Source of the DNA: Deltaproteobacteria bacterium
Lineage (GTDB): Bacteria; Myxococcota_A; Polyangia; Polyangiales; JADJMO01
DNA length: 64,000 nucleotides
Assembly: GCA_025363655.1 (NCBI GenBank)
Contig: JANYDK010000116.1
Location: 62,001 to 126,000, forward strand
Direction: 5' to 3'
Shown here: positions 1-64,000 of the stretch, one piece after another
Position numbering within the stretch: the stretch's first letter is position 1
Layout of the letters: each line of letters starts with the position of its first letter
Notes under the pieces: model-generated
Seen by the model: only the letters and a program-made list of their open reading frames with translations
Told to the model about the DNA's origin: nothing
Database searches by the model: none
Made by a program: the position numbers and the translations under genes

Positions 1-286
1 TCGGCTTCTGCTCGAAGGTGTCGGCCTTGGCGGTTTTTCCTGCGCCCTTCGGCGGGATGACCAGCTTCTGCCCAGGCTTGAGCGAGGCGCCGTCCTTCAG
101 CTTGTTCGCCGAGAGGAGCGCCTTGGCACTGACGCCGTATTTCTTGGCGACGTCGTCGACCGACTGACCCTTGGCGACGACGTGCGTCTTGGTGTCGGCG
201 GCCACTTCGTCGGAGAACGACGCGACGGCGAGGGCGGGCGCGAGCGCGAGGCAGAGGGCGAGGAACCCTCGGCATAACTTCGACAT
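1..286 (-). CDS. LysM-domain exported protein (3' end outside window)
   Basis: The first 95 residues are visible; the gene runs off the left edge. It starts at an ATG whose complement is at 284-286. Residues 1-22 are a hydrophobic signal peptide rich in Leu and Ala. Residues 36-80 form one LysM module: it opens with HVVAKGQSVDDVAKKYGVS and closes with LKPGQKLVIP, the usual peptidoglycan-binding pattern. This suggests a secreted or periplasmic cell-wall-binding protein, perhaps with a peptidase or more LysM modules beyond the edge. It is divergent from pilM, so a link to pilus passage through peptidoglycan is possible but only inferred from position. Confidence 0.8.
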   Translation of the reverse strand, partial: MSKLCRGFLALCLALAPALAVASFSDEVAADTKTHVVAKGQSVDDVAKKYGVSAKALLSANKLKDGASLKPGQKLVIPPKGAGKTAKADTFEQKP

Positions 287-300
287 GCGAGTCTCTCGGG

Positions 301-324
301 CGCTCGCCGGACGTCGGGCGAGCG
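301..324. repeat. Inverted repeat upstream of the LysM gene
   Basis: CGCTCGCC at 301-308 is perfectly complementary to GGCGAGCG at 317-324, with an 8-nt loop. It lies 14 bp upstream of the LysM start, in the 230-bp divergent region (287-516) shared with pilM. It could form a hairpin in the LysM leader or be an operator. I see no other clear signal in this intergenic region apart from the purine-rich pilM ribosome-binding site at about 498-507. Confidence 0.4.
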
Positions 325-516
325 GGAGGGGGAGATGTACGAGAGGGGAGGGAGGGGTGCAACTCGCGGTCGGCCGGCCGAGGCACCGAGGTCGCGAATT
401 TTGGCCGGTCCTCGGGAGCGATGTCATGATCGCGGGTGAACGATCGAGACCGACGGCTTCGTCCCGTCGCCAGCTTGGTCGCGTGTGTCGGGTGACGGAG
501 AGGGAGCGCAGCGGAC

Positions 517-1569
517 ATGGCCGATGGGAAGAACCTCGTTGGTGTCGACATCGGGTCGAGCGCCATCAAGGTCTGCCAGCTGAAAGAGACGCGGAAGGGG
601 CTGAGCTTGGTGAAGCTCGGCTACGAGCCGTTGCCGCCGCAGACCATCATCGATGGTCACGTGATGAACTCGAGCGCCGTCGTCGAGGCGCTGGCGAAGG
701 CCTTCCGTGACGCGGGAGTGAAGACCAAGGACGTCGCCCTCGGGGTGAGCGGCCAAAGCGTCATCATTCGTAAAATCAGCGTCCCGCTGATGACCCAGGA
801 CGAGCTCGACGAGCAAATCCAGTGGGAGGCAGAGCAGCACATCCCCTTCGACATCAAGGACGTGCAGATCGACTACGAGGTCCTTCGTCGTCGTCCCGAG
901 GCGGGGCAGATGGATCTGCTCCTCGTCGCCGCCAAGCGCGACGAGATCGACGACTACGCAGCGCTCGCGCGCGAGGCGAAGCTGAAGCCTCTCTGCGTCG
1001 ACATCGATGCGTTCTGCCTGCAGAACATCTTCGAGGCCACCTACGGCCTCCCCGGTGAGACCACCGTCGCGCTCCTCAACGTCGGTGCGTCCCTCACCTC
1101 GCTCAACATCGTCTCCAAGGGCGTCTCCGCGTTCACGCGCGACATCGCCAACGGAGGCAACGCCTTCACCGAAGAGATCCAGAAGCAACTCGGCGTCTCG
1201 CGCGAGCAGGCCGAGGCGTACAAGGTCGGCGGCACCGGCACCGAGCCGGTCCCCGCGCAGGTGCAGCAGGTGCTCGCGCAAGTGGCCGACGGGCTCGCAG
1301 GGGAAATCCAGCGCAGCCTCGACTTCTTCCTCGCCACCAGCGGCGAGTCGGAAATCAGTCGCATCTACATCGCAGGTGGCGGTGCGGCGTTGCCGAGCCT
1401 CTCGCAGGCCATCGAGCGCCGCGCGCGCGTCCCCGTCGAGCGCTTCAATCCGATGAGCAAGGTCACGGTCGAGGGTGGCATCAACGGTGAGCTCGCGCTC
1501 GCGCGTGGTGAGCAGCTGGCGGTGGCGCTCGGCCTCGCGCTGCGGAAAGACCGGGAGAAGCGGTCATGA
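517..1569 (+). CDS. pilM: Type IV pilus assembly protein PilM
   Basis: A 350-residue actin-like ATPase fold protein. The N-terminal GVDIGSSAIKV is the phosphate-1 nucleotide-binding motif of the PilM/FtsA family, and a second glycine-rich motif (YIAGGGAALPSL) sits near residue 290. PilM is cytoplasmic and binds the short N-terminal tail of PilN, linking the inner-membrane alignment complex to the pilus motors. Length is normal for the family. A purine-rich ribosome-binding site precedes the ATG. The stop overlaps the pilN start (ATGA), so the two are translationally coupled, and the order pilM-N-O-P-Q is the conserved one. Confidence 0.96.
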   Translation: MADGKNLVGVDIGSSAIKVCQLKETRKGLSLVKLGYEPLPPQTIIDGHVMNSSAVVEALAKAFRDAGVKTKDVALGVSGQSVIIRKISVPLMTQDELDEQIQWEAEQHIPFDIKDVQIDYEVLRRRPEAGQMDLLLVAAKRDEIDDYAALAREAKLKPLCVDIDAFCLQNIFEATYGLPGETTVALLNVGASLTSLNIVSKGVSAFTRDIANGGNAFTEEIQKQLGVSREQAEAYKVGGTGTEPVPAQVQQVLAQVADGLAGEIQRSLDFFLATSGESEISRIYIAGGGAALPSLSQAIERRARVPVERFNPMSKVTVEGGINGELALARGEQLAVALGLALRKDREKRS

Positions 1570-2216
1570 TTCGCATCAACCTCCTCCCTCGCCGCCGAGA
1601 GGCGAAGCGCGAGGGAAGCAACCTCTGGGCATATGCCGTCGCCATCCTCTTCGTCGCCGAGGTCGTCGGTCTCGTCGTCGTCCACGCGCAGAAGAAGAGC
1701 GTGCTCGACGCCCAGACGACGAAGAACGCCGACGTCGAGAAGGGCATCAACGACAAGAAGGGCAAGGTCGCCAATCACGAGGCGGTCAAGAAGCAGCTCG
1801 GCGAGTTCCAGCAGCGCGAGGACGCCATCGCCAAGCTGCAGGCTGGCCGCACCGGTCCGACGGCGATGCTCCTCGAGCTCTCGCGCGTGCTCACGCCGGG
1901 GAAGATGCCGACCGTCGATCCCGAGGTCTACGAGAAGCTCCGCAGCGACAACCCGACCGCGCTCCCTTCGGAGCGTTGGGATCCACATCGGCTCTGGCTC
2001 ATCGGCTTCAAGGAGCTCGATCGCAACGTCTCGATCTCGGGCATCGGCAAGACCAACGACGACGTCTCCGAGTTCCTCCGGCGCCTCTCCGTCTCGCGCT
2101 ACTTCACGGAAGTGAAGCTGGTGAAGACCGAGGAGAGGACCGAGAAGGACTCGAGCGGCGCCGCCCTCGGTCAGACGACGATCGCCTTCGATATGCGCGC
2201 AAAGGTGAGGTACTGA
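1566..2216 (+). CDS. pilN: Type IV pilus assembly protein PilN
   Basis: A 216-residue bitopic inner-membrane protein. It opens with MIRINLLPRR, the conserved cytoplasmic segment (INLLP) that docks onto PilM. One membrane helix follows at about residues 18-38, then a coiled-coil stretch (about 40-95) and a periplasmic ferredoxin-like domain. PilN pairs with PilO to form the alignment subcomplex. It overlaps pilM by 4 bp and ends 1 bp before the pilO start. The visible motif, length and gene order make the call secure. Confidence 0.95.
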   Translation: MIRINLLPRRREAKREGSNLWAYAVAILFVAEVVGLVVVHAQKKSVLDAQTTKNADVEKGINDKKGKVANHEAVKKQLGEFQQREDAIAKLQAGRTGPTAMLLELSRVLTPGKMPTVDPEVYEKLRSDNPTALPSERWDPHRLWLIGFKELDRNVSISGIGKTNDDVSEFLRRLSVSRYFTEVKLVKTEERTEKDSSGAALGQTTIAFDMRAKVRY

Positions 2217-2217
2217 G

Positions 2218-2883
2218 ATGGCCGCTCCCACCGCAACCGCGAAAAAATCGATCGGCTCTGGCGCCAAGCTCGGCGTCGGCCTCCTCTTCTGCGCCCTCGT
2301 CGCCGGCGTCTATTACTTCTTCTTCTACTCCGACCTGACGAGCGCCATCGACCAAGCGGTCCAGCGCGAGGGGCAGCTGCAGACCGAGCAGCAGGCCGCG
2401 GACAACGCCTACAACGCGTTCACCAAAGACTCGATCGAGCTCGAAAAGAAGAAGACGAAGGCGCGCGCGCTCAACAAGGTGCTGCCGGAGACGAGCGAGA
2501 TCGGCAGCTTCCTCGCCACCGTCAACCAGCAGTCGGAGGTCGCGGGGCTCAAGGTGAAGGTGGTCTCGCCCGCCGATGAGCAGGCGCAGCCGTTCTTCAC
2601 GCGCGTCCCGGTGCGTCTCGAGGTGGCTGGACGCTTCCATCAGTTGGCGAAGTTCTTCGCCGGCGTCGGTCGCGTCGACCGCATCATCAACGTCGAGAAC
2701 ATCGAGCTCACCACGCTCTACAAGCCTGGTGAAAAGCTCGCCGAAGGTCAGGACGAGAACGTCCTCTTCGCCAAGTGCTTGACGACCACGTTCCATGCCA
2801 ACGCACCGAAGCCCGCTGGCTCGGCCTCGGGCGCGCCTGGACAGCCCGGGCAGCCGCCGCCGCCGGAAGGAGGCCCGAAATGA
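2218..2883 (+). CDS. pilO: Type IV pilus assembly protein PilO
   Basis: A 221-residue bitopic protein with a short cytoplasmic tail, one membrane helix at about 18-38, a coiled-coil (about 45-95, rich in Gln, Lys and Glu) and a periplasmic domain. The tail after about residue 195 is Gly/Pro/Ala-rich and probably flexible. PilO heterodimerises with PilN and contacts PilP. Its last codon overlaps the pilP start (ATGA at 2880-2883). Confidence 0.93.
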   Translation: MAAPTATAKKSIGSGAKLGVGLLFCALVAGVYYFFFYSDLTSAIDQAVQREGQLQTEQQAADNAYNAFTKDSIELEKKKTKARALNKVLPETSEIGSFLATVNQQSEVAGLKVKVVSPADEQAQPFFTRVPVRLEVAGRFHQLAKFFAGVGRVDRIINVENIELTTLYKPGEKLAEGQDENVLFAKCLTTTFHANAPKPAGSASGAPGQPGQPPPPEGGPK

Positions 2884-3485
2884 AGCCCGTGAAGCGCGAG
2901 CGCGTCGCCGTCGCTGCGGTCGTCGTCGTCCTCTCCGCCTTCATCGGTTGCGCTGCCTCCGACGGTCCGCAGCCGTCGGGCAACGCTGGCGGTGCGGCCA
3001 GTGGTGGTGCTCCTGCCGGCCCGACCAAGGCGTCTGCCTCGAGCGCCCACTCGGCGCTCCCCGCGCCGGTCTTCAACGACGGTGACTTCACCGAGAGCGA
3101 TGGCAGCCGCGATCCGTTCCACAACTACTCGAAGATGTTCGCGCCCGTCGCCGCCAGCGTCGCGGCGCCGCAGTACACGGTCATCCTCGAGAAATACACG
3201 GTCGACGAGCTGAAGCTGGTCGCCGTGGTCAACGCCGGCGATGGCGTGCGCGCGATGTTCGTCGATCCTGCCGGCAAGGGTTGGGTCGTCACGCGTGGCA
3301 TGCACGTCGGCAAGGGCGAGATGGTCCGCATCGGCCCCTCGGCCACCAGCAGCTACCCGCTCTACTGGAAGATCGATCGCATCAAAGACGACAGCGTCAT
3401 CCTCGTTCGCGAGGACAGTCTGCATCCGGAGATCGCGCCGACGTACCGCGAGATCCTCCTCCACAACGACGCGGAGAAGACCTAG
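2880..3485 (+). CDS. pilP: Pilus assembly lipoprotein PilP
   Basis: A 201-residue protein starting at the ATG that overlaps the pilO stop. The N-terminus (basic, then hydrophobic, ending SAFIGC) is a lipoprotein signal with the acylated Cys at about residue 24. A disordered Gly/Ala/Ser linker (25-60) is followed by the compact beta domain found in PilP, including a TVDELKLVAVV segment resembling family members. PilP tethers PilN/PilO to the secretin PilQ in the periplasm. An in-frame upstream ATG at 2775 exists, but it lies inside pilO and would destroy the lipoprotein signal, so I rejected it. Confidence 0.93.
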   Translation: MKPVKRERVAVAAVVVVLSAFIGCAASDGPQPSGNAGGAASGGAPAGPTKASASSAHSALPAPVFNDGDFTESDGSRDPFHNYSKMFAPVAASVAAPQYTVILEKYTVDELKLVAVVNAGDGVRAMFVDPAGKGWVVTRGMHVGKGEMVRIGPSATSSYPLYWKIDRIKDDSVILVREDSLHPEIAPTYREILLHNDAEKT

Positions 3486-3636
3486 CTCCGAAACGGGCAG
3501 CACGCTTTTTGGCCAGTCTCGAATGGGCCATGTAGGTGTAGGTCGGACAGTATTAGAGCCTGAGAATCAGGCGGTTTCGTCGACGTGCCGTCCAAAGCAT
3601 AACTACGTTATCTGTATTCACTGAGGAGTCGCTCTC
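3486..3636 (+). promoter_or_regulatory. pilP-pilQ intergenic region with inverted repeat and pilQ ribosome-binding site
   Basis: This 151-bp gap interrupts an otherwise overlapping operon and is noticeably less GC-rich than its surroundings. TGGCC at 3510-3514 pairs with GGCCA at 3526-3530. GAGGAG at 3623-3628 is a strong ribosome-binding site 8 nt before the pilQ ATG. The AT-richer stretch near 3545-3615 could hold an internal promoter giving pilQ its own dosage, but I cannot assign -35 and -10 boxes with confidence. Confidence 0.4.
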
Positions 3637-5892
3637 ATGTCCCTCTCACGACGACCGGAAGCATTGGTCACCGCCCTGGCGGCTCTCCTCGCGGGGACCA
3701 TCGGGGCCGCGCCCGCGACCGCCGACGCCGCGAAGGTCAATCACGTGAAGAAGGTGCAGGTGCACCTCCTCGACGACACCGCCGCCGACGCGGTCGGTGC
3801 TCCGAAGGTGAAGGGCGGCGTGACCGAAGTGGAGGTCGTAGGCACCGCGGTGCCGACGTACACCTCGCGCATCGATCAAGGTCGAGTCATCGTCGACGTG
3901 AGCGACGCCGACGTCGACTCGGCCGTCTTGGCGATCACCGACAAGACGGGGGTCGTCGGCGGCGTCCTGACGCAGGTGGCGAAGACCGGGGGAAGCTCGC
4001 TCACCCGCGTCTCCATCGCGCTCACCAAGGACGCGACCTATCGAGTGCGCGTCGACGGGACGACGCTTCGCGTGTGGCTGACCCCGGTCGACAGCGCCGA
4101 TGCCGTCATCGCCGCCAAGGCCAAGGGCGCGCAGATCACCGACGTGACCTTCGGGCACGATTCGAATGTCGATCGCGTGATGGTCAAGCTGACCGCGCCT
4201 TGCACCTTCGCCACCGCGCCGGCCAACAGCAGCAAGAGCCGCCTCGAGCTCACCTCCGCGAACCTCCCCGACGATCTCGAGCGCACGCTCGACGTCGCGG
4301 CCTTCAAAGGTCTCCTCAAGTCGGTCTCGACGTTCCGCAAGGACGGGCGCGTCGTCATCGAGGTCGAGCGCAACGTCGACACCTCGACCGACGTCAAGAT
4401 CGAGTCGAAGATCGACGGCTCGCACGTGCTCGTCTGGAGCTTCGCCAAGGTCGGCACCGACATGGCGAAGGTCAACGAAGGGCTCGGGAAGTCGAAGACG
4501 ATCGCGGTCGAGAAATCGCTCGTCGAAGAGTCGGAGAACGACTCCGCCGCGAGCTCCTTCGTCAGCAACGTCCCGATGGCCGCGGGCAAGTACAGCGGTC
4601 GCAAGATCGACCTCGATTTCAAGGACGCCGACGTCCACAACATCCTCCGTCTGCTCGCGGACGTGGGGAAGGTGAACATCGTCACCGCCGACGACGTCAC
4701 CGGGTCGATCACCATCAAGATGAAGAACGTGCCCTGGGATCAGGCGCTCGACGTCGTGCTCCAGGCGAAGGCCCTCGGCATGGTTCGTCAGGGCAACCTG
4801 ATTCGCGTGGCCAAGGCAGACGCGCTCGAGAAAGAGCGCGAGATGGCGATCGCGAAGAAGAAGCAGGACCTCGAGCTGGCGCCGATCGAGACGCGCCTCA
4901 TCCCGGTGAGCTACGCCAAGGCGAGCGACATCGCGGAAAAAGCAGCCGATTTGAAGTCGCCGCGGGGAACGCTCAACGTCGACGAGCGCACCAACGTGCT
5001 CATCGTCCGCGACGTCGCCGGCAACCTCGATCAGATCGAAGCGCTGGTGCACTCGCTCGACACGCAGACGCCCGAGGTGCTCATCGAAGCGCGCATCGTC
5101 GAAGCGACGAGCCGCTACCTCCGCGACGTCGGTATCCAGTGGGGCGGCGACGCGACGTTCAGCTCGGCGACGGGCAACCCGACGGGGCTCGCGTTCCCGA
5201 GCAAGGTCGGGCTCATCGGCGGCGCCAGCGATCAGATCACGCCGACCGGCGGTCTCTCGCCCTTCGCCAACTCGGTGCCCAACCCGAACTTCGCGGTCAA
5301 CCTGCCGGCGACCGTCGGTACCGGGCAAGGCGGTGCGCTCGGCTTGACCCTCGGGTCGATCGACAGCGTCCTCAACTTGAACGTGCGTCTGTCGGCGGCC
5401 GAGACCAACGGCCTCCTCCGCATCATCTCGAGCCCGCGCATCCTCACGCTCGACAACCGCGAGGCCTCGATCAGCCAGGGAACGTTGATTCCCTTCTCGC
5501 AGATCAGCGCCCAAGGCGTGCAGACCACCTTCCAGGAAGCGAAGCTCGCGCTGGTCGTGAAGCCGCACGTCACCGCCGACGGCAGCATCGCGATGCACGT
5601 CAAGATCAACCGCGACGAGCCCGACTTCAACCAGACGTCGGCCCGTGGTGATCCGACCATCCTCAAGCGTCAGGCGGAAACCGACCTCCTGGTGCAGGAC
5701 GGCTCGACGGTGGTCATCGGCGGCATCTACACGCGCAACACCGGCAAGAGCATCGACCAGATCCCCTTCTTCGGGTCGATCCCCATCATCGGCGTGCTCT
5801 TCCAGCGTCGAAAGGCGAGCGACACCCGCACCGAGCTCGTCATCTTCCTCACGCCGCGCATCGTGAACAGAGCCGAAGCGCTGGGCAAGTAG
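3637..5892 (+). CDS. pilQ: Type IV pilus secretin PilQ
   Basis: A 751-residue outer-membrane secretin. After a signal peptide (about 1-30) come two AMIN-type beta domains (about 60-145 and 165-275), which bind peptidoglycan. Next are the secretin/TonB short N-terminal domain (about 320-395), an N1 module (about 430-485), and the C-terminal secretin pore domain (about 485-745). The pore domain contains the characteristic VVIGGIYTRN and closes with IPFFGSIPIIGVLFQ and a TELVIFLTPRIV strand. It forms the gated channel through which the pilus exits. Length and domain order are normal for delta-proteobacterial/Myxococcota PilQ. Confidence 0.96.
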   Translation: MSLSRRPEALVTALAALLAGTIGAAPATADAAKVNHVKKVQVHLLDDTAADAVGAPKVKGGVTEVEVVGTAVPTYTSRIDQGRVIVDVSDADVDSAVLAITDKTGVVGGVLTQVAKTGGSSLTRVSIALTKDATYRVRVDGTTLRVWLTPVDSADAVIAAKAKGAQITDVTFGHDSNVDRVMVKLTAPCTFATAPANSSKSRLELTSANLPDDLERTLDVAAFKGLLKSVSTFRKDGRVVIEVERNVDTSTDVKIESKIDGSHVLVWSFAKVGTDMAKVNEGLGKSKTIAVEKSLVEESENDSAASSFVSNVPMAAGKYSGRKIDLDFKDADVHNILRLLADVGKVNIVTADDVTGSITIKMKNVPWDQALDVVLQAKALGMVRQGNLIRVAKADALEKEREMAIAKKKQDLELAPIETRLIPVSYAKASDIAEKAADLKSPRGTLNVDERTNVLIVRDVAGNLDQIEALVHSLDTQTPEVLIEARIVEATSRYLRDVGIQWGGDATFSSATGNPTGLAFPSKVGLIGGASDQITPTGGLSPFANSVPNPNFAVNLPATVGTGQGGALGLTLGSIDSVLNLNVRLSAAETNGLLRIISSPRILTLDNREASISQGTLIPFSQISAQGVQTTFQEAKLALVVKPHVTADGSIAMHVKINRDEPDFNQTSARGDPTILKRQAETDLLVQDGSTVVIGGIYTRNTGKSIDQIPFFGSIPIIGVLFQRRKASDTRTELVIFLTPRIVNRAEALGK

Positions 5893-5909
5893 CCTGCGGC
5901 AACCGAGCG

Positions 5910-5930
5910 AAACGAGTAGCTCCTCGTTTT
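5910..5930 (+). terminator. Candidate intrinsic terminator after pilQ
   Basis: AAACGAG (5910-5916), a 6-nt loop, then CTCGTTT (5923-5929) plus one more T gives a perfect 7-bp stem just after the pilQ stop. The T run is short (four), so this is a weak terminator. The preceding GGCAACCGAGCG resembles the start of the dispersed repeat at 22086 and 61856. Confidence 0.5.
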
Positions 5931-6040
5931 CGTCCCAACGCGTCGCTCGAACGCACTGCGTCGAAAAAAGACGTCGAAGCCGCATTCGGTCCTCGACGTA
6001 ACTGGACTGCAACGCGTTTCAGTTGTGCGAAGATGCGCGC

Positions 6041-8305
6041 GTGAAATCACGCATCCTTCTCGGGGTCGCCCTCACTTCCTTCCTCGCCCTCTCTTCCTGC
6101 AAGTCGACGGCTGTCGAAGACGTCGAGCCGTTCAAGGTTCGAGAGAGCGTCGAGCAACTGCACGTGACGCACGCGCCGCCGAGCACCGAGCTCGGGGTGT
6201 ACGACGCGTCGGGCAAGCTCGTGATGTCGGGGACCACCGACGAGCTCGGCAGCCTCATGTTCCGCAAGGTGCCGGCGGGCTCCGGCTACGTCGTGCGGGC
6301 GACGAAGAACGCGACCGGGCAGTCACGTGCGCTGACGGTGATGACGATCGCCGGGAGCACGAAGGATCCGAGCTTCTACTCCGGTCAGGTGCTCTTGCCT
6401 GGTTCGGGATATCTGAAGACGCGTGATGGGACGCTCCTCTCGATCTACGTGACGCTGCCGGGGCCGATCGAGAAGGGCCCCTATCCGACGGTCGTCGACT
6501 ACTCCGGCTACGATCCGTCGAAGCCGGGCGGTCCGATCAACGGCGGCGAATACGGCAACCTCTGCAAGCAGATCGCCACACTCTGCGATGCCCCGAACGA
6601 TCCGGGTGGGCTCATCGCCGGGCTCATCGGCTACGCCACGGTGAGCGTGAACATGCGCGGCACCGGGTGTTCGGGCGGCGCGTACGACTACTTCGAGACG
6701 ATGCAGCTGCTCGATGGCTACGACGTCATCGAGGCCGTCGCCTCGCAGCCGTGGGTCCTTCACAACAAAGTCGGCATGGTCGGGCTCTCGTACCCGGGCA
6801 TCACGCAGCTGTTCGTCGCCGCGCAGAATCCGCCGGGGCTTGCTGCGATCGCGCCGCTCTCGGTGATCGGCAACTCGGCGACGACGATGCTTCCTGGCGG
6901 CATCCTCAACGACGGCTTCGCCACCACCTGGATCACGCAGGTGCTCGACAAGGCCAAGCCCTATGGCCAAGGCTGGGAGCAGAAGCAGGTCGACGGCGGC
7001 GACACGATCTGCAAGGAAAACCAGCTCCTTCATGGGCAGCGGCTCGACATCGTCTCCGATGCGCGCGCGGCCAAGTGGTACGACCCGGCGAAATACGATC
7101 CGCTCAACCCGACGACGTTCGTCGACAAGATCACGGTGCCGGTGTTCCTCGCGGGGGCTTTCCAGGACGAGCAGACCGGGCCCTTCTTCACGACGCTGCT
7201 CAATCGGTTTCTCAAGTCGCCGCTGGTGCGCTTCACCGTCTACAACGGCGTGCACCCCGATGCGTTCGCGCCGCAGGTGCTCATCGAGTGGCAGCAGTTC
7301 CTCGATTTGCACGTGGCGCTCAAGGTGCCGAAGGTGAACCCGACGCTGCGCAACATCGTGCCGCAGCTCTTCGACAAGACCTTCCACGCCAACTTGCTCC
7401 TGCCGCCCGATCGCTTCGCGTCGTTCGCGACCTACGAAGAGGCGCGCGCCGCCTACGACGCCGAGAAGCCGCTACGGGTGATCTTCGAGAACGGTGGAGG
7501 GACCGATCCGGGCGCGCCCGAGGGCACATTCGAGATGAAGTTCGACAAGTTTCCGGCGACGGAGATGAAGCCGAAACGCTGGTTTTTCCAGCCTGACGGC
7601 ACGCTCGGGTCCGCGGCGCCGACCGACGCGACCGCCGCCACTTCGTTCCAACTCGATCCGGACGCCGGTGAGCGCGGCATCCTCGCGCCGGGTGGCAACG
7701 TCTGGGACAAGCTGCCGAAGTACGACTGGAAGCAGCTCCTCGACGGGCACGCGGTCGCCTTCGTCAGCGCGCCGCTCGACGCCGATCTGGTGATGATGGG
7801 CACCGGCAGCGTCGACGTCGCGCTCAAGTCGAACGTCGACGACGCCGACCTCGAGGTGAACCTCAGCGAGGTGCGGCCCGACGGGCAGGAGATGTACGTG
7901 CAGAGCGGTTGGCTGCGCGCGAGCTTCCGCAAGCTCGGCGACGACTCGACGGAGAATTGGCCGTCGCCGACGTACCTGCAGAAAGACGTCGCCCAGCTGG
8001 TGCCAGGCGAATGGACGACGGCGCGCATTCCCATCGCCGGCTTCGCGCACGTCTTCCGCAAGGGCTCGCGCATCCGTATCTCGGTCGACACGCCAGGTGA
8101 CAGCCGCGCCGAGTGGCGCTTCGCGCTGAAGACGTTCCCCGGGGCGGCGGTGCACACCATCGGCACCAACGCGACGCAGCTCTCGAGCGTGGTCTTGCCG
8201 GTGCTCGATGGCGTGGTCTCGTCGACGCCGCTGCCGGCGTGTCCGTCGCTGCGTGGTCAACCCTGCCGGCCGTACATCGCGTTGACGAACGGGGCCGCGA
8301 AATAG
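6041..8305 (+). CDS. CocE/NonD-type alpha/beta hydrolase, predicted lipoprotein
   Basis: A 754-residue protein of the S15/CocE family (X-Pro dipeptidyl peptidase-like acyl hydrolases). I chose the GTG at 6041 because it gives a short basic N-terminus and a lipobox (LALSSC); a TTG 18 bp upstream is also open. The nucleophile motif GLSYPG is at about residues 247-252 (Ser about 249). Candidate acid and base are the Asp in GAFQDEQ and the His in GVHPDAF. Residues about 470-740 match the beta-sandwich C-terminal domain of this family. Residues 45-120 may be an extra beta domain. The substrate (peptide, ester or beta-lactam) cannot be read from sequence. The 3' half is overlapped antisense by the open frame of the adjacent kinase. 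Confidence 0.88.
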   Translation: MKSRILLGVALTSFLALSSCKSTAVEDVEPFKVRESVEQLHVTHAPPSTELGVYDASGKLVMSGTTDELGSLMFRKVPAGSGYVVRATKNATGQSRALTVMTIAGSTKDPSFYSGQVLLPGSGYLKTRDGTLLSIYVTLPGPIEKGPYPTVVDYSGYDPSKPGGPINGGEYGNLCKQIATLCDAPNDPGGLIAGLIGYATVSVNMRGTGCSGGAYDYFETMQLLDGYDVIEAVASQPWVLHNKVGMVGLSYPGITQLFVAAQNPPGLAAIAPLSVIGNSATTMLPGGILNDGFATTWITQVLDKAKPYGQGWEQKQVDGGDTICKENQLLHGQRLDIVSDARAAKWYDPAKYDPLNPTTFVDKITVPVFLAGAFQDEQTGPFFTTLLNRFLKSPLVRFTVYNGVHPDAFAPQVLIEWQQFLDLHVALKVPKVNPTLRNIVPQLFDKTFHANLLLPPDRFASFATYEEARAAYDAEKPLRVIFENGGGTDPGAPEGTFEMKFDKFPATEMKPKRWFFQPDGTLGSAAPTDATAATSFQLDPDAGERGILAPGGNVWDKLPKYDWKQLLDGHAVAFVSAPLDADLVMMGTGSVDVALKSNVDDADLEVNLSEVRPDGQEMYVQSGWLRASFRKLGDDSTENWPSPTYLQKDVAQLVPGEWTTARIPIAGFAHVFRKGSRIRISVDTPGDSRAEWRFALKTFPGAAVHTIGTNATQLSSVVLPVLDGVVSSTPLPACPSLRGQPCRPYIALTNGAAK

Positions 8306-9292
8306 CTTCGAGCAACGCGTTTCGACTGCGATCGGCTCGCTGACGAGCTCGACCACACGTGCCGGCTCGAGGAGACGGAAGAGCGCCTCGAAAGCCTCGC
8401 CGGCGTCGCCGAAGCGAAGGGTCGGATCGCGTTCGAGACAGCGGACGAACCAAGCGTCGAAGCGGCTCGGAAGGAGCATCGACGCGCCGCCCTCGGCAGC
8501 TCGGTCGGAGGCGAGCGAGATCGGCTCGAGGAGGATCTCGCGAATGAGGTCGAAGAACGATCGCCGCGCGCCCTGGCTGGCGCGCCAGAAATGGCTGCCG
8601 GTGAGCATGCGATAGACGAGGAGGCCGATGGCCCAGACGTCGATGCCGGGCGTGATCGCCGCCGTCGCGTCGGCTTGCTCGGGTGCCATGTAGAGCGGCG
8701 TGCCGATGGCGGTGGTCGGGCTCGCTTCCGGAAACCGATCTCCGCGGAGGGCCGCGATGCCGAAGTCGAGGAGCTTGACGTCGAAGCGCTCGTCGCTGCT
8801 CCGCCGAGGACGCGCGAGGAAGACGTTCTCGGGCTTGAGATCGCAGTGGACGACTCCCGCGGCGTGTGCGGCCGAGAGGGCGTGCGCGAGCGGACGGAGG
8901 ATGGTGACGCATTCCTCGAAGGAGAGACGGTGGCGGCGATCGAGCAGCGCGCCGAGATCTTCGCCGTCGAGGTGCTCCATCGCCAACCACGGCAGCTCGA
9001 GGGCTTCGTCGACGCCGGCAGCGATCACCTCGACGACGTGACCGCTGTCGATGAGTGCGCCGATCTTCGCCTCTCGGACGAAGCGCTCACGAAGGCCGGC
9101 GTTCCTCGCCAGGTCGCGGCGCATCAGCTTGAGGGCGCGTCGGCGTCCGACACTGACCTGCTCGGCGAGCCATACCGATCCCATGCCGCCCTGACCGAGC
9201 GGGGCGAGGATGCGGAAGTCGCCGCCGACGAGGCGTCCGACGAGGCAGCCTTCGTGATCGAAGACGTGGTCGAAGGCGGAGCCCACGCGCAT
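7472..9292 (-). CDS. Hanks-type Ser/Thr kinase with no stop codon at the domain end; credible part 8306-9292
   Basis: Starting at the ATG at 9292, residues 20-320 are a kinase domain: glycine loop GQGGMG at about 33-38, Lys55, catalytic loop HCDLKPEN with Asp151, DFG at 176-178, and an APE-type APEQ. The Arg of the usual HRD is Cys150, making it a non-RD kinase. It is a clear paralogue of the kinase at 34231-35931 (shared PWLAME, FDAWF and RC motifs). That protein continues into a linker, membrane helix and C-terminal domain; here the frame instead runs on for about 278 codons antisense to the hydrolase gene, and that tail looks like non-coding antisense. It is probably a truncated kinase or one that has lost its native 3' end. 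An alternative upstream ATG at 9454 adds only Arg-rich sequence. Confidence 0.7.
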   Translation of the reverse strand: MRVGSAFDHVFDHEGCLVGRLVGGDFRILAPLGQGGMGSVWLAEQVSVGRRRALKLMRRDLARNAGLRERFVREAKIGALIDSGHVVEVIAAGVDEALELPWLAMEHLDGEDLGALLDRRHRLSFEECVTILRPLAHALSAAHAAGVVHCDLKPENVFLARPRRSSDERFDVKLLDFGIAALRGDRFPEASPTTAIGTPLYMAPEQADATAAITPGIDVWAIGLLVYRMLTGSHFWRASQGARRSFFDLIREILLEPISLASDRAAEGGASMLLPSRFDAWFVRCLERDPTLRFGDAGEAFEALFRLLEPARVVELVSEPIAVETRCSKLFRGPVRQRDVRPAGLTTQRRTRRQRRRRDHAIEHRQDHARELRRVGADGVHRRPGERLQREAPLGAAVTWRVDRDTDARALAEDVREAGDGNARRRPFAWHQLGDVFLQVRRRRPILRRVVAELAEARAQPTALHVHLLPVGPHLAEVHLEVGVVDVRLERDVDAAGAHHHQIGVERRADEGDRVPVEELLPVVLRQLVPDVATRREDAALTGVRIELERSGGGRVGRRRGPERAVRLEKPAFRLHLRRRKLVELHLECALGRARIGPSTVLEDHP

Positions 9293-9423
9293 CGTGGTCG
9301 CTCGAGCGCTCGTCACGTGGGATCGCATCGCGCCGTTCACATCGGGTCGACTTCGCATCATCCATGCCAGTGATTTCCGTGCGCTGGCGGCCCCATTCGC
9401 GTCGCCGGCCAGACCGTTCGTCG

Positions 9424-9468
9424 TTCGCGCACGCCTTCGCGCACGCCTGCGCACGCTTGCGCACGCTC
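9424..9468. repeat. Short tandem repeats in a divergent promoter region
   Basis: Four imperfect copies of a GCGCACGC-centred unit run in tandem, with periods of 12, 12, 10 and 10 bp (TTCGCGCACGCC twice, then TGCGCACGCT twice). They lie in the 224-bp region 9293-9516 between the divergent kinase and FHA-AAA+ genes. The 10-12 bp spacing would put each copy on about the same DNA face, as expected for cooperative regulator sites. I see nothing else definite in this region. Confidence 0.45.
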
Positions 9469-9516
9469 GACGTCGGTCTCGACGGCCGAACGGCGTGAGA
9501 GCTACGCTCCGGCCCA

Positions 9517-10986
9517 GTGACGAACGAGTCGAACGAGTCGAACGCCGACGACTCCGAGCTCGGTCTTCCGTGGGACCGTGCGGCGCGGCGCGGCGATTCG
9601 CGGCGTGACCTGGCGCTCGTGCTCGCCTGGTCGCTCGACGAGCCCGATCGAATCGGTGAGGTCGCCGTCTGTCGCGGGGCTCTCTGCCTCGGGCGAGGTG
9701 GCCCCTCCGGCGACGATCCTTCGCCGCGCGCCGTGTTCGTGCGGGCCAGACCTGGCGAGTCGGCGCCTCGGCCGCCCTTCACCAACTCGCGGCTCTCGCG
9801 CGTGCACCTCGCCGTCGAGCCCGTGCGTGAGGGCCTACGCGTGCGCCAGCTGGGGCGCGCTCAGCTTCGCATCAACGGGCGCGCGCTGGCCGAGGGCGTG
9901 GCCCAAGAAGGTGACGTCGTCGAGGTGCACAACGCAGCCACCTTCTTCGTGGCCATGCGCACGCCCGAGATGTCGGGAGCCACCTCGATGACGCCGGCCT
10001 TTCCCTTCGCCAGCCCGGACGCGTTCGGGCTCGTCGGCGAGAGTGAGGCCGCGTGGAAGATGCGCGCCGCCTATGCGTTCGCCGCCTCGACCGAGCGTCA
10101 CGTGCTTCTCTTGGGCGACAGCGGCGCGGGAAAAGAGCTGGCCGCACGCAGCATCCACGGCCTCTCGGCGCGCCGCCCGGGCCCGCTCATCGCTCGCAAC
10201 GCGGCGACGTTGCCCGAATCGCTGATCGACGCCGAGCTCTTCGGCAACACCAAGAATTACCCCAACGTCGGCATGCCGGAGCGGCCCGGCCTGATCGGTG
10301 AAGCGCACGGGGGCACGCTTTTTCTCGATGAAATCGCCGAGCTCCCGGAGCGCTGCCAGGTGCATCTCCTCCGCGCTCTCGACGACGACGGCGAACATCA
10401 GCGCCTCGGCGAGTCGCGGCCGCGCAAGTCGTCGTTCAAGCTCGTCGCGGCGACCAACCGCCCCGTCGATGCGCTCAAACACGACTTGCTCGCGCGCTTC
10501 GTGCATCGCGTGAACCTCGTCGGGCTGATGGAGCGTCGCGAGGACATTCCGCTCATCGCGGGCCATCTCCTCCAGACCATGGCGCGCGGCAGCCGCTTCG
10601 TGGCCGAGCGTTTCTTCGAACGTCGTGCCGGTGCTCTCGCCGAGCCGCGGCTCGAACCGACCTTGATTTCTCGGCTGTTGCGCCATCCCTTCACGCACCA
10701 CGTCCGCGAGCTCGAGCGTCTCCTATGGCTGGCCATCGAGACGGCCGAGCACGACTACATCGGCATGACTCCTGCTGTCGAAGCCGAGCTTCGCGACTCG
10801 GCCGAGTCGGCATCGGAGACCGCCGAGGTCACCCGCGAGGACTTGGTCCGCGCGCTTGCCGATCATGGCCGCAGTCCGACGAAGATGGCGAAGTTGCTCG
10901 GCCTGAAGAATCGCTACGTACTGATTCGACTGCTGAAGAAGCACGGGCTGTCGGCGGGGCCGGAGGAGACGGGGGGCGCATCGTGA
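9517..10986 (+). CDS. FHA-domain AAA+ transcriptional regulator, sigma54-activator-like, lacking GAFTGA
   Basis: A 489-residue protein with a GTG start. Residues about 45-145 are an FHA phosphothreonine-binding domain (LGR, SRLSRVH, INGRAL). Residues about 170-410 are a sigma54-activator AAA+ module: Walker A GDSGAGKE at 200-207, Walker B TLFLDE at 267-272, and an MERREDIPL motif. A Fis-like helix-turn-helix is at about 435-480. The loop that contacts sigma54, normally GAFTGA, is replaced by NYPNVG at 247-252. It may therefore not act through sigma54 in the usual way. The FHA domain in place of a receiver implies input from Ser/Thr kinases, such as the divergent neighbour. Its stop overlaps the start of a globin gene. 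Confidence 0.88.
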   Translation: MTNESNESNADDSELGLPWDRAARRGDSRRDLALVLAWSLDEPDRIGEVAVCRGALCLGRGGPSGDDPSPRAVFVRARPGESAPRPPFTNSRLSRVHLAVEPVREGLRVRQLGRAQLRINGRALAEGVAQEGDVVEVHNAATFFVAMRTPEMSGATSMTPAFPFASPDAFGLVGESEAAWKMRAAYAFAASTERHVLLLGDSGAGKELAARSIHGLSARRPGPLIARNAATLPESLIDAELFGNTKNYPNVGMPERPGLIGEAHGGTLFLDEIAELPERCQVHLLRALDDDGEHQRLGESRPRKSSFKLVAATNRPVDALKHDLLARFVHRVNLVGLMERREDIPLIAGHLLQTMARGSRFVAERFFERRAGALAEPRLEPTLISRLLRHPFTHHVRELERLLWLAIETAEHDYIGMTPAVEAELRDSAESASETAEVTREDLVRALADHGRSPTKMAKLLGLKNRYVLIRLLKKHGLSAGPEETGGAS

Positions 10987-11378
10987 GTCTCGACGAACGG
11001 CTGTTACGCGAAACGCTGGAGCTCGCGCTCGCGGGCGAGGGATTTCCCGCGCGTTTCTACGAGGTCCTCTTCAGTGCGCACCCCGAGGTGCGGCCGATGT
11101 TCCACCGCAACAGCGCCGGGGCGCAGCAGAAGATGTTCGCGCAAAAGCTGTGCGCGATCGTCGACTCGGCGCACGAGCCCGAGCGCATGGCGGCGGAGAT
11201 TCGCGCCACGGCGGCGTCGCATCGCGTGTACGGGGTGCGCGACGAGATGTACGACTGGGTCGGCGAGGCGCTGATCGTCACGCTCCGAGAAGCCTGCGGC
11301 TCGCAGTGGACACCCGAGGCCGAAAAGGCCTGGCGCGACGCGTACGGCCTCATCGTCGCGGCGATGACGACGCCCTGA
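10983..11378 (+). CDS. Single-domain globin of the flavohaemoglobin type
   Basis: A 131-residue protein with a GTG start overlapping the stop of the upstream regulator (GTGA), so the two are co-translated. It aligns by eye with the haem domain of flavohaemoglobin: Tyr B10 in ARFYEVLF, Phe CD1 in EVRPMF, Gln E7 in AQQKMF, and proximal His F8 in ASHRVYGV. The Tyr/Gln distal pair is typical of globins that bind O2 tightly and convert NO to nitrate. No reductase domain is attached, so an external reductase would be needed. It is slightly shorter than the neighbouring globin at its N-terminus. Confidence 0.87.
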   Translation: MSLDERLLRETLELALAGEGFPARFYEVLFSAHPEVRPMFHRNSAGAQQKMFAQKLCAIVDSAHEPERMAAEIRATAASHRVYGVRDEMYDWVGEALIVTLREACGSQWTPEAEKAWRDAYGLIVAAMTTP

Positions 11379-11396
11379 GGCCGACGCTGGCCCTCG

Positions 11397-11408
11397 CGTG
11401 CGCGCACG
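11397..11408. repeat. Perfect 12-bp palindrome between the globin genes
   Basis: CGTGCGCGCACG is a perfect palindrome, followed at 11417-11425 by a related GCGTGCGCG. Both share the GCGCAC core of the repeats at 9424-9468 upstream of the same gene set. The gap (11379-11536) probably carries the promoter of the second globin; the palindrome may be an operator. Confidence 0.4.
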
Positions 11409-11536
11409 GTCGACGAGCGTGCGCGAACGGCGTTCGGAGGCGCGGGGCCGAAAAATCCGCGGACTTCTCCACGCTTCGAGCATGGCACGTGACGTGAACT
11501 AGGGCTCGGCACACCCGAACTCGGAGACACCCACCC

Positions 11537-12010
11537 ATGCTCGACGTCGACCTCCTCCGCAGCAGTTTCGAGCTCGTCACCACGCGCTCGCCGCACGTCA
11601 TCGCCCGCTTCTACGAAATCTTCTTCGAGCGATACCCCGAGGTTCGTCCGATGTTTCCTGCCAGTCCCGATGGACGCGCGCGACAGGAGAAGATGCTCAC
11701 CGGCGCGCTCGTTGCCGTCCTCGATCACGTCGACGACGCGCCGTGGCTGCGCGAGACCCTCGTCGCCATGGGCGCAAAGCACTTCGGCTATGGCGTTCGC
11801 GACGAGATGTACGGCTGGGTCGGCGAGTGCCTGCTGGCTGCGCTGGCCGAGGCGGCGGGCGACCAATGGAGCGAGCCCATCGCGCGCGCCTGGTCGGCGG
11901 CGTTCGGAGCGATTGCGGGGCTCATGATCGAGGGCGCGAAGATGGCGCGGACCGACTACGAGGCGCCGACCTCGCGCATGACGCGATCGCAGCCGGCGAG
12001 CGCGAACTAG
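11537..12010 (+). CDS. Second single-domain globin
   Basis: A 157-residue globin with the same key residues as its upstream neighbour: Tyr B10 (ARFYEIFF), Phe CD1 (EVRPMF), Gln E7 (ARQEKML) and proximal His (AKHFGYGV). The shared RDEMYxWVGE segment shows the two are close tandem paralogues. About 18 extra C-terminal residues are polar and probably disordered. The separate start, 158 bp downstream with its own palindrome, suggests independent control. A role in NO or O2 handling is likely from the family; the substrate is not proven. Confidence 0.88.
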   Translation: MLDVDLLRSSFELVTTRSPHVIARFYEIFFERYPEVRPMFPASPDGRARQEKMLTGALVAVLDHVDDAPWLRETLVAMGAKHFGYGVRDEMYGWVGECLLAALAEAAGDQWSEPIARAWSAAFGAIAGLMIEGAKMARTDYEAPTSRMTRSQPASAN

Positions 12011-12021
12011 CAGCGGCCGTT

Positions 12022-12789
12022 TCAATTGCACGCGCCGACGCCGCCATAGGCATGGCAGGCGCCCGGACACTCGGTGCGGTGGATCTCGAAGCCGTTGTTG
12101 CATTCGATCAGCGTCGAGCCCTTGCAGACGACGTCGGTGACGCCCAGGCGGCATGCGGGTTCGCGTGTCACGGAGAGGCTGCAGAACGCCGTCGACTGGC
12201 CGCTCGTGACGGTGGTTTGGCAGAGCCCGGGGCCGCAGTCGATGCCGGTGGAGATGCGATAGCCGCACTTGCAACCGACCATCGTGCCGGCGACGCCTTC
12301 GCAGGTGGTCGACGTGGTCGCCGTGCAACTCGGGTCGTGCGCGCCGCCGACGACGCACATCGCGCCGCACTCGGGGGTGTCGAGGCAAGTCTGACCGGAG
12401 GCGCAAGGCACGTCACCGAAGGGATAGCCGCTGCCGTCGCAGTAGACGACCGCGCCATGAACGCAGGCGATGCGCGCGTGTGCACACTCGGGGACGGGAA
12501 CAGGGCTGGTCCGGCAGCCTCCGCGACCGGTGCTCGGCTCGGTGACGCAAGCGACCGCGCAATTGTCTTGGTGGCGCCACGTCGTGTTGTCGACGTTGCG
12601 GTTGGGGGCCGGCATCTCCGCGCAGATTTGCAGCTCGTCGCCGTTGCAGCGCTGCGCGCCGATGTCGCAGACGTGGATGTTGCAGCCGGGCGACGCGAGC
12701 GCGAAGAGCGAAGCGACGACGACGCTCGGAAGCAGCGCCGATGCGACTCGCCATCGACGAGGAATGCGAGCAGTCGCGGGTGGGGACAT
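12022..12789 (-). CDS. Cys-rich exported lipoprotein, function unknown
   Basis: 255 residues. The N-terminus has a basic start, a hydrophobic core and a lipobox-like ALASPGC with Cys at about residue 36. The mature part contains over 20 Cys residues in irregular spacing (for example VCDIGAQRCNGDELQIC and later repeats of C-x(6-9)-C), typical of disulphide-rich outer-surface proteins of this phylum. The motifs CNGDELQIC, CDGSGYPFG and CKGSTLIECNNG look like three degenerate repeats of one short module. No enzymatic motif is seen. It is convergent with the globin gene. Confidence 0.75.
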   Translation of the reverse strand: MSPPATARIPRRWRVASALLPSVVVASLFALASPGCNIHVCDIGAQRCNGDELQICAEMPAPNRNVDNTTWRHQDNCAVACVTEPSTGRGGCRTSPVPVPECAHARIACVHGAVVYCDGSGYPFGDVPCASGQTCLDTPECGAMCVVGGAHDPSCTATTSTTCEGVAGTMVGCKCGYRISTGIDCGPGLCQTTVTSGQSTAFCSLSVTREPACRLGVTDVVCKGSTLIECNNGFEIHRTECPGACHAYGGVGACN

Positions 12790-12856
12790 CTTGCCGGTGC
12801 AAGCAGCGGCGCTCGTCGAGAATTCCCATCGCGGCAGGATGGGAGATGGCTGGGCG

Positions 12857-13501
12857 CTACTGCGCTCCGACGCGGCCGCGAGGCCTTTTTTTCGCCGATT
12901 GCGTTCGCCGGGGGGTGAGTCGCGCCATCAGCGTGCGACAGGCCTCTTCCGTCGTCTCGTTCACGTCGATCGAGCCGGGATCGAACAGTTGCTGCGTGGC
13001 GATGCCGAGGACGATTCCCACCAAGAATGCGGCCATCGCGCTCGGGTCGATGTCGACGAAGATGCCCTCGGCGCGGCCCGCTTCGATCAGTCGACCGGCG
13101 CGGCTGCGGTACTTGGCGTAGAGCGAGGCGTTGAGCGCGCGCGTCTTCGGATCGGCGCCGAGGCGGCCCCAGAACGAGAGGAGCACGCGCCCGGCCTCGA
13201 CCGACTCGGTGAAGCCGCGGACGTTGGCGCGGACGACGGCGCACACTTTCTCCTCGAAGGTGGCGCCGGCCATCACCTCGACACGCACCGACTCGTCGAT
13301 TTCGGCGATGACGCTGCGGAAGACCTCGGCGACGATCTCGTCCTTGCCGGCGAAGTGATAGGTGATGACCCCGCGTGAGTAGCCGAGCTCGCTCTCGAGC
13401 GCGGCGATGGTGAGGGCGTCGAGCCCGTCGCTGGCGACGAGACGACGCGCGGCCGCGATGATTTGGCCGCGCCGCAAATCGCGCAGGGTTTCAGGAGGCA
13501 A
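12857..13501 (-). CDS. TetR-family transcriptional regulator
   Basis: A 214-residue protein. The N-terminal helix-turn-helix (about residues 8-55) carries the family pattern, with TIAALESELGYSRGVITYHF covering the recognition helix and its end. The remainder is the helical ligand-binding and dimerisation domain. The start is taken as a TTG overlapping the end of the upstream oxidoreductase gene by 11 bp; no ATG or GTG is better placed, and GGAGG lies just before it. The overlap implies co-transcription and autoregulation from the promoter near 15.2 kb. The ligand is unknown. The C-terminal tail is basic. Confidence 0.9.
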   Translation of the reverse strand: MPPETLRDLRRGQIIAAARRLVASDGLDALTIAALESELGYSRGVITYHFAGKDEIVAEVFRSVIAEIDESVRVEVMAGATFEEKVCAVVRANVRGFTESVEAGRVLLSFWGRLGADPKTRALNASLYAKYRSRAGRLIEAGRAEGIFVDIDPSAMAAFLVGIVLGIATQQLFDPGSIDVNETTEEACRTLMARLTPRRTQSAKKRPRGRVGAQ

Positions 13502-15161
13502 GGGCCTCCGCCGCGAGCGTGTCGTTGTCGTCCTTCTTCACTTGCCCATCGCGGCGCTGGAGCGAGCGGGGCCACGCCGACGGCATGTCGCAAGGATAGA
13601 TGGCGATCGAGCCGCCGTCGTTGCGGAAGAGATCGGTCATCTTCTTCGCGCGGGTGATGCCCTTGGCGACGGCGAGGCCGGAGATGTGCGCGCCCATCAC
13701 GCCGTGGCTGAGCGTGCTCGCGCCGCAGAGCCAAAGCCCCTTGATTTCCCCTTTGATCGGGAAGCCGAAGGGCCCCACTTGGAGCGCCGATTTCTCGGTG
13801 CCGTAGAGGTTGCCTTCCGTCGATGCGCAGTAGTGGAGGTTGCTCAGCGGGGTGCCGAGATCGGAGAAGACGACGTGCTTCTCGATGTCGGGGACGACCT
13901 GGCCGAGGGCCTTGATCATCTTGTCCTTGAGGTGCCGCTTCATCGCCTCGTAGCTCTCGGGGCGCTGACCGTAGTTGGTGTCGGACCACTTGCGGAAGGC
14001 GTCGTAGGAGATGAACGTGAACGACTCCATCGTGTGCACGCTGCCGTAGCCCTTGGTCGGGTCCTTCAGCGTGGTCACGGTGGCGAAGAGCGACTCGATG
14101 GGCGAGTCGGGGGTCCATGCGGTCATGCCCTTGCGGTAGGCGCCTTCGACGTCGCCGTTGCCGTAGTGCCAGTAGTTGCCCGAATCGAGGCCGGCGGCGC
14201 GGAGATCCATGTCGACGGCGAGGAAGAGGCTGAGCGCCGAGGTCGACCACTTGGCGCGGGCGAGGCGAATCTTGGTCGCTGCGCCGAGGTGCTCCATGCC
14301 GACGAGGCGGCGGTAGGTGATCTCGGGGTCGGCGTTGCTGATGACGTGCTTGGCGCGGATCTCGGTGCCGTCGGCGAGACGCACGCCGATGGCGCGGCCG
14401 TCTTCGATGAGGATGCGCGAAACGCTGGTGCGCACCTTGATGTCGCCACCGGCCTTGCGGAGCGCGCGGATGAAGGCGCGCGGGATCGCTCCGCCGCCGC
14501 CCTTCGGATAGTAGCCACCCTCGTAGTAGTGCGCGGTGACGGCGCCGTGGATGGCAGCGGGAGCCATCGACGGTGGGAGACCGTGATCGCCGGCTTGGGA
14601 AGCGAGCACCGCGCGCAGCTTCGGATCGGAGATGTGGTGCTCGAGCAGCGAGGCGACGGAGCGCATGCCCCAACGCGCGACCGTTGGCGCCTTGAAGGGG
14701 ATCTTCACGACGTCGCCGATGGAGTCGATCGACATCAAATCGTTGAGCTCGCGGGCGAGGCGATCGATCACCTTCAAGTAGCCGCCGATGCCGGCGCGCT
14801 CGTGCGGGAAGGCCGAGACGAGGCGATCTTCCAAGGCTTGGCGACCACGCGGGAAGTCGAACTTGGTGTCGCCGACGGTGACGTGATCGAAGCCGCCCGG
14901 GTTGAGCTCGCCGAAGACGAGGTCGCCGGCGACGCCGAGGCCTTCGTACATCTCGCGCATGCGACCGCCGGGGGCGAGCTCGCCGACGTAGTGGACGCCG
15001 GGGCTGAAGCGATAGCCGCCGAGGCTGAACGTGTGACACCAGCCGCCGGGGAGGTAGTGCTGTTCGAGGACGAGGACCTTCTGCCCTGCGCGCGCGAGCG
15101 CCACCGCTGCCGCGAGACCACCGGCGCCCGAACCAATCACCACGACGTCGACGTCCGTCAT
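13491..15161 (-). CDS. Phytoene dehydrogenase/retinol saturase-like FAD oxidoreductase
   Basis: A 556-residue flavoprotein. It begins with a Rossmann FAD motif (VVVIGSGAGGLAAAVALA) and the LEQHYLPGGWCHTF segment of the carotenoid desaturase/retinol 13,14-reductase group. The C-terminus has the FAD-closing GASTLSHGVMGAHISG. Candidate substrates are polyenes or other lipids; the exact one cannot be read. I chose the ATG at 15161 over a GTG one codon earlier because GGAGG is well spaced before it. It is first in an operon with the TetR gene, so induction by a lipid-like ligand is likely. Confidence 0.87.
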   Translation of the reverse strand: MTDVDVVVIGSGAGGLAAAVALARAGQKVLVLEQHYLPGGWCHTFSLGGYRFSPGVHYVGELAPGGRMREMYEGLGVAGDLVFGELNPGGFDHVTVGDTKFDFPRGRQALEDRLVSAFPHERAGIGGYLKVIDRLARELNDLMSIDSIGDVVKIPFKAPTVARWGMRSVASLLEHHISDPKLRAVLASQAGDHGLPPSMAPAAIHGAVTAHYYEGGYYPKGGGGAIPRAFIRALRKAGGDIKVRTSVSRILIEDGRAIGVRLADGTEIRAKHVISNADPEITYRRLVGMEHLGAATKIRLARAKWSTSALSLFLAVDMDLRAAGLDSGNYWHYGNGDVEGAYRKGMTAWTPDSPIESLFATVTTLKDPTKGYGSVHTMESFTFISYDAFRKWSDTNYGQRPESYEAMKRHLKDKMIKALGQVVPDIEKHVVFSDLGTPLSNLHYCASTEGNLYGTEKSALQVGPFGFPIKGEIKGLWLCGASTLSHGVMGAHISGLAVAKGITRAKKMTDLFRNDGGSIAIYPCDMPSAWPRSLQRRDGQVKKDDNDTLAAEALAS

Positions 15162-15205
15162 CACGACCTCCGCGCCAAAGGGGAAAAGCCCTGGCGACGA
15201 AGTGA

Positions 15206-15223
15206 TTATAACACGCGTAATAA
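15206..15223. promoter_or_regulatory. Candidate TetR operator
   Basis: TTATAACACGCGTAATAA is an 18-bp imperfect palindrome (14 of 18 positions symmetric) about 45 bp upstream of the oxidoreductase-TetR operon, in a locally AT-rich island. Size and position fit a TetR-dimer operator overlapping the promoter. It lies in the divergent region 15162-15290, so it could also affect the epimerase gene. Confidence 0.5.
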
Positions 15224-15228
15224 AAACG

Positions 15229-15240
15229 CAACGAGCGTTG
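15229..15240. repeat. Second palindrome in the same divergent region
   Basis: CAACG and CGTTG flank a 2-bp centre (CAACGAGCGTTG), set within A and T runs on either side. It is 5 bp from the candidate TetR operator. It may be a second regulator site or part of a bidirectional promoter. Confidence 0.35.
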
Positions 15241-15290
15241 TTTTTCGGGGAAATGGCGCCTCCCGGGGCGGCGCGCTATCCCTCTAGGGC

Positions 15291-16214
15291 ATGCGCGCGC
15301 TCGTCACTGGCGGCAGTGGGTTCATCGGCTCCCATCTCGGCGTGCGGCTCGCGGCCGAGGGCTACGCGGTGCGCGTCCTCGACAACTTGTCGTCGGGCAA
15401 GCGGGCGAACCTCGCGCACATCCGCGACGTCGACTTCCGCGAGGCCGACGTGCGCGACGCCGCTGCGGTCGATGCTGCCGTCGAAGGATGCGACCTCGTC
15501 TTCCACGAAGCGGCGGTGGTCTCGGTTCCTTACTCGGTCGAGCATCCGCAGGAGACGCACGACGTCAACATCCAGGGCACGCTCAACGTGCTCATGGCCG
15601 CGCGCAAACATCGGGTCCGGCGCGTGGTCTTCGCGTCGTCGGCGGCGGTCTACGGCGAGGAGCCGACGCTCCCCAAGCACGAGGCGATGGCCCCGGAGCC
15701 GATCACTCCTTACGGCGTCGAGAAGCTCGCCGGCGAGGCGTATTTGCGCACGTGGAGCAAGGTGTACGGCGTCGAGACGGTGGCCCTCCGCTACTTCAAC
15801 GTCTTCGGCGTTCGGCAAGATCCGACGTCGGCATACTCTGGCGTCATCAGCGTCTTCGCCGATCGCGCGCTCTCGGGAAAGCCGATCACGGTGTACGGCG
15901 ACGGTGAGCAGTCGCGCGATTTCATCGACGTGCGCAACGTCGTCGAGGCCAACTGGCTGGCGGCGACGACGAAGAACGTCTCCGGGCGCATCTACAACGT
16001 GGCGATGGGAAGGCGGACGACGCTCAACGATCTCTTGCGTATGCTCGGGCGCATCGTCGGTCGCGAGCTCGTGCCGACGTACGCCGCGGCGCGGGTCGGT
16101 GACATCCGCGATTCGCTCGCCGACGTCTCGGCCGCGCGGAAAGAGCTCGGCTTCGCGCCCACCGTCGATGTCGAAGTCGGCCTCGCCGATCTCGTCTCGT
16201 CGTTGCGCGGCTAG
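15291..16214 (+). CDS. NAD-dependent epimerase/dehydratase (UDP-glucose 4-epimerase-like)
   Basis: A 307-residue extended short-chain dehydrogenase. NAD-binding motif VTGGSGFIGSHL is at residues 4-15, and the substrate-side ASSAAVYG Ser and the catalytic YGVEK (Tyr-x-x-x-Lys) are present. QSRDFIDVRNVV, typical of sugar-nucleotide epimerases, lies near residue 205. It probably acts on a UDP-sugar for polysaccharide or LPS synthesis. It is close to GalE/WbpP in layout, but specificity needs structural comparison. No other sugar genes flank it. Confidence 0.88.
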   Translation: MRALVTGGSGFIGSHLGVRLAAEGYAVRVLDNLSSGKRANLAHIRDVDFREADVRDAAAVDAAVEGCDLVFHEAAVVSVPYSVEHPQETHDVNIQGTLNVLMAARKHRVRRVVFASSAAVYGEEPTLPKHEAMAPEPITPYGVEKLAGEAYLRTWSKVYGVETVALRYFNVFGVRQDPTSAYSGVISVFADRALSGKPITVYGDGEQSRDFIDVRNVVEANWLAATTKNVSGRIYNVAMGRRTTLNDLLRMLGRIVGRELVPTYAAARVGDIRDSLADVSAARKELGFAPTVDVEVGLADLVSSLRG

Positions 16215-16240
16215 GCCGCCTCACGCGCTCTCTTCGAGGG

Positions 16241-16915
16241 TCAGCTTTTGCAGCTCGTGCGTGCGCGGCCGCCGGCGACGGTGACGCCGAGCGCGGCGAC
16301 GATGGTGGCGGCGTCTTCCGGATGAATCGTCAAGACGCGAAGGAGACGCGCGTCGAACGAAGCACCGGCGAGGAGCGCGTCGCGGAGATCGATTGCGCCA
16401 GGGCCACCTTCGCCTCGCGCGCCCGACAGGTCACAGCGCGCGAGATCGCTCTCGGGGAAGGCGACGCCCTCGAGCTTGGTGCCGCCGAAGGCCGCGCCGT
16501 CGAGGCGACAGTTGGTGAAGACGACGCGACGCAGCGACGCCGTGTCGAACGTCGCCATGTCGAGGGTGCAGCCGGTGAAGGTGACGTCTTCGAGAGAGGC
16601 CTCTTCGGTGAAATCGACGCCCACCAGGCGACAATCGACGAAGGCGACGCGCTGTAGCCGTGACCCCTTCCAGCCGATGTTGGCGAGATCGCAGCGCTGG
16701 AACGAGCAATCGATGAGCGTCGAGATCGGCGCCTCGAGATCGCGTCGCTCGACCCCGACGATGCGACGACCTTCGAGTGAGAGGGTCTCGTCGTCTTCGT
16801 CGACCTCCAAGACGTCGAGCGGCGCCTGGCGATCGTCGAGCTTGGGCGCGTTCACGTGGAGGCACGATGAATCGTCACAGCCCTTGTTTTTGGTGCCTTT
16901 CGTCGATTTGGCCAT
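16241..16915 (-). CDS. Pentapeptide-repeat protein
   Basis: 224 residues starting at an ATG 4 bp after the trmD stop, so the two are probably co-transcribed. Residues 1-50 are charged and contain two Cys. From about residue 65 to 175 the sequence follows the five-residue periodicity of pentapeptide repeats, with Leu or Phe at every fifth position (CDLANIG, LQRVAF, LRRVVF, LDGAAF, LARCDLSGA). This forms a right-handed quadrilateral beta helix. Some relatives mimic DNA and bind gyrase, but nothing here assigns a target. The C-terminal 40 residues leave the repeat. Confidence 0.8.
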   Translation of the reverse strand: MAKSTKGTKNKGCDDSSCLHVNAPKLDDRQAPLDVLEVDEDDETLSLEGRRIVGVERRDLEAPISTLIDCSFQRCDLANIGWKGSRLQRVAFVDCRLVGVDFTEEASLEDVTFTGCTLDMATFDTASLRRVVFTNCRLDGAAFGGTKLEGVAFPESDLARCDLSGARGEGGPGAIDLRDALLAGASFDARLLRVLTIHPEDAATIVAALGVTVAGGRARTSCKS

Positions 16916-16919
16916 CTCG

Positions 16920-17663
16920 TCAACCCGTCGGGGGCTTCCTCCGCGACTTCTTCGGAAGGGGCGGCGGCGGCAGTGGGAGATCGGGGCGACGGGTGCGCGT
17001 GCGTTCGATCGCCTCGGCGCGTCGCCACTTCGCGATCTCGGCGTGGTGTCCGCTCGAGAGCACGTCGGGCACCTTGGCGCCGCGATACTCGAGCGGACGC
17101 GTGTAGTGCGGGTACTCGAGGAGGCCGTCGGTGGCAGTGCTGTGCGACTCCTCTTCGGTGGACGCCTCGTTGCCGAGGACGCCGGGGAGCAGACGCACCG
17201 TCGCCTCGACGATGGCCATCGTCGGAATTTCGCCGCCGGTGAGCACGAAGTCGCCGAGCGAGAGCTCTTCGTCGACATAGGCACGCACGCGCTCGTCGAA
17301 GCCCTCGTAGCGGCCACAAATGAGCATCAAGGCGGGCTCGGCGGCGAGGCGCGCGGCCGTCTTCTGATCGAAGCGTTGGCCTTGCGGCGTCAGCAAGATG
17401 CGTCGCGCCCGCGGCTCACCGGACTCTGCAGCGCGCGCGTCGAGGGCATCGAACGAAGCGACGAGACAATCGACGCGCATCACCATCCCCGAGCCGCCGC
17501 CGTACGGCGTGTCGTCGACCGCCTTGTGCTTGCCGAGGCCGAAGTCGCGAGGCGATTGGAAATGGAACGAGGCAATGCCCCGTTCGACGGCGCGCCCGAC
17601 GAAGCTGATCGCGACGAAGCGATCGAAGAGCTCGGGGAACAGCGTGACGACGTCGTAGCGCAC
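16920..17663 (-). CDS. trmD: tRNA (guanine-N1-)-methyltransferase
   Basis: A 247-residue SPOUT-class enzyme that methylates G37 of tRNAs reading CNN codons, preventing frameshifts. Diagnostic motifs: the N-terminal DVVTLFPELF, the GMVMRVD segment, CGRYEGFDERV, and LSLGDFVLTGGEIP of the trefoil-knot SAM site. The C-terminal PHYTRP and VPDVLSSGHH are also typical. The start is a GTG. The usual neighbours rpsP, rimM and rplS are not next to it here. A Pro/Lys-rich C-terminal tail is a local addition. Confidence 0.96.
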   Translation of the reverse strand: MRYDVVTLFPELFDRFVAISFVGRAVERGIASFHFQSPRDFGLGKHKAVDDTPYGGGSGMVMRVDCLVASFDALDARAAESGEPRARRILLTPQGQRFDQKTAARLAAEPALMLICGRYEGFDERVRAYVDEELSLGDFVLTGGEIPTMAIVEATVRLLPGVLGNEASTEEESHSTATDGLLEYPHYTRPLEYRGAKVPDVLSSGHHAEIAKWRRAEAIERTRTRRPDLPLPPPPLPKKSRRKPPTG

Positions 17664-17707
17664 GCGGCTCGATAGCCTGAAAATGGCTGGAATTGAAGTT
17701 GTGCGAG

Positions 17708-18649
17708 CTATGCGCCCGAGAGTCGCTCTTCTTCGTTCTCATTGCCCGCGGCGCGCACCAGGGCGTAGCCCATCGTCTTGGTGTTGTGGGCGGCGGCGGC
17801 CCGACCGTCGGCATCGACGACGATGGTGCCGCCTTCACCGCCGACGCGACGTTGCAGCTCGCCGAGGAGCGCGAGCGCAGCGGGGCCGAGGCCGCCGGTG
17901 CGTCGCAAGCGCGCGAGACCTTCGGCGAGACGGACGGCGAAGGTGGTGCGGATGAACGACTCGCCCTTGCCGGTGGCGGAGACAGCGCCGAGCAAGTCGT
18001 CGGCGTAGGTGCCGGCGCCGAGGATCGGTGAGTCGCCGATGCGTCCGGCGTGCTTGCCCATCGCGCCGCCGGTGCTGGTCGCGGCGGCGACATGTCCAAG
18101 CGAATCGCGGGCGACCGCGCCGACGGTGCCGCCTGCCCAGTTGCCTTCGGCGCGATGTTCGCGCACCGCCTGCCAACGTTCGAGTGCCGCCTCGGTGCGC
18201 ATCGCCTCCAGCGTGCTTCGAATGAAGCCTTTTTCCTCGGCAAATCGTGCGGCGCCCGCGCCCGCGTAGAGGACGTGTCTTCCGTCTTCGAGCACCGCGC
18301 GGGCGATGGCGATGGGGTTCTTGAAGGGCGGGAGGACGGCGACGCCCCCGCCGCGGAGCGACGTGCCCTCCATGATCGAAGCGTCGAGCTCGATGTCGCC
18401 GTCTTCGGTCAGGCACGCGCCGGTGCCGGAGTTGAAGATCGGATCGTCCTCGAGCGCGCGCACCGAGGCTTCGACTGCGTCGAGCGCCGAGCCACCTTCG
18501 CGTAGCACCTTGGCGCCGAGCTCGGCAGCGGCGAGGCAACCGGCGGCGTGGACCGGCACACGCGAGACGTCGATGTCCCCCGCGCCGCCGTGCACGAGAA
18601 TCACCCACTGCGACGGCCCACGCTCGATCGACTTCGGTCCCGTTTCCAT
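17708..18649 (-). CDS. Isoaspartyl peptidase/L-asparaginase (Ntn hydrolase)
   Basis: A 313-residue plant-type asparaginase precursor. The self-cleaved nucleophile is Thr175 in GNWAGGTVGAVA, which becomes the N-terminus of the beta subunit. The alpha chain carries VHGGAG and FNSGTG. TSTGG and GRIGDSPILGAGTYAD line the substrate pocket. It removes isoaspartyl residues from damaged proteins or peptides and hydrolyses asparagine. Length is standard. It is alone on its strand between trmD and a membrane protein. Confidence 0.93.
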   Translation of the reverse strand: METGPKSIERGPSQWVILVHGGAGDIDVSRVPVHAAGCLAAAELGAKVLREGGSALDAVEASVRALEDDPIFNSGTGACLTEDGDIELDASIMEGTSLRGGGVAVLPPFKNPIAIARAVLEDGRHVLYAGAGAARFAEEKGFIRSTLEAMRTEAALERWQAVREHRAEGNWAGGTVGAVARDSLGHVAAATSTGGAMGKHAGRIGDSPILGAGTYADDLLGAVSATGKGESFIRTTFAVRLAEGLARLRRTGGLGPAALALLGELQRRVGGEGGTIVVDADGRAAAAHNTKTMGYALVRAAGNENEEERLSGA

Positions 18650-18670
18650 GGAGGTCGCATCCTAGCCGGT

Positions 18671-19447
18671 TCACATCCAGGCTTCTTCTCGCGCGAGCGA
18701 GGCGGCCGTGCGGTGCTCGAGGAGCGCGACGACGAGTAAGACGAGCGCAGGTAGAGCAGTGGCGAGCGCAGGGATGGCGTGCGCGCCGGCGCTCTGGAAG
18801 GCCGCGATTTGTGCGCCGCCGTAGATCGCAGCGGTGAGGAGCGTGCGCATCGGGCGTCGCCGCAAGGGCGAGGCGATCCAGAGGGACAGCGCGAGTCCGG
18901 CGAGGGCGACGGTCAGCGCAGCGGCAGCGCGCGCGCGTTCGGGTGTGCCCATCGGTCCAGGAGCGCTGGGCGAGATCGCGAGCAAACCGAGGACGCCGTC
19001 GTCGCCGAAGATGATGCCGTCGCGATCGGAGACGAAGGCGACGGCCCCCGAGGGCGCCTTCACCACCCGCATGTCGCTCGCGATCGCCGGCGGCGGGAAG
19101 AGCGGGCTGACGTCGATCTTCGGCGAAAATAGGCCAATCGCAGCGGCGAGGGAGAGAAAGCCGGCGGCCGCGATCGGCGAGAGACGGGCACGAAGGGGAG
19201 AGACCCCGAGCGCCGAGAGCGCACGAAGCTCACCCGCGGTGCGCGCCGGGGCCAAGGTGATGGCGACGGCGATCGCGGCCGCGATGGGCACGAGCGGAAG
19301 GACGCCGATCGAACGACCTCCGGTGCCTGGGGTCGCGACGCCGCGCTCGTCGGTGACGAAGGCGATGAGCCACACCACCGACGTCGCCAAGATCGAGAGC
19401 CCGAGCGTGCGCAACGCGAGTCGGACGTCGTAGGCAGAGAAGCGCAC
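18671..19447 (-). CDS. Multi-pass membrane protein, possibly LptF/LptG-related
   Basis: 258 residues from a GTG at 19447; the longer open frame reaches back into the divergent gene and is unlikely. About five hydrophobic segments: two before residue 80, one near 95-115, one at about 180-200, and one at the C-terminus. The segment LRALSALGVSPLRARLSPIAA resembles the cytoplasmic coupling region of LptF/LptG permeases (Arg-rich ALGVSP), and a soluble portion follows. The similarity is suggestive only, and the periplasmic jellyroll is short. It could equally be an uncharacterised envelope protein. Confidence 0.6.
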   Translation of the reverse strand: MRFSAYDVRLALRTLGLSILATSVVWLIAFVTDERGVATPGTGGRSIGVLPLVPIAAAIAVAITLAPARTAGELRALSALGVSPLRARLSPIAAAGFLSLAAAIGLFSPKIDVSPLFPPPAIASDMRVVKAPSGAVAFVSDRDGIIFGDDGVLGLLAISPSAPGPMGTPERARAAAALTVALAGLALSLWIASPLRRRPMRTLLTAAIYGGAQIAAFQSAGAHAIPALATALPALVLLVVALLEHRTAASLAREEAWM

Positions 19448-19496
19448 GGCGAACACTATACCCCGGGTTTCTTGGCCCCGAATGCATGAGGTGGCT

Positions 19497-20111
19497 ATGG
19501 CCGAGAGAATGCTCGCCAAGCTCCGACTCGTTTCGCGCGTCTCGTACTACTCGCGGGTCGGGCTGACCGTCGCCCTCTTCGGTTGCTCGAGCATCCTCGG
19601 CAACAAAGACCCGCACGATCCGGGCGCGGGGATCGGCGTCTATGCGCTCAGTGCCACCGCCGACACGACGTCGAGTTGCGCCGAGGTCATCGCCTCTGCG
19701 CCCAAGCCGTGGACGTTTTCGGTGACGATGCGTCGCGACAAGACGACCGGCTATTGGATGAGCGGCGCCGATCCGCTCGTCGGCACCATCGATGATCTCG
19801 GCAACATCACCTTCAGCAACTCGACGCCGACGTTGGTTCACGACGTCGAAAAAGCGAAGGGCGTCGGCGCCTGCACGATCGTGCGAACCGACGATTTTGC
19901 CGGCAAATTCGCCGGCGCCCCCGACTCGGTGACCGGCAAGCAGACGTTCACCGGCACGCTCACCTATTCGTATTCGGTGCAGGCAGGGAGCGATTGTCGC
20001 GACGTCGTCGGCCAGGCCAACGCCGACAACCCGACGCCGATCTTCGCCGTCATGCCCTGCCAAGCTCGCTTCGCCGTCACCGCCACGCGCACCGGCGACG
20101 CCGCCAAGTAG
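19497..20111 (+). CDS. Predicted lipoprotein, function unknown
   Basis: 204 residues. The N-terminal hydrophobic run ends in VALFGCSS, a lipobox with Cys at about residue 30. The mature domain is about 170 residues of probable beta structure with four Cys that could form two disulphides. I recognise no family. Possible starts are ATGs at 19482, 19497 and 19509; none has a convincing ribosome-binding site spacing. It is divergent from the membrane protein with only about 50 bp between starts. Confidence 0.65.
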   Translation: MAERMLAKLRLVSRVSYYSRVGLTVALFGCSSILGNKDPHDPGAGIGVYALSATADTTSSCAEVIASAPKPWTFSVTMRRDKTTGYWMSGADPLVGTIDDLGNITFSNSTPTLVHDVEKAKGVGACTIVRTDDFAGKFAGAPDSVTGKQTFTGTLTYSYSVQAGSDCRDVVGQANADNPTPIFAVMPCQARFAVTATRTGDAAK

Positions 20112-20142
20112 CTCGCTTCACGCGCTCACTGCAAACCGCTGC

Positions 20143-20703
20143 TCAGTATCTGCAGCCGTCGAAGACTTTCGGAAGGACGAACGTCGCGCTGTCGCGGTGT
20201 CCGTCGCTCCAGATCGATTCGACGATGACGATGTGCGCGCCGTCCACCGTCTTCGCCACCGAGACGCTGCCGCCGTCGGCGATGCGTTGGTCGGCGAACT
20301 GCGCCGCTGGGTTCACGCGCACCGCGAAGACCGCCGCCGAGCCGGGCGCACCGAGCGCGGGATCGGGGGCGACTGGGTAATTGCCCTCCCGAAGCGAGGG
20401 CATGTCGATCGCGGCGAAGACGCCTGGTCGCGCGGGCGAGTCGTCGACGACGCCGACCTTCGCGGTCGGCGGCAGCAGGCTTCCATCCCAAGCCATGAGA
20501 AGACAGCGCGTCTTGTTGCCGTCCGGGAGCTTGCGCGCGACCACGTGATCGGGACGCACGCAAAGGCCTCCGACGCAGTTGGTGGGCTCGTCGGGATCGA
20601 CATGCGCGGCCTTCGGTTCGGGTGCGCCAGCGCAAGCCGAGAGCACGCTCGCGAGCGCGGCGATCGCCGTGAATTCAGTGAAGGCCGTGAATGTAGTTCG
20701 CAT
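20143..20703 (-). CDS. Predicted lipoprotein, function unknown
   Basis: 186 residues starting at ATG 20703 (an upstream TTG would add three residues). The signal ends in ASVLSACAG with the lipidated Cys at about residue 25. The mature protein has a CVGGLCV pair and ends CRY, with mostly beta-type sequence and no recognised motif. It is convergent with the previous lipoprotein gene and divergent from glyA. Confidence 0.65.
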   Translation of the reverse strand: MRTTFTAFTEFTAIAALASVLSACAGAPEPKAAHVDPDEPTNCVGGLCVRPDHVVARKLPDGNKTRCLLMAWDGSLLPPTAKVGVVDDSPARPGVFAAIDMPSLREGNYPVAPDPALGAPGSAAVFAVRVNPAAQFADQRIADGGSVSVAKTVDGAHIVIVESIWSDGHRDSATFVLPKVFDGCRY

Positions 20704-20826
20704 CTTGGGCAATCGCCTTCGTGCTTACTGAGTTGCGTCGGCGTCGCTGCGATTCATTCGTCTGCCTCGCTCGGTCGTCCGAGGGTTCGATTGCCCTCCC
20801 GCGCCGTCGCTCCTACTCCGCTCGAC

Positions 20827-22086
20827 ATGCCCTGGACGGAGCCCTCTCTCGCTGCAGTCGACCCGGAAATCGCTCACCTCATCCGCGACGCCAACGCGCT
20901 CGAAGCGCGGACGATTCGCCTGATTCCCAGCGAGAACTACGCTTCTCGCGCGGTGCAGGAGGCGACCGGCAGCGTGCTCGGCAACAAGTACTCGGAGGGC
21001 TATCCGCACAAGCGCTACTACGAAGGTCAGCAAATCGTCGACCCGGTCGAAGAGCTCGCGCGCAACCGGATGATGAAGCTCTTCGGTGCCGAGCACTGCA
21101 ACGTGCAGCCCTACAGCGGGAGCCCGGCGAACCTCGCCGTCTACTTCGCCTTCCTCAAGCCCGGCGACACGGTGATGGGCCTCGCGCTGCCGGCGGGTGG
21201 TCACCTGACGCACGGCTGGGGCGTGTCGATCACCGGCAGCTATTTCAAGAGCGCCGCGTACGGCGTGCGTCGTGAGGATCAACGCATCGATCTCGACGAG
21301 GTTCGCAAGCTCGCCAAAGAGCACCAGCCGAAGCTGATCTTCTGCGGCGGCACCGCTTACGCGCGCACCTGGGATTTTCCCGCGTTCCGCTCGATCGCCG
21401 ACGAGGTGGGCGCCATCCTCGTCGCCGACATCGCGCACATCGCCGGGCTCGTCGCGGGCGGCGCGCACCCGAGCCCGATCGGCATCGCCGACGTGGTGAC
21501 GACGACGACGCACAAGACGCTGCGTGGTCCGCGCGGCGGCATGATCATGGCGAAGAAGGTCCACGCCGCGGCCATCGACAAGGCCGTATTTCCCGGCCTG
21601 CAGGGCGGTCCGCACAACCACACGACCGCGGCCATCGCCGTCGCCGCGCATGAAGCGCTGCAACCGTCGTTCAAGACCTACGCGCACGCCATCGTCGAGA
21701 ACGCGAAGGCGCTCGCCGCTGCGCTCTCGGAGCGCGGCTTCTCGCTCGTCACCGGCGGCACCGACAACCACCTCATCCTCGCCGACCTCACGCCGCTGAA
21801 CGTGTCGGGGAAGATCGCCGCGCGCGCGCTCGATCGCGCGGGGCTCGTCCTCAACTACAACTCGGTGCCCTTCGATCCGCGCAAGCCGTTCGATCCCTCG
21901 GGCATCCGTCTCGGCACGCCGGGGGCCACGTCGCGTGGCATGGGCACCACCGAAATGGTGCAAATCGCCGAGTGGATGAAGCGCGTCGTCACCAAGCACG
22001 ACGACGAGGCGAACCTCGAAGCGGTTCGTCGCGAAGTCGAGGCCGTGTGCGCGAAGTATCCCGCGCCGGGCGTGCTCGTCGAGTAG
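20827..22086 (+). CDS. glyA: Serine hydroxymethyltransferase
   Basis: A 419-residue PLP enzyme converting serine and tetrahydrofolate to glycine and methylene-THF. The catalytic Lys is residue 230 in TTTTHKTLRGPRGG. The N-terminal LIPSENYASRAVQEATGS and YSEGYPHKRYYEG are diagnostic. Length matches bacterial GlyA. The start ATG at 20827 gives the normal N-terminus; the frame is open far upstream, but that is shadow of the antisense lipoprotein. The 120-bp leader shows a small CTCGG/CCGAG hairpin but no glycine-riboswitch signature. Confidence 0.97.
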   Translation: MPWTEPSLAAVDPEIAHLIRDANALEARTIRLIPSENYASRAVQEATGSVLGNKYSEGYPHKRYYEGQQIVDPVEELARNRMMKLFGAEHCNVQPYSGSPANLAVYFAFLKPGDTVMGLALPAGGHLTHGWGVSITGSYFKSAAYGVRREDQRIDLDEVRKLAKEHQPKLIFCGGTAYARTWDFPAFRSIADEVGAILVADIAHIAGLVAGGAHPSPIGIADVVTTTTHKTLRGPRGGMIMAKKVHAAAIDKAVFPGLQGGPHNHTTAAIAVAAHEALQPSFKTYAHAIVENAKALAAALSERGFSLVTGGTDNHLILADLTPLNVSGKIAARALDRAGLVLNYNSVPFDPRKPFDPSGIRLGTPGATSRGMGTTEMVQIAEWMKRVVTKHDDEANLEAVRREVEAVCAKYPAPGVLVE

Positions 22087-22152
22087 CTTCGGCAACCGAG
22101 CGGAGCGAGATTGACCGAAGCGGCCAAAGTTGCGAAGCAACCTTTGGCGAAA
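22086..22152 (+). repeat. Dispersed 67-bp hairpin repeat, copy 1
   Basis: Begins at the last base of the glyA stop. It differs from the copy at 61856-61923 by a single inserted base. It can fold as two hairpins: CTTCGG pairs with CCGAAG, and CCAAAGTTGC pairs with GCAACCTTTGG across a GAA loop with one bulge. Its position directly after a stop codon suggests a transcript-end or mRNA-stability function. It has no T tract. Confidence 0.75.
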
Positions 22153-22207
22153 TGAAAGGCGCTGGGAAGGCTTTGGCAGGGCGAGAAAGCCGTGCCATCC
22201 TCGGCCG

Positions 22208-22597
22208 ATGCCCAGCTTCGCCGAGATCCGCGCCTATGCGAAGGCCAACTACACGACCCTCGAAGACGGTGAAGAAGCGCTCACCCTCGAGTTCAAATTC
22301 GCCGGTGACCGCAGCCAGCGCGTGCGCCTCGTCCACCACGAGGCCTTCGACAAAGACTGGATCGAGTTCCGCTCGGTCGTCTGCGAGAAGAGCGAGCTCG
22401 CCGCCGAAGAAGCACTGCGCGCCAATGATGGAATGACGATCGGAGCGCTCGCGCTCGACGGCGAAGGACGGTACGTCCTCTCGTACCGCGCCGCGCTCGA
22501 CACGATGGACGAGGACGAGTTCGAGCTCCCGCTCCTCGCCGTCGCCCACACCGCCGACAAGCTCGAAGCGAAATACGCGAAAAAAGACGTTCGCTAG
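22208..22597 (+). CDS. Small conserved-looking protein, possibly YbjN/secretion-chaperone fold
   Basis: 129 residues from the ATG at 22208; the frame is open further upstream only through the repeat element. The sequence alternates beta-type (TLEFKFA, QRVRLVHHEAF, RYVLSYRAAL) and helical stretches, with an acidic patch DTMDEDEFELPL. Size and pattern resemble the YbjN/type III secretion chaperone-like fold, but no motif proves it. No signal peptide, so probably cytoplasmic. It ends 4 bp before the permease gene and may share its transcript. Confidence 0.6.
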   Translation: MPSFAEIRAYAKANYTTLEDGEEALTLEFKFAGDRSQRVRLVHHEAFDKDWIEFRSVVCEKSELAAEEALRANDGMTIGALALDGEGRYVLSYRAALDTMDEDEFELPLLAVAHTADKLEAKYAKKDVR

Positions 22598-22601
22598 CGG
22601 C

Positions 22602-23849
22602 ATGGGCACCGAGCCGCAGCGGCCGCCGCTCGGTCTCGTCGCGCTGGTGGCGCTCGGCATCAACGGCATCGTCGGCGTCGGAATCTTCCTCGCGCCCACC
22701 ACGGTTGCGGCGGCCGTTCCGGGGACGGCGGGTGCGCTCGTCTATCTCGCGATCGCGCTCGGTTGTCTGCCGATCGCCTTCGTCTATGCGCGACTGGCGC
22801 GCGCGCTGCCACACGATGGAGGCCCGACGCTCTATGCAGAGCGAGCCTTCGGCCCACGCGTCGCGCGCGGCGTCGGAGTGCTCATCTGGGTGAGCGCGCT
22901 CTTCTCGACGTCGGCGGTCACGCGCGCGCTCGCGGAGATCGTCGCGCGCGCGACTTCGAATCGCATTCCCATCGGCGTCGTCGCCGTCGCGCTCGTCGTC
23001 GCCTTCGTCCTCGTCAACCTGCGTGGCTTGCAGCTGTCGGCGTGGGCGTGGACGTTGCTGACGGCGCTGAAGCTCCTCCCGCTCGTCGCCGTCGGCGCGC
23101 TCGGGGCCGTCGCGGCGAACGTAATCACGCATGAAAATAGGTATGATCACGCGTCGCCGGCGTCGCTCGGGGGCGCGCTCCTGGCGGTGCTCTTCGCGCT
23201 TCAAGGTTTCGAGATCGTTCCGCTGCCGGCGGGTCAAGCGCGGGATCCCGAGCGCACGGTGCCACGCGCGACCGTCGCCTCGCTGCTCGGGGCCGGGGTC
23301 CTCTACGCGGTGATCCACCTCGGATGTGCGCGGGCGCTCCCTGCGCTGTCGACCACCGCCGAACCGATCGTCGCTGCCGCGCGTGCGCTCGGAGGAGGCA
23401 CGTTGGCGAAGCTCGTCGGCGCGGGCGTCGTCGCTTCGACGCTCGGCATCGTCGTCGGCATGCACGCGATGACGCCGCGGTACCTGACGGCGGTGGTGCG
23501 ACCGGGAGAAGCCCGTCCGGTGCATGTGCCGTCGATCGTCGCCAGCGCGGCGTTGGTCGCGCCCTTGGCCGCGCTCGGGTCGCTCTCGGTGCTCGTCGAT
23601 CTCTCGAGCGTCGCCGTCCTCACGCAATACGCCGGAGCTGCGCTTTCACTCGGGGTCCTCGCCCGTCGTCGCGCGCATGGGCTCGCGGCGCGTGACCTCT
23701 GGCCGGTGATCCCCTCCCTCGCGGTCGTCGCGGTTCTTCTTGCCCAGACGCATCTCCGTGACCTCTTGGTCGCGGCCGGCATCTCGGTCATCGGTGCATT
23801 CGTCGCCTCCCGTCTCGCGCGGTCTCCCGCTTCGCCGCCCCAGGGTTGA
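22602..23849 (+). CDS. APC-family amino acid permease
   Basis: A 415-residue protein with about 12 hydrophobic helices. The first helix carries GINGIVGVGIFLAP, the glycine-rich substrate-backbone motif of the amino acid-polyamine-organocation family. A second family motif is FALQGFEIVPLPAGQARDPER in helix 6 and the loop after it, usually F-x-G-F-E-x-x-x-x-x-x-E-x-x-x-P. It is predicted to import or exchange amino acids across the inner membrane; the substrate is unknown. Proximity to glyA is compatible with serine or glycine use but proves nothing. Confidence 0.88.
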   Translation: MGTEPQRPPLGLVALVALGINGIVGVGIFLAPTTVAAAVPGTAGALVYLAIALGCLPIAFVYARLARALPHDGGPTLYAERAFGPRVARGVGVLIWVSALFSTSAVTRALAEIVARATSNRIPIGVVAVALVVAFVLVNLRGLQLSAWAWTLLTALKLLPLVAVGALGAVAANVITHENRYDHASPASLGGALLAVLFALQGFEIVPLPAGQARDPERTVPRATVASLLGAGVLYAVIHLGCARALPALSTTAEPIVAAARALGGGTLAKLVGAGVVASTLGIVVGMHAMTPRYLTAVVRPGEARPVHVPSIVASAALVAPLAALGSLSVLVDLSSVAVLTQYAGAALSLGVLARRRAHGLAARDLWPVIPSLAVVAVLLAQTHLRDLLVAAGISVIGAFVASRLARSPASPPQG

Positions 23850-23928
23850 CCCCGCGCCGCGAGAGACACACGCTGCCGTCCTCGCCGCCGCGGAGCCTGG
23901 TATCCTCGACGCGCTCCCCACTGAACGA

Positions 23929-25113
23929 ATGGCTTCCAAGCGCACGCGCGAATCGGTCGCTCCGGCGAAGAGTACCTCCACCGAGGCTGGGCGGAGGCCC
24001 AAGCGCGGCAAGGACACGGGCGCTCCGCCGCCCAACGACGACGAGCAAGAGGCTGGCGCGGGCGACGACGAGACGACCGAGGTCGATGCCGAAGTGGTCG
24101 ATGCCGACGCGCCCGACGAAGACGCCGCACCCGCCGCCGCCGGCTTCGACGACGACGAAACGACGGAAGAAGAGGCCCTCGTCGACGAAGACGGCGAAGA
24201 AGCGCCCCGTCGCAAGAAGGTCGTCGGCTACGCAGAAGATCCCGACTCGAAAGAGGTCGCGCTCTCCCGCTACGACCCGATGCAGGCCTACCTGCGCGAG
24301 GTCCAGCGTCACCCGCTGCTCACGCCCGAGCAGGAGACCGCGCTCGCCACCGACTATTTCGGCACCGGCAACGTCCGCGCAGCGCACACGCTGGTGACGT
24401 CGAACCTTCGCCTGGTGGTGAAAATCGCCTACGAATACCGGCGCGCCTACAAGAACATCATGGACCTGGTGCAAGAGGGCAACGTCGGCCTCATGCAGGC
24501 CGTGAAGAAGTTCGACCCGACGCGCGGGGTGAAGCTCTCGTCGTACGCCGCGTGGTGGATTCGCGCGTACATCCTCCGCTACATCCTCAACAACTGGCGC
24601 ATGGTGAAGCTCGGCACCACGCAGGCCCAGCGAAAGCTCTTCTTCAACCTCAACAAAGAGAAGCAGCGCCTCTTGGCGATGGGCATCGATCCGACGGCCA
24701 AAGCCATCGCCGAGCGGCTCAACGTCGACGAAAAAGAGGTTGCCGACATGGACGTGCGCCTCGGCGCGAGCGAAACGTCGCTCGATGCGCCGGTCGGCGA
24801 CAACGATGGAAAGCCCACCGCGCGTGTCGATTTGCTCCCCAGCGCCGGCGAAGCGGCCGACGTCATGCTCGCCGACGCCGAGCTGCAGAGCGCCCTCCGC
24901 GGCAAGCTCGAGACCTTCCGTCAGACGCTCAAGGGCAAAGACCTCGAAATCTTCGATCTCCGCCTCACCGCGCGTGACGAGCCGCTGACGTTGCAAGAGC
25001 TCGGCGATCGTTTCGGCGTCTCGCGCGAGCGCGTGCGGCAGCTCGAAGCGCGCCTCGTCGGCAAGCTGCGGGTCCACTTGCGCCACGAGCTCGAGGAAGC
25101 CGCGCAGCACTGA
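23929..25113 (+). CDS. RpoH-type (sigma32-like) sigma factor with acidic N-terminal extension
   Basis: 394 residues. Residues 1-110 are a low-complexity, strongly acidic Asp/Glu/Ala extension with a few basic patches. From about 112 the sigma70-family core begins: region 2 with LVTSNLRLVVKIA, IMDLVQEGNVGLMQAVKKFD and SSYAAWWIRAYI; the RpoH-box motif QRKLFFNL near 240; and region 4 with TLQELGDRFGVSRERVRQLE. The RpoH box marks it as a heat-shock-type alternative sigma factor. The ATG at 23929 gives the extension; a shorter product is not excluded. It is followed 3 bp later by rsmI. Confidence 0.9.
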   Translation: MASKRTRESVAPAKSTSTEAGRRPKRGKDTGAPPPNDDEQEAGAGDDETTEVDAEVVDADAPDEDAAPAAAGFDDDETTEEEALVDEDGEEAPRRKKVVGYAEDPDSKEVALSRYDPMQAYLREVQRHPLLTPEQETALATDYFGTGNVRAAHTLVTSNLRLVVKIAYEYRRAYKNIMDLVQEGNVGLMQAVKKFDPTRGVKLSSYAAWWIRAYILRYILNNWRMVKLGTTQAQRKLFFNLNKEKQRLLAMGIDPTAKAIAERLNVDEKEVADMDVRLGASETSLDAPVGDNDGKPTARVDLLPSAGEAADVMLADAELQSALRGKLETFRQTLKGKDLEIFDLRLTARDEPLTLQELGDRFGVSRERVRQLEARLVGKLRVHLRHELEEAAQH

Positions 25114-25116
25114 GCG

Positions 25117-25944
25117 ATGGCGCTCTACGTCGTCGCCACGCCGATCGGCAACCTCGACGACTTGACGATTCGGGCGCAAAAAACGCTCGCGTCCGTCGAG
25201 GCCGTGCTCGCCGAGGACACGCGCCGGACGCGCAACCTGCTCTCGCACCTCGGTCTCCACAAGCCGCTGCGCACGCTCAACGCGCACGCGGGTGACGAGA
25301 CCATCGAGCGCATCGCGCAAGAGGTCGCAGACGGGCGCGAGCTCGCCTTGGTCTCAGATGCCGGGACGCCGCTGGTCAACGATCCAGGCGCCGAGCTGGT
25401 GCGCGCGGTCCTCGCGAAGGGGGGCAAGGTCATCGCCATTCCCGGTGCGAGCGCGGTGCTCTGTGCGCTTGCATCCTCGGGCCTCGCCGGCAACGGGTTT
25501 CGCTTCGTCGGCTTTCTGCCGAGGAGCGGCGGCGATCGCACCGAAGCCCTCGCGCGCATCGTCGAGACCGACGAGCCGGTCGTCTTCTTCGAGGCCGGCA
25601 ACCGGACGCGCGACACGCTCCGCGACTTGGCCGAGCGAGCCCCCACGCGCCTCGTCGCCGTCGGCCGCGAGCTCACGAAACTCCACGAAGAGATGATCCG
25701 CGGCACCCTTTCCGAGCTGGCGGCTTCGCTCGACGACGCGCTCCTCGGCGAGGTCACCGTGGTACTCGGTGCCGCACCTCCGCGTGACGCGGTCACGCAC
25801 GACGACGAGGCCATCGACGCGAGAATTCTCGTGGAATTGTCCAAGGGGCACCGAGCCAAAGAGGCCGCAGACATCGTCGCTGCCTGGAGCGGCCGCGGTC
25901 GACGAGAGGTCTATGCACGGGTGGTCGCGCTCAAGCGCACGTGA
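25117..25944 (+). CDS. rsmI: 16S rRNA (cytidine-1402-2'-O)-methyltransferase
   Basis: A 275-residue tetrapyrrole-methylase-fold enzyme that 2'-O-methylates C1402 in the ribosomal decoding centre. Family motifs visible: the N-terminal LYVVATPIGNLDDLT, AEDTRRTRNLL, VSDAGTPLVNDPG and PGASAVLCAL. Length is standard. It sits between the sigma factor and a Ser/Thr kinase, overlapping or nearly abutting both, so the three may be one operon. Confidence 0.95.
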   Translation: MALYVVATPIGNLDDLTIRAQKTLASVEAVLAEDTRRTRNLLSHLGLHKPLRTLNAHAGDETIERIAQEVADGRELALVSDAGTPLVNDPGAELVRAVLAKGGKVIAIPGASAVLCALASSGLAGNGFRFVGFLPRSGGDRTEALARIVETDEPVVFFEAGNRTRDTLRDLAERAPTRLVAVGRELTKLHEEMIRGTLSELAASLDDALLGEVTVVLGAAPPRDAVTHDDEAIDARILVELSKGHRAKEAADIVAAWSGRGRREVYARVVALKRT

Positions 25945-25964
25945 TACCCACGAGACTCCACAGG

Positions 25965-27062
25965 ATGAGAGCCCCCGATCCCCTGCTCGGCCGAGATCTC
26001 CTCAACGGCCAATTCCGAATCATCCGGAAAATCGGCACGGGTGGCATGGGCGCCGTCTACGAGGCGTCGCAGCCGTCGATGAACAGCAAGGTGGCGGTGA
26101 AAATCCTCCACGCCAAGCTGGCCAATCGAAAAGATCTCGTCTCGCGCTTCCATCGCGAGGCGGCGGCGATGAGCCACCTCACGCACCCGAACACGGTGAA
26201 GGTGCTGCTCTACGGTGAAGACGAGGCCGACGGGCTCCTCTACATCGTCATGGAGTATCTCGAGGGGAAGAACCTCAATCAGACGGTGCGCTCCGAAGGT
26301 CCGCTGCCGACCGATCGCGCGATTCCGGTGCTGGTGCAGGCGTGCCTCGCGCTGCAGGAAGCGCACGAGCAAGGCATCATCCACCGCGACTTGAAGCCCG
26401 AGAACATCTTCCTCTGCAACAAGCAGGGAGGCATCAAAGACTACGTCAAAGTGCTCGATTTCGGCCTCGCCAAGGTCACCGAGCGCGAGATGCGACCGGG
26501 CTCGATGATCCTCACGCAAGAGGGCATGGTCTTCGGTACGCCCGAGTTCATGTCGCCCGAGCAGGCGCAGGGCAAGACGCTCGACGCGCGCAGCGACATC
26601 TATTCGCTCGCCGTCATCTTGTACGAAGTGCTCACCGGCAAGCTCCCCTTCGATGCCAAGAGCCCGATGGAGTACATCCAGCTCCACGTGCAGAAGGAGC
26701 CGATTCCGCTCTCGCAGCGCGTGCCGGGGAAGAGTTTCCCGAGCGAGCTCGACGCCGTCATCGCCAAGGCGTTGGCGAAGAACCGCGAGGATCGTTACCA
26801 GCAAGCGTCCGAGTTCGCCGCCGCCCTCCAGCGCGCCGTCGGCATCGCGGTGACGCCGGCCAACGTCGCGCCGCACTCGGTGCCCGCTCCGTCGATGAAC
26901 ATGCCTCCGGCGCGTGCGAGCGGAATGCAGCCGGCCTCCGCGCCGGTCGTCACGTCGATGCCGCCGCCGAAGCGTGGCGTGCCGATGACGGTCGTGATCC
27001 TCGCCTTCCTCCTCGGCGTCGGCCTCGCGGCGATCGGCTTCATCGTCGCCTTCAAGAAGTAG
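25965..27062 (+). CDS. Membrane-anchored Ser/Thr protein kinase
   Basis: 365 residues. Residues about 18-280 are a complete Hanks kinase: GTGGMGAVYEA, VAVKIL, HRDLKPEN, DFGLAK and SPEQ. A Pro/Met/Ala-rich linker follows (about 290-335), and the protein ends in a single membrane helix and a short tail (FIVAFKK). The kinase is thus cytoplasmic with almost no external sensor. I prefer the ATG at 25965; a GTG at 25941 overlapping the rsmI stop is possible. It has an RD catalytic loop, unlike the kinase at 8.3-9.3 kb. Confidence 0.92.
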   Translation: MRAPDPLLGRDLLNGQFRIIRKIGTGGMGAVYEASQPSMNSKVAVKILHAKLANRKDLVSRFHREAAAMSHLTHPNTVKVLLYGEDEADGLLYIVMEYLEGKNLNQTVRSEGPLPTDRAIPVLVQACLALQEAHEQGIIHRDLKPENIFLCNKQGGIKDYVKVLDFGLAKVTEREMRPGSMILTQEGMVFGTPEFMSPEQAQGKTLDARSDIYSLAVILYEVLTGKLPFDAKSPMEYIQLHVQKEPIPLSQRVPGKSFPSELDAVIAKALAKNREDRYQQASEFAAALQRAVGIAVTPANVAPHSVPAPSMNMPPARASGMQPASAPVVTSMPPPKRGVPMTVVILAFLLGVGLAAIGFIVAFKK

Positions 27063-27090
27063 GCTGGCGGGCGCGAAGGCGCCTATTTTT
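27060..27090 (+). terminator. Terminator between convergent kinase and NTF2-like genes
   Basis: TAGGC at 27060-27064 pairs with GCCTA at 27081-27085, with a GC-rich interior that can pair further, followed by TTTTT. Both stop codons lie inside the stem. It probably terminates the sigma factor-rsmI-kinase transcript. Confidence 0.5.
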
Positions 27091-27559
27091 CAGGGTTCTC
27101 GCGCATGTAGGTGGCGAGACCGGCGCGCGCATTCTTGCGAATCTTCTTTCGCAACATCGGAGACCAGCCGAGGACGAGGCCAGACAGGCCGAGCGCTTGG
27201 CGTGACCAACGCCAGAGGTCGAACGTGTCGACGTGATCGACGATGAGTCCGTCCTTGAACGCGAAGCGCGCGTCGACGTTGTTCTCGACCGAGCGACCGG
27301 TCGCCGAGAACGTGTAGAAGGCATCCCAATGGGCGCTGCCGCCGCGTTCGTCGGCCTCGATGCCAGACGGCTCGATGCGGAGATCCTTCGCGCGCGCGGC
27401 GAGCATCCGCCACATCGCGCGCGCCTCGCTCGCGGAGAGATCGACGAACACCGCGTCGGAGAAGCGGACGTCGGGCGCGTAGCACGCGACCATCGCCTCG
27501 GCGTCGCGCACGGCGAAAGCGCGGTAGAATCGCTCGATGAGCTGCGCGTGGGGATGCAT
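27083..27559 (-). CDS. NTF2/SnoaL-like protein
   Basis: 158 residues. The N-terminal helix with IERFYRAFAVRDAEAMVACYAPDV is the hallmark of the NTF2/SnoaL cone fold. WDAFYTFSATGRSVENNVDARFAFKDGLIV gives the following strands, and HVDTFDLWRWSRQALG the last. Such proteins are small ligand-binding or isomerase-type proteins; catalytic residues cannot be assigned. The ATG at 27559 is only 15 bp from the start of the divergent hybrid kinase. Confidence 0.85.
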   Translation of the reverse strand: MHPHAQLIERFYRAFAVRDAEAMVACYAPDVRFSDAVFVDLSASEARAMWRMLAARAKDLRIEPSGIEADERGGSAHWDAFYTFSATGRSVENNVDARFAFKDGLIVDHVDTFDLWRWSRQALGLSGLVLGWSPMLRKKIRKNARAGLATYMRENPEK

Positions 27560-27574
27560 CGCCTCGCATGGTAC

Positions 27575-29923
27575 ATGTCTCTGCGATCGCCGATGAAGTC
27601 GCTCACGAAGACGCTGATCGTCACGCGAGAAGATCGCCCGCACGGGTCGATGGAGGAAGTGCTGCGTCGGCGCGGGCACCACCTCGTCTTCGCGCATCCT
27701 CCGTACGAGGGCCTCGAGAAGCACGTCGCCGACGTCGGCATCGCCTTCGTCGACGTCGAAGAGGGGCTCGAGTCGGTGCGCTCGATCTGTCGTCGTCTGT
27801 CCGGTCCCGACGACTCTGGTCCGCTCATCTCGCTCTTCGGAGAGACTCCGCCTACGCCCGGCGAGCTCGAAGCGTTCCATGCCGCCGGCGTGCACGTGCT
27901 CCTCTCCGCCGATCCGACCCTCACCGAAGTGCGCGTGCAGATCTTCGAGCAAGCGGCGGTACGAAGACGACGCTTCGCCAACGCGCTCCTGGAGCTTCGC
28001 GAGGCCAACGCTCGCGCGGCGTCGATCGTCGAATCGCTCACCGAGGGCGTGGTCGTCCAACGCGCCGATCGCGAGGTCGAGGCGATCAACGCGGCTGCGC
28101 GTCGCATCCTCGGGCTCTCCGACAAGGACGCGCGCGAGCGGCGATGGCGAGGCTCCGACTGGAGCATCACGCGTGAAGACGGCTCTACCGTCGCCTTCGA
28201 GGACATCCCCGCGAGCGTCGCGCTTCGTACGGGAAAACCAGTGCGGGACGCGCTCTATTGCATGCGCAATCCCGAGGGCCGCGAGATCTGGGTGACCGTC
28301 AACGCGCACCCGGTGCTCAGCATCGAAGGTGGCCCGCCGACCTCGGTCGTCACCTCGATGACCGACGTCACCGAGACCCGCGCGCGTGAAGAGAGCGTGC
28401 GCCGCCAACTCGACTCCGCCTCCGAGGGCGTGCTCGTCCATCGCGACGGTCGCGTCGTCTGGTCCAATCGACGTTGGGGCGAGCTCTCCGGATGGCACGA
28501 GTCGATCGTCGGTCGCACGGTCGCCGAGCTCGTCCCACCCGATCGTCGCCAGCTCATCGCCGCGCGTCTGGAGCAAGCGGCGATGGGCAGGCCACCGACG
28601 CCGCTCGAGCAAGTCGTGCGGCACGCCGACGGACGCGAGACGATCGTCCGCACGAGCACGGTGCCGACGCTCTTCGACGGACGGCCTGCGCTCCTGACAT
28701 GGGCACAAGACATCACCGAGCAGAGGCGCCTCGAGCGCAAGTTGGTGGCGACCGATCGCCTGGCCGCGCTCGGGCAGCTCGCCGCCGGTGTCGGTCACGA
28801 GATCAACAACCCGCTCGCCTACATGATCGCCAACGCGCAGCTCGCGCTCTCGCGCTTGCAAGGGGGCATTCCGTCGGGCGACGTGGTGCCGATGCTCGAA
28901 CAGGTGCTCGAAGGAGCCCTCCGCGTGCGCGACATCGTCCGCGATCTGCGCCTCCTCTCGTCGCGTCAAGGCGAAGAGCGCGCGCCGCTGGACGTCACCC
29001 GCATTCTCGAGACCAGCCTACGCATGACCGACGCCGAGGTGCGCCCTCGCGCGCGCATTTCGCGCTCATTTTCCGCAGTGCCGCTCGTCCTCGTGAACGA
29101 GGCGCGCACCGCGCAGGTGTTCGTCAACCTCCTCATCAACGCCGCCCACGCCTGCCCCGAAGGGCGTCCTGACGCGCACACCATCCGCGTCGGCACCACG
29201 CACGTGCCGCCGTTCGTCGAGGTGGTGGTCGAAGACGACGGCAGCGGCATCTCTCCCGCGGATTTGGAGCACGTGTTCGACCCGTTCTTCACCACGAAGA
29301 CGGATGGCAGCGGCACGGGGCTCGGGTTGTCGATTTCGCACATGTTGGTGACGACACAGGGAGGGACGATCGACATTGCGAGTGAGGTGGGGAAGGGGAC
29401 GCGTGTGACGGTGCGGTTGCCGGTGGCTAGTGCAGGTGCGGGCGCGAGCGCAGGCGCAGGCGCAGGCGCGGGTGCGGGTGCGGGTGCGGGTGCGGGTGCG
29501 GGTGCGGGTGCGGGCGCAGGCGCAGGCGCAGGCGCGGTACCGCGCGGGCGTCTCCTCATCGTCGATGACGAGCGGGCCATCACCGCAGTGCTTCGTGGGC
29601 TCTTCTCTCATCACGACGTCGTCACGGCGAATGGGGGGCGGGAGGCGTTGGCCTTGCTCGAGACCTCGGCGCCGTTCGACGTCGTGCTGTGTGACTTGCT
29701 CATGCCCGACGTCGGTGGAATCGAGCTGACGCGGGAGATCGAGCTGCGGTTTCCGGCACTCGCTCCGCGCATCGTGTTCATGACCGGCGGGAGCTCGACG
29801 GCGCGGTCGAGTGCGTTCCTCGCCGAGCAGGCGGAGCGGGGGCGAGTTTGCGTCGACAAGCCGTTCGCCATCGACGAGCTGATCGCCTTGGTGGAAGAGC
29901 GGTTGCGGCGTCCTGCGGTTTGA
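27575..29923 (+). CDS. PAS-containing hybrid sensor histidine kinase with C-terminal receiver
   Basis: 782 residues, no membrane helix. Order: an N-terminal receiver-like domain (about 7-120, LIVTRED at its start, without a clear phospho-Asp site), PAS (about 150-270), a second PAS (about 275-395), a dimerisation/phosphoacceptor domain with His408 in GHEINNPLAYM, and an HATPase domain (NAAHAC, DDGSGI, GTGLGLSI). A 35-residue Ala-Gly linker follows, then a receiver at about 659-780 with phospho-Asp near 707 in CDLLMPD. The linker is an unusual simple repeat. Targets are unknown. The start could also be the ATG at 27593. Confidence 0.92.
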   Translation: MSLRSPMKSLTKTLIVTREDRPHGSMEEVLRRRGHHLVFAHPPYEGLEKHVADVGIAFVDVEEGLESVRSICRRLSGPDDSGPLISLFGETPPTPGELEAFHAAGVHVLLSADPTLTEVRVQIFEQAAVRRRRFANALLELREANARAASIVESLTEGVVVQRADREVEAINAAARRILGLSDKDARERRWRGSDWSITREDGSTVAFEDIPASVALRTGKPVRDALYCMRNPEGREIWVTVNAHPVLSIEGGPPTSVVTSMTDVTETRAREESVRRQLDSASEGVLVHRDGRVVWSNRRWGELSGWHESIVGRTVAELVPPDRRQLIAARLEQAAMGRPPTPLEQVVRHADGRETIVRTSTVPTLFDGRPALLTWAQDITEQRRLERKLVATDRLAALGQLAAGVGHEINNPLAYMIANAQLALSRLQGGIPSGDVVPMLEQVLEGALRVRDIVRDLRLLSSRQGEERAPLDVTRILETSLRMTDAEVRPRARISRSFSAVPLVLVNEARTAQVFVNLLINAAHACPEGRPDAHTIRVGTTHVPPFVEVVVEDDGSGISPADLEHVFDPFFTTKTDGSGTGLGLSISHMLVTTQGGTIDIASEVGKGTRVTVRLPVASAGAGASAGAGAGAGAGAGAGAGAGAGAGAGAGAGAVPRGRLLIVDDERAITAVLRGLFSHHDVVTANGGREALALLETSAPFDVVLCDLLMPDVGGIELTREIELRFPALAPRIVFMTGGSSTARSSAFLAEQAERGRVCVDKPFAIDELIALVEERLRRPAV
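29432..29536 (+). repeat. Hexanucleotide tandem repeat encoding an Ala-Gly linker
   Basis: Seventeen and a half units of GCN-GGN, mostly GCGGGT in the middle and GCAGGC at the ends, with a single Ser codon early on. The central block is a near-perfect GCGGGT array. As each unit is two codons, gain or loss changes linker length without shifting frame. Confidence 0.9.
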
Positions 29924-29948
29924 AATCGGCGAAAATAGGCCGATTTTT
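29923..29948 (+). terminator. Intrinsic terminator after the hybrid histidine kinase
   Basis: AAATCGGC (29923-29930), an 8-nt loop, and GCCGATTT (29939-29946) form a perfect 8-bp stem running into a TTTTT tract. It starts at the last base of the stop codon. Confidence 0.75.
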
Positions 29949-30057
29949 CGCTAGGACGTTCCTGCGGCGAGCCGGTCGGAATGGCGGGTCTCGTGCCCGG
30001 CGTTGTTCGAGAGCCGTGCGCCTCGCCTCACGCCAAAGCGCGCGCTACGAAGAGAAC

Positions 30058-32808
30058 GTGCCCAAGGGTCCGTCGTCACCGCGCGCCCCTGACACCGAGC
30101 GCGATCCGCTCGTGCCCACCGGGAAGAGCGACAAGAGCACGAAGCTCGAAAAGGCCGACAAGAGCGGGAAGACGAAGCGTGAGTTGCCGGCTCCGGCGAC
30201 GACACCGACTGGCGAGCAGCCGCCGATCCCGCCGACCGATCTCGTGGCCAAGAAACGCCGAGCTCGCCGTCGGGTGGTGATGCGCTGGGTGCGACGGGTG
30301 CTCGTCGCGATCATCGTGCTGGTGGCCGCTGGGGTCATCGCGCTCGCGGTCATCATCAAGCGCATCGAAGCGGGCCTCCCGTCGGTCGCCGAGTTGCGCC
30401 GCGGGTATCGACCACCGCAGGTGACGCGCGTCCTCGCCGCCGATGGGACGGTGCTCGCCGAGCTCTTCACCGAGAGACGCACGCTCATCAAGATCGAAGA
30501 GCTGCCGGCGCACGTGAAGCTCGCCGTGCTCGCGGCCGAAGACGCCGGCTTCTACGAGCACCACGGGCTCGACTACCTCGGCATCATCCGCGCGCTCTGG
30601 GTCAACCTTCGACACAAGGACACGAAGCAAGGCGCCTCGACGATCACGCAGCAGGTGGTGAAGAACCTGCTGCTCACGCCCGAGCGCACGTACATGCGAA
30701 AAATTCGGGAGGCGCTCCTCGCGCGGCGCATCGAGCAAGAGCTGACGAAGGACGAGATCCTCGAGCTCTATCTCAATCACATCTACTTCGGCAGCGGTCG
30801 CTACGGCATCGAGGAGGCGGCGCTCGGCTACTTCGGCAAGCCGGCGAAAGACCTCTCCATCGCCGAGGCCGCGCTCCTCGCAGGCGTGCCGGCCGCGCCC
30901 AACGCCTACAACCCACGCAACGACCTGGCGGCGGCCCTCAAGCGTCGCAATTACGTGCTCGGTCAGCTGCTCGCCAAGGGCTTCTGCACGCAGTCGCAAT
31001 ACGACGCGGCGATGGTCGAGCAGGTGAAGCTCGCGCCCACCGTCGAGGCCGAGAACGCCCTCGCACCCGAGGTCGTCGAGTACGTGCGCAAGACCATCCG
31101 TGACGCGGTCGGCGAAGAGAAGGCGCGCATCGGCGGCTTCACCGTGCAGACGTCGATCGACAAGAACCTCCAGCTCGCCGCGCGCAACGCCGTTCGTGAA
31201 GGTACCGCCGCCTACGACAAGCGCTGGAAGCTCCTCGGTCCCTTCCCCGACTACCACGAAGGGCCGGCAGAAGAGCTCGACAAGAACGGCAAGAAGAAGC
31301 CGATCAAGAAGAAGAAGCTGCCGCCGCAGGAGAAGCTCTTCTTCGGGACGCCGATCTTCGGCAAGGGCAACGTCTACGTCGGCAACGTCACCGGTCACGA
31401 CGACATCGCGCGCACGCTCGACGTCGAAGTCGGCTGCGTCCACGGCGTGGTCAAGCTCGAGGTCAAAGACCGCTACGATCCGACCGACATCTCGCCGTCG
31501 CAGTGGGCGCCGAAGGGGACGCATCTGCGCGTCTCGCTCCTCGCGCCGCCGCCGACCGGCACCGATTGTGGCCCGCCGCCTCCGCCGCTGGAGGCGATGA
31601 AAACGGGCGCAAAAACCAATGCAAAACCGTCGGCGCAGCCTTCTGCTCCGCCGCCTGCACCTTCGGCGAGCAGCCTCCTCGCGGTCATCGATCCGAAGAT
31701 CAAAGTTCCGCTTCGTCTCGAGCTCGGTCCGGAAGCGGCGTTCGTTGCCATCGACGTACGCACGCGGCACGTGGTCGCGATCATCGGCAACGTCGAGGCG
31801 GCTGTCGGCGGGTTCGATCGCGCGCTGCAGTCGAGGCGTCAGCCGGGCTCGACCTTCAAGCCGTTCGTCTATGGCGCCGCGCTCGCCTCTCGCAAGGTGA
31901 CGCCGGCGACGCTCTTCGACGCCACCGCAGCCGACTTCGGCGGCTACCACCCGAAGAACTACGAGCCCTGGTTCAAGGACGAGCCCGTGCGCCTGCGCGA
32001 GGCGCTCGCCAACTCGATCAACCTCGTGGCGGTGCGCGTCACCCAGCAAATCGGGCCGCAAACCGTGATCGACTTCGCGCGGCCGCTCGGCATCTCCAGC
32101 CCGCTCAAGCCCGATCTCGCGATCGCGCTCGGCGCCTACGAGGTCTCGCCGCTCGAGCTGGCGACGGCGTATTCGTCGATCGCCTCGGGCGGTCTCTTCG
32201 AAGAGCCGACGATCATCACGCGTCTCACTGGTCCCGACGGCGTCGAGATTCCCCTCGCCGGAAAACGGCCGAGCGCGCGGGCGATGGGCGAGGCCGAGGC
32301 CTACGTGCTGACGAGCATGATGACCTCGGTCGTCGATCACGGCACCGGCGCCGGCGCCAAGGTCCTCGGTCGTCCGATCGCCGGAAAAACAGGCACCTCC
32401 AACGATTCGAAGGACACTTGGTTCGCCGGCTTCGACACCGACATCGTGGCCGTCTCGTGGGTCGGATACGACGACGGCAAAGGGCTCGGCGCCGGCGAGT
32501 TCGGTGGACGCACCGCGCTTCCAGCATGGGTGTCCTTCATGAAGGTGGCGACCAACGGCAAGCCGAAGGTCGACTTTCCTCGCCCGCAAGGCGTGGTCAA
32601 CGTGAAAATCGATCCGAAGAGCGGCAAGCTCCCCTACGAAGGTCAGACCGACGCCATCGACGAGGTGTTCTTGCAGGGCACCGATCCGACGGAGGTCGCG
32701 CCGCTCCCAGAGCCCGATCCTGGCGTCAACGTGGCGGTGCCGGGCGAGACGGTGGCGATGCCGAAGGAAGCGCCGGCCGAGGATCCCTGGGCGAAGAAGG
32801 ATCCATGA
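30058..32808 (+). CDS. Class A penicillin-binding protein (PBP1A)
   Basis: A 916-residue bifunctional peptidoglycan synthase, GTG start. Residues 1-80 are a long basic cytoplasmic tail rich in Lys, Ser and Pro, followed by one membrane helix (about 82-102). The glycosyltransferase domain (about 125-300) has EDAGFYEHHG, GASTITQQ and RKIREALLA. The transpeptidase has Ser-x-x-Lys in PGSTFKPF, SIN and KTGTS. Between them sits a Lys-rich insertion (about 400-425) and a Pro/Ala-rich stretch (about 515-540). A Pro-rich C-terminal tail follows. The stop overlaps the next gene (ATGA). Confidence 0.95.
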   Translation: MPKGPSSPRAPDTERDPLVPTGKSDKSTKLEKADKSGKTKRELPAPATTPTGEQPPIPPTDLVAKKRRARRRVVMRWVRRVLVAIIVLVAAGVIALAVIIKRIEAGLPSVAELRRGYRPPQVTRVLAADGTVLAELFTERRTLIKIEELPAHVKLAVLAAEDAGFYEHHGLDYLGIIRALWVNLRHKDTKQGASTITQQVVKNLLLTPERTYMRKIREALLARRIEQELTKDEILELYLNHIYFGSGRYGIEEAALGYFGKPAKDLSIAEAALLAGVPAAPNAYNPRNDLAAALKRRNYVLGQLLAKGFCTQSQYDAAMVEQVKLAPTVEAENALAPEVVEYVRKTIRDAVGEEKARIGGFTVQTSIDKNLQLAARNAVREGTAAYDKRWKLLGPFPDYHEGPAEELDKNGKKKPIKKKKLPPQEKLFFGTPIFGKGNVYVGNVTGHDDIARTLDVEVGCVHGVVKLEVKDRYDPTDISPSQWAPKGTHLRVSLLAPPPTGTDCGPPPPPLEAMKTGAKTNAKPSAQPSAPPPAPSASSLLAVIDPKIKVPLRLELGPEAAFVAIDVRTRHVVAIIGNVEAAVGGFDRALQSRRQPGSTFKPFVYGAALASRKVTPATLFDATAADFGGYHPKNYEPWFKDEPVRLREALANSINLVAVRVTQQIGPQTVIDFARPLGISSPLKPDLAIALGAYEVSPLELATAYSSIASGGLFEEPTIITRLTGPDGVEIPLAGKRPSARAMGEAEAYVLTSMMTSVVDHGTGAGAKVLGRPIAGKTGTSNDSKDTWFAGFDTDIVAVSWVGYDDGKGLGAGEFGGRTALPAWVSFMKVATNGKPKVDFPRPQGVVNVKIDPKSGKLPYEGQTDAIDEVFLQGTDPTEVAPLPEPDPGVNVAVPGETVAMPKEAPAEDPWAKKDP

Positions 32809-34229
32809 GCGCGCGCGAAGACGAGCATCGACACCTCGGTCGGCGGGGTTTCCTCGGCGCCTGCGCGACGTGCGCCGCGCTCGCGTTCTCACGCAGTGCC
32901 GGTGCGCTGCCAGCAGGACTGCCGCTGCCGCTCCCCAAGCCCGGCCAGAAGCCGAAGCCGAAGACGCCACCGCCGCCGCCGCCGCTGCGCCTCGCGTGGC
33001 CATGGCCGGTGCACTCGCCCGATCCCTACGCGGCCAACGATCTCGTCGCCGCGCTCGTCGGTCTCACGCTCTTTCCGCCGCTCTACGTGCGCGCCATCGA
33101 CGGCTACATCGAGCCCAAGTTGGCGATGGGCGCGCCGAAGGAGAAGAAGCCCGGCGTGCGCGTCGATCTCGCGCCGTACATTCGGCCGAGCGACGTCGTC
33201 GCGTCGATCGCGCGTGCCCGAAGCGGTGGCGCGCGTCTTCTCTTGCGTGACGTGCCGGTGCCCCGCATCGACGGTCAGCACGGCGTGCTCTTCCCCTTCG
33301 TCGGCGACATCGACGGTCTGATGCGCAAGCTGGCGACGCCGATGGCCGGCATCGCGCGCATGGAGCCGCGGCGGATGGATCCGACGGGCGTCTACGATTT
33401 CGCGGTCGAAGAGCGCGGTCCGGCGGGCTCGATCGACGGAACGATCGATCCGGTGCGCCTCCTCCGTCTTCATCGACGCAACGTCTGGGGCTTGCCGGTG
33501 CCGGGAATCTTTCCCAATCGCATCCAACGCTTCGAGCTCGAAGGGCCGATCGATTTGCGCGCGTCGCTTCGCGCGTTCGAGGACGGCGACACCGATTTGG
33601 CCTGGCTCGGCGACGGGCTCTTCGACTCGCGCCCCGGCGCACGGACCATCGATTTGGGACCGCTCGCCTATCTCGGCCTCCGCGTCGGCAACGAGGCGCC
33701 CGAGCTGCAACACGGAGGCGGCGCGCTCGGCGTCGTCGAGTGGCTCCCCTCCGATCGCCTCGCCCACTTGGGCCTCCTCCGTCGTGGTCTCGTCGCGCCG
33801 ACCAACGCCGGTGGATTGGCCCGCAGCGCGCCGAGCGTCGGACCGAACACGACGATTCTCGCGCGCGCCAACATGCCGATGCTCGTCGCCGCGGCCGAGA
33901 TCCTCGCGCACGATTTGGGCGTCAAATCGCAGGCGATCGAGGATGGGGCGATGGACGCCAAGCTCGCCGATGGCAACTTCGCGCTCGCCCTCGACGTCGT
34001 GCGGGCGATCGATGACACCGAGATGGGCGCGGCGATCTCGCTCGCGACGTTCGATCACGCGACGAGCGCGCCGGCAGCAGGCGTGACGTTGCACGCGGTG
34101 GCGAGCGGAGCCAGCGCGGCGCTCGGTTGGGAGATCGCGCTCGTCGGAGCGCAGGCTGCCGACGTTTGGATTCCGCGCGCGTCGCTCGGTGGGCTCGACT
34201 TGGAAGGCGGCGCCGAGGCGAGCGTCTGA
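32805..34229 (+). CDS. Tat-exported protein, possibly solute-binding-like, function unknown
   Basis: 474 residues, start overlapping the PBP1A stop by 4 bp. The N-terminus has GRRGFLG followed by a moderately hydrophobic, Cys-containing stretch, a twin-arginine signal. A Lys/Pro-rich linker precedes a folded region with DPYAANDLVAALVGLTLFPPLY, which resembles the start of family-5 peptide-binding proteins (usually DP-x-x-x-x-D-x-x-x-x-x-x-x-LY-x-x-L). The rest is too divergent for me to assign. Coupling to PBP1A suggests a cell-envelope role, such as a peptidoglycan-peptide binder; this is inference. Confidence 0.7.
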   Translation: MSAREDEHRHLGRRGFLGACATCAALAFSRSAGALPAGLPLPLPKPGQKPKPKTPPPPPPLRLAWPWPVHSPDPYAANDLVAALVGLTLFPPLYVRAIDGYIEPKLAMGAPKEKKPGVRVDLAPYIRPSDVVASIARARSGGARLLLRDVPVPRIDGQHGVLFPFVGDIDGLMRKLATPMAGIARMEPRRMDPTGVYDFAVEERGPAGSIDGTIDPVRLLRLHRRNVWGLPVPGIFPNRIQRFELEGPIDLRASLRAFEDGDTDLAWLGDGLFDSRPGARTIDLGPLAYLGLRVGNEAPELQHGGGALGVVEWLPSDRLAHLGLLRRGLVAPTNAGGLARSAPSVGPNTTILARANMPMLVAAAEILAHDLGVKSQAIEDGAMDAKLADGNFALALDVVRAIDDTEMGAAISLATFDHATSAPAAGVTLHAVASGASAALGWEIALVGAQAADVWIPRASLGGLDLEGGAEASV

Positions 34230-34230
34230 G

Positions 34231-35931
<1,701 letters not shown>

Positions 35932-35984
35932 CCCAGCTCGGGGTGATTCAGGGAAGTCGACGAGGCGCGAGGTCCGAGGGAGAG

Positions 35985-37313
35985 CTAACGACCGAACTCT
36001 TTCACCGCGTCGAGCACCTTCTCGCGCACCGAGTCTCGCAGCGTGCCCACCGTCACGAATTGCATGCGATCGCGGCGAAAGACTTCCTTCGCGGCGGCCT
36101 GCACGTCCTTCACGGAGAGCGAATCGAACTTCGCCGCGTGCGTCTCGAGCGATCGCGGGCGGTCGTGAAAAACAGCTCCGCCGAGCAGGCTGAGCAAATC
36201 TTCGGCGACGTCGAGCGAGGCCGAGACGCCCCAGCGATGACGAGCGCGCGCCTTCTCGATCTCTTGCTTGGTCGGCCCGACGGTCGCGAGCTCGGCGAGG
36301 GTCTGCAAGATCGTCTTCACGACCTCGGGCAAGCGCTCGTGCTGCACCTCGCCGGTGACGTCGAGGATGCCGCAGTCGGCGAACACCTCCCACTCGGCGT
36401 GCGTGTCGTAGACGAGGCCGCCGTCGTCGCAGAGGCGGTGATAGAGACGCGTCGACATCCCGTCGTCGAGGACGCGGAGGAGCAGGTCGATCGCCGGCGC
36501 CATCGCGTGCTTCTCACCCGGCGTGAGGAACGAGATGCGCAAATCGGTTTGGCTGCCGGGCGAGGGCACGTGCTTGCGGCGAACGCCGTGTTGCTCGGGC
36601 GAAAAGGGCAAGGGTGCGCGCTTCTCGCCCGACGCGACGGCGCCGAACGCCTTCTTCGCGGTCGCGAGCACTTCGTCTTCATCGCAGGCGCCAGCGACCG
36701 CGAGCACCATGTTGCGGGCGACCCAATAGCGTTTGAGGTGCGTGCGCAGCATCGCGTCGTCGAAGCGATCGAGCGCCTCGAGCGGGCCGGTGATGGGAAA
36801 CCCCAGCGGGTGATCGCGGAAGGCGACCGCGCGGGTGACGTTGTCGGGCTCGATTTGCCGCCCGTCCTCGTCGAGGTCTTCCATGATCTCTTCGCGGACG
36901 ATGCGCTTTTCCAGCTCGATTTCACCGAGTCGCGGGCCACGCACGACCTCGCCGAGGAGCTGCAGGCTCTCGCGGAGCGAGTCGGGCGGGACGTTGACGC
37001 CGACGTACGTGTGATCGGCGGCGGTCGCCGCGTAGAGCGTGCCGCCGAGGCGCTCGAAGGCGTAGTTCTGCAGGTGCGCCGAGGGATGCTTGGCGGTCCC
37101 GCGATAGAGCATGTGCTCGAGGAAGTGCGAGATGCCGTTGGTCTCGCGGGTCTCGAAGCGCGAGCCGACGCCGACGAAGAGCCCGACCGTGGCGCGGTGG
37201 AGCGCCTCCTGCGGCACGACGACGATGCGGAGCCCGTTGTCCAGCGTATGGAGGGTCGAAGGCAGCGAAAGGGACGACCGAGGCTTTGCCGCGGGCTCAC
37301 CCTTCCGACGCAA
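35985..37313 (-). CDS. M16 family zinc metallopeptidase
   Basis: A 442-residue pitrilysin-family peptidase. The inverted zinc motif HFLEH lies at about 62-66, with the downstream Glu in the LEKRIVREEIMED helix. The second, inactive half (about 220-430) completes the clam-shell. There is no clear signal peptide, so it may be cytoplasmic; many relatives degrade small peptides or process exported ones. The start is a TTG; no better codon lies before the conserved LDNGLRIVV. It follows the PpiD-like gene by 11 bp, so the two are probably an operon. Confidence 0.92.
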   Translation of the reverse strand: MRRKGEPAAKPRSSLSLPSTLHTLDNGLRIVVVPQEALHRATVGLFVGVGSRFETRETNGISHFLEHMLYRGTAKHPSAHLQNYAFERLGGTLYAATAADHTYVGVNVPPDSLRESLQLLGEVVRGPRLGEIELEKRIVREEIMEDLDEDGRQIEPDNVTRAVAFRDHPLGFPITGPLEALDRFDDAMLRTHLKRYWVARNMVLAVAGACDEDEVLATAKKAFGAVASGEKRAPLPFSPEQHGVRRKHVPSPGSQTDLRISFLTPGEKHAMAPAIDLLLRVLDDGMSTRLYHRLCDDGGLVYDTHAEWEVFADCGILDVTGEVQHERLPEVVKTILQTLAELATVGPTKQEIEKARARHRWGVSASLDVAEDLLSLLGGAVFHDRPRSLETHAAKFDSLSVKDVQAAAKEVFRRDRMQFVTVGTLRDSVREKVLDAVKEFGR

Positions 37314-37324
37314 TCGACGCGCGC

Positions 37325-39172
37325 TCAGGGGAGATCCTGGTCGTCGACGGGGAGGGCCGGTTGGCCGTCTTTTCCAGCCTTTTTCGGATCGACGATGTAC
37401 TGCGGGAGGATCGTCAGCTCCTTGCCGAGCCCGTCGCGAAGGGCGGCGACGTAGTTGACCATCGCGTCCTCGCGCTTCTTCTGCAACATCGAGCCGAGGT
37501 AGATCGCGCGCTCTTTGTTGAACTCTTCCTTGGTCGCCTCGTGACGATCTTTGAGCGCGAGGACGAAGAGATCGCCGTCGGCCTTGACCGGCGCGACGCT
37601 GAGCGGGGCTTCCTTGGTCAGCTTCTTCGCGGCGGTGACGATCGACTGCTGATCCATCAGACGAATGACCGGCGAGCCGACCGCATTGAACGGCGTCGAC
37701 TCGTCGACCCGCGGGCGGTTTTCGTCGATTTGCCAGGGAGGAGGAGGAGGCAGGACCGGGGTGGCGTCCTTCTTCTCGTCCTTCTTTTCGTCTTTTTTCT
37801 CGTCTTTTTTGACGTCCTTCACCACCGGCGCGGGCGGCGCCATGGCGGCGAGGATGTCGTCGAGCGCCTTGCTCATGCGTGCGCGGGTCTCGTCGTCGAG
37901 GACCTGCGCGGTGGCGTCGGCGTCGTTCTTCCCCGACTTCTTCGCCTCCTCGATTTTCGCCTTGAGGGCGTCGTCGAGGACCACGGGGACCTTCCCTTTG
38001 AGGGCCTCGGTGAGCTTGTCGCTCGCGCTCTTGGCGAGCTCTTCACCCTTGGCGGTGACGTAGAGGGGATAGGCGACGGCGACGCGGCCATCCATGCGAC
38101 CGAGGACTTCGTAGACCTCGTAGCCGCTCTCGAGCTCGACCATCGCGGTGTCGCCGACCTTGCCCTTGCCGAGCGCGTCGCCGAACTGCGCGGGCATCTC
38201 GTAGCCCGAGACCCAGCCCATGTCGCCGTTCTTGTCTTTGGTGGTCGGATCGGCGCTCGACTCTTTCGCGAGCTTGCCCAGATCTTCGCCGCCCTTGATG
38301 CGCGCGAGGAGGTCTTCCGCCTTCTTCTTGACGGCGTCCTTCTCCTCCGGCTTCGCGTCCTTCTTCACCTCGAGGAAGATGTGGCGCGCGTGGATGAGGC
38401 GCTTCTCCTGCGCCTGTGGCGCGGCCTTGTCCTTCGCGTCGACGTCGGCGGCGTGGTCGTTCGCCCACTTCTGCACCGACTCTTGATCCTTCGTCGAGAC
38501 GAAGAACTCGCCGAAATACTCGGGTGAGAAGCGCACGTAGCGAATGGTCGAGGTCGACTTCTCGTTGGCGTACTGCTCCCACACCTCGGCGTCGCTGATG
38601 CGCACGCGCTCGGCGACCAGATCGAGCACGCGCTGCGCGAGGATTTCCTGCTTCTGCGAGTCGAGGAACTCGTCCTCGGTCTGCCCGGTCATCCCGGTGA
38701 CGACCTTCTTGAAGATGTCTTGATCGAAGGGCTTCTCTTTGGTGCCGAACTGCGTCCAGCGGAAGCCGAGGTCGTTGATCTCGTATTTGCGGCCGAGGGG
38801 TCTCATCGCCATCGGCAGGTGGATGTGCACCTTGTTGCGGATGAGCTCCTGCATCACGTCGTCGTCGGAGACGCGGATGCCGAGGCGCGCGGCCTCTTGC
38901 ACGAGCAGCTCGCGCTCGATGAGCGAGTCCATCGTCGACTTCCCGTCGATCGACGCGCCTTCGTATTGCCCGCGAATGAGGAAGGTCTGCGCGCGCCAGT
39001 CCTTCTCCTCGATGCACGAGCCACGCACCTTGGCGGCGCACTTCTTGGTGAGGCCACCGAGGGGGCTACCGGCGCCTGGCCGGAATTGGATGATGAAGAC
39101 GACGATCACGGCGCCCATCAGGCCGCCGTAGACGACCGACATCACGCCGCGCTTGCGGAACAGGTCGAGCAT
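37325..39172 (-). CDS. PpiD/SurA-like membrane-anchored peptidyl-prolyl isomerase
   Basis: 615 residues. One N-terminal membrane helix (about 10-30) anchors a large periplasmic chaperone region with a SurA-N-type helical part (about 60-210). A parvulin domain follows at about 265-365, with IHARHIFLEV, FGDALGKGKVGD and ESGYEVYEV. The parvulin core appears fairly complete. A Lys/Asp/Glu repeat (four KKDE units) and a Pro-rich stretch interrupt the C-terminal half at about 455-485. It is expected to fold outer-membrane and secreted proteins at the translocon exit. Confidence 0.92.
   Translation of the reverse strand: MLDLFRKRGVMSVVYGGLMGAVIVVFIIQFRPGAGSPLGGLTKKCAAKVRGSCIEEKDWRAQTFLIRGQYEGASIDGKSTMDSLIERELLVQEAARLGIRVSDDDVMQELIRNKVHIHLPMAMRPLGRKYEINDLGFRWTQFGTKEKPFDQDIFKKVVTGMTGQTEDEFLDSQKQEILAQRVLDLVAERVRISDAEVWEQYANEKSTSTIRYVRFSPEYFGEFFVSTKDQESVQKWANDHAADVDAKDKAAPQAQEKRLIHARHIFLEVKKDAKPEEKDAVKKKAEDLLARIKGGEDLGKLAKESSADPTTKDKNGDMGWVSGYEMPAQFGDALGKGKVGDTAMVELESGYEVYEVLGRMDGRVAVAYPLYVTAKGEELAKSASDKLTEALKGKVPVVLDDALKAKIEEAKKSGKNDADATAQVLDDETRARMSKALDDILAAMAPPAPVVKDVKKDEKKDEKKDEKKDATPVLPPPPPWQIDENRPRVDESTPFNAVGSPVIRLMDQQSIVTAAKKLTKEAPLSVAPVKADGDLFVLALKDRHEATKEEFNKERAIYLGSMLQKKREDAMVNYVAALRDGLGKELTILPQYIVDPKKAGKDGQPALPVDDQDLP
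37767..37818 (-). repeat. 12-bp tandem repeat within the PpiD-like gene
   Basis: About four copies of a 12-bp unit encoding KKDE in tandem. Silent differences between copies (TTCTTC against TTTTTT) show it is not newly expanded. It makes a charged, probably extended linker. Confidence 0.7.
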
Positions 39173-39243
39173 GGGAGGGGGGGCCTTCTAGCACGACCCG
39201 GGGAGAGGGGTCACGGCGCGGTCACGGCCGCCCTCGAACCGAA

Positions 39244-40146
39244 TCAATCCGGCAAAAACCCCGGCGCCGCCCACCAGGCGAAATCCCAATAGGCGTCGCA
39301 CGCGCCTTCGTAGAAAGACCGGAGATTCCGCACTTGCAGAGGCTGGCTGCCGGCCGAGAATCCGTAGGTCGTCTCGCCCATCGGCACCACCGTGTTGGCC
39401 GTCGACGAGGTGAAGCGCAGCGCATAGAGGTCCGGAGTCCGGCCGCCGCCGCAGCTCGGGACGCCGGGAAGGCACCCGTTGGAGACCTCGGCGACCGTGA
39501 AGGCGACGCCAGGAATGCTCGTCATGCCGTCGACCGCGGCGACGTAGAGCCGGCCGCCGACGTCGACGGGGTTCTTCTCGCCGTCCCAATCCGAGAGGCT
39601 GGTCATGACGACGCTGCTCGTGCAAGTCCAGTCGCGGAGGAAGGTGACGTCGACGTGGACGAGCGAGCCCTTGATGACCGCGCCGAAGAGGCTGAGGCCC
39701 GGCGCCTTGATCGAGAGCGTGGTGATGATCGCGACGCAGTCGGCGGTCGGCGGGCAGGTGTCGATTTGCACCGTGGTGTCGTCGACGATGGCGACCACGC
39801 GACCGTCGAAGCTCGTCGTTCCGCGCGGCGTCGGGCCCGTCCCCGAGCACGTGCCGGTGTGGGAGCCGGTCATGCTGATGTCGACGTGATCGTTGCTGCG
39901 CGAGCAGACGCGACCGCCACCATCGGCCGGAGGGGGAAATCCGCTGTCGTAGGGCGGCGGGGGATAGATCCCAGTGTCGTAAAGGGGAGGGTCGCCCGTA
40001 TCGACGCCCGGCGTTCCGGTGTCGGCTCCCGAGTCGCCATGATCGCCGGCGACACTCCCTCCACATCCGGCTCCGAACCCGAGGATCGTGAGCGAAAGGA
40101 GAGAGAAGAGCGGGAGCGCAGCGAGGGAAGTGCGGAAAGTCGCCAT
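39244..40146 (-). CDS. Lipoprotein with Asp/Thr/Pro stalk, function unknown
   Basis: 300 residues starting at ATG 40146; an in-frame TTG upstream adds six residues. The signal ends in GFGAGC, a lipobox. Residues 33-75 are a low-complexity stalk of Asp, Thr, Gly and Pro (DTGTPGVDTGDPP and similar). The mature domain has six or more Cys (CSRSND, CSGTG, CPPTADC, CTSS, CLPGVPSC). No enzyme motif. It belongs by style with the lipoproteins at 46333 and 57263. Confidence 0.78.
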   Translation of the reverse strand: MATFRTSLAALPLFSLLSLTILGFGAGCGGSVAGDHGDSGADTGTPGVDTGDPPLYDTGIYPPPPYDSGFPPPADGGGRVCSRSNDHVDISMTGSHTGTCSGTGPTPRGTTSFDGRVVAIVDDTTVQIDTCPPTADCVAIITTLSIKAPGLSLFGAVIKGSLVHVDVTFLRDWTCTSSVVMTSLSDWDGEKNPVDVGGRLYVAAVDGMTSIPGVAFTVAEVSNGCLPGVPSCGGGRTPDLYALRFTSSTANTVVPMGETTYGFSAGSQPLQVRNLRSFYEGACDAYWDFAWWAAPGFLPD

Positions 40147-40245
40147 GATCCTGCGGCTTCGCAAGAACCATGCGCAGGAGCATTGTGCCAGCGTGTGTCT
40201 CGAGATCGAGAAAAACCACGGAGCAACCGTGTTCCTCTCGACTCT

Positions 40246-41271
40246 CTAGCGATTGAGCAGCCGTCGCAGCACTTCGAGGGCGTCGAATCCGGGGGAAGCG
40301 CGCGTCGTCGGCGGCAGCTCGGGCAGTCGGTCTCCCACCGCGCGCAAGAGCGGTTGGACGATGCCGAGTCGATCGGCTTGGCGCGCCAGACGAGTCGCGA
40401 ACTGGACCACTCCGCGCGTCGCGTCGACGCCGAGGGGGAGCGCGAGGACGCCCGGCAAGGGGCTCACGACGATGTCGCGAAGGGCCACCGCGCGCGCCCA
40501 ATCCCCGGGCTGGGCCGAGGTGATGAGCCGACGGAAGACGTCGACCTCGGCGTGCACTCCGAAGGCGACCGGCGCGTAGATGCTCTCGACCGCTTCGACG
40601 AGGTGGCGATAGTCGCGACGAAATTCGCCTGAAATCAGGCCCATTTCGCGCCTCAGCTCGGAGGGGCCGGCGATGACGTCGAAGCGGGCGACCGGATCGC
40701 GCGAGCGTCGGAGCACGATCGCGGTCCACAGCTCACCAGCTGCGGCGCCGCTCGGCGCACCTGGTTCGCCATAGAGCGCGACGAGCACGCACTTTCCGGC
40801 AGGCACCAGCGCGTCGATGGCGCGATCGGCGACGGCACGCGTCGGCACCGGGACGTTGCGCAGTCGCCTCGGCCAACTGTCGATCGCTCCTTCACCGAGC
40901 AGCTCGCGGAAGGCACCGAAGAAGAGGAGGGCCTGCGAGAGCGCGTCGTCCCCGCGACGAACACGCGCACCCCATCGCTCCATCAGCTCTTCGAGCGCGC
41001 CCGTATGAAACGCCCAGACCCAACTTGCGTGCGTCTCGGCCGCCAGCTCAGCCAGAGGCCGCGGATAGGAAATGGTCGAAGGATCGATGCGCCCGGTGGC
41101 CGTGTGCAACGCCTTGCGCACGCGCCCGCCATCGTGGACGACGACCAACCCACCGCGCGGCGCCTGCTCGTCGGCGTCGAGCTTGGGCCGCTGCTCGACC
41201 TTCCACAGCGCCAAAAAACGGCCCCAATCGATGGGGGTCCAGCCTTCGAAGCGAACGTCGGCGGTGAGCAC
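40246..41271 (-). CDS. Uncharacterised protein
   Basis: 341 residues, GTG start, no signal peptide or membrane helix. I do not recognise it. Features: FEGWTPIDWGRFLALWKVEQR near the N-terminus, a Gly-rich strand GGLVVVHDGGRVRKAL, and a largely alpha/beta middle rich in Arg. The last 100 residues are mainly helical and hydrophobic-rich (ALRDIVVSPLPGVLALPLGV), without transmembrane length. It is next to ctpA in the same direction, 49 bp downstream, so probably on the same transcript. Confidence 0.65.
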   Translation of the reverse strand: MLTADVRFEGWTPIDWGRFLALWKVEQRPKLDADEQAPRGGLVVVHDGGRVRKALHTATGRIDPSTISYPRPLAELAAETHASWVWAFHTGALEELMERWGARVRRGDDALSQALLFFGAFRELLGEGAIDSWPRRLRNVPVPTRAVADRAIDALVPAGKCVLVALYGEPGAPSGAAAGELWTAIVLRRSRDPVARFDVIAGPSELRREMGLISGEFRRDYRHLVEAVESIYAPVAFGVHAEVDVFRRLITSAQPGDWARAVALRDIVVSPLPGVLALPLGVDATRGVVQFATRLARQADRLGIVQPLLRAVGDRLPELPPTTRASPGFDALEVLRRLLNR

Positions 41272-41320
41272 GCGCGGCAGGGTACTCGATCTTCGGCGAA
41301 TCGGGACGACCCGCGCCCGC

Positions 41321-42706
41321 TCACTTCTTCTGCGCGATCACTCCGGCGAGCACCTCGAACGCGGCCTTCAACTGGAAGTCCTTGTCGTACTCCGGCTTGT
41401 GGCCCAACGTGAACGCCGGCTTCGGAGGCGTCGACGAAGACGCACCGGACGCGCTCGTCGAGGGCGAGGTCGAAGCGGAGGCCGATGCGGACGCCAACGT
41501 CGGCAGCTTCGGGCCGGTGCTCGCCTTGATCGGACCATCCGGCGGAATCGCGTTCGGATAGTCCCGCTCCTTGAAGGGGATGCCGTATCCGATCGGACGC
41601 GCCGGATCGGTCGGCACGTCGGGGACGATGCCCTGCCATTGAATCGAACGGCCGCTCGGCGAGTAATAGCGCGCGGTCGTCAGCTTCATGCCGGCGCCGC
41701 CGCCGAGCTCGATGAGCGTCTGGACGATGCCCTTTCCGAACGTCGTCAGGCCGACGACGAGCGCGCGCTTGTTGTCCTGAAGGGCTCCGGCGACGAGCTC
41801 GGCCGCCGACGCGGTGCCTTCATCGACGAGGAGCACCATCGGCACGTCGGTGAGCGCGCCACCGGGCGTCGCCTTCGTCACCTCGACGATGGTGCCGTTC
41901 TGCCCACGCGTGGAGAAGATGATGCCGGACTCCAGCAGCTCGTCCGCGACCTCGACCGCTTGATCGACGAGACCACCTGGATCGCGGCGCATGTCGAGGA
42001 CCACGCCCGTCAGTTTCCCGGCCTTGGCCTTGAGCTTGACGATGGCATCGACGAGCTCGCCGTGGGTCTTCTCTTGGAAGGCGCGAATGCGAATCCAACC
42101 GATGCCACCAGGGAGCGCGTCCCAGTCGACGCTGTTCACGTGGATCTCACGACGCGTCAGTGGCACGCGGTAGAGCTTGCCGCCTTCGCTCGGACGACGA
42201 ATCGTCAGCTCGATTTTGGTGCCCGGCTCGCCGCGAATGATGCGCAGCGATTTCTCGAGGCCGATGTTCTTCGCGTCCTTGCCGTCGACCGCCACCACCT
42301 CGTCGCCGATCTTGATGCCGGCCTCTTCGGCGGGGCCTCCTTCGATCGGTTGGACGACGCGAAGGAACTCGCCGCTGGCGTCGAACTCGATGCCGACACC
42401 GCCGAATTTCCCCGCCGTTTCGTCGTTGAACTCGGTGTAGTCCTTGGGCGGGAAGTACTCAGAGTGTGGATCGAGCTCGGCGACCATGCCCTTGATCGCG
42501 CCCTCGAGCAGCCGCTGGCGCTCGACCGGATCGACGTACCGATTCTCGATTTGCACGAGCACGCGCGCGAGCTGCTCGAGGACCGCGTGCGGCGTCTCGT
42601 CACGCTTCTCGCCGCGCGCCTCGCGGGGAGGGCCGACGAACATGCCGGCGACGAACGACGTGCCGACGAGCGCGAGGGGAACGACGAAACGACGGACGCG
42701 GCCCAT
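41321..42706 (-). CDS. ctpA: S41 family C-terminal processing protease
   Basis: 461 residues. An N-terminal membrane/signal segment (about 6-22) exports it. PDZ domain about 95-175 (GVGIEFDASGEFLRVV, GDEVVAVDGKDA). Catalytic core with nucleophile Ser in DEGTASAAELVAGAL and general base Lys in LTTFGKGIVQ, about 26 residues apart as usual. A Ser/Ala-rich linker of over 25 residues sits near residue 410. Tail-specific proteases trim periplasmic or inner-membrane proteins and in some bacteria activate regulated proteolysis; the target is unknown. Confidence 0.94.
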   Translation of the reverse strand: MGRVRRFVVPLALVGTSFVAGMFVGPPREARGEKRDETPHAVLEQLARVLVQIENRYVDPVERQRLLEGAIKGMVAELDPHSEYFPPKDYTEFNDETAGKFGGVGIEFDASGEFLRVVQPIEGGPAEEAGIKIGDEVVAVDGKDAKNIGLEKSLRIIRGEPGTKIELTIRRPSEGGKLYRVPLTRREIHVNSVDWDALPGGIGWIRIRAFQEKTHGELVDAIVKLKAKAGKLTGVVLDMRRDPGGLVDQAVEVADELLESGIIFSTRGQNGTIVEVTKATPGGALTDVPMVLLVDEGTASAAELVAGALQDNKRALVVGLTTFGKGIVQTLIELGGGAGMKLTTARYYSPSGRSIQWQGIVPDVPTDPARPIGYGIPFKERDYPNAIPPDGPIKASTGPKLPTLASASASASTSPSTSASGASSSTPPKPAFTLGHKPEYDKDFQLKAAFEVLAGVIAQKK

Positions 42707-42742
42707 GGGCCATCCTACATCTCGATCGCCATTCTCAGAAGG

Positions 42743-43630
42743 TCAGCGCGTCGCGATCAGTCGCTCGAGGCCGTCGAGGCGTTGCAGCACGAACCGCTCG
42801 GTCGGCGTCAAATCGGCCGCGCGTTTGCGCTGGTCGACGAGGTACACGCGAAACGCGTTGAGATCGAAGCCACGCATCTTGCGGGCGGCGACATAGAGCT
42901 CGTCGACGATCGAGGCCGGCGGAAGGGCGCCACGCAAGGCATAGAGTTGGAGCGTGTAGTCGCCCCACGAGCCCTTGCCGGTGCCCGACGCGAGACGCGC
43001 GGAAAAGCGCGCCGCGAGGTCGATCGACTCGGGCGCGGCGTCTTTGCCCGATTTGAGATCCGTCAGGAGCTCTTCGAGACCATTGCGGAGGAGACGTTCG
43101 GCGCTCTCGGGGTTGCCGAGCGCGAGGGCTTTGTCGGCGACGCCCCCGAGGAGACGCAACGCTTCGCCGCGCCGCGGGCGATCGATGGTCATCTCTTCTT
43201 GCGCGACGCTGATCGCCGGCGAAGCCATCGGCGTCACGATCGGCGGATCGGGCGGACCGCTCTTGGCGGCGACGGGCACCGAGACCATCGTCACTGGACC
43301 GCCAGGGCTCGGCTCCTTGCTGTTCCAGGTGCGACGCGGTGTCTCGATTTCGCTGAGCGCGGAGAGGGTCATCTCTTGCGCGCCGATGGTGACGCGATCG
43401 CCCTCTGCGAGACGCGTGCGCGCGCCGATGCGCTGCCCGTTGACGAGCACGCCGTTGCGAGAGCCCGCGTCCTCGACGAAGACGTCGTCGTCACCGACCA
43501 AGAGGAGGGCGTGCCTCCTCGATACGAGAGGATCGTCGAGCGAGAGCTGGCAATCGGCGGAGCGCCCGATGACGAACGTCCCGGGGAAGAGCTCCAAGTC
43601 GTGCTTGAGGTAGCGGAGCCGGAAGCGCAT
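42743..43630 (-). CDS. FHA-domain protein A of a tandem pair
   Basis: 295 residues. Residues 1-90 are an FHA domain with GTFVIGRSADC, PLVSRRHALL and GSRNGVLVNG, covering the Arg, Ser-x-x-His and Asn of the phosphothreonine site. A linker (90-140) is Pro/Gly-rich. The C-terminal 150 residues are helical, with repeated Leu and Arg positions, and are unassigned. No membrane segment. It is separated by 6 bp from a paralogous FHA gene transcribed in the same direction. Confidence 0.87.
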   Translation of the reverse strand: MRFRLRYLKHDLELFPGTFVIGRSADCQLSLDDPLVSRRHALLLVGDDDVFVEDAGSRNGVLVNGQRIGARTRLAEGDRVTIGAQEMTLSALSEIETPRRTWNSKEPSPGGPVTMVSVPVAAKSGPPDPPIVTPMASPAISVAQEEMTIDRPRRGEALRLLGGVADKALALGNPESAERLLRNGLEELLTDLKSGKDAAPESIDLAARFSARLASGTGKGSWGDYTLQLYALRGALPPASIVDELYVAARKMRGFDLNAFRVYLVDQRKRAADLTPTERFVLQRLDGLERLIATR

Positions 43631-43636
43631 CGAACG

Positions 43637-44527
43637 TCAGCCCCGACCTTGGGGCGCGCGCGCTCGCCGTGCCTGGACCTCGTCACGGAGCGACGTCAGC
43701 GCACGAATCACCTCCGCCTCGTGAGGACCGAGCGTGCCGGCGTGCGTGCCGAGGAAGCCGACGTATTGATCGAGTTGGGTGCCGACGTCGTCGAGGATGA
43801 TCGGCGGGAGCTGCGCCAGCATCGCCACCAACGTCGGGAGCGGGAGCTTGATCGCGTGGGTGAGCGTCCCGAAGATCCACGCCACCCAGAGGCCGTCACC
43901 GCGCGTCGACGAGAGCTTGATCGCGCCGGCGCACGCGGCGTTGAGCTGCTGCGGATCGATCTCGCCCTTGGCGTCGAGGCGCTTCTCGATTTGTTCGTCG
44001 ATCGACTTGAGGGCCCGATCGGCCTCCTGCATGCGACCGACGGAGAGCGCCTTCTCGAGGAGCTCGAGCTGGAGCTGGAGCGACCAACTCTGCCGATCGA
44101 GCGCGATTTTTCGCCCGCTCAGCGTGTCTTCGGCCCCGGGGACGAAGCCGCAGTGGGGGCAACTCGGCGCCTCGGCGAGGTATGGCGCGCGACAGCTCGA
44201 GCAATGCCGCAGGCTCCCGGTCGGTCTCCCCGGCCGATTCGGCGCCACCACGCGGGTGAAGAGAATCTCTTGGTTGCCGATGCGGATACGGTCGCCGTCT
44301 TTCAGCTCGATCTCGCCGTGCAGCGGATCGCCATTGATTTTCGAGCCGTTGCGGCTGCCGAGGTCGCGGAGAATCACCCGGTCGCCCATGTGCAGCACTT
44401 TGGCGTGCTCGCGCGAGACGAGTGGGTCGTCGATGGTGATGTGGCACTCAGGGCTTCGCCCGAGGACCGTCTCTCCAGGCGGTACGTCGAACTCCTGAAG
44501 CAGCAGCCGCAGGCGATATCGAGCCAC
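43637..44527 (-). CDS. FHA-zinc ribbon protein B of a tandem pair
   Basis: 296 residues, GTG start at 44527 (the open frame extends upstream without another plausible start). The FHA domain at residues 1-90 (ETVLGRSPECH, PLVSREHAKVL, LGSRNGSKING) is clearly related to that of the downstream gene. Residues about 105-130 carry a CxxC...CxxC zinc ribbon (CSSC, CPHC). The rest is helical (LLEKALSVGRMQEADRALK, DEQIEKRLDA). It is divergent from the NifU-type gene across 144 bp. Confidence 0.87.
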   Translation of the reverse strand: MARYRLRLLLQEFDVPPGETVLGRSPECHITIDDPLVSREHAKVLHMGDRVILRDLGSRNGSKINGDPLHGEIELKDGDRIRIGNQEILFTRVVAPNRPGRPTGSLRHCSSCRAPYLAEAPSCPHCGFVPGAEDTLSGRKIALDRQSWSLQLQLELLEKALSVGRMQEADRALKSIDEQIEKRLDAKGEIDPQQLNAACAGAIKLSSTRGDGLWVAWIFGTLTHAIKLPLPTLVAMLAQLPPIILDDVGTQLDQYVGFLGTHAGTLGPHEAEVIRALTSLRDEVQARRARAPQGRG

Positions 44528-44671
44528 GAATGTCCCCAGGTGGAGGGTACCGCTGTGATCGCGAGGGCGTAAAGCCCATCCTACGCCAGAGCTCGCGAAA
44601 TTCGCAGCCCTCGTCACTTCATTAGGAGGAGACGCTGGAAGTCCCCCACCTGTGATACCGTCCTGGATCCG

Positions 44672-44992
44672 GTGCCCGAGGTTCCCGAGCCGCTCCAGCG
44701 CACGCTCCGCGACGTTCTCGCACCGCTGGTCGAGGCTGATGGGGGCATTCTCTACCTCGTCCCCACCTCGGCCAATGTGGTGAAGCTCCACCTCGCGGGG
44801 GCCTGCGGCGGTTGCCCGGGCGTGAAGAGCACCACCCACGAGGTCATCGAGCCGGCCCTCCGCGCCGCCGGCATTCGTGGTGACATCGAGGTGACTGCGG
44901 GCTTCATCGTCCCCGTGGGCGCCGAACGCGTGGCCTCGATCGACGCGCCCGCGTCCACCGATCGCGATCACCCGCTGCGTCGCTCTCGCTGA
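44672..44992 (+). CDS. NifU C-terminal-domain Fe-S scaffold/carrier protein
   Basis: 106 residues, GTG start. The whole protein is a NifU/NfuA C-terminal domain: LAPLVEADGG, VKLHLAGACGGCPG with its CxxC cluster ligands, and IEPALRA. It assembles or delivers 4Fe-4S clusters, usually as a dimer. The C-terminal 20 residues are a basic tail. A strong AGGAGGA at 44624-44630 is about 41 nt upstream, too far to serve this GTG, so the true leader or start deserves a check. It is convergent with hemW, an Fe-S enzyme. Confidence 0.88.
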   Translation: MPEVPEPLQRTLRDVLAPLVEADGGILYLVPTSANVVKLHLAGACGGCPGVKSTTHEVIEPALRAAGIRGDIEVTAGFIVPVGAERVASIDAPASTDRDHPLRRSR

Positions 44993-45010
44993 TCGCGCTG
45001 ACTCTCGAGG

Positions 45011-46279
45011 TCAGAAGAGTCGGGCGGCGACGCCGTCGGTCGCGAGACGCCGCGCCGGGGGGATGCGCACCACGTCGCCCTCGCGCTCGAGGGTGCCTTC
45101 ACGCACCAACTTCTCGACTTCTCGGGTGCGCTCGGCGGTGAAGACGTCTTCGCGGGCGAGGCCCAGCTCACGTGCTTGCGCGCCGAGGTCGAGGCCATCG
45201 GCGAGGCGCAGTCCGAGCATGATGCGTTCGCGAAGGAGCGTCTCGGCGTCGAGCGGCTCGCGGGTGACGGTGACCTCGGCGAGTGAGTGTCTCGTCGCCT
45301 CGACGTAGCGTGCGGGATCGGGATCGTCGCGATAGCGGACGCCTCGGCGCGGCGAGCCCTCGTCGAAGCCGAATCCATAGGCCGCGCAGCCGAGCCCGAC
45401 GTAGGCCGCGCCGTGCCAGTAGCCGAGGTTGTGACGCGCCTCGCAGCCCGGGCGTGCGTAGTTGGAGACCTCGTAGTGACGAAGGCCGCGCGCGCCCAGC
45501 GTCGCCTCGATGGCGAGGAAGGCGTCGCAGGTGGCGTCCTCGGGGGCGATCGGGAGCTTGCCTCGACGGGAGAGCTCGCCGAAGCGTGTGCCCGGCTCGA
45601 TGGTGAGCGCGTACGCAGAGAGGTGCTCGAGCCCTTCGTCGGCGAGCTCGCCAGCGTGTCGCGCAGCCTCCTCGGGGCTCTGATCGGGGAGCCCGAAGAT
45701 GAGATCGGCGGAGACCCGCGCACCCGATCGGAGTGCCGCCTGCAGGCTCGTTCGCGCGCCCTCGATGTCGTGCAATCGACCGAGAAATTTCAGCTGTTTC
45801 GCGTCGAGCGACTGCACGCCCACGGACAGACGATTGACGCCGGCAGCGACGAGATCGCGCGCCCGCGCTTCGTCGAGCGAGGTCGGGTTGCACTCGGCGG
45901 TGATCTCGACGCCGCTCGCTGCGTGCGGGAAGGCGGCGAGAAGCGCCTCGAGCACGCGCGCGATCGCCGAGGGCTCCCATAGAGAAGGAGTGCCGCCGCC
46001 GAGGAAGACCGTCGTCAGCTCATGTCCTCCGAAGGGCTCGCCCGCGGCGGTGCGGAGGTGGATTTCACGAATGACAGCGTCGGCGTACCCGGCGTGATCG
46101 ATGGCCGCACGCTCCGTCTTGAAGGAGACGAAGTCGCAATACGGGCACTTTTCCAGGCACCACGGGAAGTGAACGTACGCGTGGAGGGGCGGGGGCACGT
46201 GGGCTCGGAGTTCGACGTGGACGGTGCGGGTCGTGAGATGCGGCAAAGTGCCGCGCGAATCGTTCGGATTTCGCTGCAC
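45011..46279 (-). CDS. hemW: HemW-type radical SAM protein
   Basis: 422 residues. The radical SAM cluster motif is CLEKCPYCDF (CxxxCxxC) at about residues 41-48, preceded by AYVHFPW. GGGTPSLW, GVQSLDAKQLKFLGR and DLIFGLPDQ are typical HemW/HemN motifs. The C-terminal HemN domain is present. Family members are haem chaperones or, in HemN, oxygen-independent coproporphyrinogen oxidases. The CPYCDF motif and length favour HemW. The start GTG at 46279 is uncertain within about 30 codons. Confidence 0.92.
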   Translation of the reverse strand: MQRNPNDSRGTLPHLTTRTVHVELRAHVPPPLHAYVHFPWCLEKCPYCDFVSFKTERAAIDHAGYADAVIREIHLRTAAGEPFGGHELTTVFLGGGTPSLWEPSAIARVLEALLAAFPHAASGVEITAECNPTSLDEARARDLVAAGVNRLSVGVQSLDAKQLKFLGRLHDIEGARTSLQAALRSGARVSADLIFGLPDQSPEEAARHAGELADEGLEHLSAYALTIEPGTRFGELSRRGKLPIAPEDATCDAFLAIEATLGARGLRHYEVSNYARPGCEARHNLGYWHGAAYVGLGCAAYGFGFDEGSPRRGVRYRDDPDPARYVEATRHSLAEVTVTREPLDAETLLRERIMLGLRLADGLDLGAQARELGLAREDVFTAERTREVEKLVREGTLEREGDVVRIPPARRLATDGVAARLF

Positions 46280-46332
46280 CGATCGCGCTCACCGAATTGC
46301 ACTCGGGCCGCGGTGGGCGTACCACGTCGGGC

Positions 46333-47304
46333 ATGAAGACGCTTCACGCCCTCTCCTTCTTCGCTTTGTTCGGCGGCGTCGCCGCGCTCGCCACCGGCTT
46401 CGTGGGCTGCAGCAGCTCCAGCGGCGGTGACTCCCCGGCCGACACCGGCACGGGAGTCGACGACACTGGCACCGGCGTCGACACGACGCCCCCTCCGACG
46501 GACACCAACCCGAAGGACACGACGCCGAAGGACACGGCGCCCCTCACCTGCGACAAGGCGCTTCCGAGCACCTTCGCCTGCCCCGCCATCACCGCGAGCG
46601 ACAAGGGAACGCCGGGCACGACCTGCACCGAGGCCGACCTCCAAGCGATGGTCACCGCGTGCGTCGGCACCAAGTTCAGCATCGCCAGCGGCTGTGACGC
46701 CTGGAAGACCGCGCACCCTGCGTGCAACACCTGTGTCGCCACCTGGGCGATCGCCGAATCGGTCATCCCTGGGAAGATCTACGCCGATCGCGACAAGTGC
46801 CTCTACCAGACCTTCGACCCCGACTGCCAGACGGCTTGGAAGTGCATGTTCGCCTGCGACGACGCCGTCTGCACGGGCTGCAACACGAGCGCTGGCACCA
46901 GCTCCGACGGCAAGACCAGCGAGTTCCAAGAGTGCGCGAACAAGGAGCGTGCGCGCGGTGGAACGGTCGTCGCCAAGGGCGTTTGCTACGACAAGGCGGC
47001 CGGCAAGGCCGACAGCTGCTTCAGCGGAGGCAGCTTCGACTCGTGCATCGTCGACGAACTCTTCAGCCCGTCGGGCGCAAGCGGCGCTCCGGACGTCCCC
47101 AAGATGCAGGCTGGTCTCCTCGAGTTCTACCGCGGCGCTTGTCGTGACAACGCCGTCTGGACGCACGCCAAGGACACCTGCTCCTCGCCGCCTTGCCCGG
47201 TCTCCGACGCCGGCACCGACGCGGGCGACACTGGCACCGACGCAGCGTCCGACGCCGACGCCGGCACGGCCGACGTCGCCACCGACGCTGCCGACGCGGG
47301 CTGA
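46333..47304 (+). CDS. Cys-rich lipoprotein with Asp/Thr stalks
   Basis: 323 residues, ATG 46333. Signal ends in TGFVGCSS, lipobox Cys at about residue 26. An Asp/Thr/Gly/Pro stalk (30-75) precedes the folded region. About 20 Cys residues lie at 80-295 (ACNTCVATW, CLYQTFDPDCQTAWKC, CDDAVCTGC). A second Asp/Thr/Ala stalk ends the protein (DAGTDAGDTGTD and similar). Head and stalks resemble a surface-displayed protein; no catalytic motif. An upstream in-frame start would only extend into the hemW promoter. Confidence 0.8.
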   Translation: MKTLHALSFFALFGGVAALATGFVGCSSSSGGDSPADTGTGVDDTGTGVDTTPPPTDTNPKDTTPKDTAPLTCDKALPSTFACPAITASDKGTPGTTCTEADLQAMVTACVGTKFSIASGCDAWKTAHPACNTCVATWAIAESVIPGKIYADRDKCLYQTFDPDCQTAWKCMFACDDAVCTGCNTSAGTSSDGKTSEFQECANKERARGGTVVAKGVCYDKAAGKADSCFSGGSFDSCIVDELFSPSGASGAPDVPKMQAGLLEFYRGACRDNAVWTHAKDTCSSPPCPVSDAGTDAGDTGTDAASDADAGTADVATDAADAG

Positions 47305-47320
47305 GCGAGCAGCTTCGCCA

Positions 47321-47362
47321 GAGGGCCCTTTCGCAGCAATGCGAGGGGGCCTTCGCATTTTT
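47321..47362. terminator. Bidirectional intrinsic terminator with GNRA loop
   Basis: A 15-bp stem (47321-47335 with 47340-47354, mostly Watson-Crick with a few G-U or mismatched pairs) is capped by GCAA, a GNRA tetraloop, and followed by TTTTT at 47358-47362. It lies between the convergent lipoprotein and kinase genes. Confidence 0.78.
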
Positions 47363-47382
47363 GTCGTCAGCGTGTCGCGTCT

Positions 47383-48558
47383 TCAGCGCTGCGCGACGTA
47401 CGCGGCCGACACGGCGAGGCGAGCGCGGCGGAGCTCGTCGTTTTCGAGCGGCTTGCCGAGCTTCACCGCGGTGGCGACGCGCTTGGCTTGCACCGCCAAC
47501 TGCTGCTGCGCTTGCCAGCCTCGATCGGTGTGGATGCCGAGCCCGATGCGGAAGCTGTCGCCGAACTCGACGGCCGTCGGAAAGCGCTGATCGGGGCTCT
47601 TTTCGAGCGCGCGCGCGAGGAGCATCTCGAGCTCGATGGGCGCCTGCGGCAAGAGCGTGCGCAGCTTCGGCGCGGGCGTCTGGACGTGATCGCAGGCGAC
47701 GAGCCAGTCGCTCCGATCTTCGACCGGGAAGGGGAGCCGACCCGTGAGCATCTCGAAGAGCATCACCGCCGAGCTGTAGAGATCGCTGCGTGCGTCGAGC
47801 GGCGGCTTGCCTTGGATTTGCTCGGGGCTCATGTACGCGACGGTGCCGGCGATGAGGTTCCCGGTGGCGGCGGCGACGCTCGCGGGGATGCGCGCGATGC
47901 CGAAGTCGGTGAGCTTGGCGACGCCGTCGGTGCGGAGGAGGACGTTGTCCGGTTTGACGTCGCGGTGGACGACGCCGAGCACGTGACACGCGCCGAGCGC
48001 ACCGAGCACTTGTTGGAAATAGTGCCACGCGCGATCGAAGGGAAGACAAGGGAGGATGCGCACGCCGGGGCTGACGTGGCGGCGCGCGTCGGCTTCGTGT
48101 CCTTTGCGCTCGATGAGCGAGCCGAGGGTCTCGCCCTTGACGAACTCCATCGCGATCGCGCTCGTGCCGCCGACGTCGGCGAGGCCGTAGAAGCGGACGA
48201 CGTTGGGGTGATCGAGCGCCGCGAGAATGCGCGCTTCGTTGGTGAAGAGATCGCGGATGCGACCTTGCTGCGAGAACGTCGGGTGGAGGATCTTGATCGC
48301 GGCCTCGAGCGGCGGCTGTACGCCGGCCCCTCCCCGCGGGTGCAACCAACCGTGATGGACGACGCCCATCCCACCTTCGCCGAGGATCGGCCCGAGGACT
48401 GCGAGCGCCCAGCCGAAGTCGATTTGCGAGCCCTGACCGGTCATTCCGATCGGGTGCACCGCCGTCGGCAGAGGTACGCCGCACCAGGGACACGAGCGAT
48501 AGCCCTGCGCGGACGTGCGTCCGCAGGACATGCATCGCTGGCTGAGTTCGTCGCTCAC
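47383..48558 (-). CDS. Ser/Thr kinase with N-terminal zinc ribbon
   Basis: 391 residues, GTG start. Residues 9-26 form a CxxC(10)CxxC zinc ribbon (C9, C12, C23, C26). The kinase domain, about 50-335, has GEGGMG at 60-65, Lys89, HRD at 188-190 (catalytic Asp190) and DFG at 208-210, and is an RD kinase that looks active. No membrane helix, so it is soluble. The C-terminal 50 residues are helical and basic. It is divergent from an FHA gene whose N-terminus is also a zinc ribbon, across 87 bp. It probably supplies phosphothreonine marks to the FHA readers in that gene set. Confidence 0.93.
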   Translation of the reverse strand: MSDELSQRCMSCGRTSAQGYRSCPWCGVPLPTAVHPIGMTGQGSQIDFGWALAVLGPILGEGGMGVVHHGWLHPRGGAGVQPPLEAAIKILHPTFSQQGRIRDLFTNEARILAALDHPNVVRFYGLADVGGTSAIAMEFVKGETLGSLIERKGHEADARRHVSPGVRILPCLPFDRAWHYFQQVLGALGACHVLGVVHRDVKPDNVLLRTDGVAKLTDFGIARIPASVAAATGNLIAGTVAYMSPEQIQGKPPLDARSDLYSSAVMLFEMLTGRLPFPVEDRSDWLVACDHVQTPAPKLRTLLPQAPIELEMLLARALEKSPDQRFPTAVEFGDSFRIGLGIHTDRGWQAQQQLAVQAKRVATAVKLGKPLENDELRRARLAVSAAYVAQR

Positions 48559-48645
48559 CGTGCCACCGTGCGAGGAAACGTACCATCCTCGGTTTCCCTT
48601 CGCCTTTGGAGCGACCACCGAGCGATCGCGATATGCTGCGCGGCC

Positions 48646-49479
48646 GTGACGTTCTGCGCCCGCTGCCGAGCTCCCGTGCTGACGACGGCGCGTTTTTGCG
48701 GGGAGTGCGGCGCGTGGATCGTTCCCGAGGCGCCCGAGGCCCAGCTGTCGCCGGAAGCGACGACCGGGTCGGCGCCGCTGCCGAAGGACGTGGCGCAGGC
48801 CTTGGCGCTCGCAAGCCAGACCCTCGAGAGCGGTGGAGGGCCGAAAAAGACGGCCATTCGTAGCACGCCGCCGCCGCCCAACCTCGACGCGCCCGGCGGC
48901 AAGAAGACGTTCGGTCGCACCGACGTCGCGCGCATCTCCTCGATGCCCGAGCTCCACGAGGCGGCCCGTAAATCGACGCCGCCGCCGGCTTTGAGCACGC
49001 CTTCGTCCTCGGGCAATTTCCCCATCGCCTCCCTTCCCAGCCTCGAGGCCCCACAGTCCCGTGCGGCCAAGACCGTCGCCGACGCGATGGCCCCGGTGAT
49101 GTCTGCGCACACGATCGCGCGGCAAAAAAAGCCACTCGGCGCGTTCCTCGTCTCCTTCCAGTACGAGCCCCTCGGCGCCTATTGGCCGCTCGGCCTCGGG
49201 GCCAACCTCGTCGGTCGCGCGGGAGCCCGCCCCGACCTCGACATCGGCCTGGCGGACATCACCGTCTCGAATGAGCAGGCGGTCATCACCGTCGAACCGA
49301 ATGTGCTGGGCATCGAGGACCGCGGCTCGAAAAACGGCACTTTCGTCAATGGCCGGGCCCTCCTCGGCGGGGCGAGGGCGCCGCTGAAGCACGGGGACAG
49401 GGTACGATTCGGCAGTTTCGAGACTGTCGTGGTCGTCGTACCGTACGTTGTCAGCGGGCCCGGCCTGTCGGGTGAGTGA
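48646..49479 (+). CDS. Zinc ribbon-FHA adaptor protein
   Basis: 277 residues, GTG start. Residues 4-25 are a zinc ribbon (CARC and CGEC pairs). A long disordered Pro/Ser/Thr region (about 30-160) could be a kinase substrate. The C-terminal FHA domain (about 165-270) has LVGRAGARPD, TVSNEQAVI and GSKNGTFVNG. The usual Ser-x-x-His appears as SNEQ, so the His is replaced by Gln. It may bind ligands differently. It is first in a co-directional four-gene set. Confidence 0.85.
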   Translation: MTFCARCRAPVLTTARFCGECGAWIVPEAPEAQLSPEATTGSAPLPKDVAQALALASQTLESGGGPKKTAIRSTPPPPNLDAPGGKKTFGRTDVARISSMPELHEAARKSTPPPALSTPSSSGNFPIASLPSLEAPQSRAAKTVADAMAPVMSAHTIARQKKPLGAFLVSFQYEPLGAYWPLGLGANLVGRAGARPDLDIGLADITVSNEQAVITVEPNVLGIEDRGSKNGTFVNGRALLGGARAPLKHGDRVRFGSFETVVVVVPYVVSGPGLSGE

Positions 49480-49535
49480 TTCGGGTGAGTGAAGCGCGAC
49501 GTTGGCAGCGGGTTGGTCGTTCGGAGGATGAGACG

Positions 49536-52520
49536 ATGATGGAAGCTCGGAGCAGGTTGGAACGTCGCGTAGGCCCCCTTGGCGTGGGGATGCTTCTCGC
49601 GCTCGGCGCGACGACGTTGGCGCCGCGGAACGCGCACGCCGAGAACATGATCTCGAGCTTCATCCGCATCGATTCGGAGCCGCAGGCCGACGAGAAGAAG
49701 GGGACGCCCAGCGTTCCCATGCTCGTCGAGCTCGGCACCCCGACGCCGATCTCGAGCTTCCAGGAAGGCTGCTTCTCGGGAGGTGCGGGGATCAAGCCGA
49801 CCGCGGCTGCGCTCTCCTGCATGTCGGCGAAAATCGAGAAGGACGGCTATTACAAGCAGTTCGAGTTCCCGAAAGAGAATGCGACCATCCTCGCGAAGGT
49901 CGGCGAAGAAGAGTACCCGATGGAGGTGCTCGACGCGGTCGCCTTCAAGGACGCGACCGCGGCCAACGCTGGCATCGCCTGGCTCATCCTCCTCGACGCC
50001 TCTTCCTCGGTCGACGTCAGTCGTTGGAGCGAAGAGCAAGACGCCGCCGAGCAGATCATCAAGTCGATGGGCGCCAACGACGCCGTGATGGTCCGCATCA
50101 TGGACGACAAGGGCGTCCGCGCGCACACCAATTGGCTCAGCTCCGGGAGCAAGGCCAAGGCGATCACGCTCATTCGTTCGATCCCGAAGTCGTTCCCTTC
50201 GGCCGGCAAGGTCGACGGCCTCATCGGGCGCATCGAAAAAGAGGCTCTCGGCGGCTTCCAAGAGCTCTTCGACAAAGGCGTCGAGGGCAACGAAGACTCG
50301 CTGCCCATCCTCCAGAGCATCGTCATTCTCTCGGACGGCGGCGACACCAGCGCCACCGGTCTCGGCGCGCCCGCCGAAGCGAAGGTCCTCCACGACAAGC
50401 TCGTCAAAGGAAACGACCTCGGCTCGCTCACGGACTTCACGCGCCTGCCGCTCCCGGTGACCACGCTCTGGTTCCCCGATCCCAAGCTCACTGGCGGCCT
50501 CGGCAACATCGACGAGGTGAAGACCGAGAGCGCGTTCCAGTGGATGTCGAACCTCGCGACCCCCGAGGTTGGCGGATACTTCGACGTCATCCAAGCGGGC
50601 GAGACCGGCAAGGGCGCGAAGATCGCGCGCATCATCCGGAACCGCTTCGACAACATGTACTACGTGAGCGCGCAGGCGAGCTGCCTCGCGCCCTCGACGC
50701 AGCAGACCTTCACGATGGCGTTCACCGACACCAAGTCGAAGATCGCCCCGGCGAAGTGGGAAAAAATCGGCATCGCGTACAACTTCGCGAAGTGGGTGCT
50801 CGACGTCGACAAGAAGAAGACGGAGGCCGCCGCCGCCTCCAAGCCGCTGCAAATCGGCGTCGAGTTCGACGTCTTCGGCAACTTCTGCTGGGGCGCCAAC
50901 GCGGGTCAGGCCGAGGCGTATTTCCTCACCGAGGCCGACGCGCCGGAGGTGAAGAAGGCCGTCGCCGACAAGACCGGCAAGAAGGGCGCTTCGCTCCTCC
51001 AGAACCTGCAGGCCAAGGGACAGAAGGCCGAGACGCTCAGCGTCACGCCCAACGCCGGCCACTTCCGCGTGCCCAACACGCCGGCGCTCTTTCCCGACGG
51101 CAAGGACTCCTTCTTCCTCAACGTCGTCGTCTTCGACAACAAGGCGAAGCGCGTCAGCACGCTCGATCAGAAAGGTGTCTTCCAGCTCAAGGCGGTGAAG
51201 GCGCCGGTCAACAAGCTGCTCATCGTCGGCGCGATCGGCGGCGGCGTGGTGCTCATCCTCCTCATCGCCATCCTCGCGCGCAGCGGCGGTGGTGGAAATG
51301 GACGCAGCAGCAAGCGTCGTCGTGGTGGCGCACCCGCGCCCGGGCCGATGCCCGGGCAACCTCCAGGGCCGATAGCTGCCCCGCTTCTCTCGCGTCCGCC
51401 GCCGGGACCCGCGCCGCCATTGCCGCCGATGGCTCCCGTCGGCAGCGCGCCGATGACCGCGATGGCGCCGGCGGTGGGGTTCTCTCCTCCGCCGACGGCG
51501 ATGGTCCCCTCGCCGGGCTTCGCGCAGACCGCTCCTGCCTCCGGCATCGGCGGCATCGGTGGCACCGCGATCGTGCCTTTTTCTCCGCCACCCGCCGTTG
51601 GCGGAGGCACTGCCTTCATGCACGCAGTCGCGCAGCCGCAGCCGCAGCCGTATCCGCCGTCCGCCGCGCAGACGGCAGCTGCGCCGTTGCCGATGCCGGT
51701 GCAGATGCCGATGCCGGTGCAGATGCCAACGCAGATGCCGAGCTCACCGGCGCCGCCGGTGCAGACGCAGTGGGTGCCGCCGCCTGTGCAAGTGCCGCCG
51801 ATGCCGCAGAAGCCGGCTTCGATGCCGCCGCCCTCGTACGCTGCAGGGCAAGCCAACGTCACCGTTCCGCCGGCGAACGTCCCGCAAATCGGCGGCTCGC
51901 TCCCCGCCGCCGAGCTCGCCGCGCCGCGCCCCGGTCTGCACGCGCAACAGAAGGGCGCGACCTCGTTTCCGACGACGTGTCCCAATCCGGCGTGTCGCAA
52001 GCAGGTGATGATTCCTCCCGGTGGCTCCGCGCAGTGCGCATTTTGCGGCACGCTCGTCGACGCCCACGGCGTGGCCATCTCTCCCATTCAAGGAGGCGCG
52101 GGCTTCGGTCTCACGGGTCACGTCTCGCCCGAGGCCGCCGAGCGCGCGGCCGGTGGCAAGAAGCCGGTGACCGCGCTCCTCGAGCCGCAACCGTACGCGC
52201 CGGGAGCGCAGGGAGCGCAGCCTCAGCAGGCCGTGTCGCTGATGGGAAAGGAAGGCACCTTTCGCATTCTTCCGGGCATCGAGAGTCGCGCTGGCCGTGA
52301 CGGCACCCTCTGCTCGATCGCGCTCGGTGAGCCGCGCGTCTCCGGCGTGCACGCGACCCTCAAGCTCGAGGCCGGCACCCTCTACGTGCGCGACGACCGT
52401 TCGCACAATGGCACCTTCGTCAACGGCAATCGTGTCTCGCCCGGCGTTTGGACGCCGGTGCCCGGGGGCAGCCAACTCAAATTCGGTCCAGCCGAATTTA
52501 CCGTGCGCCATGAGACGTGA
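49536..52520 (+). CDS. Exported VWA protein with membrane helix, cytosolic zinc ribbon and FHA domain
   Basis: 994 residues; I chose ATG 49536 because CGGAGGA lies 7 nt before it (a GTG overlapping the previous stop is also open). Signal peptide 1-35 ending NAHA. A VWA domain about 145-370 has the metal-site DASSS near 153 and LSDGGDTS. A second beta region runs to about 555. One membrane helix at 562-585, then a Pro/Met-rich linker of over 200 residues. A zinc ribbon is at about 815-838 and an FHA domain at about 905-990 (DRSHNGTFVNG). Topology therefore puts VWA outside and the FHA inside, a plausible transmembrane adaptor. Confidence 0.88.
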   Translation: MMEARSRLERRVGPLGVGMLLALGATTLAPRNAHAENMISSFIRIDSEPQADEKKGTPSVPMLVELGTPTPISSFQEGCFSGGAGIKPTAAALSCMSAKIEKDGYYKQFEFPKENATILAKVGEEEYPMEVLDAVAFKDATAANAGIAWLILLDASSSVDVSRWSEEQDAAEQIIKSMGANDAVMVRIMDDKGVRAHTNWLSSGSKAKAITLIRSIPKSFPSAGKVDGLIGRIEKEALGGFQELFDKGVEGNEDSLPILQSIVILSDGGDTSATGLGAPAEAKVLHDKLVKGNDLGSLTDFTRLPLPVTTLWFPDPKLTGGLGNIDEVKTESAFQWMSNLATPEVGGYFDVIQAGETGKGAKIARIIRNRFDNMYYVSAQASCLAPSTQQTFTMAFTDTKSKIAPAKWEKIGIAYNFAKWVLDVDKKKTEAAAASKPLQIGVEFDVFGNFCWGANAGQAEAYFLTEADAPEVKKAVADKTGKKGASLLQNLQAKGQKAETLSVTPNAGHFRVPNTPALFPDGKDSFFLNVVVFDNKAKRVSTLDQKGVFQLKAVKAPVNKLLIVGAIGGGVVLILLIAILARSGGGGNGRSSKRRRGGAPAPGPMPGQPPGPIAAPLLSRPPPGPAPPLPPMAPVGSAPMTAMAPAVGFSPPPTAMVPSPGFAQTAPASGIGGIGGTAIVPFSPPPAVGGGTAFMHAVAQPQPQPYPPSAAQTAAAPLPMPVQMPMPVQMPTQMPSSPAPPVQTQWVPPPVQVPPMPQKPASMPPPSYAAGQANVTVPPANVPQIGGSLPAAELAAPRPGLHAQQKGATSFPTTCPNPACRKQVMIPPGGSAQCAFCGTLVDAHGVAISPIQGGAGFGLTGHVSPEAAERAAGGKKPVTALLEPQPYAPGAQGAQPQQAVSLMGKEGTFRILPGIESRAGRDGTLCSIALGEPRVSGVHATLKLEAGTLYVRDDRSHNGTFVNGNRVSPGVWTPVPGGSQLKFGPAEFTVRHET

Positions 52521-52636
52521 GCCGAAGCCGATGCGAGGTTTTGCGCGCAATGAGCGTGCGGACGCCGGCCACCCTGGGTACCATGGGACGCCCTCGATGC
52601 TCGATCCCGTGAACGAGACCTTCCGGAGCCTTGCCG

Positions 52637-54109
52637 ATGTCGGCGAGTGATCCCCGTGCAGAGGTGGCGACCCAGGTCGCGCTCGGGACGCAGCTCCCTG
52701 CGCTCGAGGTGGCCATCGCCACTGATTCCGGGCGCATGCCGGAGAAGCAGGTCAACGAAGACTGCGCGCTCGCTCGCGCGACACGTCATGGTCACCTCGT
52801 CGTCGTCTGCGACGGCATGGGCGGCCACGTCGGCGGCAAAGAAGCTTCGAACATCGCCGTCGAGACCATCTTCCACGTCGTCGACAACGCCGGACAGGGC
52901 CCGCCGGCGCAAATCCTCGCCGAGGCCGTGCGAGAGGCGAATCGCCAGGTGCATGGTCGACACACGACGATGCCCGAGCTCAAGGGCATGGGCTCGACCT
53001 GCGTCGCCATCCTCACGCATCCCGGCGGCACCGAGGTCGCGCACGTCGGTGACTCGCGCGTCTACTTGCTGACGCAGCAGCAGCTCTACCAAGTCACCAA
53101 AGATCACTCGCTCGTCCAGCGTCTCGTCGACGCCAACATGCTCACGCCGGAAGAGGCGGCGAGTCATCCGAGCGCCAACCAAATCACCAACGCGCTCGGC
53201 ATGAAGCCCGAGGTCGAGGTCGAGGTCCGGCCGCAGCCGTTCCCCTTCGGCGCCGGCGACACCTTCATTCTCTGCTCCGACGGGCTCTCCGACGAAATCG
53301 GACAGCAGGACATCGTGCAAATCCTCGCGCCCTGGCCGTCGGCGCCCGAGGCCGCGCAGCGGATGGTCGACCTCGCGAACGCGCGCGGTGGGCACGACAA
53401 CATCACCGTCGCGATCGTTCGTTTTCCGGGCGGCGGTCCCTTCCTCGCGCCGACGCCGACGAGCGCGAGTCGTTCGGCGACGCCGGTCGCTTCGCCGATC
53501 CTCGCCATCGCAGCTGCCACCGCGACGATGGACATGTCGGCCGTTCCTCCCGACGTGCACCAGCCTCAGCAGCCGATTCCGCCATCGGGTCCGCAGCAGG
53601 GAATGACGCCGATGGCGCCGCCGGCCGCGATGGTGCCGCAGTTCACGCCGCCGCCGCCGCCCGCTGCGTCGCCGGGAATTCCCACCTTCACGCCGGCCGA
53701 AGACTCCGGCCACAACCAGCGTCGCCGTGGCGGCTTCGGTTGGATCATCCTGGTGGTCGTGGTGCTCCTCGCGGGCGCGGCTGCTGCGTACTACGTGCTC
53801 GCGATCCACGGCAAGACGCCGACGTCGAGTGAGCCGCCGAAGCCCGTGCTCGACGACGAGCCCTCCGCCGAGCCGACCAAGACGGCGAAGAGCTCGAAGC
53901 CGAAGCCCGCAGTCGTCGACGATCCTCCGCCCGATCCTTCGACGACGAGCTCGACGAAGAAGCAGCCTCCGGGGCCAGGTCCATCGCCCTCGCCGAAGCC
54001 GACTTCGACCGACACGCAGAAGGTCGACCCGACCACCTCGTCGACGGCGCTCGAACCGACGCCGAAGCCGACGCTGCCGCCCATCCCCTCACCGCACCCC
54101 GACGAATAA
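52637..54109 (+). CDS. Membrane-anchored PP2C Ser/Thr phosphatase
   Basis: 490 residues, ATG 52637. Residues about 25-270 are a PP2C domain: NEDCALA, VCDGMGGHVGG, HVGDSRVYL, TKDHSLVQ, SDGLSDE and GGHDNITV, so metal ligands are all present. A Pro-rich linker leads to a membrane helix at about 368-390. A Pro/Ser/Thr-rich external tail of about 100 residues follows. The catalytic domain faces the cytoplasm. It is the only PP2C in the window and would reverse phosphorylation by the nearby kinases. Confidence 0.95.
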   Translation: MSASDPRAEVATQVALGTQLPALEVAIATDSGRMPEKQVNEDCALARATRHGHLVVVCDGMGGHVGGKEASNIAVETIFHVVDNAGQGPPAQILAEAVREANRQVHGRHTTMPELKGMGSTCVAILTHPGGTEVAHVGDSRVYLLTQQQLYQVTKDHSLVQRLVDANMLTPEEAASHPSANQITNALGMKPEVEVEVRPQPFPFGAGDTFILCSDGLSDEIGQQDIVQILAPWPSAPEAAQRMVDLANARGGHDNITVAIVRFPGGGPFLAPTPTSASRSATPVASPILAIAAATATMDMSAVPPDVHQPQQPIPPSGPQQGMTPMAPPAAMVPQFTPPPPPAASPGIPTFTPAEDSGHNQRRRGGFGWIILVVVVLLAGAAAAYYVLAIHGKTPTSSEPPKPVLDDEPSAEPTKTAKSSKPKPAVVDDPPPDPSTTSSTKKQPPGPGPSPSPKPTSTDTQKVDPTTSSTALEPTPKPTLPPIPSPHPDE

Positions 54110-54132
54110 GCGTCACAGGTCACGGAGCACGC

Positions 54133-57100
54133 ATGATCCCCGGAATTGGCAAGGCGCAGCTCATCGTCGGCAGCGCACCGAATTGCGACATCGTCCTCCA
54201 AGGCCCCGGTGTCGGCGCGCAGCACTTGATGCTGTCGATGCAGGGCAACGCGCTCGTCGTCACCGATCTCGGTACGCCGGGCGGAAGCTCGCACGCTGGC
54301 ATGCAGCTGGCGCCGCAGTCGGCGACGCCGATTCAGCACGCCGCGCCGCTCACCGCCGGACAGGTGCAGGTCCCGCTCAATCACCCGCTCGTCGGGCTCT
54401 TGCTCCTCATCAACGGTTCGGCGCCGCCGCAGCCGGGGCGCATCTCGCTCGGCCGCGAGCCGACGCGGGTCAACGTCGCCGTCTCGCACCCTGCCGTGTC
54501 GGGCCTGCACGCGACCATCGATTTCAGCTCCCGCACGGTCACCGATCACGATTCGAAATCCGGCACGTACATCGGGGGAAATCGCATTCCGCCGAACCAG
54601 GCGATGCCCCTCGATGCCTCGGGAATCCTCCAGCTCGGTCCGGTGACGTTGTCGCTCGGCTCGTTGCAGCCGCTCGTGCAAGCGGCGCCCAACTTCGGCG
54701 GAGGCTCGCTCCCCGCGGCTGCGCAAGCGCCGATGCCGATGCCGATGCCGATGCCGATGGCAGCGCCGGCGGTGGCGATGCCGCCGATGCCAGGCGCACC
54801 CGGTGGCACCGACCTGCCTCGCTCGAGCGGCAAGGCCCGCACGATGATCGGCGAGGCCGTCTTCGGTGGCGGCTTGGCGATGATCAACATCGGCCGCACG
54901 CCCGACAACCAGATCGTCGTCCAGCACGCGCAGGTGTCGAGCAAGCACGCGGCGCTCGTGCGGGAGGCCGACGGCAAGCTCTACCTGATGGACAAGGGCA
55001 GCGCGAACGGCACCTACGTGCGCGGCGCCCGCATTCCCTCCGGCCAACGCGCCGAAGTGTCGAATGGCGAGAAGGTCTACATCGGCCCGATGCCGCTGGT
55101 GATCCAGATCGCCGGGCAGAAGGTCGAGGCCATCGTCGAGGTCGACGCCAACGCCTGGGCCGGCAAGCCGACCTGCTCGATCGAAGCGTGGAACCTCTAT
55201 CTCGAGGTCCCCGATCGCGACAACCCCGGCGCGCAGAAGGTGCTGCTCGACAGCGTCAGCTTCAAGGCCCTCCCCGGCGACCTCATCGCCCTCATGGGTC
55301 CGTCGGGCGCCGGTAAGACGACGCTGCTCATGACCCTCAACGGCTACCAAGCGCCGACGAGCGGACAGGTGCGCATCAACGGCGAAGATCTCTACGAGAT
55401 CTACGACTTGCTCCGCGGCTCCATCGGCTACGTGCCGCAGGACGACATCGTCCACCCCGAATTGACGGTGTGGGAAGCGGTTCGCTACTCGGCGAAGTTC
55501 CGGCTTCCGCCCGACATGAGCGAGGAGGAAATCGATCAGCGCGTCGAGCAGACGCTGAAAGATCTCGGCCTCGAGGCGGTGCAGAACCTGCAAATCGGCA
55601 AGCCCGAGAAGAAGGTCCTCTCCGGCGGACAGCGCAAGCGCGTCAACATCGCGCTCGAGCTGGTGACCGATCCGATCATCATGTTCCTCGACGAGCCGAC
55701 CTCCGGTCTCGCTGCCGACGACACCACCGCGCTCATTCTCCTGCTCAGCGATCTGGCGAAGAAGACGGGCAAGACGATCATCGTCACCATCCACCAGCCA
55801 GCCAAAGACGAGTACGAGAAGTTCAACCTCGCGCTCGTCATGGGCTACGGCGGCGTGCCGATGTACTTCGGTCCGACCGCGCGCGACTCCTACAAGTTCT
55901 TCGGACACTTCCTGGAGACGCAAGGGAAGCCGAACAACATCGACAACCCGCGCGACATGTTCGACATGCTCAATCTCCGCGAGCGCAAGGTGCTCGACGA
56001 GATGCGCACGCGTGATCCGAACGTGCAGCGCGCCACGGGCCGGCTCGCCGCGGCCAAGCAGTGGAAGGAAGAGTTCTTCGCGCAGAACAACGCCATCTTC
56101 GCCAAGATGTACTCGGGCGCGCGCACCATCGGCGCGGCGGAGGGGCACAAGACGGGCACCTTCCATCGCGGCTCCCCGCCCTTCTTCCGGCAGCTCGGGC
56201 TCCTGATCTCCCGTTATTTCAAGGTCAAAGTGCGCGACCGTGCGGGCACCGCGATCATGCTCTTGCAGGCCCCGATCATCGGCGCGCTCCTCTGCGTCGT
56301 CTTCGGTCCACAGAAGCCGTCGACGCCTCCATGGTGCATCGCCGCGCTCCAAGGGCTGAAGAGCATCGCCGGCAAGGGCGGGGAAGACGGCGGCGACGCC
56401 AGCGACTTCCTCAAAGGGCACGACGTCCGCGACGCGGCCAACTCGCTCTTCTTCGTCGTCGTCTCCGCCGTCTGGTTCGGGACCTCGAACGCGGCGCGCG
56501 AGATCGTCAGCGAGCGCGCCATCTATCTCCGCGAGCGCATGGTCAACCTGCGGCTCAGCAACTACGTGCTCTCGAAGTACATCCTCCTCAGCATCATCTG
56601 CGTCGTGCAGTGCGCGATGCTGCTCGGCATCGTCTCGCCGATCCTCGGCTTCCACGGCCTCACCGACGGGCATCCCGACGTCTTCTTCCAGCAGCTCGGC
56701 ATCCTCACGCTCACCGCGATGGACGCCGTCGCGCTCGGGCTCTTGCTGTCGTCGGTCGTCGGCTCGAGCGAGGCGGCGATGGCCCTGACGCCGATCGCGC
56801 TCATCCCGCAGGTCGTCCTCGGCGGCACGCTGGTGCCGATGACCACCAATCAAATCCTCGAGTACCCGATGTGGGCGGTCCCCGCGCGCTGGGGCTTCGA
56901 GGGCTCGATCACCCCCGAGCGTCTCCTCAACGCGAGTGAGAGCGGGTGGCTCTTCACCCTGCCGAAATCGAAGGAGCTGGCCGATCCGAACGCGGCCGCG
57001 CTCCTCGAGCAGCTCTTCCTCAAGGACAACGGCGACAAGCTCCAATTCGTCTGCGCCAAGGCCGAAATAGCCGCCAAACAAGGCGCCAACTCGGTCAACG

Positions 57101-57237
57101 GAAACTTCCCCTTCGAGGGCGCGTGGGGCTTCACCGAGTTCTCTCAGCAGTGGATCCCGTTCGCCGTGCTCGGCACGATGACGCAGTTCACGCTGATCAT
57201 GATGATGATCATCCTCCGCAGGAAAGACCCGGTCTAG
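54133..57237 (+). CDS. ABCG-like transporter with N-terminal FHA repeats
   Basis: 1034 residues. The N-terminal 335 residues hold up to three FHA-like repeats. The first (1-85) is degenerate. The second (about 103-180) has ISLGREPT, AVSGLHATI and SKSGTYIGG. The third (about 245-325) has NIGRTPDNQ, SSKHAALV and GSANGTYVRG and looks complete. An ABC ATPase follows: Walker A GPSGAGKT at 389-396, signature LSGGQRKR near 496, Walker B IIMFLDEP near 515. About six membrane helices end the protein. Domain order (ATPase before membrane) is that of ABCG half-transporters. Cargo unknown. Confidence 0.92.
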   Translation: MIPGIGKAQLIVGSAPNCDIVLQGPGVGAQHLMLSMQGNALVVTDLGTPGGSSHAGMQLAPQSATPIQHAAPLTAGQVQVPLNHPLVGLLLLINGSAPPQPGRISLGREPTRVNVAVSHPAVSGLHATIDFSSRTVTDHDSKSGTYIGGNRIPPNQAMPLDASGILQLGPVTLSLGSLQPLVQAAPNFGGGSLPAAAQAPMPMPMPMPMAAPAVAMPPMPGAPGGTDLPRSSGKARTMIGEAVFGGGLAMINIGRTPDNQIVVQHAQVSSKHAALVREADGKLYLMDKGSANGTYVRGARIPSGQRAEVSNGEKVYIGPMPLVIQIAGQKVEAIVEVDANAWAGKPTCSIEAWNLYLEVPDRDNPGAQKVLLDSVSFKALPGDLIALMGPSGAGKTTLLMTLNGYQAPTSGQVRINGEDLYEIYDLLRGSIGYVPQDDIVHPELTVWEAVRYSAKFRLPPDMSEEEIDQRVEQTLKDLGLEAVQNLQIGKPEKKVLSGGQRKRVNIALELVTDPIIMFLDEPTSGLAADDTTALILLLSDLAKKTGKTIIVTIHQPAKDEYEKFNLALVMGYGGVPMYFGPTARDSYKFFGHFLETQGKPNNIDNPRDMFDMLNLRERKVLDEMRTRDPNVQRATGRLAAAKQWKEEFFAQNNAIFAKMYSGARTIGAAEGHKTGTFHRGSPPFFRQLGLLISRYFKVKVRDRAGTAIMLLQAPIIGALLCVVFGPQKPSTPPWCIAALQGLKSIAGKGGEDGGDASDFLKGHDVRDAANSLFFVVVSAVWFGTSNAAREIVSERAIYLRERMVNLRLSNYVLSKYILLSIICVVQCAMLLGIVSPILGFHGLTDGHPDVFFQQLGILTLTAMDAVALGLLLSSVVGSSEAAMALTPIALIPQVVLGGTLVPMTTNQILEYPMWAVPARWGFEGSITPERLLNASESGWLFTLPKSKELADPNAAALLEQLFLKDNGDKLQFVCAKAEIAAKQGANSVNGNFPFEGAWGFTEFSQQWIPFAVLGTMTQFTLIMMMIILRRKDPV

Positions 57238-57262
57238 CGCGCGCAGAGTCTGCGAAAGAGAC

Positions 57263-57835
57263 CTAGTCCTTACAGCCGGTGGCGCAGCTGATGTACGGCG
57301 TCACCTGTGGCTCTTCGGCCGAGGCGGCGCTGACGTCGGAGCTGCAGGCACCGGCGAGGGCGTCGCGGAGGCACTGCGAGCAGGTGTCGTCGGGTGATTT
57401 CGGAGCGCCCGGTTTGCAGTAGGTCTTGTCGCACGGGGTCGCGCACACCGTCGCGCCGCAGAAGCACGTGTTGGCGTGTTTGACGACCGCGGCGCGTCCC
57501 TTGGTGTAGCCGTCGCCGCAGCAGACGAGGCAACCCGAGGTGCTGCCCTTGGCCTTGCACGTCGCCGCGATCGGATCGCCCGCGTCGGTGCCCGTGTCCG
57601 CGGAGACCGCCGTGTCGGGAGCGACTGCGGTGTCGGGCTTGGCCGAATCGGAGACCGTCGAATCGGTGCCCACGCCGCTGTCGGTGCCCACGCCGGTGTC
57701 GGTACCCACTCCGGAGTCGAGAACGGTGGTGTCATCGCGGGCGGCGGCGTCGTCGGCAGCGCGGAAGCCGTCGACGTCGTAGGCGCAGCCGGTGAGGGCG
57801 ACGAAGGCTCCGAGCGAGAGTGACGTGAAACGCAC
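57263..57835 (-). CDS. Cys-rich lipoprotein with Asp/Thr/Val stalk
   Basis: 190 residues from GTG 57835, chosen because AGGAGG is 6 nt before it. Lipobox VALTGC, Cys at about residue 17. Residues 25-85 repeat GVGTDTGVGTDS-type units, a flexible stalk. The last 100 residues hold about 16 Cys (CLVCCGDGY, CFCGATVC, CSQC). It is convergent with the FHA transporter gene and divergent from the DNA polymerase gene. Function unknown; same overall plan as the protein at 46333. Confidence 0.8.
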   Translation of the reverse strand: MRFTSLSLGAFVALTGCAYDVDGFRAADDAAARDDTTVLDSGVGTDTGVGTDSGVGTDSTVSDSAKPDTAVAPDTAVSADTGTDAGDPIAATCKAKGSTSGCLVCCGDGYTKGRAAVVKHANTCFCGATVCATPCDKTYCKPGAPKSPDDTCSQCLRDALAGACSSDVSAASAEEPQVTPYISCATGCKD

Positions 57836-57974
57836 GAATGTCCTCCTAGCACGGCCCTCCGAGTCCCGCCGCTGCACATCCGTTGCCGCCTGGACCGCGA
57901 GCGCTCACCCGCGTACGCCGATGCCTTCGCTGATGCTTTCGCCGATGCCTGCGCCGATGTCGGTCGAGAGATAG

Positions 57975-60353
57975 ATGACCGAAGACGCGCGCGACGAGTG
58001 GCTCTTCGGCTGGGACAAGACCCCGGGGATCGTCTCGGTGTGGGCCGAGCGCGAGGGTCACGTCTTCATCTGGCGTCGCCTCCCCGAGACCGGCGAGCTC
58101 GTGCGCGAAGAGGCTCGTTTTCGGCCGTGGATGCTCTTGACGTCGCTCGCCGACCTGGCGCATCTCGGAGAACGACTGCGCCCCGAAAAGCCGCGAGAGC
58201 GTGAGATTCCGCCAGGACACGTGACCCATCGCGAGCTCCGCGGCTCGCACGCGTTGCGCCATCTCGTGCGCGCGAGCGATGGTCGCGAGCTGATGCGCGC
58301 GGTCCTCACCGGCGCCAGTCGTCGACTCGGTCAGGAGATTCGTGATCTGCGTCAGCTCGGCGGCGACTCGGCGCTCTCGTTGCCGCCCGAAGAGCAGTAC
58401 CTCGCGGCCTCGGGTCGTACTTTCTTCCGCGGGCTCACGCTCGACTCGCTCCGCCGGATGCAGATCGATCTCGAGACCACCGGCCTCGATCCCGTCAGGC
58501 ATCGCATCTTCCTCGTCGCCTTGCGGACGCCCGCCGGCATCACGGAGACCCATGAAATCACGGTCGATGGTGACGAAGGGGAGCGCTCGCTGCTCGTGCG
58601 GGTGATTCGTCGCGTGGTCGAGCTCGATCCCGACGTGATCGAGAACCACAACCTCCATGGCTTCGATCTTCCCTTCCTCGTGCATCGGGCGAAGGTGCTG
58701 GGGGTGCCGCTGACGCTGGCGCGACTCGGCGGAACGTCGCTCCGCGAACGGCGCACGGCGCGCGGCGGCGTGCGCTACACGATGCCTGGACGCGAGCTCA
58801 TCGACACGCTCGACGCCGTTCGTCGCCACGATTTCTCCGCGCGCGATCTCCCGGGGCACGGGCTCAAGGCGGTGGCGCGGCACTTCGGGCTCAGCGGGCT
58901 CGATGGTCAGCCGCGTGAGCTCATCCCTGGTGCGCGCGTCCACGAGGTCTTCCTCCGCGATCCAGCGCGGGTGCGACGTTACGCCGAGGCCGACGTCGAA
59001 GAGGCAGCCGGTCTCGCGCGGCTCCTCGGCGGCGCTGCCTTCGCCCTCGCGCAGATGGTGCCGCGTCGGTACGAGCGTCTCGCCGATGCGGGTCCGGCGA
59101 CCGGGGTGATCGATCCTTTGCTCGTGCGTGCCTATCTTCGGCGCGGTGCCGCGTTGCCGACGCGCGAGCTCGGCGATGGGACCACGCACCAGGGGGCGGC
59201 GCTGCACCTCTTCGCCACCGGCGTCGCGCATCGCATCGTCAAGGCAGACGTCGCCAGCCTCTATCCCTCGTTGATGCGCGCGTATTCCATCGGTCCACAG
59301 CGCGATCGGCTCGGAGCCCTGCTCTTTCTGGTCGATCGGCTCGTCGAGCTGCGGCTTGCGGCGAAGGCGAAGGCGAAGCAAGCGACGGTTGGCAGCAGCG
59401 AGCAGCACACGCAAGAGGCGCTGTCGGCGGCGATGAAGCTGGTCGTCAACTCCGCGTACGGGTACCTCGGCGCGGCGGGGTTGACGCGTTTCTCCGACGT
59501 GCACGCGGCCAACGAGGTGACGCGTCGTGGTCGCGGAGTGCTCTCTCTCATCTGTCGCGAGCTCGCCGCGCGGGGCGTCACCTTGCTCGAGGGCGACACC
59601 GATGGCGTCTATTTTTCGGTGCCGGAATCGTTCACCGAGGTCGACGAGCGGCGCGTCGTCGCCGAGGTCGCAGCGCTGCTGCCTCCGCTGGTGCGCCTCG
59701 AATACGACGGACGCTACGCCGCGATGCTCTCGCACGAGCCGAAGAACTACGTGCTGCAGTCGTACGATGGGCGGGTCCGGCTCCGTGGCGTCGCCTTTCG
59801 TTCGAGCCGCGCCGAGCGCTACGGCGTCGCCTTTCTCGAGCAAGCGGTGGTGCCGCTCCTCGCCGGCGATCTGGTGGCGGTGCGGCAGCTGTACGTCGAC
59901 ACCGCGCTCGCCCTCCGCGATCGCAAAGTCGCGACGCTCGAGGTCACCGCGCGGGTTCGAATCACCAAGAGCAAGGACGAGTACTTCGCTGCCGGTCGTC
60001 GCGAGCTCACCTACGAAGCGATGCTCGCCGCCGGGCGCACCGAATGGAAGGTCGGCGAGAAGATTCGCGTCTATCGCGCGGGCGGCGGACGCGCGGCGCT
60101 CTTGGCCGAAGACGACGAGGACGCGCGCGACGAAGAACGCACCGACGGACGCGACTACGACGTCGACTACTACCAGCGGCTCCTTCGCGAGACCTTCGCC
60201 GAGAGGCTCTCGCGCGCGATGACGCCGGACGATTTCGCCGAGGTCTTCGCCGATCCCGCGCAGGGCGTTCTCTTCAGCAAATCACTGTCGATGGCGAGGC
60301 CGATTCTCACGCCGCTCGACGTCGACGTGAGCGAGCCAGCTGGAGCACCGTGA
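57975..60353 (+). CDS. Family B DNA polymerase (Pol II-like)
   Basis: 792 residues, close in length to E. coli Pol II. Proofreading exonuclease motifs: DLETTG near 164 (Exo I), ENHNLHGFDLPF (Exo II) and a YAEAD (Exo III). Polymerase motifs: DVASLYPSLM near 425 (A), KLVVNSAYGYLG near 488 (B), EGDTDGVYF near 539 (C). Motif C has DTDG instead of the usual DTDS; the two catalytic Asp are retained. A role in damage-tolerant or repair synthesis is known for the family. No other replication or SOS gene is adjacent. Confidence 0.92.
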   Translation: MTEDARDEWLFGWDKTPGIVSVWAEREGHVFIWRRLPETGELVREEARFRPWMLLTSLADLAHLGERLRPEKPREREIPPGHVTHRELRGSHALRHLVRASDGRELMRAVLTGASRRLGQEIRDLRQLGGDSALSLPPEEQYLAASGRTFFRGLTLDSLRRMQIDLETTGLDPVRHRIFLVALRTPAGITETHEITVDGDEGERSLLVRVIRRVVELDPDVIENHNLHGFDLPFLVHRAKVLGVPLTLARLGGTSLRERRTARGGVRYTMPGRELIDTLDAVRRHDFSARDLPGHGLKAVARHFGLSGLDGQPRELIPGARVHEVFLRDPARVRRYAEADVEEAAGLARLLGGAAFALAQMVPRRYERLADAGPATGVIDPLLVRAYLRRGAALPTRELGDGTTHQGAALHLFATGVAHRIVKADVASLYPSLMRAYSIGPQRDRLGALLFLVDRLVELRLAAKAKAKQATVGSSEQHTQEALSAAMKLVVNSAYGYLGAAGLTRFSDVHAANEVTRRGRGVLSLICRELAARGVTLLEGDTDGVYFSVPESFTEVDERRVVAEVAALLPPLVRLEYDGRYAAMLSHEPKNYVLQSYDGRVRLRGVAFRSSRAERYGVAFLEQAVVPLLAGDLVAVRQLYVDTALALRDRKVATLEVTARVRITKSKDEYFAAGRRELTYEAMLAAGRTEWKVGEKIRVYRAGGGRAALLAEDDEDARDEERTDGRDYDVDYYQRLLRETFAERLSRAMTPDDFAEVFADPAQGVLFSKSLSMARPILTPLDVDVSEPAGAP

Positions 60354-61302
60354 GCGCGGCGCCGAGAACGAAGGTCGTCGCACCCGTGGACGTCGCATCG
60401 GCAGCGTCGTGAAGCGAGCAGCCCGAGGAGGACTTGGACGACGATCCTGAATCGTCGTCCCCGAGGGTGTTCCCAGGGAGCTCAGTGGTTCGACCCGAGT
60501 CGCCGGGGTACGGCGGTCCGCTGTCGGCGGGCGTCGGCACGCCCTTTTTGCACTTCGCAATCGCGTCCGGATCGCAGAGGAAGGGAACGGCCAACGAGGT
60601 CGATTCGAGATCTGCAACGCCCGCGAGGTACGCTCCGAGCGTGAGGTTCGTCGTCGGCGGACCGCCCATGTACGAATGCTCGCACGAGGCCGCGAGCGTG
60701 ATCGTCGACGTGGTCCCGGGAAAATTGCCGTAGTCGGTGCGGATCATGCCCCGCTCCGACAACGAGACCTTCGTCGTCGCGAGGAACGGCACGAGGAGAG
60801 GATCGATGTCGATCCGAATCTTGCGCGTGGCCCGCACGTCGGAGCACCACTCGGCCGACTCGGTGAAGGTGTCACCGACCAGCGTGAGTGTGCCGGCCTT
60901 GGTCGGCAGCGGCTGCGCGGGTCCGATGGTGAAGACGCGCGCCTGCGAGTGATCGCTGCTCATGTACGAGGGATTGCACGGCGAGTTGAAGTGCAACGCG
61001 TACGAGCCCTCGGTGAGCGGCGCGAGCGGCAAGAGGAGCTGTCCTCCGATCGTGCTCGGATCGACGTCGACGTGCGTGTCGACCAGCTCGAACGAGGAAT
61101 GCCGGATCGCGAAGCCGTACTCGCCGTACTTCACTTGGAAGGGATATCCGGGCGTGTTGGCCGGAACGACGGCGCCCGTGTGCGGCGCAAAGGTCGGATC
61201 GTCGCACGCAGCGTCGTAGCGCCCTGGTGCAGTCTCGGCCATCGCCGAGCTCGTGGCAGTGAGCAGCGTGGCAGCGATGAGGAGCGTCGGTACGGTGCGC
61301 AT
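60307..61302 (-). CDS. Exported protein with MYXO-CTERM-like sorting tail
   Basis: 331 residues. Signal peptide 1-22 (ATSSAMA). The mature part is probably beta-rich, with six Cys. Residues about 262-290 are a Gly/Ser/Asp linker. The C-terminus has SGCS, a hydrophobic helix (about 305-322) and a terminal Arg cluster RSRRRR, the layout of the MYXO-CTERM sorting signal used by Myxococcota for surface attachment. Its 3' end overlaps the polymerase gene by 47 bp, tail to tail. The function of the extracellular part is unknown. Confidence 0.78.
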   Translation of the reverse strand: MRTVPTLLIAATLLTATSSAMAETAPGRYDAACDDPTFAPHTGAVVPANTPGYPFQVKYGEYGFAIRHSSFELVDTHVDVDPSTIGGQLLLPLAPLTEGSYALHFNSPCNPSYMSSDHSQARVFTIGPAQPLPTKAGTLTLVGDTFTESAEWCSDVRATRKIRIDIDPLLVPFLATTKVSLSERGMIRTDYGNFPGTTSTITLAASCEHSYMGGPPTTNLTLGAYLAGVADLESTSLAVPFLCDPDAIAKCKKGVPTPADSGPPYPGDSGRTTELPGNTLGDDDSGSSSKSSSGCSLHDAADATSTGATTFVLGAALTVLQLARSRRRRAA

Positions 61303-61320
61303 ACCGACCGATTCTGCACG

Positions 61321-61347
61321 GGCCGTGCCGCGCGATTCGGCACGGCC
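61321..61347. repeat. Perfect 10-bp inverted repeat
   Basis: GGCCGTGCCG and CGGCACGGCC flank a 7-bp loop (CGCGATT). It lies 18 bp upstream of the MYXO-CTERM-like gene start and downstream of the small lipoprotein stop. It has no T tract; it could be a Rho-assisted end, an attenuator-like hairpin or an operator. Confidence 0.65.
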
Positions 61348-61382
61348 TGGCTCACTGCCTGCGATGCATCAGGACTTCGTCC

Positions 61383-61775
61383 TCACGGCTTCGTCATCAC
61401 CGCCGGAGCGCCGGCGAAGTTGCACGACATGGTCTTGCAGTCGTCGTTGATCTTGCAGGAGTAGAGGCCGAGGGTCGACTTCGACATGTCGACCTTGAAC
61501 TCGGAGGTGCCGAGCGTGCCGATGCCGGGCGCGTTCCCGATGTTCTTGTGCTTGACGATGAAGACGTCTTTCGTCTCGCCCTGGGTGATTTCGACCTGAT
61601 CTTTGCCGCCATTCGGGCCGTCGAGATCCCAGACGCCGATCGGGGCACACACCACCGGCGCGGGCGGGGGTGGCGGGGGAGGCGGGGGCAGAGGTTCGAC
61701 GGATTCCTTCTTCGTACAGGCGACGAACGCGAGAGCAGCGAGGGTGAGCGCGAAGAAGGGCTTACGAGTCGACAT
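61383..61775 (-). CDS. Small lipoprotein
   Basis: 130 residues, ATG 61775. Signal ends in ALAFVACTKK, lipobox Cys at about residue 20. A polyproline run (about nine Pro) follows. The small domain has four or five Cys (CAPIGVWDLDG, CKINDDCKTMSC) and strand-like sequence. The WDLDG and KVDMSKSTLGLYSC stretches suggest a lipocalin-like or beta-sandwich fold, but I cannot name a family. It is transcribed away from the dispersed repeat copy 81 bp upstream. Confidence 0.72.
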   Translation of the reverse strand: MSTRKPFFALTLAALAFVACTKKESVEPLPPPPPPPPPAPVVCAPIGVWDLDGPNGGKDQVEITQGETKDVFIVKHKNIGNAPGIGTLGTSEFKVDMSKSTLGLYSCKINDDCKTMSCNFAGAPAVMTKP

Positions 61776-61855
61776 GTGGGCCTCCGCAGTGTTCGTAGGA
61801 GAGACGTGGCGGGTCCCGCCGGTATTCTCCTGGATGGCACGGTGCGTCGAGAGAT

Positions 61856-61923
61856 GCTTCGGCAACCGAGCGGAAGCGAGATTGACCGAAGCGGCCAAAG
61901 TTGCGAAGCAACCTTTGGCGAAA
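61856..61923 (+). repeat. Dispersed 67-68 bp hairpin repeat, copy 2
   Basis: Matches the copy at 22086-22152 over its whole length, with one extra base. It lies between the DUF58 stop and the small lipoprotein start. Here the minus-strand sequence follows the DUF58 gene. Both internal hairpins are preserved. Confidence 0.75.
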
Positions 61924-61951
61924 CGAGAAGCTCGCCAGTATAGGCGTTTTG

Positions 61952-62914
61952 TCAATCGAGCGCGCCGCCAGCGAGGCGTCGGATGACCGGGAGCACGGCT
62001 TCGTCGCTCCGTGCACGAACGTAGGTGGCCTTGGCGCGGCGACATCCTTCGCGCAGGCCGCCGACGATCGCTTCGAGGCGCGCGGCGTAGGCGGCGCGTG
62101 CCTCCGCGTCGAAGGTGACGTCGACGCTGGCACCAGATTCGGCGTCGACCAACTCGAGATCGCCATCCCACGGCGGATCGAGATCTTCAGGGGCGAGGAC
62201 TTGGACGAAGCGCACGTCGTGGCCGCTGGCGCGTGATCTGGCGACGGCGCGAGGCCAGGCGGCGACGTCGCCGTTGGGCGCGAGCGCATCGGTGACGACG
62301 ACGAGCACGCCCGGACGAGCGCAGCGGCGGAGGAGCTCGGCCATCAGCGAGTCGGGAGAGAACGGCTTGCCGTCGCTCGGCTCGTCGGCCGCCATGCGTT
62401 GCAGTCTCTGCCGCACGCTTCCGAATTGTCCGCGGCCGCGCTTGGGCGGGGTGAGCTCGAGGCCCTTCGTCGACATGGCGGCGATTTGCGCGCGTTCGCC
62501 GTCGGCGAGGGCGACGTAGCCGATGGCGGCGGCGATGCGGCGGGCGAGGGCGAGCTTGGAGGGGACGCCGACGATCATCGACGTCGAGACGTCGACGAGG
62601 ATGCGCACCGCGGCTTCTTCTTCGGCGCGATAACGTTTGATCACCGTCTGGTCGCTGCGCGCGAGGACGTTCCAGTCGAGGTGACGCAAGTCGTCGCCGG
62701 GTGAGTAGCCGCGGTGATCGACGAACTCGGGGGATTGACCGCGACGACGCGAGGCGCGCGAGCCTTGTCCATCGCTGGCGGTACGGAGCGCCAAGTGTCG
62801 TCGAAGTCGATCGAGCTCGGAGAGCTCTCCCGCGCTGAGGAGCTCACCGCCGTCGTCGTCTTCGGCGAGGGTCCCGAGCTCCTCGTCCTCGGCGGCGCTG
62901 GAATCGCCGCTCAT
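61952..62914 (-). CDS. DUF58 domain protein (VWA-like)
   Basis: 320 residues, cytoplasmic. The DUF58 signature is seen in DHRGYSPGDDLRHLDWNVLARSD (about 67-89). A VWA-like fold follows with DVSTSM, a metal-ion-dependent adhesion motif, near residue 110. Its start overlaps the stop of the next upstream gene (ATGA), so they form one transcript. DUF58 proteins often accompany MoxR ATPases and membrane transglutaminase-like proteins; none is visible inside the window, but the operon continues past the right edge. Confidence 0.9.
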   Translation of the reverse strand: MSGDSSAAEDEELGTLAEDDDGGELLSAGELSELDRLRRHLALRTASDGQGSRASRRRGQSPEFVDHRGYSPGDDLRHLDWNVLARSDQTVIKRYRAEEEAAVRILVDVSTSMIVGVPSKLALARRIAAAIGYVALADGERAQIAAMSTKGLELTPPKRGRGQFGSVRQRLQRMAADEPSDGKPFSPDSLMAELLRRCARPGVLVVVTDALAPNGDVAAWPRAVARSRASGHDVRFVQVLAPEDLDPPWDGDLELVDAESGASVDVTFDAEARAAYAARLEAIVGGLREGCRRAKATYVRARSDEAVLPVIRRLAGGALD

Positions 62915-64000
62915 TTCTTCGGATCCGAGTCGCCCTCGTCACTCGGCTTCATCCCGCGCGGGAGGGGTGGTGGCGGCGGGATGACGTCGGGTTCGTCGTC
63001 GGGGTCGGATGCCGCGGTCTTCTCCGAGATCTCGGCAGCAGCAGTGCGAGGCAGCGGAGGCGGGGGCGGCGGAGCGGCGGTGGGTTCCTCGTCCTCCTCC
63101 TCGTCGGGCTCTTCCTCGGCTTCGCGATCGAGCTTGGCCTCGGTGCGCTTCTGCAACTGCTCGACGTCGGCGACCGTGCGTCGGGAACGCTCCCAGGCGA
63201 TGCCGAGGAGCACGAGACCGAGCGCGCCCCAGGCCATCGACGCCGACAACGATGCGACGGTGACCGACATCACGTCGGTGCCACGCTGGGCTTGAAGAAA
63301 CGCATAGGCAGCGAAGGCCGGGCTCGGTGCGGCGACCAGCGGCGGAGCGTTGCTGCTGGTGCTGGAGAACGAGTTGACGATCGTCGCCACGATCCAGGGC
63401 ACGATGGTGATGACGACCGCTGCCGCCAACGTCGCTGCACGCGCGAAGGCGACGTTCTCTCCGCCGCGCTTGCGGGAGCGGAGGAACGCCGAGAGGCCGA
63501 CGAGGAAGACCTGGAAAAGAAGGACGTAGATAGCGCCGTTGGCGAGCGCGCCGGGGATGGCGGAGAGCGGCGTGCGTGACGTCGACGCGATGCCGAGCTT
63601 GTCGCGAAGCGCACCCGGTGAAGAGCCGAGGACGCCGCCCGCGTAGCAAGCGCCGAGGATCACCGCGGCGAGGACGATTTGGAGGATGGCGCCGCGGATG
63701 ATGCCGGGGCCGAGCATGCGCGAGAACGCCGAGGTTCGGAGACGCTTCCAACGCGCGCGCACGAGTCGCGTCGGGCCGAGCGGATCGGCGGTGAGGGTGA
63801 CCGCCATGAAGACGAGCAGGATGAAGGTGAAGATCTCGGCGAGGAACGCGCAGACGGAGGCCTTGTCGAGATCGACACGGAAGCAGGTGACGAAGACCGC
63901 ACCAGAGAGGAGGAGGCTGGCGCCGAGGAACCAACGCTTCACGCCGCTCGAGCGGTCGTCGTTGACGCCGGAGAGGTTGGCCGCGCTGAGCGCTGAAAAG
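62911..64000 (-). CDS. Multi-pass membrane protein, partial (N-terminus outside window)
   Basis: The frame is open to the right edge; an internal GTG at 63942 would give 343 residues, but the upstream codons remain open and coding-like, so the gene is probably longer. About six hydrophobic segments are visible. The C-terminal 100 residues are cytoplasmic, with a long acidic stretch and several polyproline runs. The membrane part resembles an ABC-transporter permease domain, only by general layout. It is coupled to DUF58. Confidence 0.7.
   Translation of the reverse strand, partial: FSALSAANLSGVNDDRSSGVKRWFLGASLLLSGAVFVTCFRVDLDKASVCAFLAEIFTFILLVFMAVTLTADPLGPTRLVRARWKRLRTSAFSRMLGPGIIRGAILQIVLAAVILGACYAGGVLGSSPGALRDKLGIASTSRTPLSAIPGALANGAIYVLLFQVFLVGLSAFLRSRKRGGENVAFARAATLAAAVVITIVPWIVATIVNSFSSTSSNAPPLVAAPSPAFAAYAFLQAQRGTDVMSVTVASLSASMAWGALGLVLLGIAWERSRRTVADVEQLQKRTEAKLDREAEEEPDEEEDEEPTAAPPPPPPLPRTAAAEISEKTAASDPDDEPDVIPPPPPLPRGMKPSDEGDSDPKK

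Follow-up and report, generated by a model that had tools for sequence, protein, structure and literature searches.

A conserved block of zinc-ribbon-FHA, vWA-FHA, PP2C and FHA-ABCG transporter genes resembles, by anatomy, an expanded Rv1747 system

The window is a stretch of 64,000 nucleotides of contig JANYDK010000116.1 from a Deltaproteobacteria bacterium, a soil-type relative of Polyangium (assembly GCA_025363655.1), and it displays a five-gene block at 47383-57237 in which a Ser/Thr kinase gene is divergent from four co-directional genes. An initial annotation had been made from the DNA letters alone, and the coordinates, strands and domains that it gave for the block all hold up when checked by ORF and Pfam analysis, as does the close spacing of the four co-directional genes (gaps of about 56, 116 and 23 bp). 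The block is composed as follows:

47383-48558, minus strand: soluble Hanks-type Ser/Thr kinase of 391 aa with an N-terminal C4 zinc ribbon (Pfam Pkinase 4.7e-39; no TM segment), divergent from the other four genes
48481-48534, minus strand: zinc ribbon of the kinase, CMSC...CPWC, read from the sequence
48559-48645: divergent intergenic region of 87 bp between the kinase and zinc-ribbon-FHA genes
48646-49479, plus strand: soluble zinc-ribbon-FHA protein of 277 aa with an ArnA-like architecture (FHA 1.1e-15; Zn_Ribbon_1 1e-4, below the cut-off score)
49207-49413, plus strand: FHA domain of the zinc-ribbon-FHA protein (Pfam residues 188-256)
49536-52520, plus strand: predicted exported protein of 994 aa with the layout vWA, TM helix, disordered linker, zinc ribbon, FHA (Pfam, alignment, AlphaFold2 and TM prediction); GGAGG precedes the ATG at 49536
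52637-54109, plus strand: PP2C phosphatase (Stp1/IreP-like) with a C-terminal TM segment and a Pro-rich tail (PP2C_2 1.7e-18)
54133-57237, plus strand: FHA-FHA-FHA-ABCG half-transporter of 1034 aa (Pfam FHA x3 2e-36, ABC_tran 1e-33, ABC2_membrane 8e-21)

Pfam returns a significant match for every catalytic domain and FHA domain of the block, while TM prediction places one segment each in the vWA protein and the PP2C and leaves the kinase and the zinc-ribbon-FHA protein without any. The K, HRD and DFG motifs of the kinase are intact by inspection, and its N-terminal CxxC...CxxC zinc ribbon is kept in every kinase ortholog that was read. Likewise, the DGMGG, GDSR, SDGLSD and HDN motifs of the PP2C are intact by inspection, and the protein scores 1.8e-66 against NF033484 (224 bits, under the cut-off of 230). 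A promoter scan of the 87-bp divergent region (48559-48645) found no sigma-70-like site. Two neighbouring genes were also observed. About 4 kb beyond the kinase, a stand-alone FHA protein of about 295 aa with a canonical N-terminal FHA domain is encoded at 42746-43633 on the minus strand, within a spurious plus-strand ORF of 1166 aa. Directly downstream of the block, 57975-60353 (plus strand) encodes a DNA polymerase B-family-like protein, with Pfam exonuclease and polymerase domains of modest scores, which was not seen at that spot in relatives.

The vWA protein combines the following elements:

49941-50660, plus strand: vWA domain, predicted extracytoplasmic, with the MIDAS sequence DASSS (AlphaFold2 model m2a078a710f74)
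51216-51272, plus strand: TM helix, with the positive side (SKRRR) after the helix
51291-51977, plus strand: Pro-rich linker in which the motif T-[AP]-[FYMI]-x-P recurs, a candidate phosphothreonine array
52290-52487, plus strand: FHA domain with the canonical GR/SxxH/NG site (Pfam residues 939-1004 and alignment)

The FHA domain is well supported by Pfam (1e-12). The vWA domain of the window protein falls under the Pfam cut-off (E 0.076), and VWA_2 matches 4 of 14 homologues, with a best value of 1.3e-5. Despite the sub-threshold score, the assignment made in the initial annotation is confirmed by the predicted fold (VIA Z about 17), the AlphaFold2 model (mean pLDDT 83) matching vWA folds with Z values of 15-17. 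Judging from the helix and the charges that follow it, the vWA domain would be extracytoplasmic and the zinc ribbon-FHA C terminus cytoplasmic; four cysteines that are invariant in the vWA region of the homologue alignment are in keeping with such a placement. Many relatives have lost the MIDAS DxSxS motif, and a metal-dependent ligand site was therefore rejected as a general trait of the protein. In the linker, the T-[AP]-[FYMI]-x-P motif is found three times in the window against 0.27 in shuffles and nine times in G003, another genus of the window's family, against 0.28, in a shuffle test which is descriptive because the motif was defined after inspecting the same linkers. Two truncated copies carry three motifs each, and the single motif of G004 is not above chance. 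None is present in the Polyangiaceae vWA-protein linkers, several of which have no threonine at all, and the array therefore cannot be a general phosphosite; having failed as a module-wide site, it is retained as a trait of the window's family only. Besides, one Polyangiaceae genome has a second, shorter vWA paralog that is not part of the block (G050:C8:24041-25327).

The transporter displays three FHA domains of differing quality ahead of its ABCG part:

54151-54300, plus strand: FHA1, with a degenerate phosphothreonine site (G-R replaced by G-S or G-A in 15 of 15 order-level homologues)
54424-54654, plus strand: FHA2, with GR and SxxH kept and Asn replaced by Ser in 15 of 15 homologues
54841-54843, plus strand: codon of Thr237, a candidate phosphosite, invariant in 15 of 15 aligned homologues
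54886-55086, plus strand: FHA3, with a canonical phosphothreonine-binding site (GR/SxxH/NG invariant in 15 of 15 aligned transporters)
55246-55704, plus strand: ABC nucleotide-binding domain (Pfam ABC_tran, residues 372-524)
56188-56907, plus strand: ABC2 transmembrane domain of ABCG type (Pfam ABC2_membrane, residues 686-925)

The AlphaFold2 model of the transporter has a clear ABCG fold, with Foldseek matches to ABCG1/2/5/8/16/25, and FHA3 matches the Rv1747 FHA domain in the PDB (6cah, 2e-6). We downgraded Thr237 as a phosphosite because it is modelled inside the first β strand of FHA3 (AlphaFold2) and because its motif is missing in transporters outside the window's order. FHA1 conserves residues of its own (GSAP...GPGV..H) despite its degenerate site, as seen in an alignment of the window protein with 14 homologues (A1), and this conservation suggests that it may have a role other than phosphothreonine binding. 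In a third family (f6) the transporter is present with the same FHA3 site, and no vWA or kinase ortholog was detected in the genomes searched; the transporter thus does not need the rest of the module. Related FHA-ABCG proteins are encoded in metagenome-assembled genomes of Acidobacteriota, Armatimonadota and Chloroflexota, several of them near kinases and one near a PP2C.

The initial annotation had proposed a search for conserved synteny, and the order of the four co-directional genes does recur in other genera and in two families, so that the block is not a product of chance. Zinc-ribbon-FHA, vWA-FHA, PP2C and FHA-ABC genes follow each other in at least nine genomes of the window's own family and of Polyangiaceae (f12), namely the window's own, G003, G037 (the L059 contig, ACE_MYX1), G050, G022, G156, G165, L055 and Polyangium sp. 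15x6 (L057), the last two being presumed Polyangiaceae from their names and similarity. A 3-5 kb insert lies ahead of the transporter in G054 and G041, and the block is reduced, or limited by contig ends, in several further genomes. A sample drawn at class level contained the vWA protein in 13 of 144 genomes, every one belonging to the window's family or to f12. A contig search with the single vWA protein as query gave no matches, and one with the transporter alignment gave the named matches. Within G003, all five genes, kinase through transporter, are flipped together with respect to HemW and the lipoprotein-like gene beside it (L032 1359-16347 compared with window 45011-57237), which is good evidence that the five genes move together there. 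As side observations, two Polyangiaceae genomes have a gene with a heavy-metal-associated-like N terminus (GMSCEGC) between PP2C and transporter (L037 9220-11740 and L039 5168-7723). G017 has a reduced block (L168 6397-9503), comprising the zinc-ribbon-FHA gene and a vWA gene whose product stops short of the FHA domain; no PP2C stands beside this pair, the genome has no kinase ortholog, and the transporter is on a separate contig.

The kinase follows the block in a family-specific manner. It is adjacent in all four testable genomes of the window's family, being adjacent and divergent in the window's own genome, G003 and G001 and adjacent across a contig break in G004. In most Polyangiaceae genomes, a zinc-ribbon kinase ortholog of 40-50% identity is encoded elsewhere, unlinked to the block; such an ortholog is present in 9 of the 12 vWA-positive genomes of that family, with no clear one in the other three. 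At E <= 1e-50, 13 of the 17 vWA-positive genomes have a clear ortholog, as against none of the 48 vWA-negative genomes checked, and this holds even where kinase and block are unlinked. The counts are confined to two related families, which may share inheritance from one ancestor, so that these are not 13 independent events. The genome also encodes many other Hanks kinases, any of which could serve the module. The initial annotation had described a self-contained five-gene circuit of writer, readers, eraser and exporter. The domain content is as claimed and the genes form a conserved unit, with the five genes kept together in the window's family; self-containment is only partly right, since the kinase is unlinked in Polyangiaceae and no vWA or kinase ortholog was detected in the genomes with the f6 transporter.

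We consider it somewhat better than an even bet that the block specifies an ABCG-type exporter governed, in its assembly or its activity, by reversible phosphorylation of threonines. We infer the topology, an outward direction of transport and four mechanistic steps. The zinc-ribbon kinase would phosphorylate the module itself, at threonine residues within the disordered linkers of its proteins. The canonical FHA domains, namely that of the zinc-ribbon-FHA protein, that at the vWA protein's cytoplasmic end and the transporter's FHA3, would bind these phosphothreonines and so draw the proteins together at the membrane, clustered around the exporter. The membrane-anchored PP2C would strip the phosphates, upon which the cluster would disperse. 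Finally, the predicted extracytoplasmic vWA domain, which a single TM helix connects to a cytoplasmic FHA domain, may report an envelope ligand or state. By analogy with Rv1747, the cargo may be an envelope lipid or glycolipid. A more speculative proposal, to which we give a low probability, is that the vWA protein is a transmembrane receptor relaying an envelope signal to the exporter via phosphothreonine clustering, the linker threonine motifs (one to nine repeats between species) acting as a tunable phosphorylation array that recruits the FHA domains of transporter and adaptor. If true, this would be an outside-in switch for an ABC exporter set by kinase and phosphatase, a class of which we know of no description.

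The most serious competitor, unlikely in our estimation, is that the zinc-ribbon-FHA, vWA-FHA and PP2C proteins form an ArnA/ArnB-like module controlling something else, e.g. gene expression, with the exporter as one of several clients or a mere neighbour. In the regulatory network of the Sulfolobus archaellum, the vWA protein ArnB, once phosphorylated by a kinase, is bound by ArnA, a zinc-finger-FHA protein (PMC6509490). The window likewise pairs a zinc-finger-FHA protein with a vWA protein in the company of a kinase and a phosphatase (ArnC/ArnD and PP2A in the Arn network), and this pair is closer to ArnA/ArnB than to the type VI secretion Fha protein. For the vWA model, Foldseek ranks ArnB within the ArnAB complex first (8s05, E 4.5e-8), although the whole-chain TM-score is low (0.27/0.39) and ArnB is absent among the best 50 VIA matches listed, which are filled by the vWA domain alone. 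The genes between PP2C and transporter in G054 and G041, and the separate contigs of vWA pair and transporter in G017, also favour this reading. However, in both families the transporter gene comes, in most genomes, immediately after the PP2C gene, and its product has three FHA domains of its own. ArnB is moreover a cytoplasmic protein with a phosphorylated C-terminal helix bundle, whereas the window's vWA domain, as predicted from the TM helix and the positive side after it, would lie outside the cytoplasm and shares its chain with an FHA domain; there is no archaellum here but an ABC transporter, and the phosphatase is a PP2C, not a PP2A.

That the FHA domains only position the transporter at envelope growth or division sites set by global Ser/Thr kinases, with no gating and with an incidental local kinase, seems to us quite improbable. 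It would account for the lone f6 transporters with their unchanged FHA3 site and for the unlinked kinase of Polyangiaceae, but it sits poorly with the co-occurrence of kinase and vWA protein (13/17 versus 0/48) and with the kinase having moved along with the block in G003. We regard as very improbable a TerY-P stress or defence triad, or a type VI secretion threonine-phosphorylation switch, to which a transporter was added. The components do overlap (vWA, PP2C and zinc-ribbon kinase in the former; kinase, PP2C and FHA protein in the latter, where gating of an envelope machine would be the analogous function), and both had been offered as parallels. The TerY-P parallel fails on kinase anatomy and on the absence of TerD: the zinc ribbon is N-terminal here and C-terminal in TerY-P, no CxxC follows the kinase domain in the orthologs, and the window's vWA domain is predicted to be exported and is fused to FHA. 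The earlier statement that no TerD-type genes are seen stands, as no match to the TerD family was obtained in the whole genome. As for type VI secretion, Pfam found no Tss family among the block's five proteins, the effector is an ABC transporter instead, and the FHA proteins are far under the Fha/TagH cut-off (TIGR03354, 27 bits against 120). PADLOC matched only generic kinase, PP2C and ABC models in the block, with no family-specific defence match, and a known anti-phage defence system was rejected on these grounds. Chance clustering has next to no credit: kinases and FHA proteins abound in Myxococcota genomes (with many first-look kinase candidates), but the same gene order recurs in independent assemblies of two families and the unit is inverted whole in G003.

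The exporter under reversible threonine phosphorylation, which we favour, has its nearest parallel in mycobacteria, and the implication in the initial annotation that a kinase-controlled FHA-ABC transporter has no named parallel was wrong. Rv1747 of Mycobacterium tuberculosis is an FHA-FHA-ABCG half-transporter encoded in an operon with the kinase PknF (PMC9312465, PMC3908365). According to these reports, Rv1747 is phosphorylated on threonines and, once phosphorylated, forms condensates more readily, PknF lowering the threshold and PstP reversing the effect. Loss of Rv1747 results in less phosphatidylinositol mannosides (PMC5549992). The design of FHA-ABCG exporter, Ser/Thr kinase and PP2C is thus already known, named and experimentally studied; in the literature that we found, it was studied only in mycobacteria, and the roles of its FHA domains are still being worked out.

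In both systems an ABCG half-transporter carries FHA domains and a disordered linker at its N-terminal end within a single chain; both also have an adjacent Ser/Thr kinase gene and a phosphatase, whose role here would be analogous. The kinase link is found at the divergent end of the block in the window's own genome, G003, G001 and G004, and is mostly missing in Polyangiaceae. In contrast to Rv1747, the window's transporter has three FHA domains, one degenerate and one half-degenerate, the kinase is a soluble zinc-ribbon protein, the PP2C is encoded in the block, and there are two further FHA proteins, one of which has a predicted extracytoplasmic vWA domain. What is new is a conserved set of four genes that includes both a vWA-TM-FHA protein and a PP2C of its own, no report of such a block being found in the open-licence papers searched. 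The vWA protein is a candidate input that is lacking in the mycobacterial gene pair, and Polyangium sp. 15x6, an environmental organism, carries the four-gene block. Altogether, the block resembles, by anatomy, an expanded Rv1747 system, a Gram-negative relative that brings its own phosphatase, adaptor and putative surface-facing vWA partner in one block and would offer a compact system for dissecting the phosphothreonine control of an ABC exporter.

Follow-up and report, generated by a model that had tools for sequence, protein, structure and literature searches.

Bacteria classically couple the envelope to threonine phosphorylation through transmembrane kinases that carry their sensors on the outside. 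PpkA, which belongs to the type VI secretion systems (T6SS) of Pseudomonas and Acidovorax, is described as crossing the inner membrane once, with part of the chain in the periplasm, and as acting together with a cognate phosphatase and an FHA protein (PMC3224232, PMC12607579). In P. aeruginosa the periplasmic part of PpkA is a VWA domain (PMC3224232). The Acidovorax protein, a kinase that passes the membrane once, extends into the periplasm and partners Fha, is reported to form condensates (PMC12607579). Phosphorylation-dependent clustering through FHA domains is also known from Rv1747 (PMC9312465, PMC5549992). Its FHA-linker-FHA part condenses when phosphorylated by PknF, PstP reverses the process, and nanoclusters are described at the membrane (PMC9312465). 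In Sulfolobus, the zinc finger-FHA protein ArnA and the vWA-beta-sandwich protein ArnB belong to one phosphorylation pathway (PMC6509490). The T7SSc, T7SSd and T7SSe secretion loci combine FHA and vWA parts with a kinase and a PPM phosphatase (PMC11217815), and gene groups of kinase, PP2C and vWA are already in print (PMC7159879). A single chain that joins VWA, Ig-like, transmembrane and FHA parts and is encoded with an exporter operon was not found in the literature searched, in which subscription journals are thinly covered.

The locus described here encodes such a chain. It lies in a 64,000-nucleotide stretch of DNA from a deltaproteobacterium (the window), and its parts, read from N- to C-terminus, are a signal peptide, a VWA fold, an Ig/IPT-like domain, a transmembrane helix, a Pro/Ala/Gly-rich linker, a zinc ribbon and an FHA domain.

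49523–49527, plus strand: GGAGG, likely ribosome-binding site, read directly
49536–52520, plus strand: VWA-Ig-TM-zinc ribbon-FHA protein, 994 residues, stop codon within the coordinates; 61 named relatives
49536–49640, plus strand: signal peptide, residues 1–35 (AHA/EN), from sequence
49941–50666, plus strand: VWA-fold domain, residues 136–377, from model and structure match
49995–50009, plus strand: DASSS, a MIDAS-type motif, residues 154–158, from sequence
50790–51200, plus strand: Ig/IPT-like domain with inserted helices, about residues 419–555, from a separate model
51213–51278, plus strand: transmembrane helix, residues 560–581, from hydropathy
51279–51977, plus strand: Pro/Ala/Gly-rich linker, residues 582–814, with 10 K/R and 1 D/E, from sequence
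51978–52046, plus strand: zinc ribbon CPNPAC-x13-CAFC, residues 815–837, from motif
52254–52514, plus strand: FHA domain, residues 907–993, with G920 R921, S936 H939 and N958 G959, from Pfam and conservation

The GGAGG sequence stands 5' of the paired start codons ATG 49536/49539, and the open frame extends upstream to GTG 49476. Pfam returns only FHA-type matches on this protein: FHA at residues 919–984 (E 1.3e-12), with the FHA-like Yop-YscD_cpl covering the same stretch. The same search detected no kinase domain on the chain. The initial annotation had read on this frame a signal peptide, a VWA domain with DASSS, a Pro-rich linker, a zinc ribbon and an FHA domain; sequence, structure model and Pfam bear out these parts and their coordinates. 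The single helix that it placed near residues 562–585 is put by hydropathy at 560–581. It made no mention of the Ig/IPT-like domain, of four near-invariant ectodomain cysteines or of the operon.

The VWA domain would be missed by profile searches. Pfam VWA does not match the window protein at E 0.01, and among the 58 members of the ectodomain alignment VWA_2 matches eight and VWA two. When a profile of these 58 ectodomains was run against the PDB, no sequence matched at E values up to 1, so the fold assignment rests on the structure model. The AlphaFold2 model of the ectodomain, built from the 58 sequences, has a pLDDT of 89 and a pTM of 0.87. Model residues 102–343, equivalent to 136–377 of the protein, match VWA domains of solved structures with Z up to 18.1 and an rmsd of 2.6 over 181 residues. 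The best match is Rpn10; alpha2-delta, integrin I domains and anthrax toxin receptors rank shortly after it. The lowest Foldseek E value, 1.1e-8, belongs to the archaeal ArnAB complex (8s05), which ranks 49th in VIA-align with Z 15.7 over the VWA part. Here the structural fold is a stronger test of VWA membership than the Pfam profile, and the VWA domain, as modelled, is real but divergent.

The metal site of this domain is not conserved in the family. Family counts are given over 62 proteins, the window protein and its 61 named relatives. The window protein has both DxSxS and the second Asp (SDGG at residue 266); the MIDAS Thr is not part of this assignment. The first Asp is present in all 62 proteins, DxSx(S/T) in eight and the second Asp in five. 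DxSxS and the second Asp occur together in three only, the window protein, L054 and L055, which cluster in one group of a tree rooted by choice on the window protein's group. D-x-D-x-R stands at the site in 18 members, and clade-specific replacements such as DADxR and DAASS suggest an altered site and not random decay. As the site is complete in 3/62, metal-dependent adhesion is not a shared function of the family. Adhesion through a conserved metal site was considered for the family as a whole and rejected on these residue counts. Four ectodomain cysteines are near-invariant (61, 61, 62 and 62 of 62), and the ectodomain is probably stabilized by two disulfides.

The membrane-proximal part of the ectodomain was modelled alone, with a pLDDT of 85. 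It resembles domains of the Ig/IPT type: its top structure matches, at Z 9.7, are the corresponding domain of an alpha-amylase and that of a CGTase, followed by Rel C-domains at 9.2. Foldseek support is weak, with a lowest E of 0.021, and the VIA lists cover listed families only, so that the domain may belong to another family. The Ig/IPT-like assignment is accordingly a moderate one.

Topology was drawn from our own sequence rules for signal peptides, hydropathy, basic residues and cysteines. The signal-peptide rule is satisfied by 59/62 family proteins and by 7/1040 control segments taken from protein tails. A hydrophobic helix follows the ectodomain in 59/62; the exceptions are L067 and L083, which have no in-frame helix, and L105, which meets the contig end. 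In all 59 members with the helix, the next 25 residues contain three to eight K/R and no more than one D/E. An N-terminus outside and a C-terminus inside are assigned because signal peptide, single helix, basic and acid-poor flank, and the four ectodomain cysteines agree. A one-pass protein with VWA outside the cytoplasm, the placement seen in PpkA, is well supported by these computations, as the initial annotation had proposed. An outer membrane is usual in the lineage (Myxococcota); if one is assumed here, 'outside' for the VWA–FHA protein and its ectodomain would mean the periplasm, a position that does not imply adhesion at the cell surface.

The cytoplasmic side begins with the linker. 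In the window protein, 233 Pro/Ala/Gly-rich residues separate the helix from the zinc ribbon and a further 69 lead to the FHA domain. Among the 43 members with an in-frame FHA domain, the distance from helix to FHA ranges from 37 to 322 residues, and the median Pro+Gly+Ala fraction of the linker is 0.66. Because the linker is long and variable in length, recruitment or clustering fits better than a transmitted change of shape. The zinc ribbon, sought in the ectodomain frame only, has its motif in 17/62 members and is therefore optional in the family. The FHA domain of the window protein combines a profile match with GR, SxxH and NG, the residues named for phosphothreonine binding in Rad53 and Rv1747 (PMC5549992) and in bacterial FHA domains (PMC1262709). 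Among the 43 proteins, G is present in 43, R in 42, S in 42, H in 43, N in 41 and the last G in 43. An internal FHA domain with its phosphopeptide-binding residues thus holds among the members with an in-frame FHA domain, and its prediction as a phosphothreonine reader is well supported computationally. Neither of the two outcomes that the initial annotation named as refuting it, a cytoplasmic VWA domain or an FHA segment devoid of these residues, is seen in the computations. Since these residues are near-invariant and the VWA metal site is not, phosphothreonine reading is the function that the family would share.

The VWA–FHA family is real and widely conserved in one lineage; related arrangements of its parts are already in print. 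A search with the ectodomain alignment for the same architecture found 61 named loci, all Myxococcota by title, in which the order of parts recurs at about 27–60% ectodomain identity. The titles name Polyangiaceae, Sorangium, Polyangium, Labilithrix, Byssovorax, Nannocystis exedens (one MAG), Myxococcales, Deltaproteobacteria and the like. Counts of distribution follow this ectodomain only. Of the 183 genomes of the order, 109 have a match at E 1e-3, a few of these being weak VWA-only or fragment matches; four of the five listed genomes labelled f1 are among those matched. In a set of 377 genomes drawn from the phylum, 34 match at E 1e-8, and every one of them belongs to family f1 or f12 of this order; f12 appears to be Polyangiaceae. 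The ectodomain is present in eight of 38 relatives, with the source genome counted. Among the genomes searched, the ectodomain family is restricted to these two families. Searches with the whole protein found nothing in viral contigs and nothing in genome contigs, for which the degenerate peptides were too specific.

Not every relative carries the FHA domain on the VWA chain. It lies in the same frame in 43 of the 62 proteins. In eight it is in another frame nearby (L058, L059, L062, L068, L075, L080, L082 and L108), the frames being broken in the assembly or in the gene. In five the frame runs to the contig end before the FHA domain is reached (L054, L071, L077, L087 and L105). In six no FHA domain was found near the VWA gene (L064, L066, L067, L070, L083 and L104). 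Four of these, L064, L066, L070 and L104, lack it although the frame is intact through the ectodomain and is not cut by a contig end; in L070 only 785 bases of contig lie beyond the ectodomain. In L064 a PP2C gene directly follows the FHA-less VWA gene. L104 (genome G017) keeps the VWA gene and a zinc-ribbon-FHA gene, has no FHA domain on the VWA protein and has neither PP2C nor ABC gene nearby. L067 and L083 have neither helix nor FHA in frame and no operon partners; their assemblies also hold L058 and L102.

The VWA–FHA gene is the second of a conserved operon, in the order zinc-ribbon-FHA gene, VWA–FHA gene, membrane PP2C and FHA3-ABC exporter of the Rv1747 kind. Counts of neighbours take in only loci whose contig had room.

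47383–48558, minus strand: zinc-ribbon Ser/Thr kinase, divergent; start GTG 48558 or others
48568–49479, plus strand: zinc-ribbon-FHA protein, start GTG 48568 or 48646; upstream in 46/54 loci
52637–54109, plus strand: PP2C phosphatase with C-terminal membrane helix; downstream in 43/52 loci
54133–57237, plus strand: exporter with three FHA domains, ABC ATPase and ABC2 permease, from Pfam; within 5.5 kb downstream in 35/46 loci

The upstream zinc-ribbon-FHA protein of the window has SNEQ in place of SxxH, and in this genome it may be no phosphothreonine reader. The C-terminal helix is present in 42 of 44 PP2C proteins. The residues before it are the more basic side in 28 of 42, a weak indication that the PP2C domain is on the inner side of the membrane. 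PP2C is missing between the VWA and ABC genes in L074, L086, L092, L093, L096 and L103. As in the Rv1747 type, a single exporter chain combines FHA domains with an ABC ATPase and an ABC2 permease. FHA1 has lost most of the binding residues; in FHA2, G, R, S and H remain and N is missing; FHA3 has all six phosphothreonine residues in 39/39 proteins. Just before FHA3, near exporter residue 251, the motif basic-x-x-T-[hydrophobic]-x-G contains a Thr that is invariant (39/39). This Thr is a candidate phosphosite, but could just as well belong to the first strand of the FHA domain. The divergent kinase of this genome has HRD and DFG motifs and its own zinc ribbon. A kinase match within 4 kb upstream occurs in 5/50 loci only, and a fixed kinase partner in the conserved neighbourhood was rejected on this count. 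The lineage is rich in Ser/Thr kinases. Elsewhere in the window, two more FHA genes lie on the opposite strand, at 42743–43630 (minus) and 43637 to about 44536 (minus), the second with a zinc ribbon. Just past the operon, 57263–57877 (minus) encodes a putative secreted protein, Asp/Thr-rich and cysteine-rich, with no Pfam match.

Computation directly provides the fold, the topology signals, the residues of the phosphothreonine pocket and the operon. On this basis we give about even chances to a membrane-anchored phosphothreonine reader that helps to cluster or gate the exporter and is tied to the periplasm by its VWA-Ig ectodomain. A role in gathering or placing the exporter is proposed because of the analogy with Rv1747 and Acidovorax PpkA. 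The proposed mechanism is as follows. (i) The VWA–FHA protein would span the inner membrane once, N-terminus outside, with the VWA and Ig/IPT-like ectodomain in the periplasm. (ii) With its tail of disordered linker, zinc ribbon and phosphothreonine-reading FHA domain, it would be the anchored reader in a phospho-switched module for export, whose other members, a soluble FHA protein, a membrane phosphatase and the FHA-ABC exporter, come from the same operon. (iii) A Ser/Thr kinase, here possibly the divergent zinc-ribbon kinase and elsewhere other kinases, would phosphorylate threonines in flexible stretches of the exporter and of its partner proteins. (iv) The FHA domain of the VWA protein and FHA3 of the exporter would bind these phosphothreonines, so that the exporter is gathered around the VWA protein. 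(v) The membrane-bound PP2C would reverse clustering. (vi) Through its ectodomain, the VWA–FHA protein would link the cluster to a partner in the periplasm, which could be the material exported or a protein of the envelope. Which threonines are phosphorylated, the clustering, the control of the exporter, its cargo and the partner of the ectodomain are inferred. The position of the kinase outside the conserved neighbourhood, the FHA-less relatives and the gaps in PP2C count against this explanation, as do the weak indication for an inner-side PP2C and the SNEQ of the upstream FHA protein. A more specific form, a 'reader receptor' in which periplasmic VWA-Ig and phosphothreonine reader on one chain set where phosphorylation-driven clusters of the FHA-ABC exporter form, is offered tentatively and seems rather doubtful. 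If it held, the state of the envelope and cytoplasmic threonine phosphorylation would converge on one molecule.

Other readings draw on the same evidence. If the protein were an outside-in receptor, the metal site of the ectodomain would bind a ligand and alter the FHA tail, and a signal would enter the cytoplasm. The VWA fold with a complete DASSS...D in the window protein favours this, as does the hypothesis that the extracellular VWA sensor of PpkA relays signals inward, put forward for that kinase (PMC3224232). A metal site complete in so few members, with the second Asp in five and D-x-D-x-R in 18, argues against it, and a linker of such variable length makes a transmitted change of shape improbable, although ligand-driven clustering would still be compatible. 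Signalling of this kind is unlikely. A direct outside-in or inside-out link had been suggested in the initial annotation; VWA and FHA do share one chain, and it is the word 'direct' that the linker makes doubtful. In a reading that we rate just as low, the FHA domain would sit constantly on a phosphorylated cytoplasmic scaffold and the protein would be a structural anchor that positions a periplasmic or envelope complex, the exporter being its neighbour and not its target. Conservation of the ectodomain without its metal site agrees with an anchor, and so does L104, where the VWA and zinc-ribbon-FHA genes persist without adjoining PP2C and ABC; an exporter so close in most loci argues instead for a functional tie.

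A cell-surface adhesin or integrin-like protein is very improbable. The VWA fold is indeed common to integrin I domains and anthrax toxin receptors, but many non-adhesive VWA proteins share it, the best Z being that of Rpn10. The inner-membrane helix, in a lineage assumed to have an outer membrane, would make the ectodomain periplasmic, and the metal site is not conserved; the description of the external domain as 'adhesion-type' in the initial annotation is not sustained. That the VWA part is cytoplasmic, or the frame mis-called, is the least credible of these readings. Its one argument, the missing Pfam VWA match in the window protein, is opposed by signal peptides in 59/62 members, the four conserved cysteines, the ribosome-binding site, the model and the homologues.

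The preferred reading, an anchored reader of phosphothreonines, places the outside domain on a reader and not on a kinase, in a family matched in 109/183 genomes of the order, whose genes mostly share an operon with those of a phosphatase and an FHA-ABC exporter. This operon is a defined, testable system for exporter placement by phosphothreonine readers. The ectodomain shares its fold with the VWA domains of integrins and anthrax toxin receptors; the VWA–FHA family differs from these in its unconserved MIDAS (3/62), its bacterial origin, its probably periplasmic location and its FHA tail. ArnA and ArnB are two chains that act on archaellum expression (PMC6509490), whereas the VWA–FHA protein is one chain across the membrane, with signal peptide and helix. 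The vWA protein of T7SS loci, TscE, is predicted to be cytoplasmic, and FHA there is described mainly on the ATPase (PMC11217815); in the VWA–FHA protein VWA is predicted outside. In the descriptions of Rv1747 cited here, PknF, PstP and Rv2623 are named as its partners and a VWA–FHA membrane partner is not mentioned (PMC9312465, PMC5549992). Like Rv1747 of M. tuberculosis, the operon exporter joins an ABC ATPase and an ABC2 permease to FHA domains; it differs in having three of the latter. PpkA, as described, and the VWA–FHA protein are both one-pass proteins linked to threonine phosphorylation, with an extracytoplasmic VWA domain in the P. aeruginosa protein. Inside the cell, however, PpkA bears an N-terminal kinase and the VWA–FHA protein an FHA reader with no kinase on the chain; PpkA serves T6SS, and the neighbours of the VWA–FHA gene encode an ABC exporter and not T6SS components.
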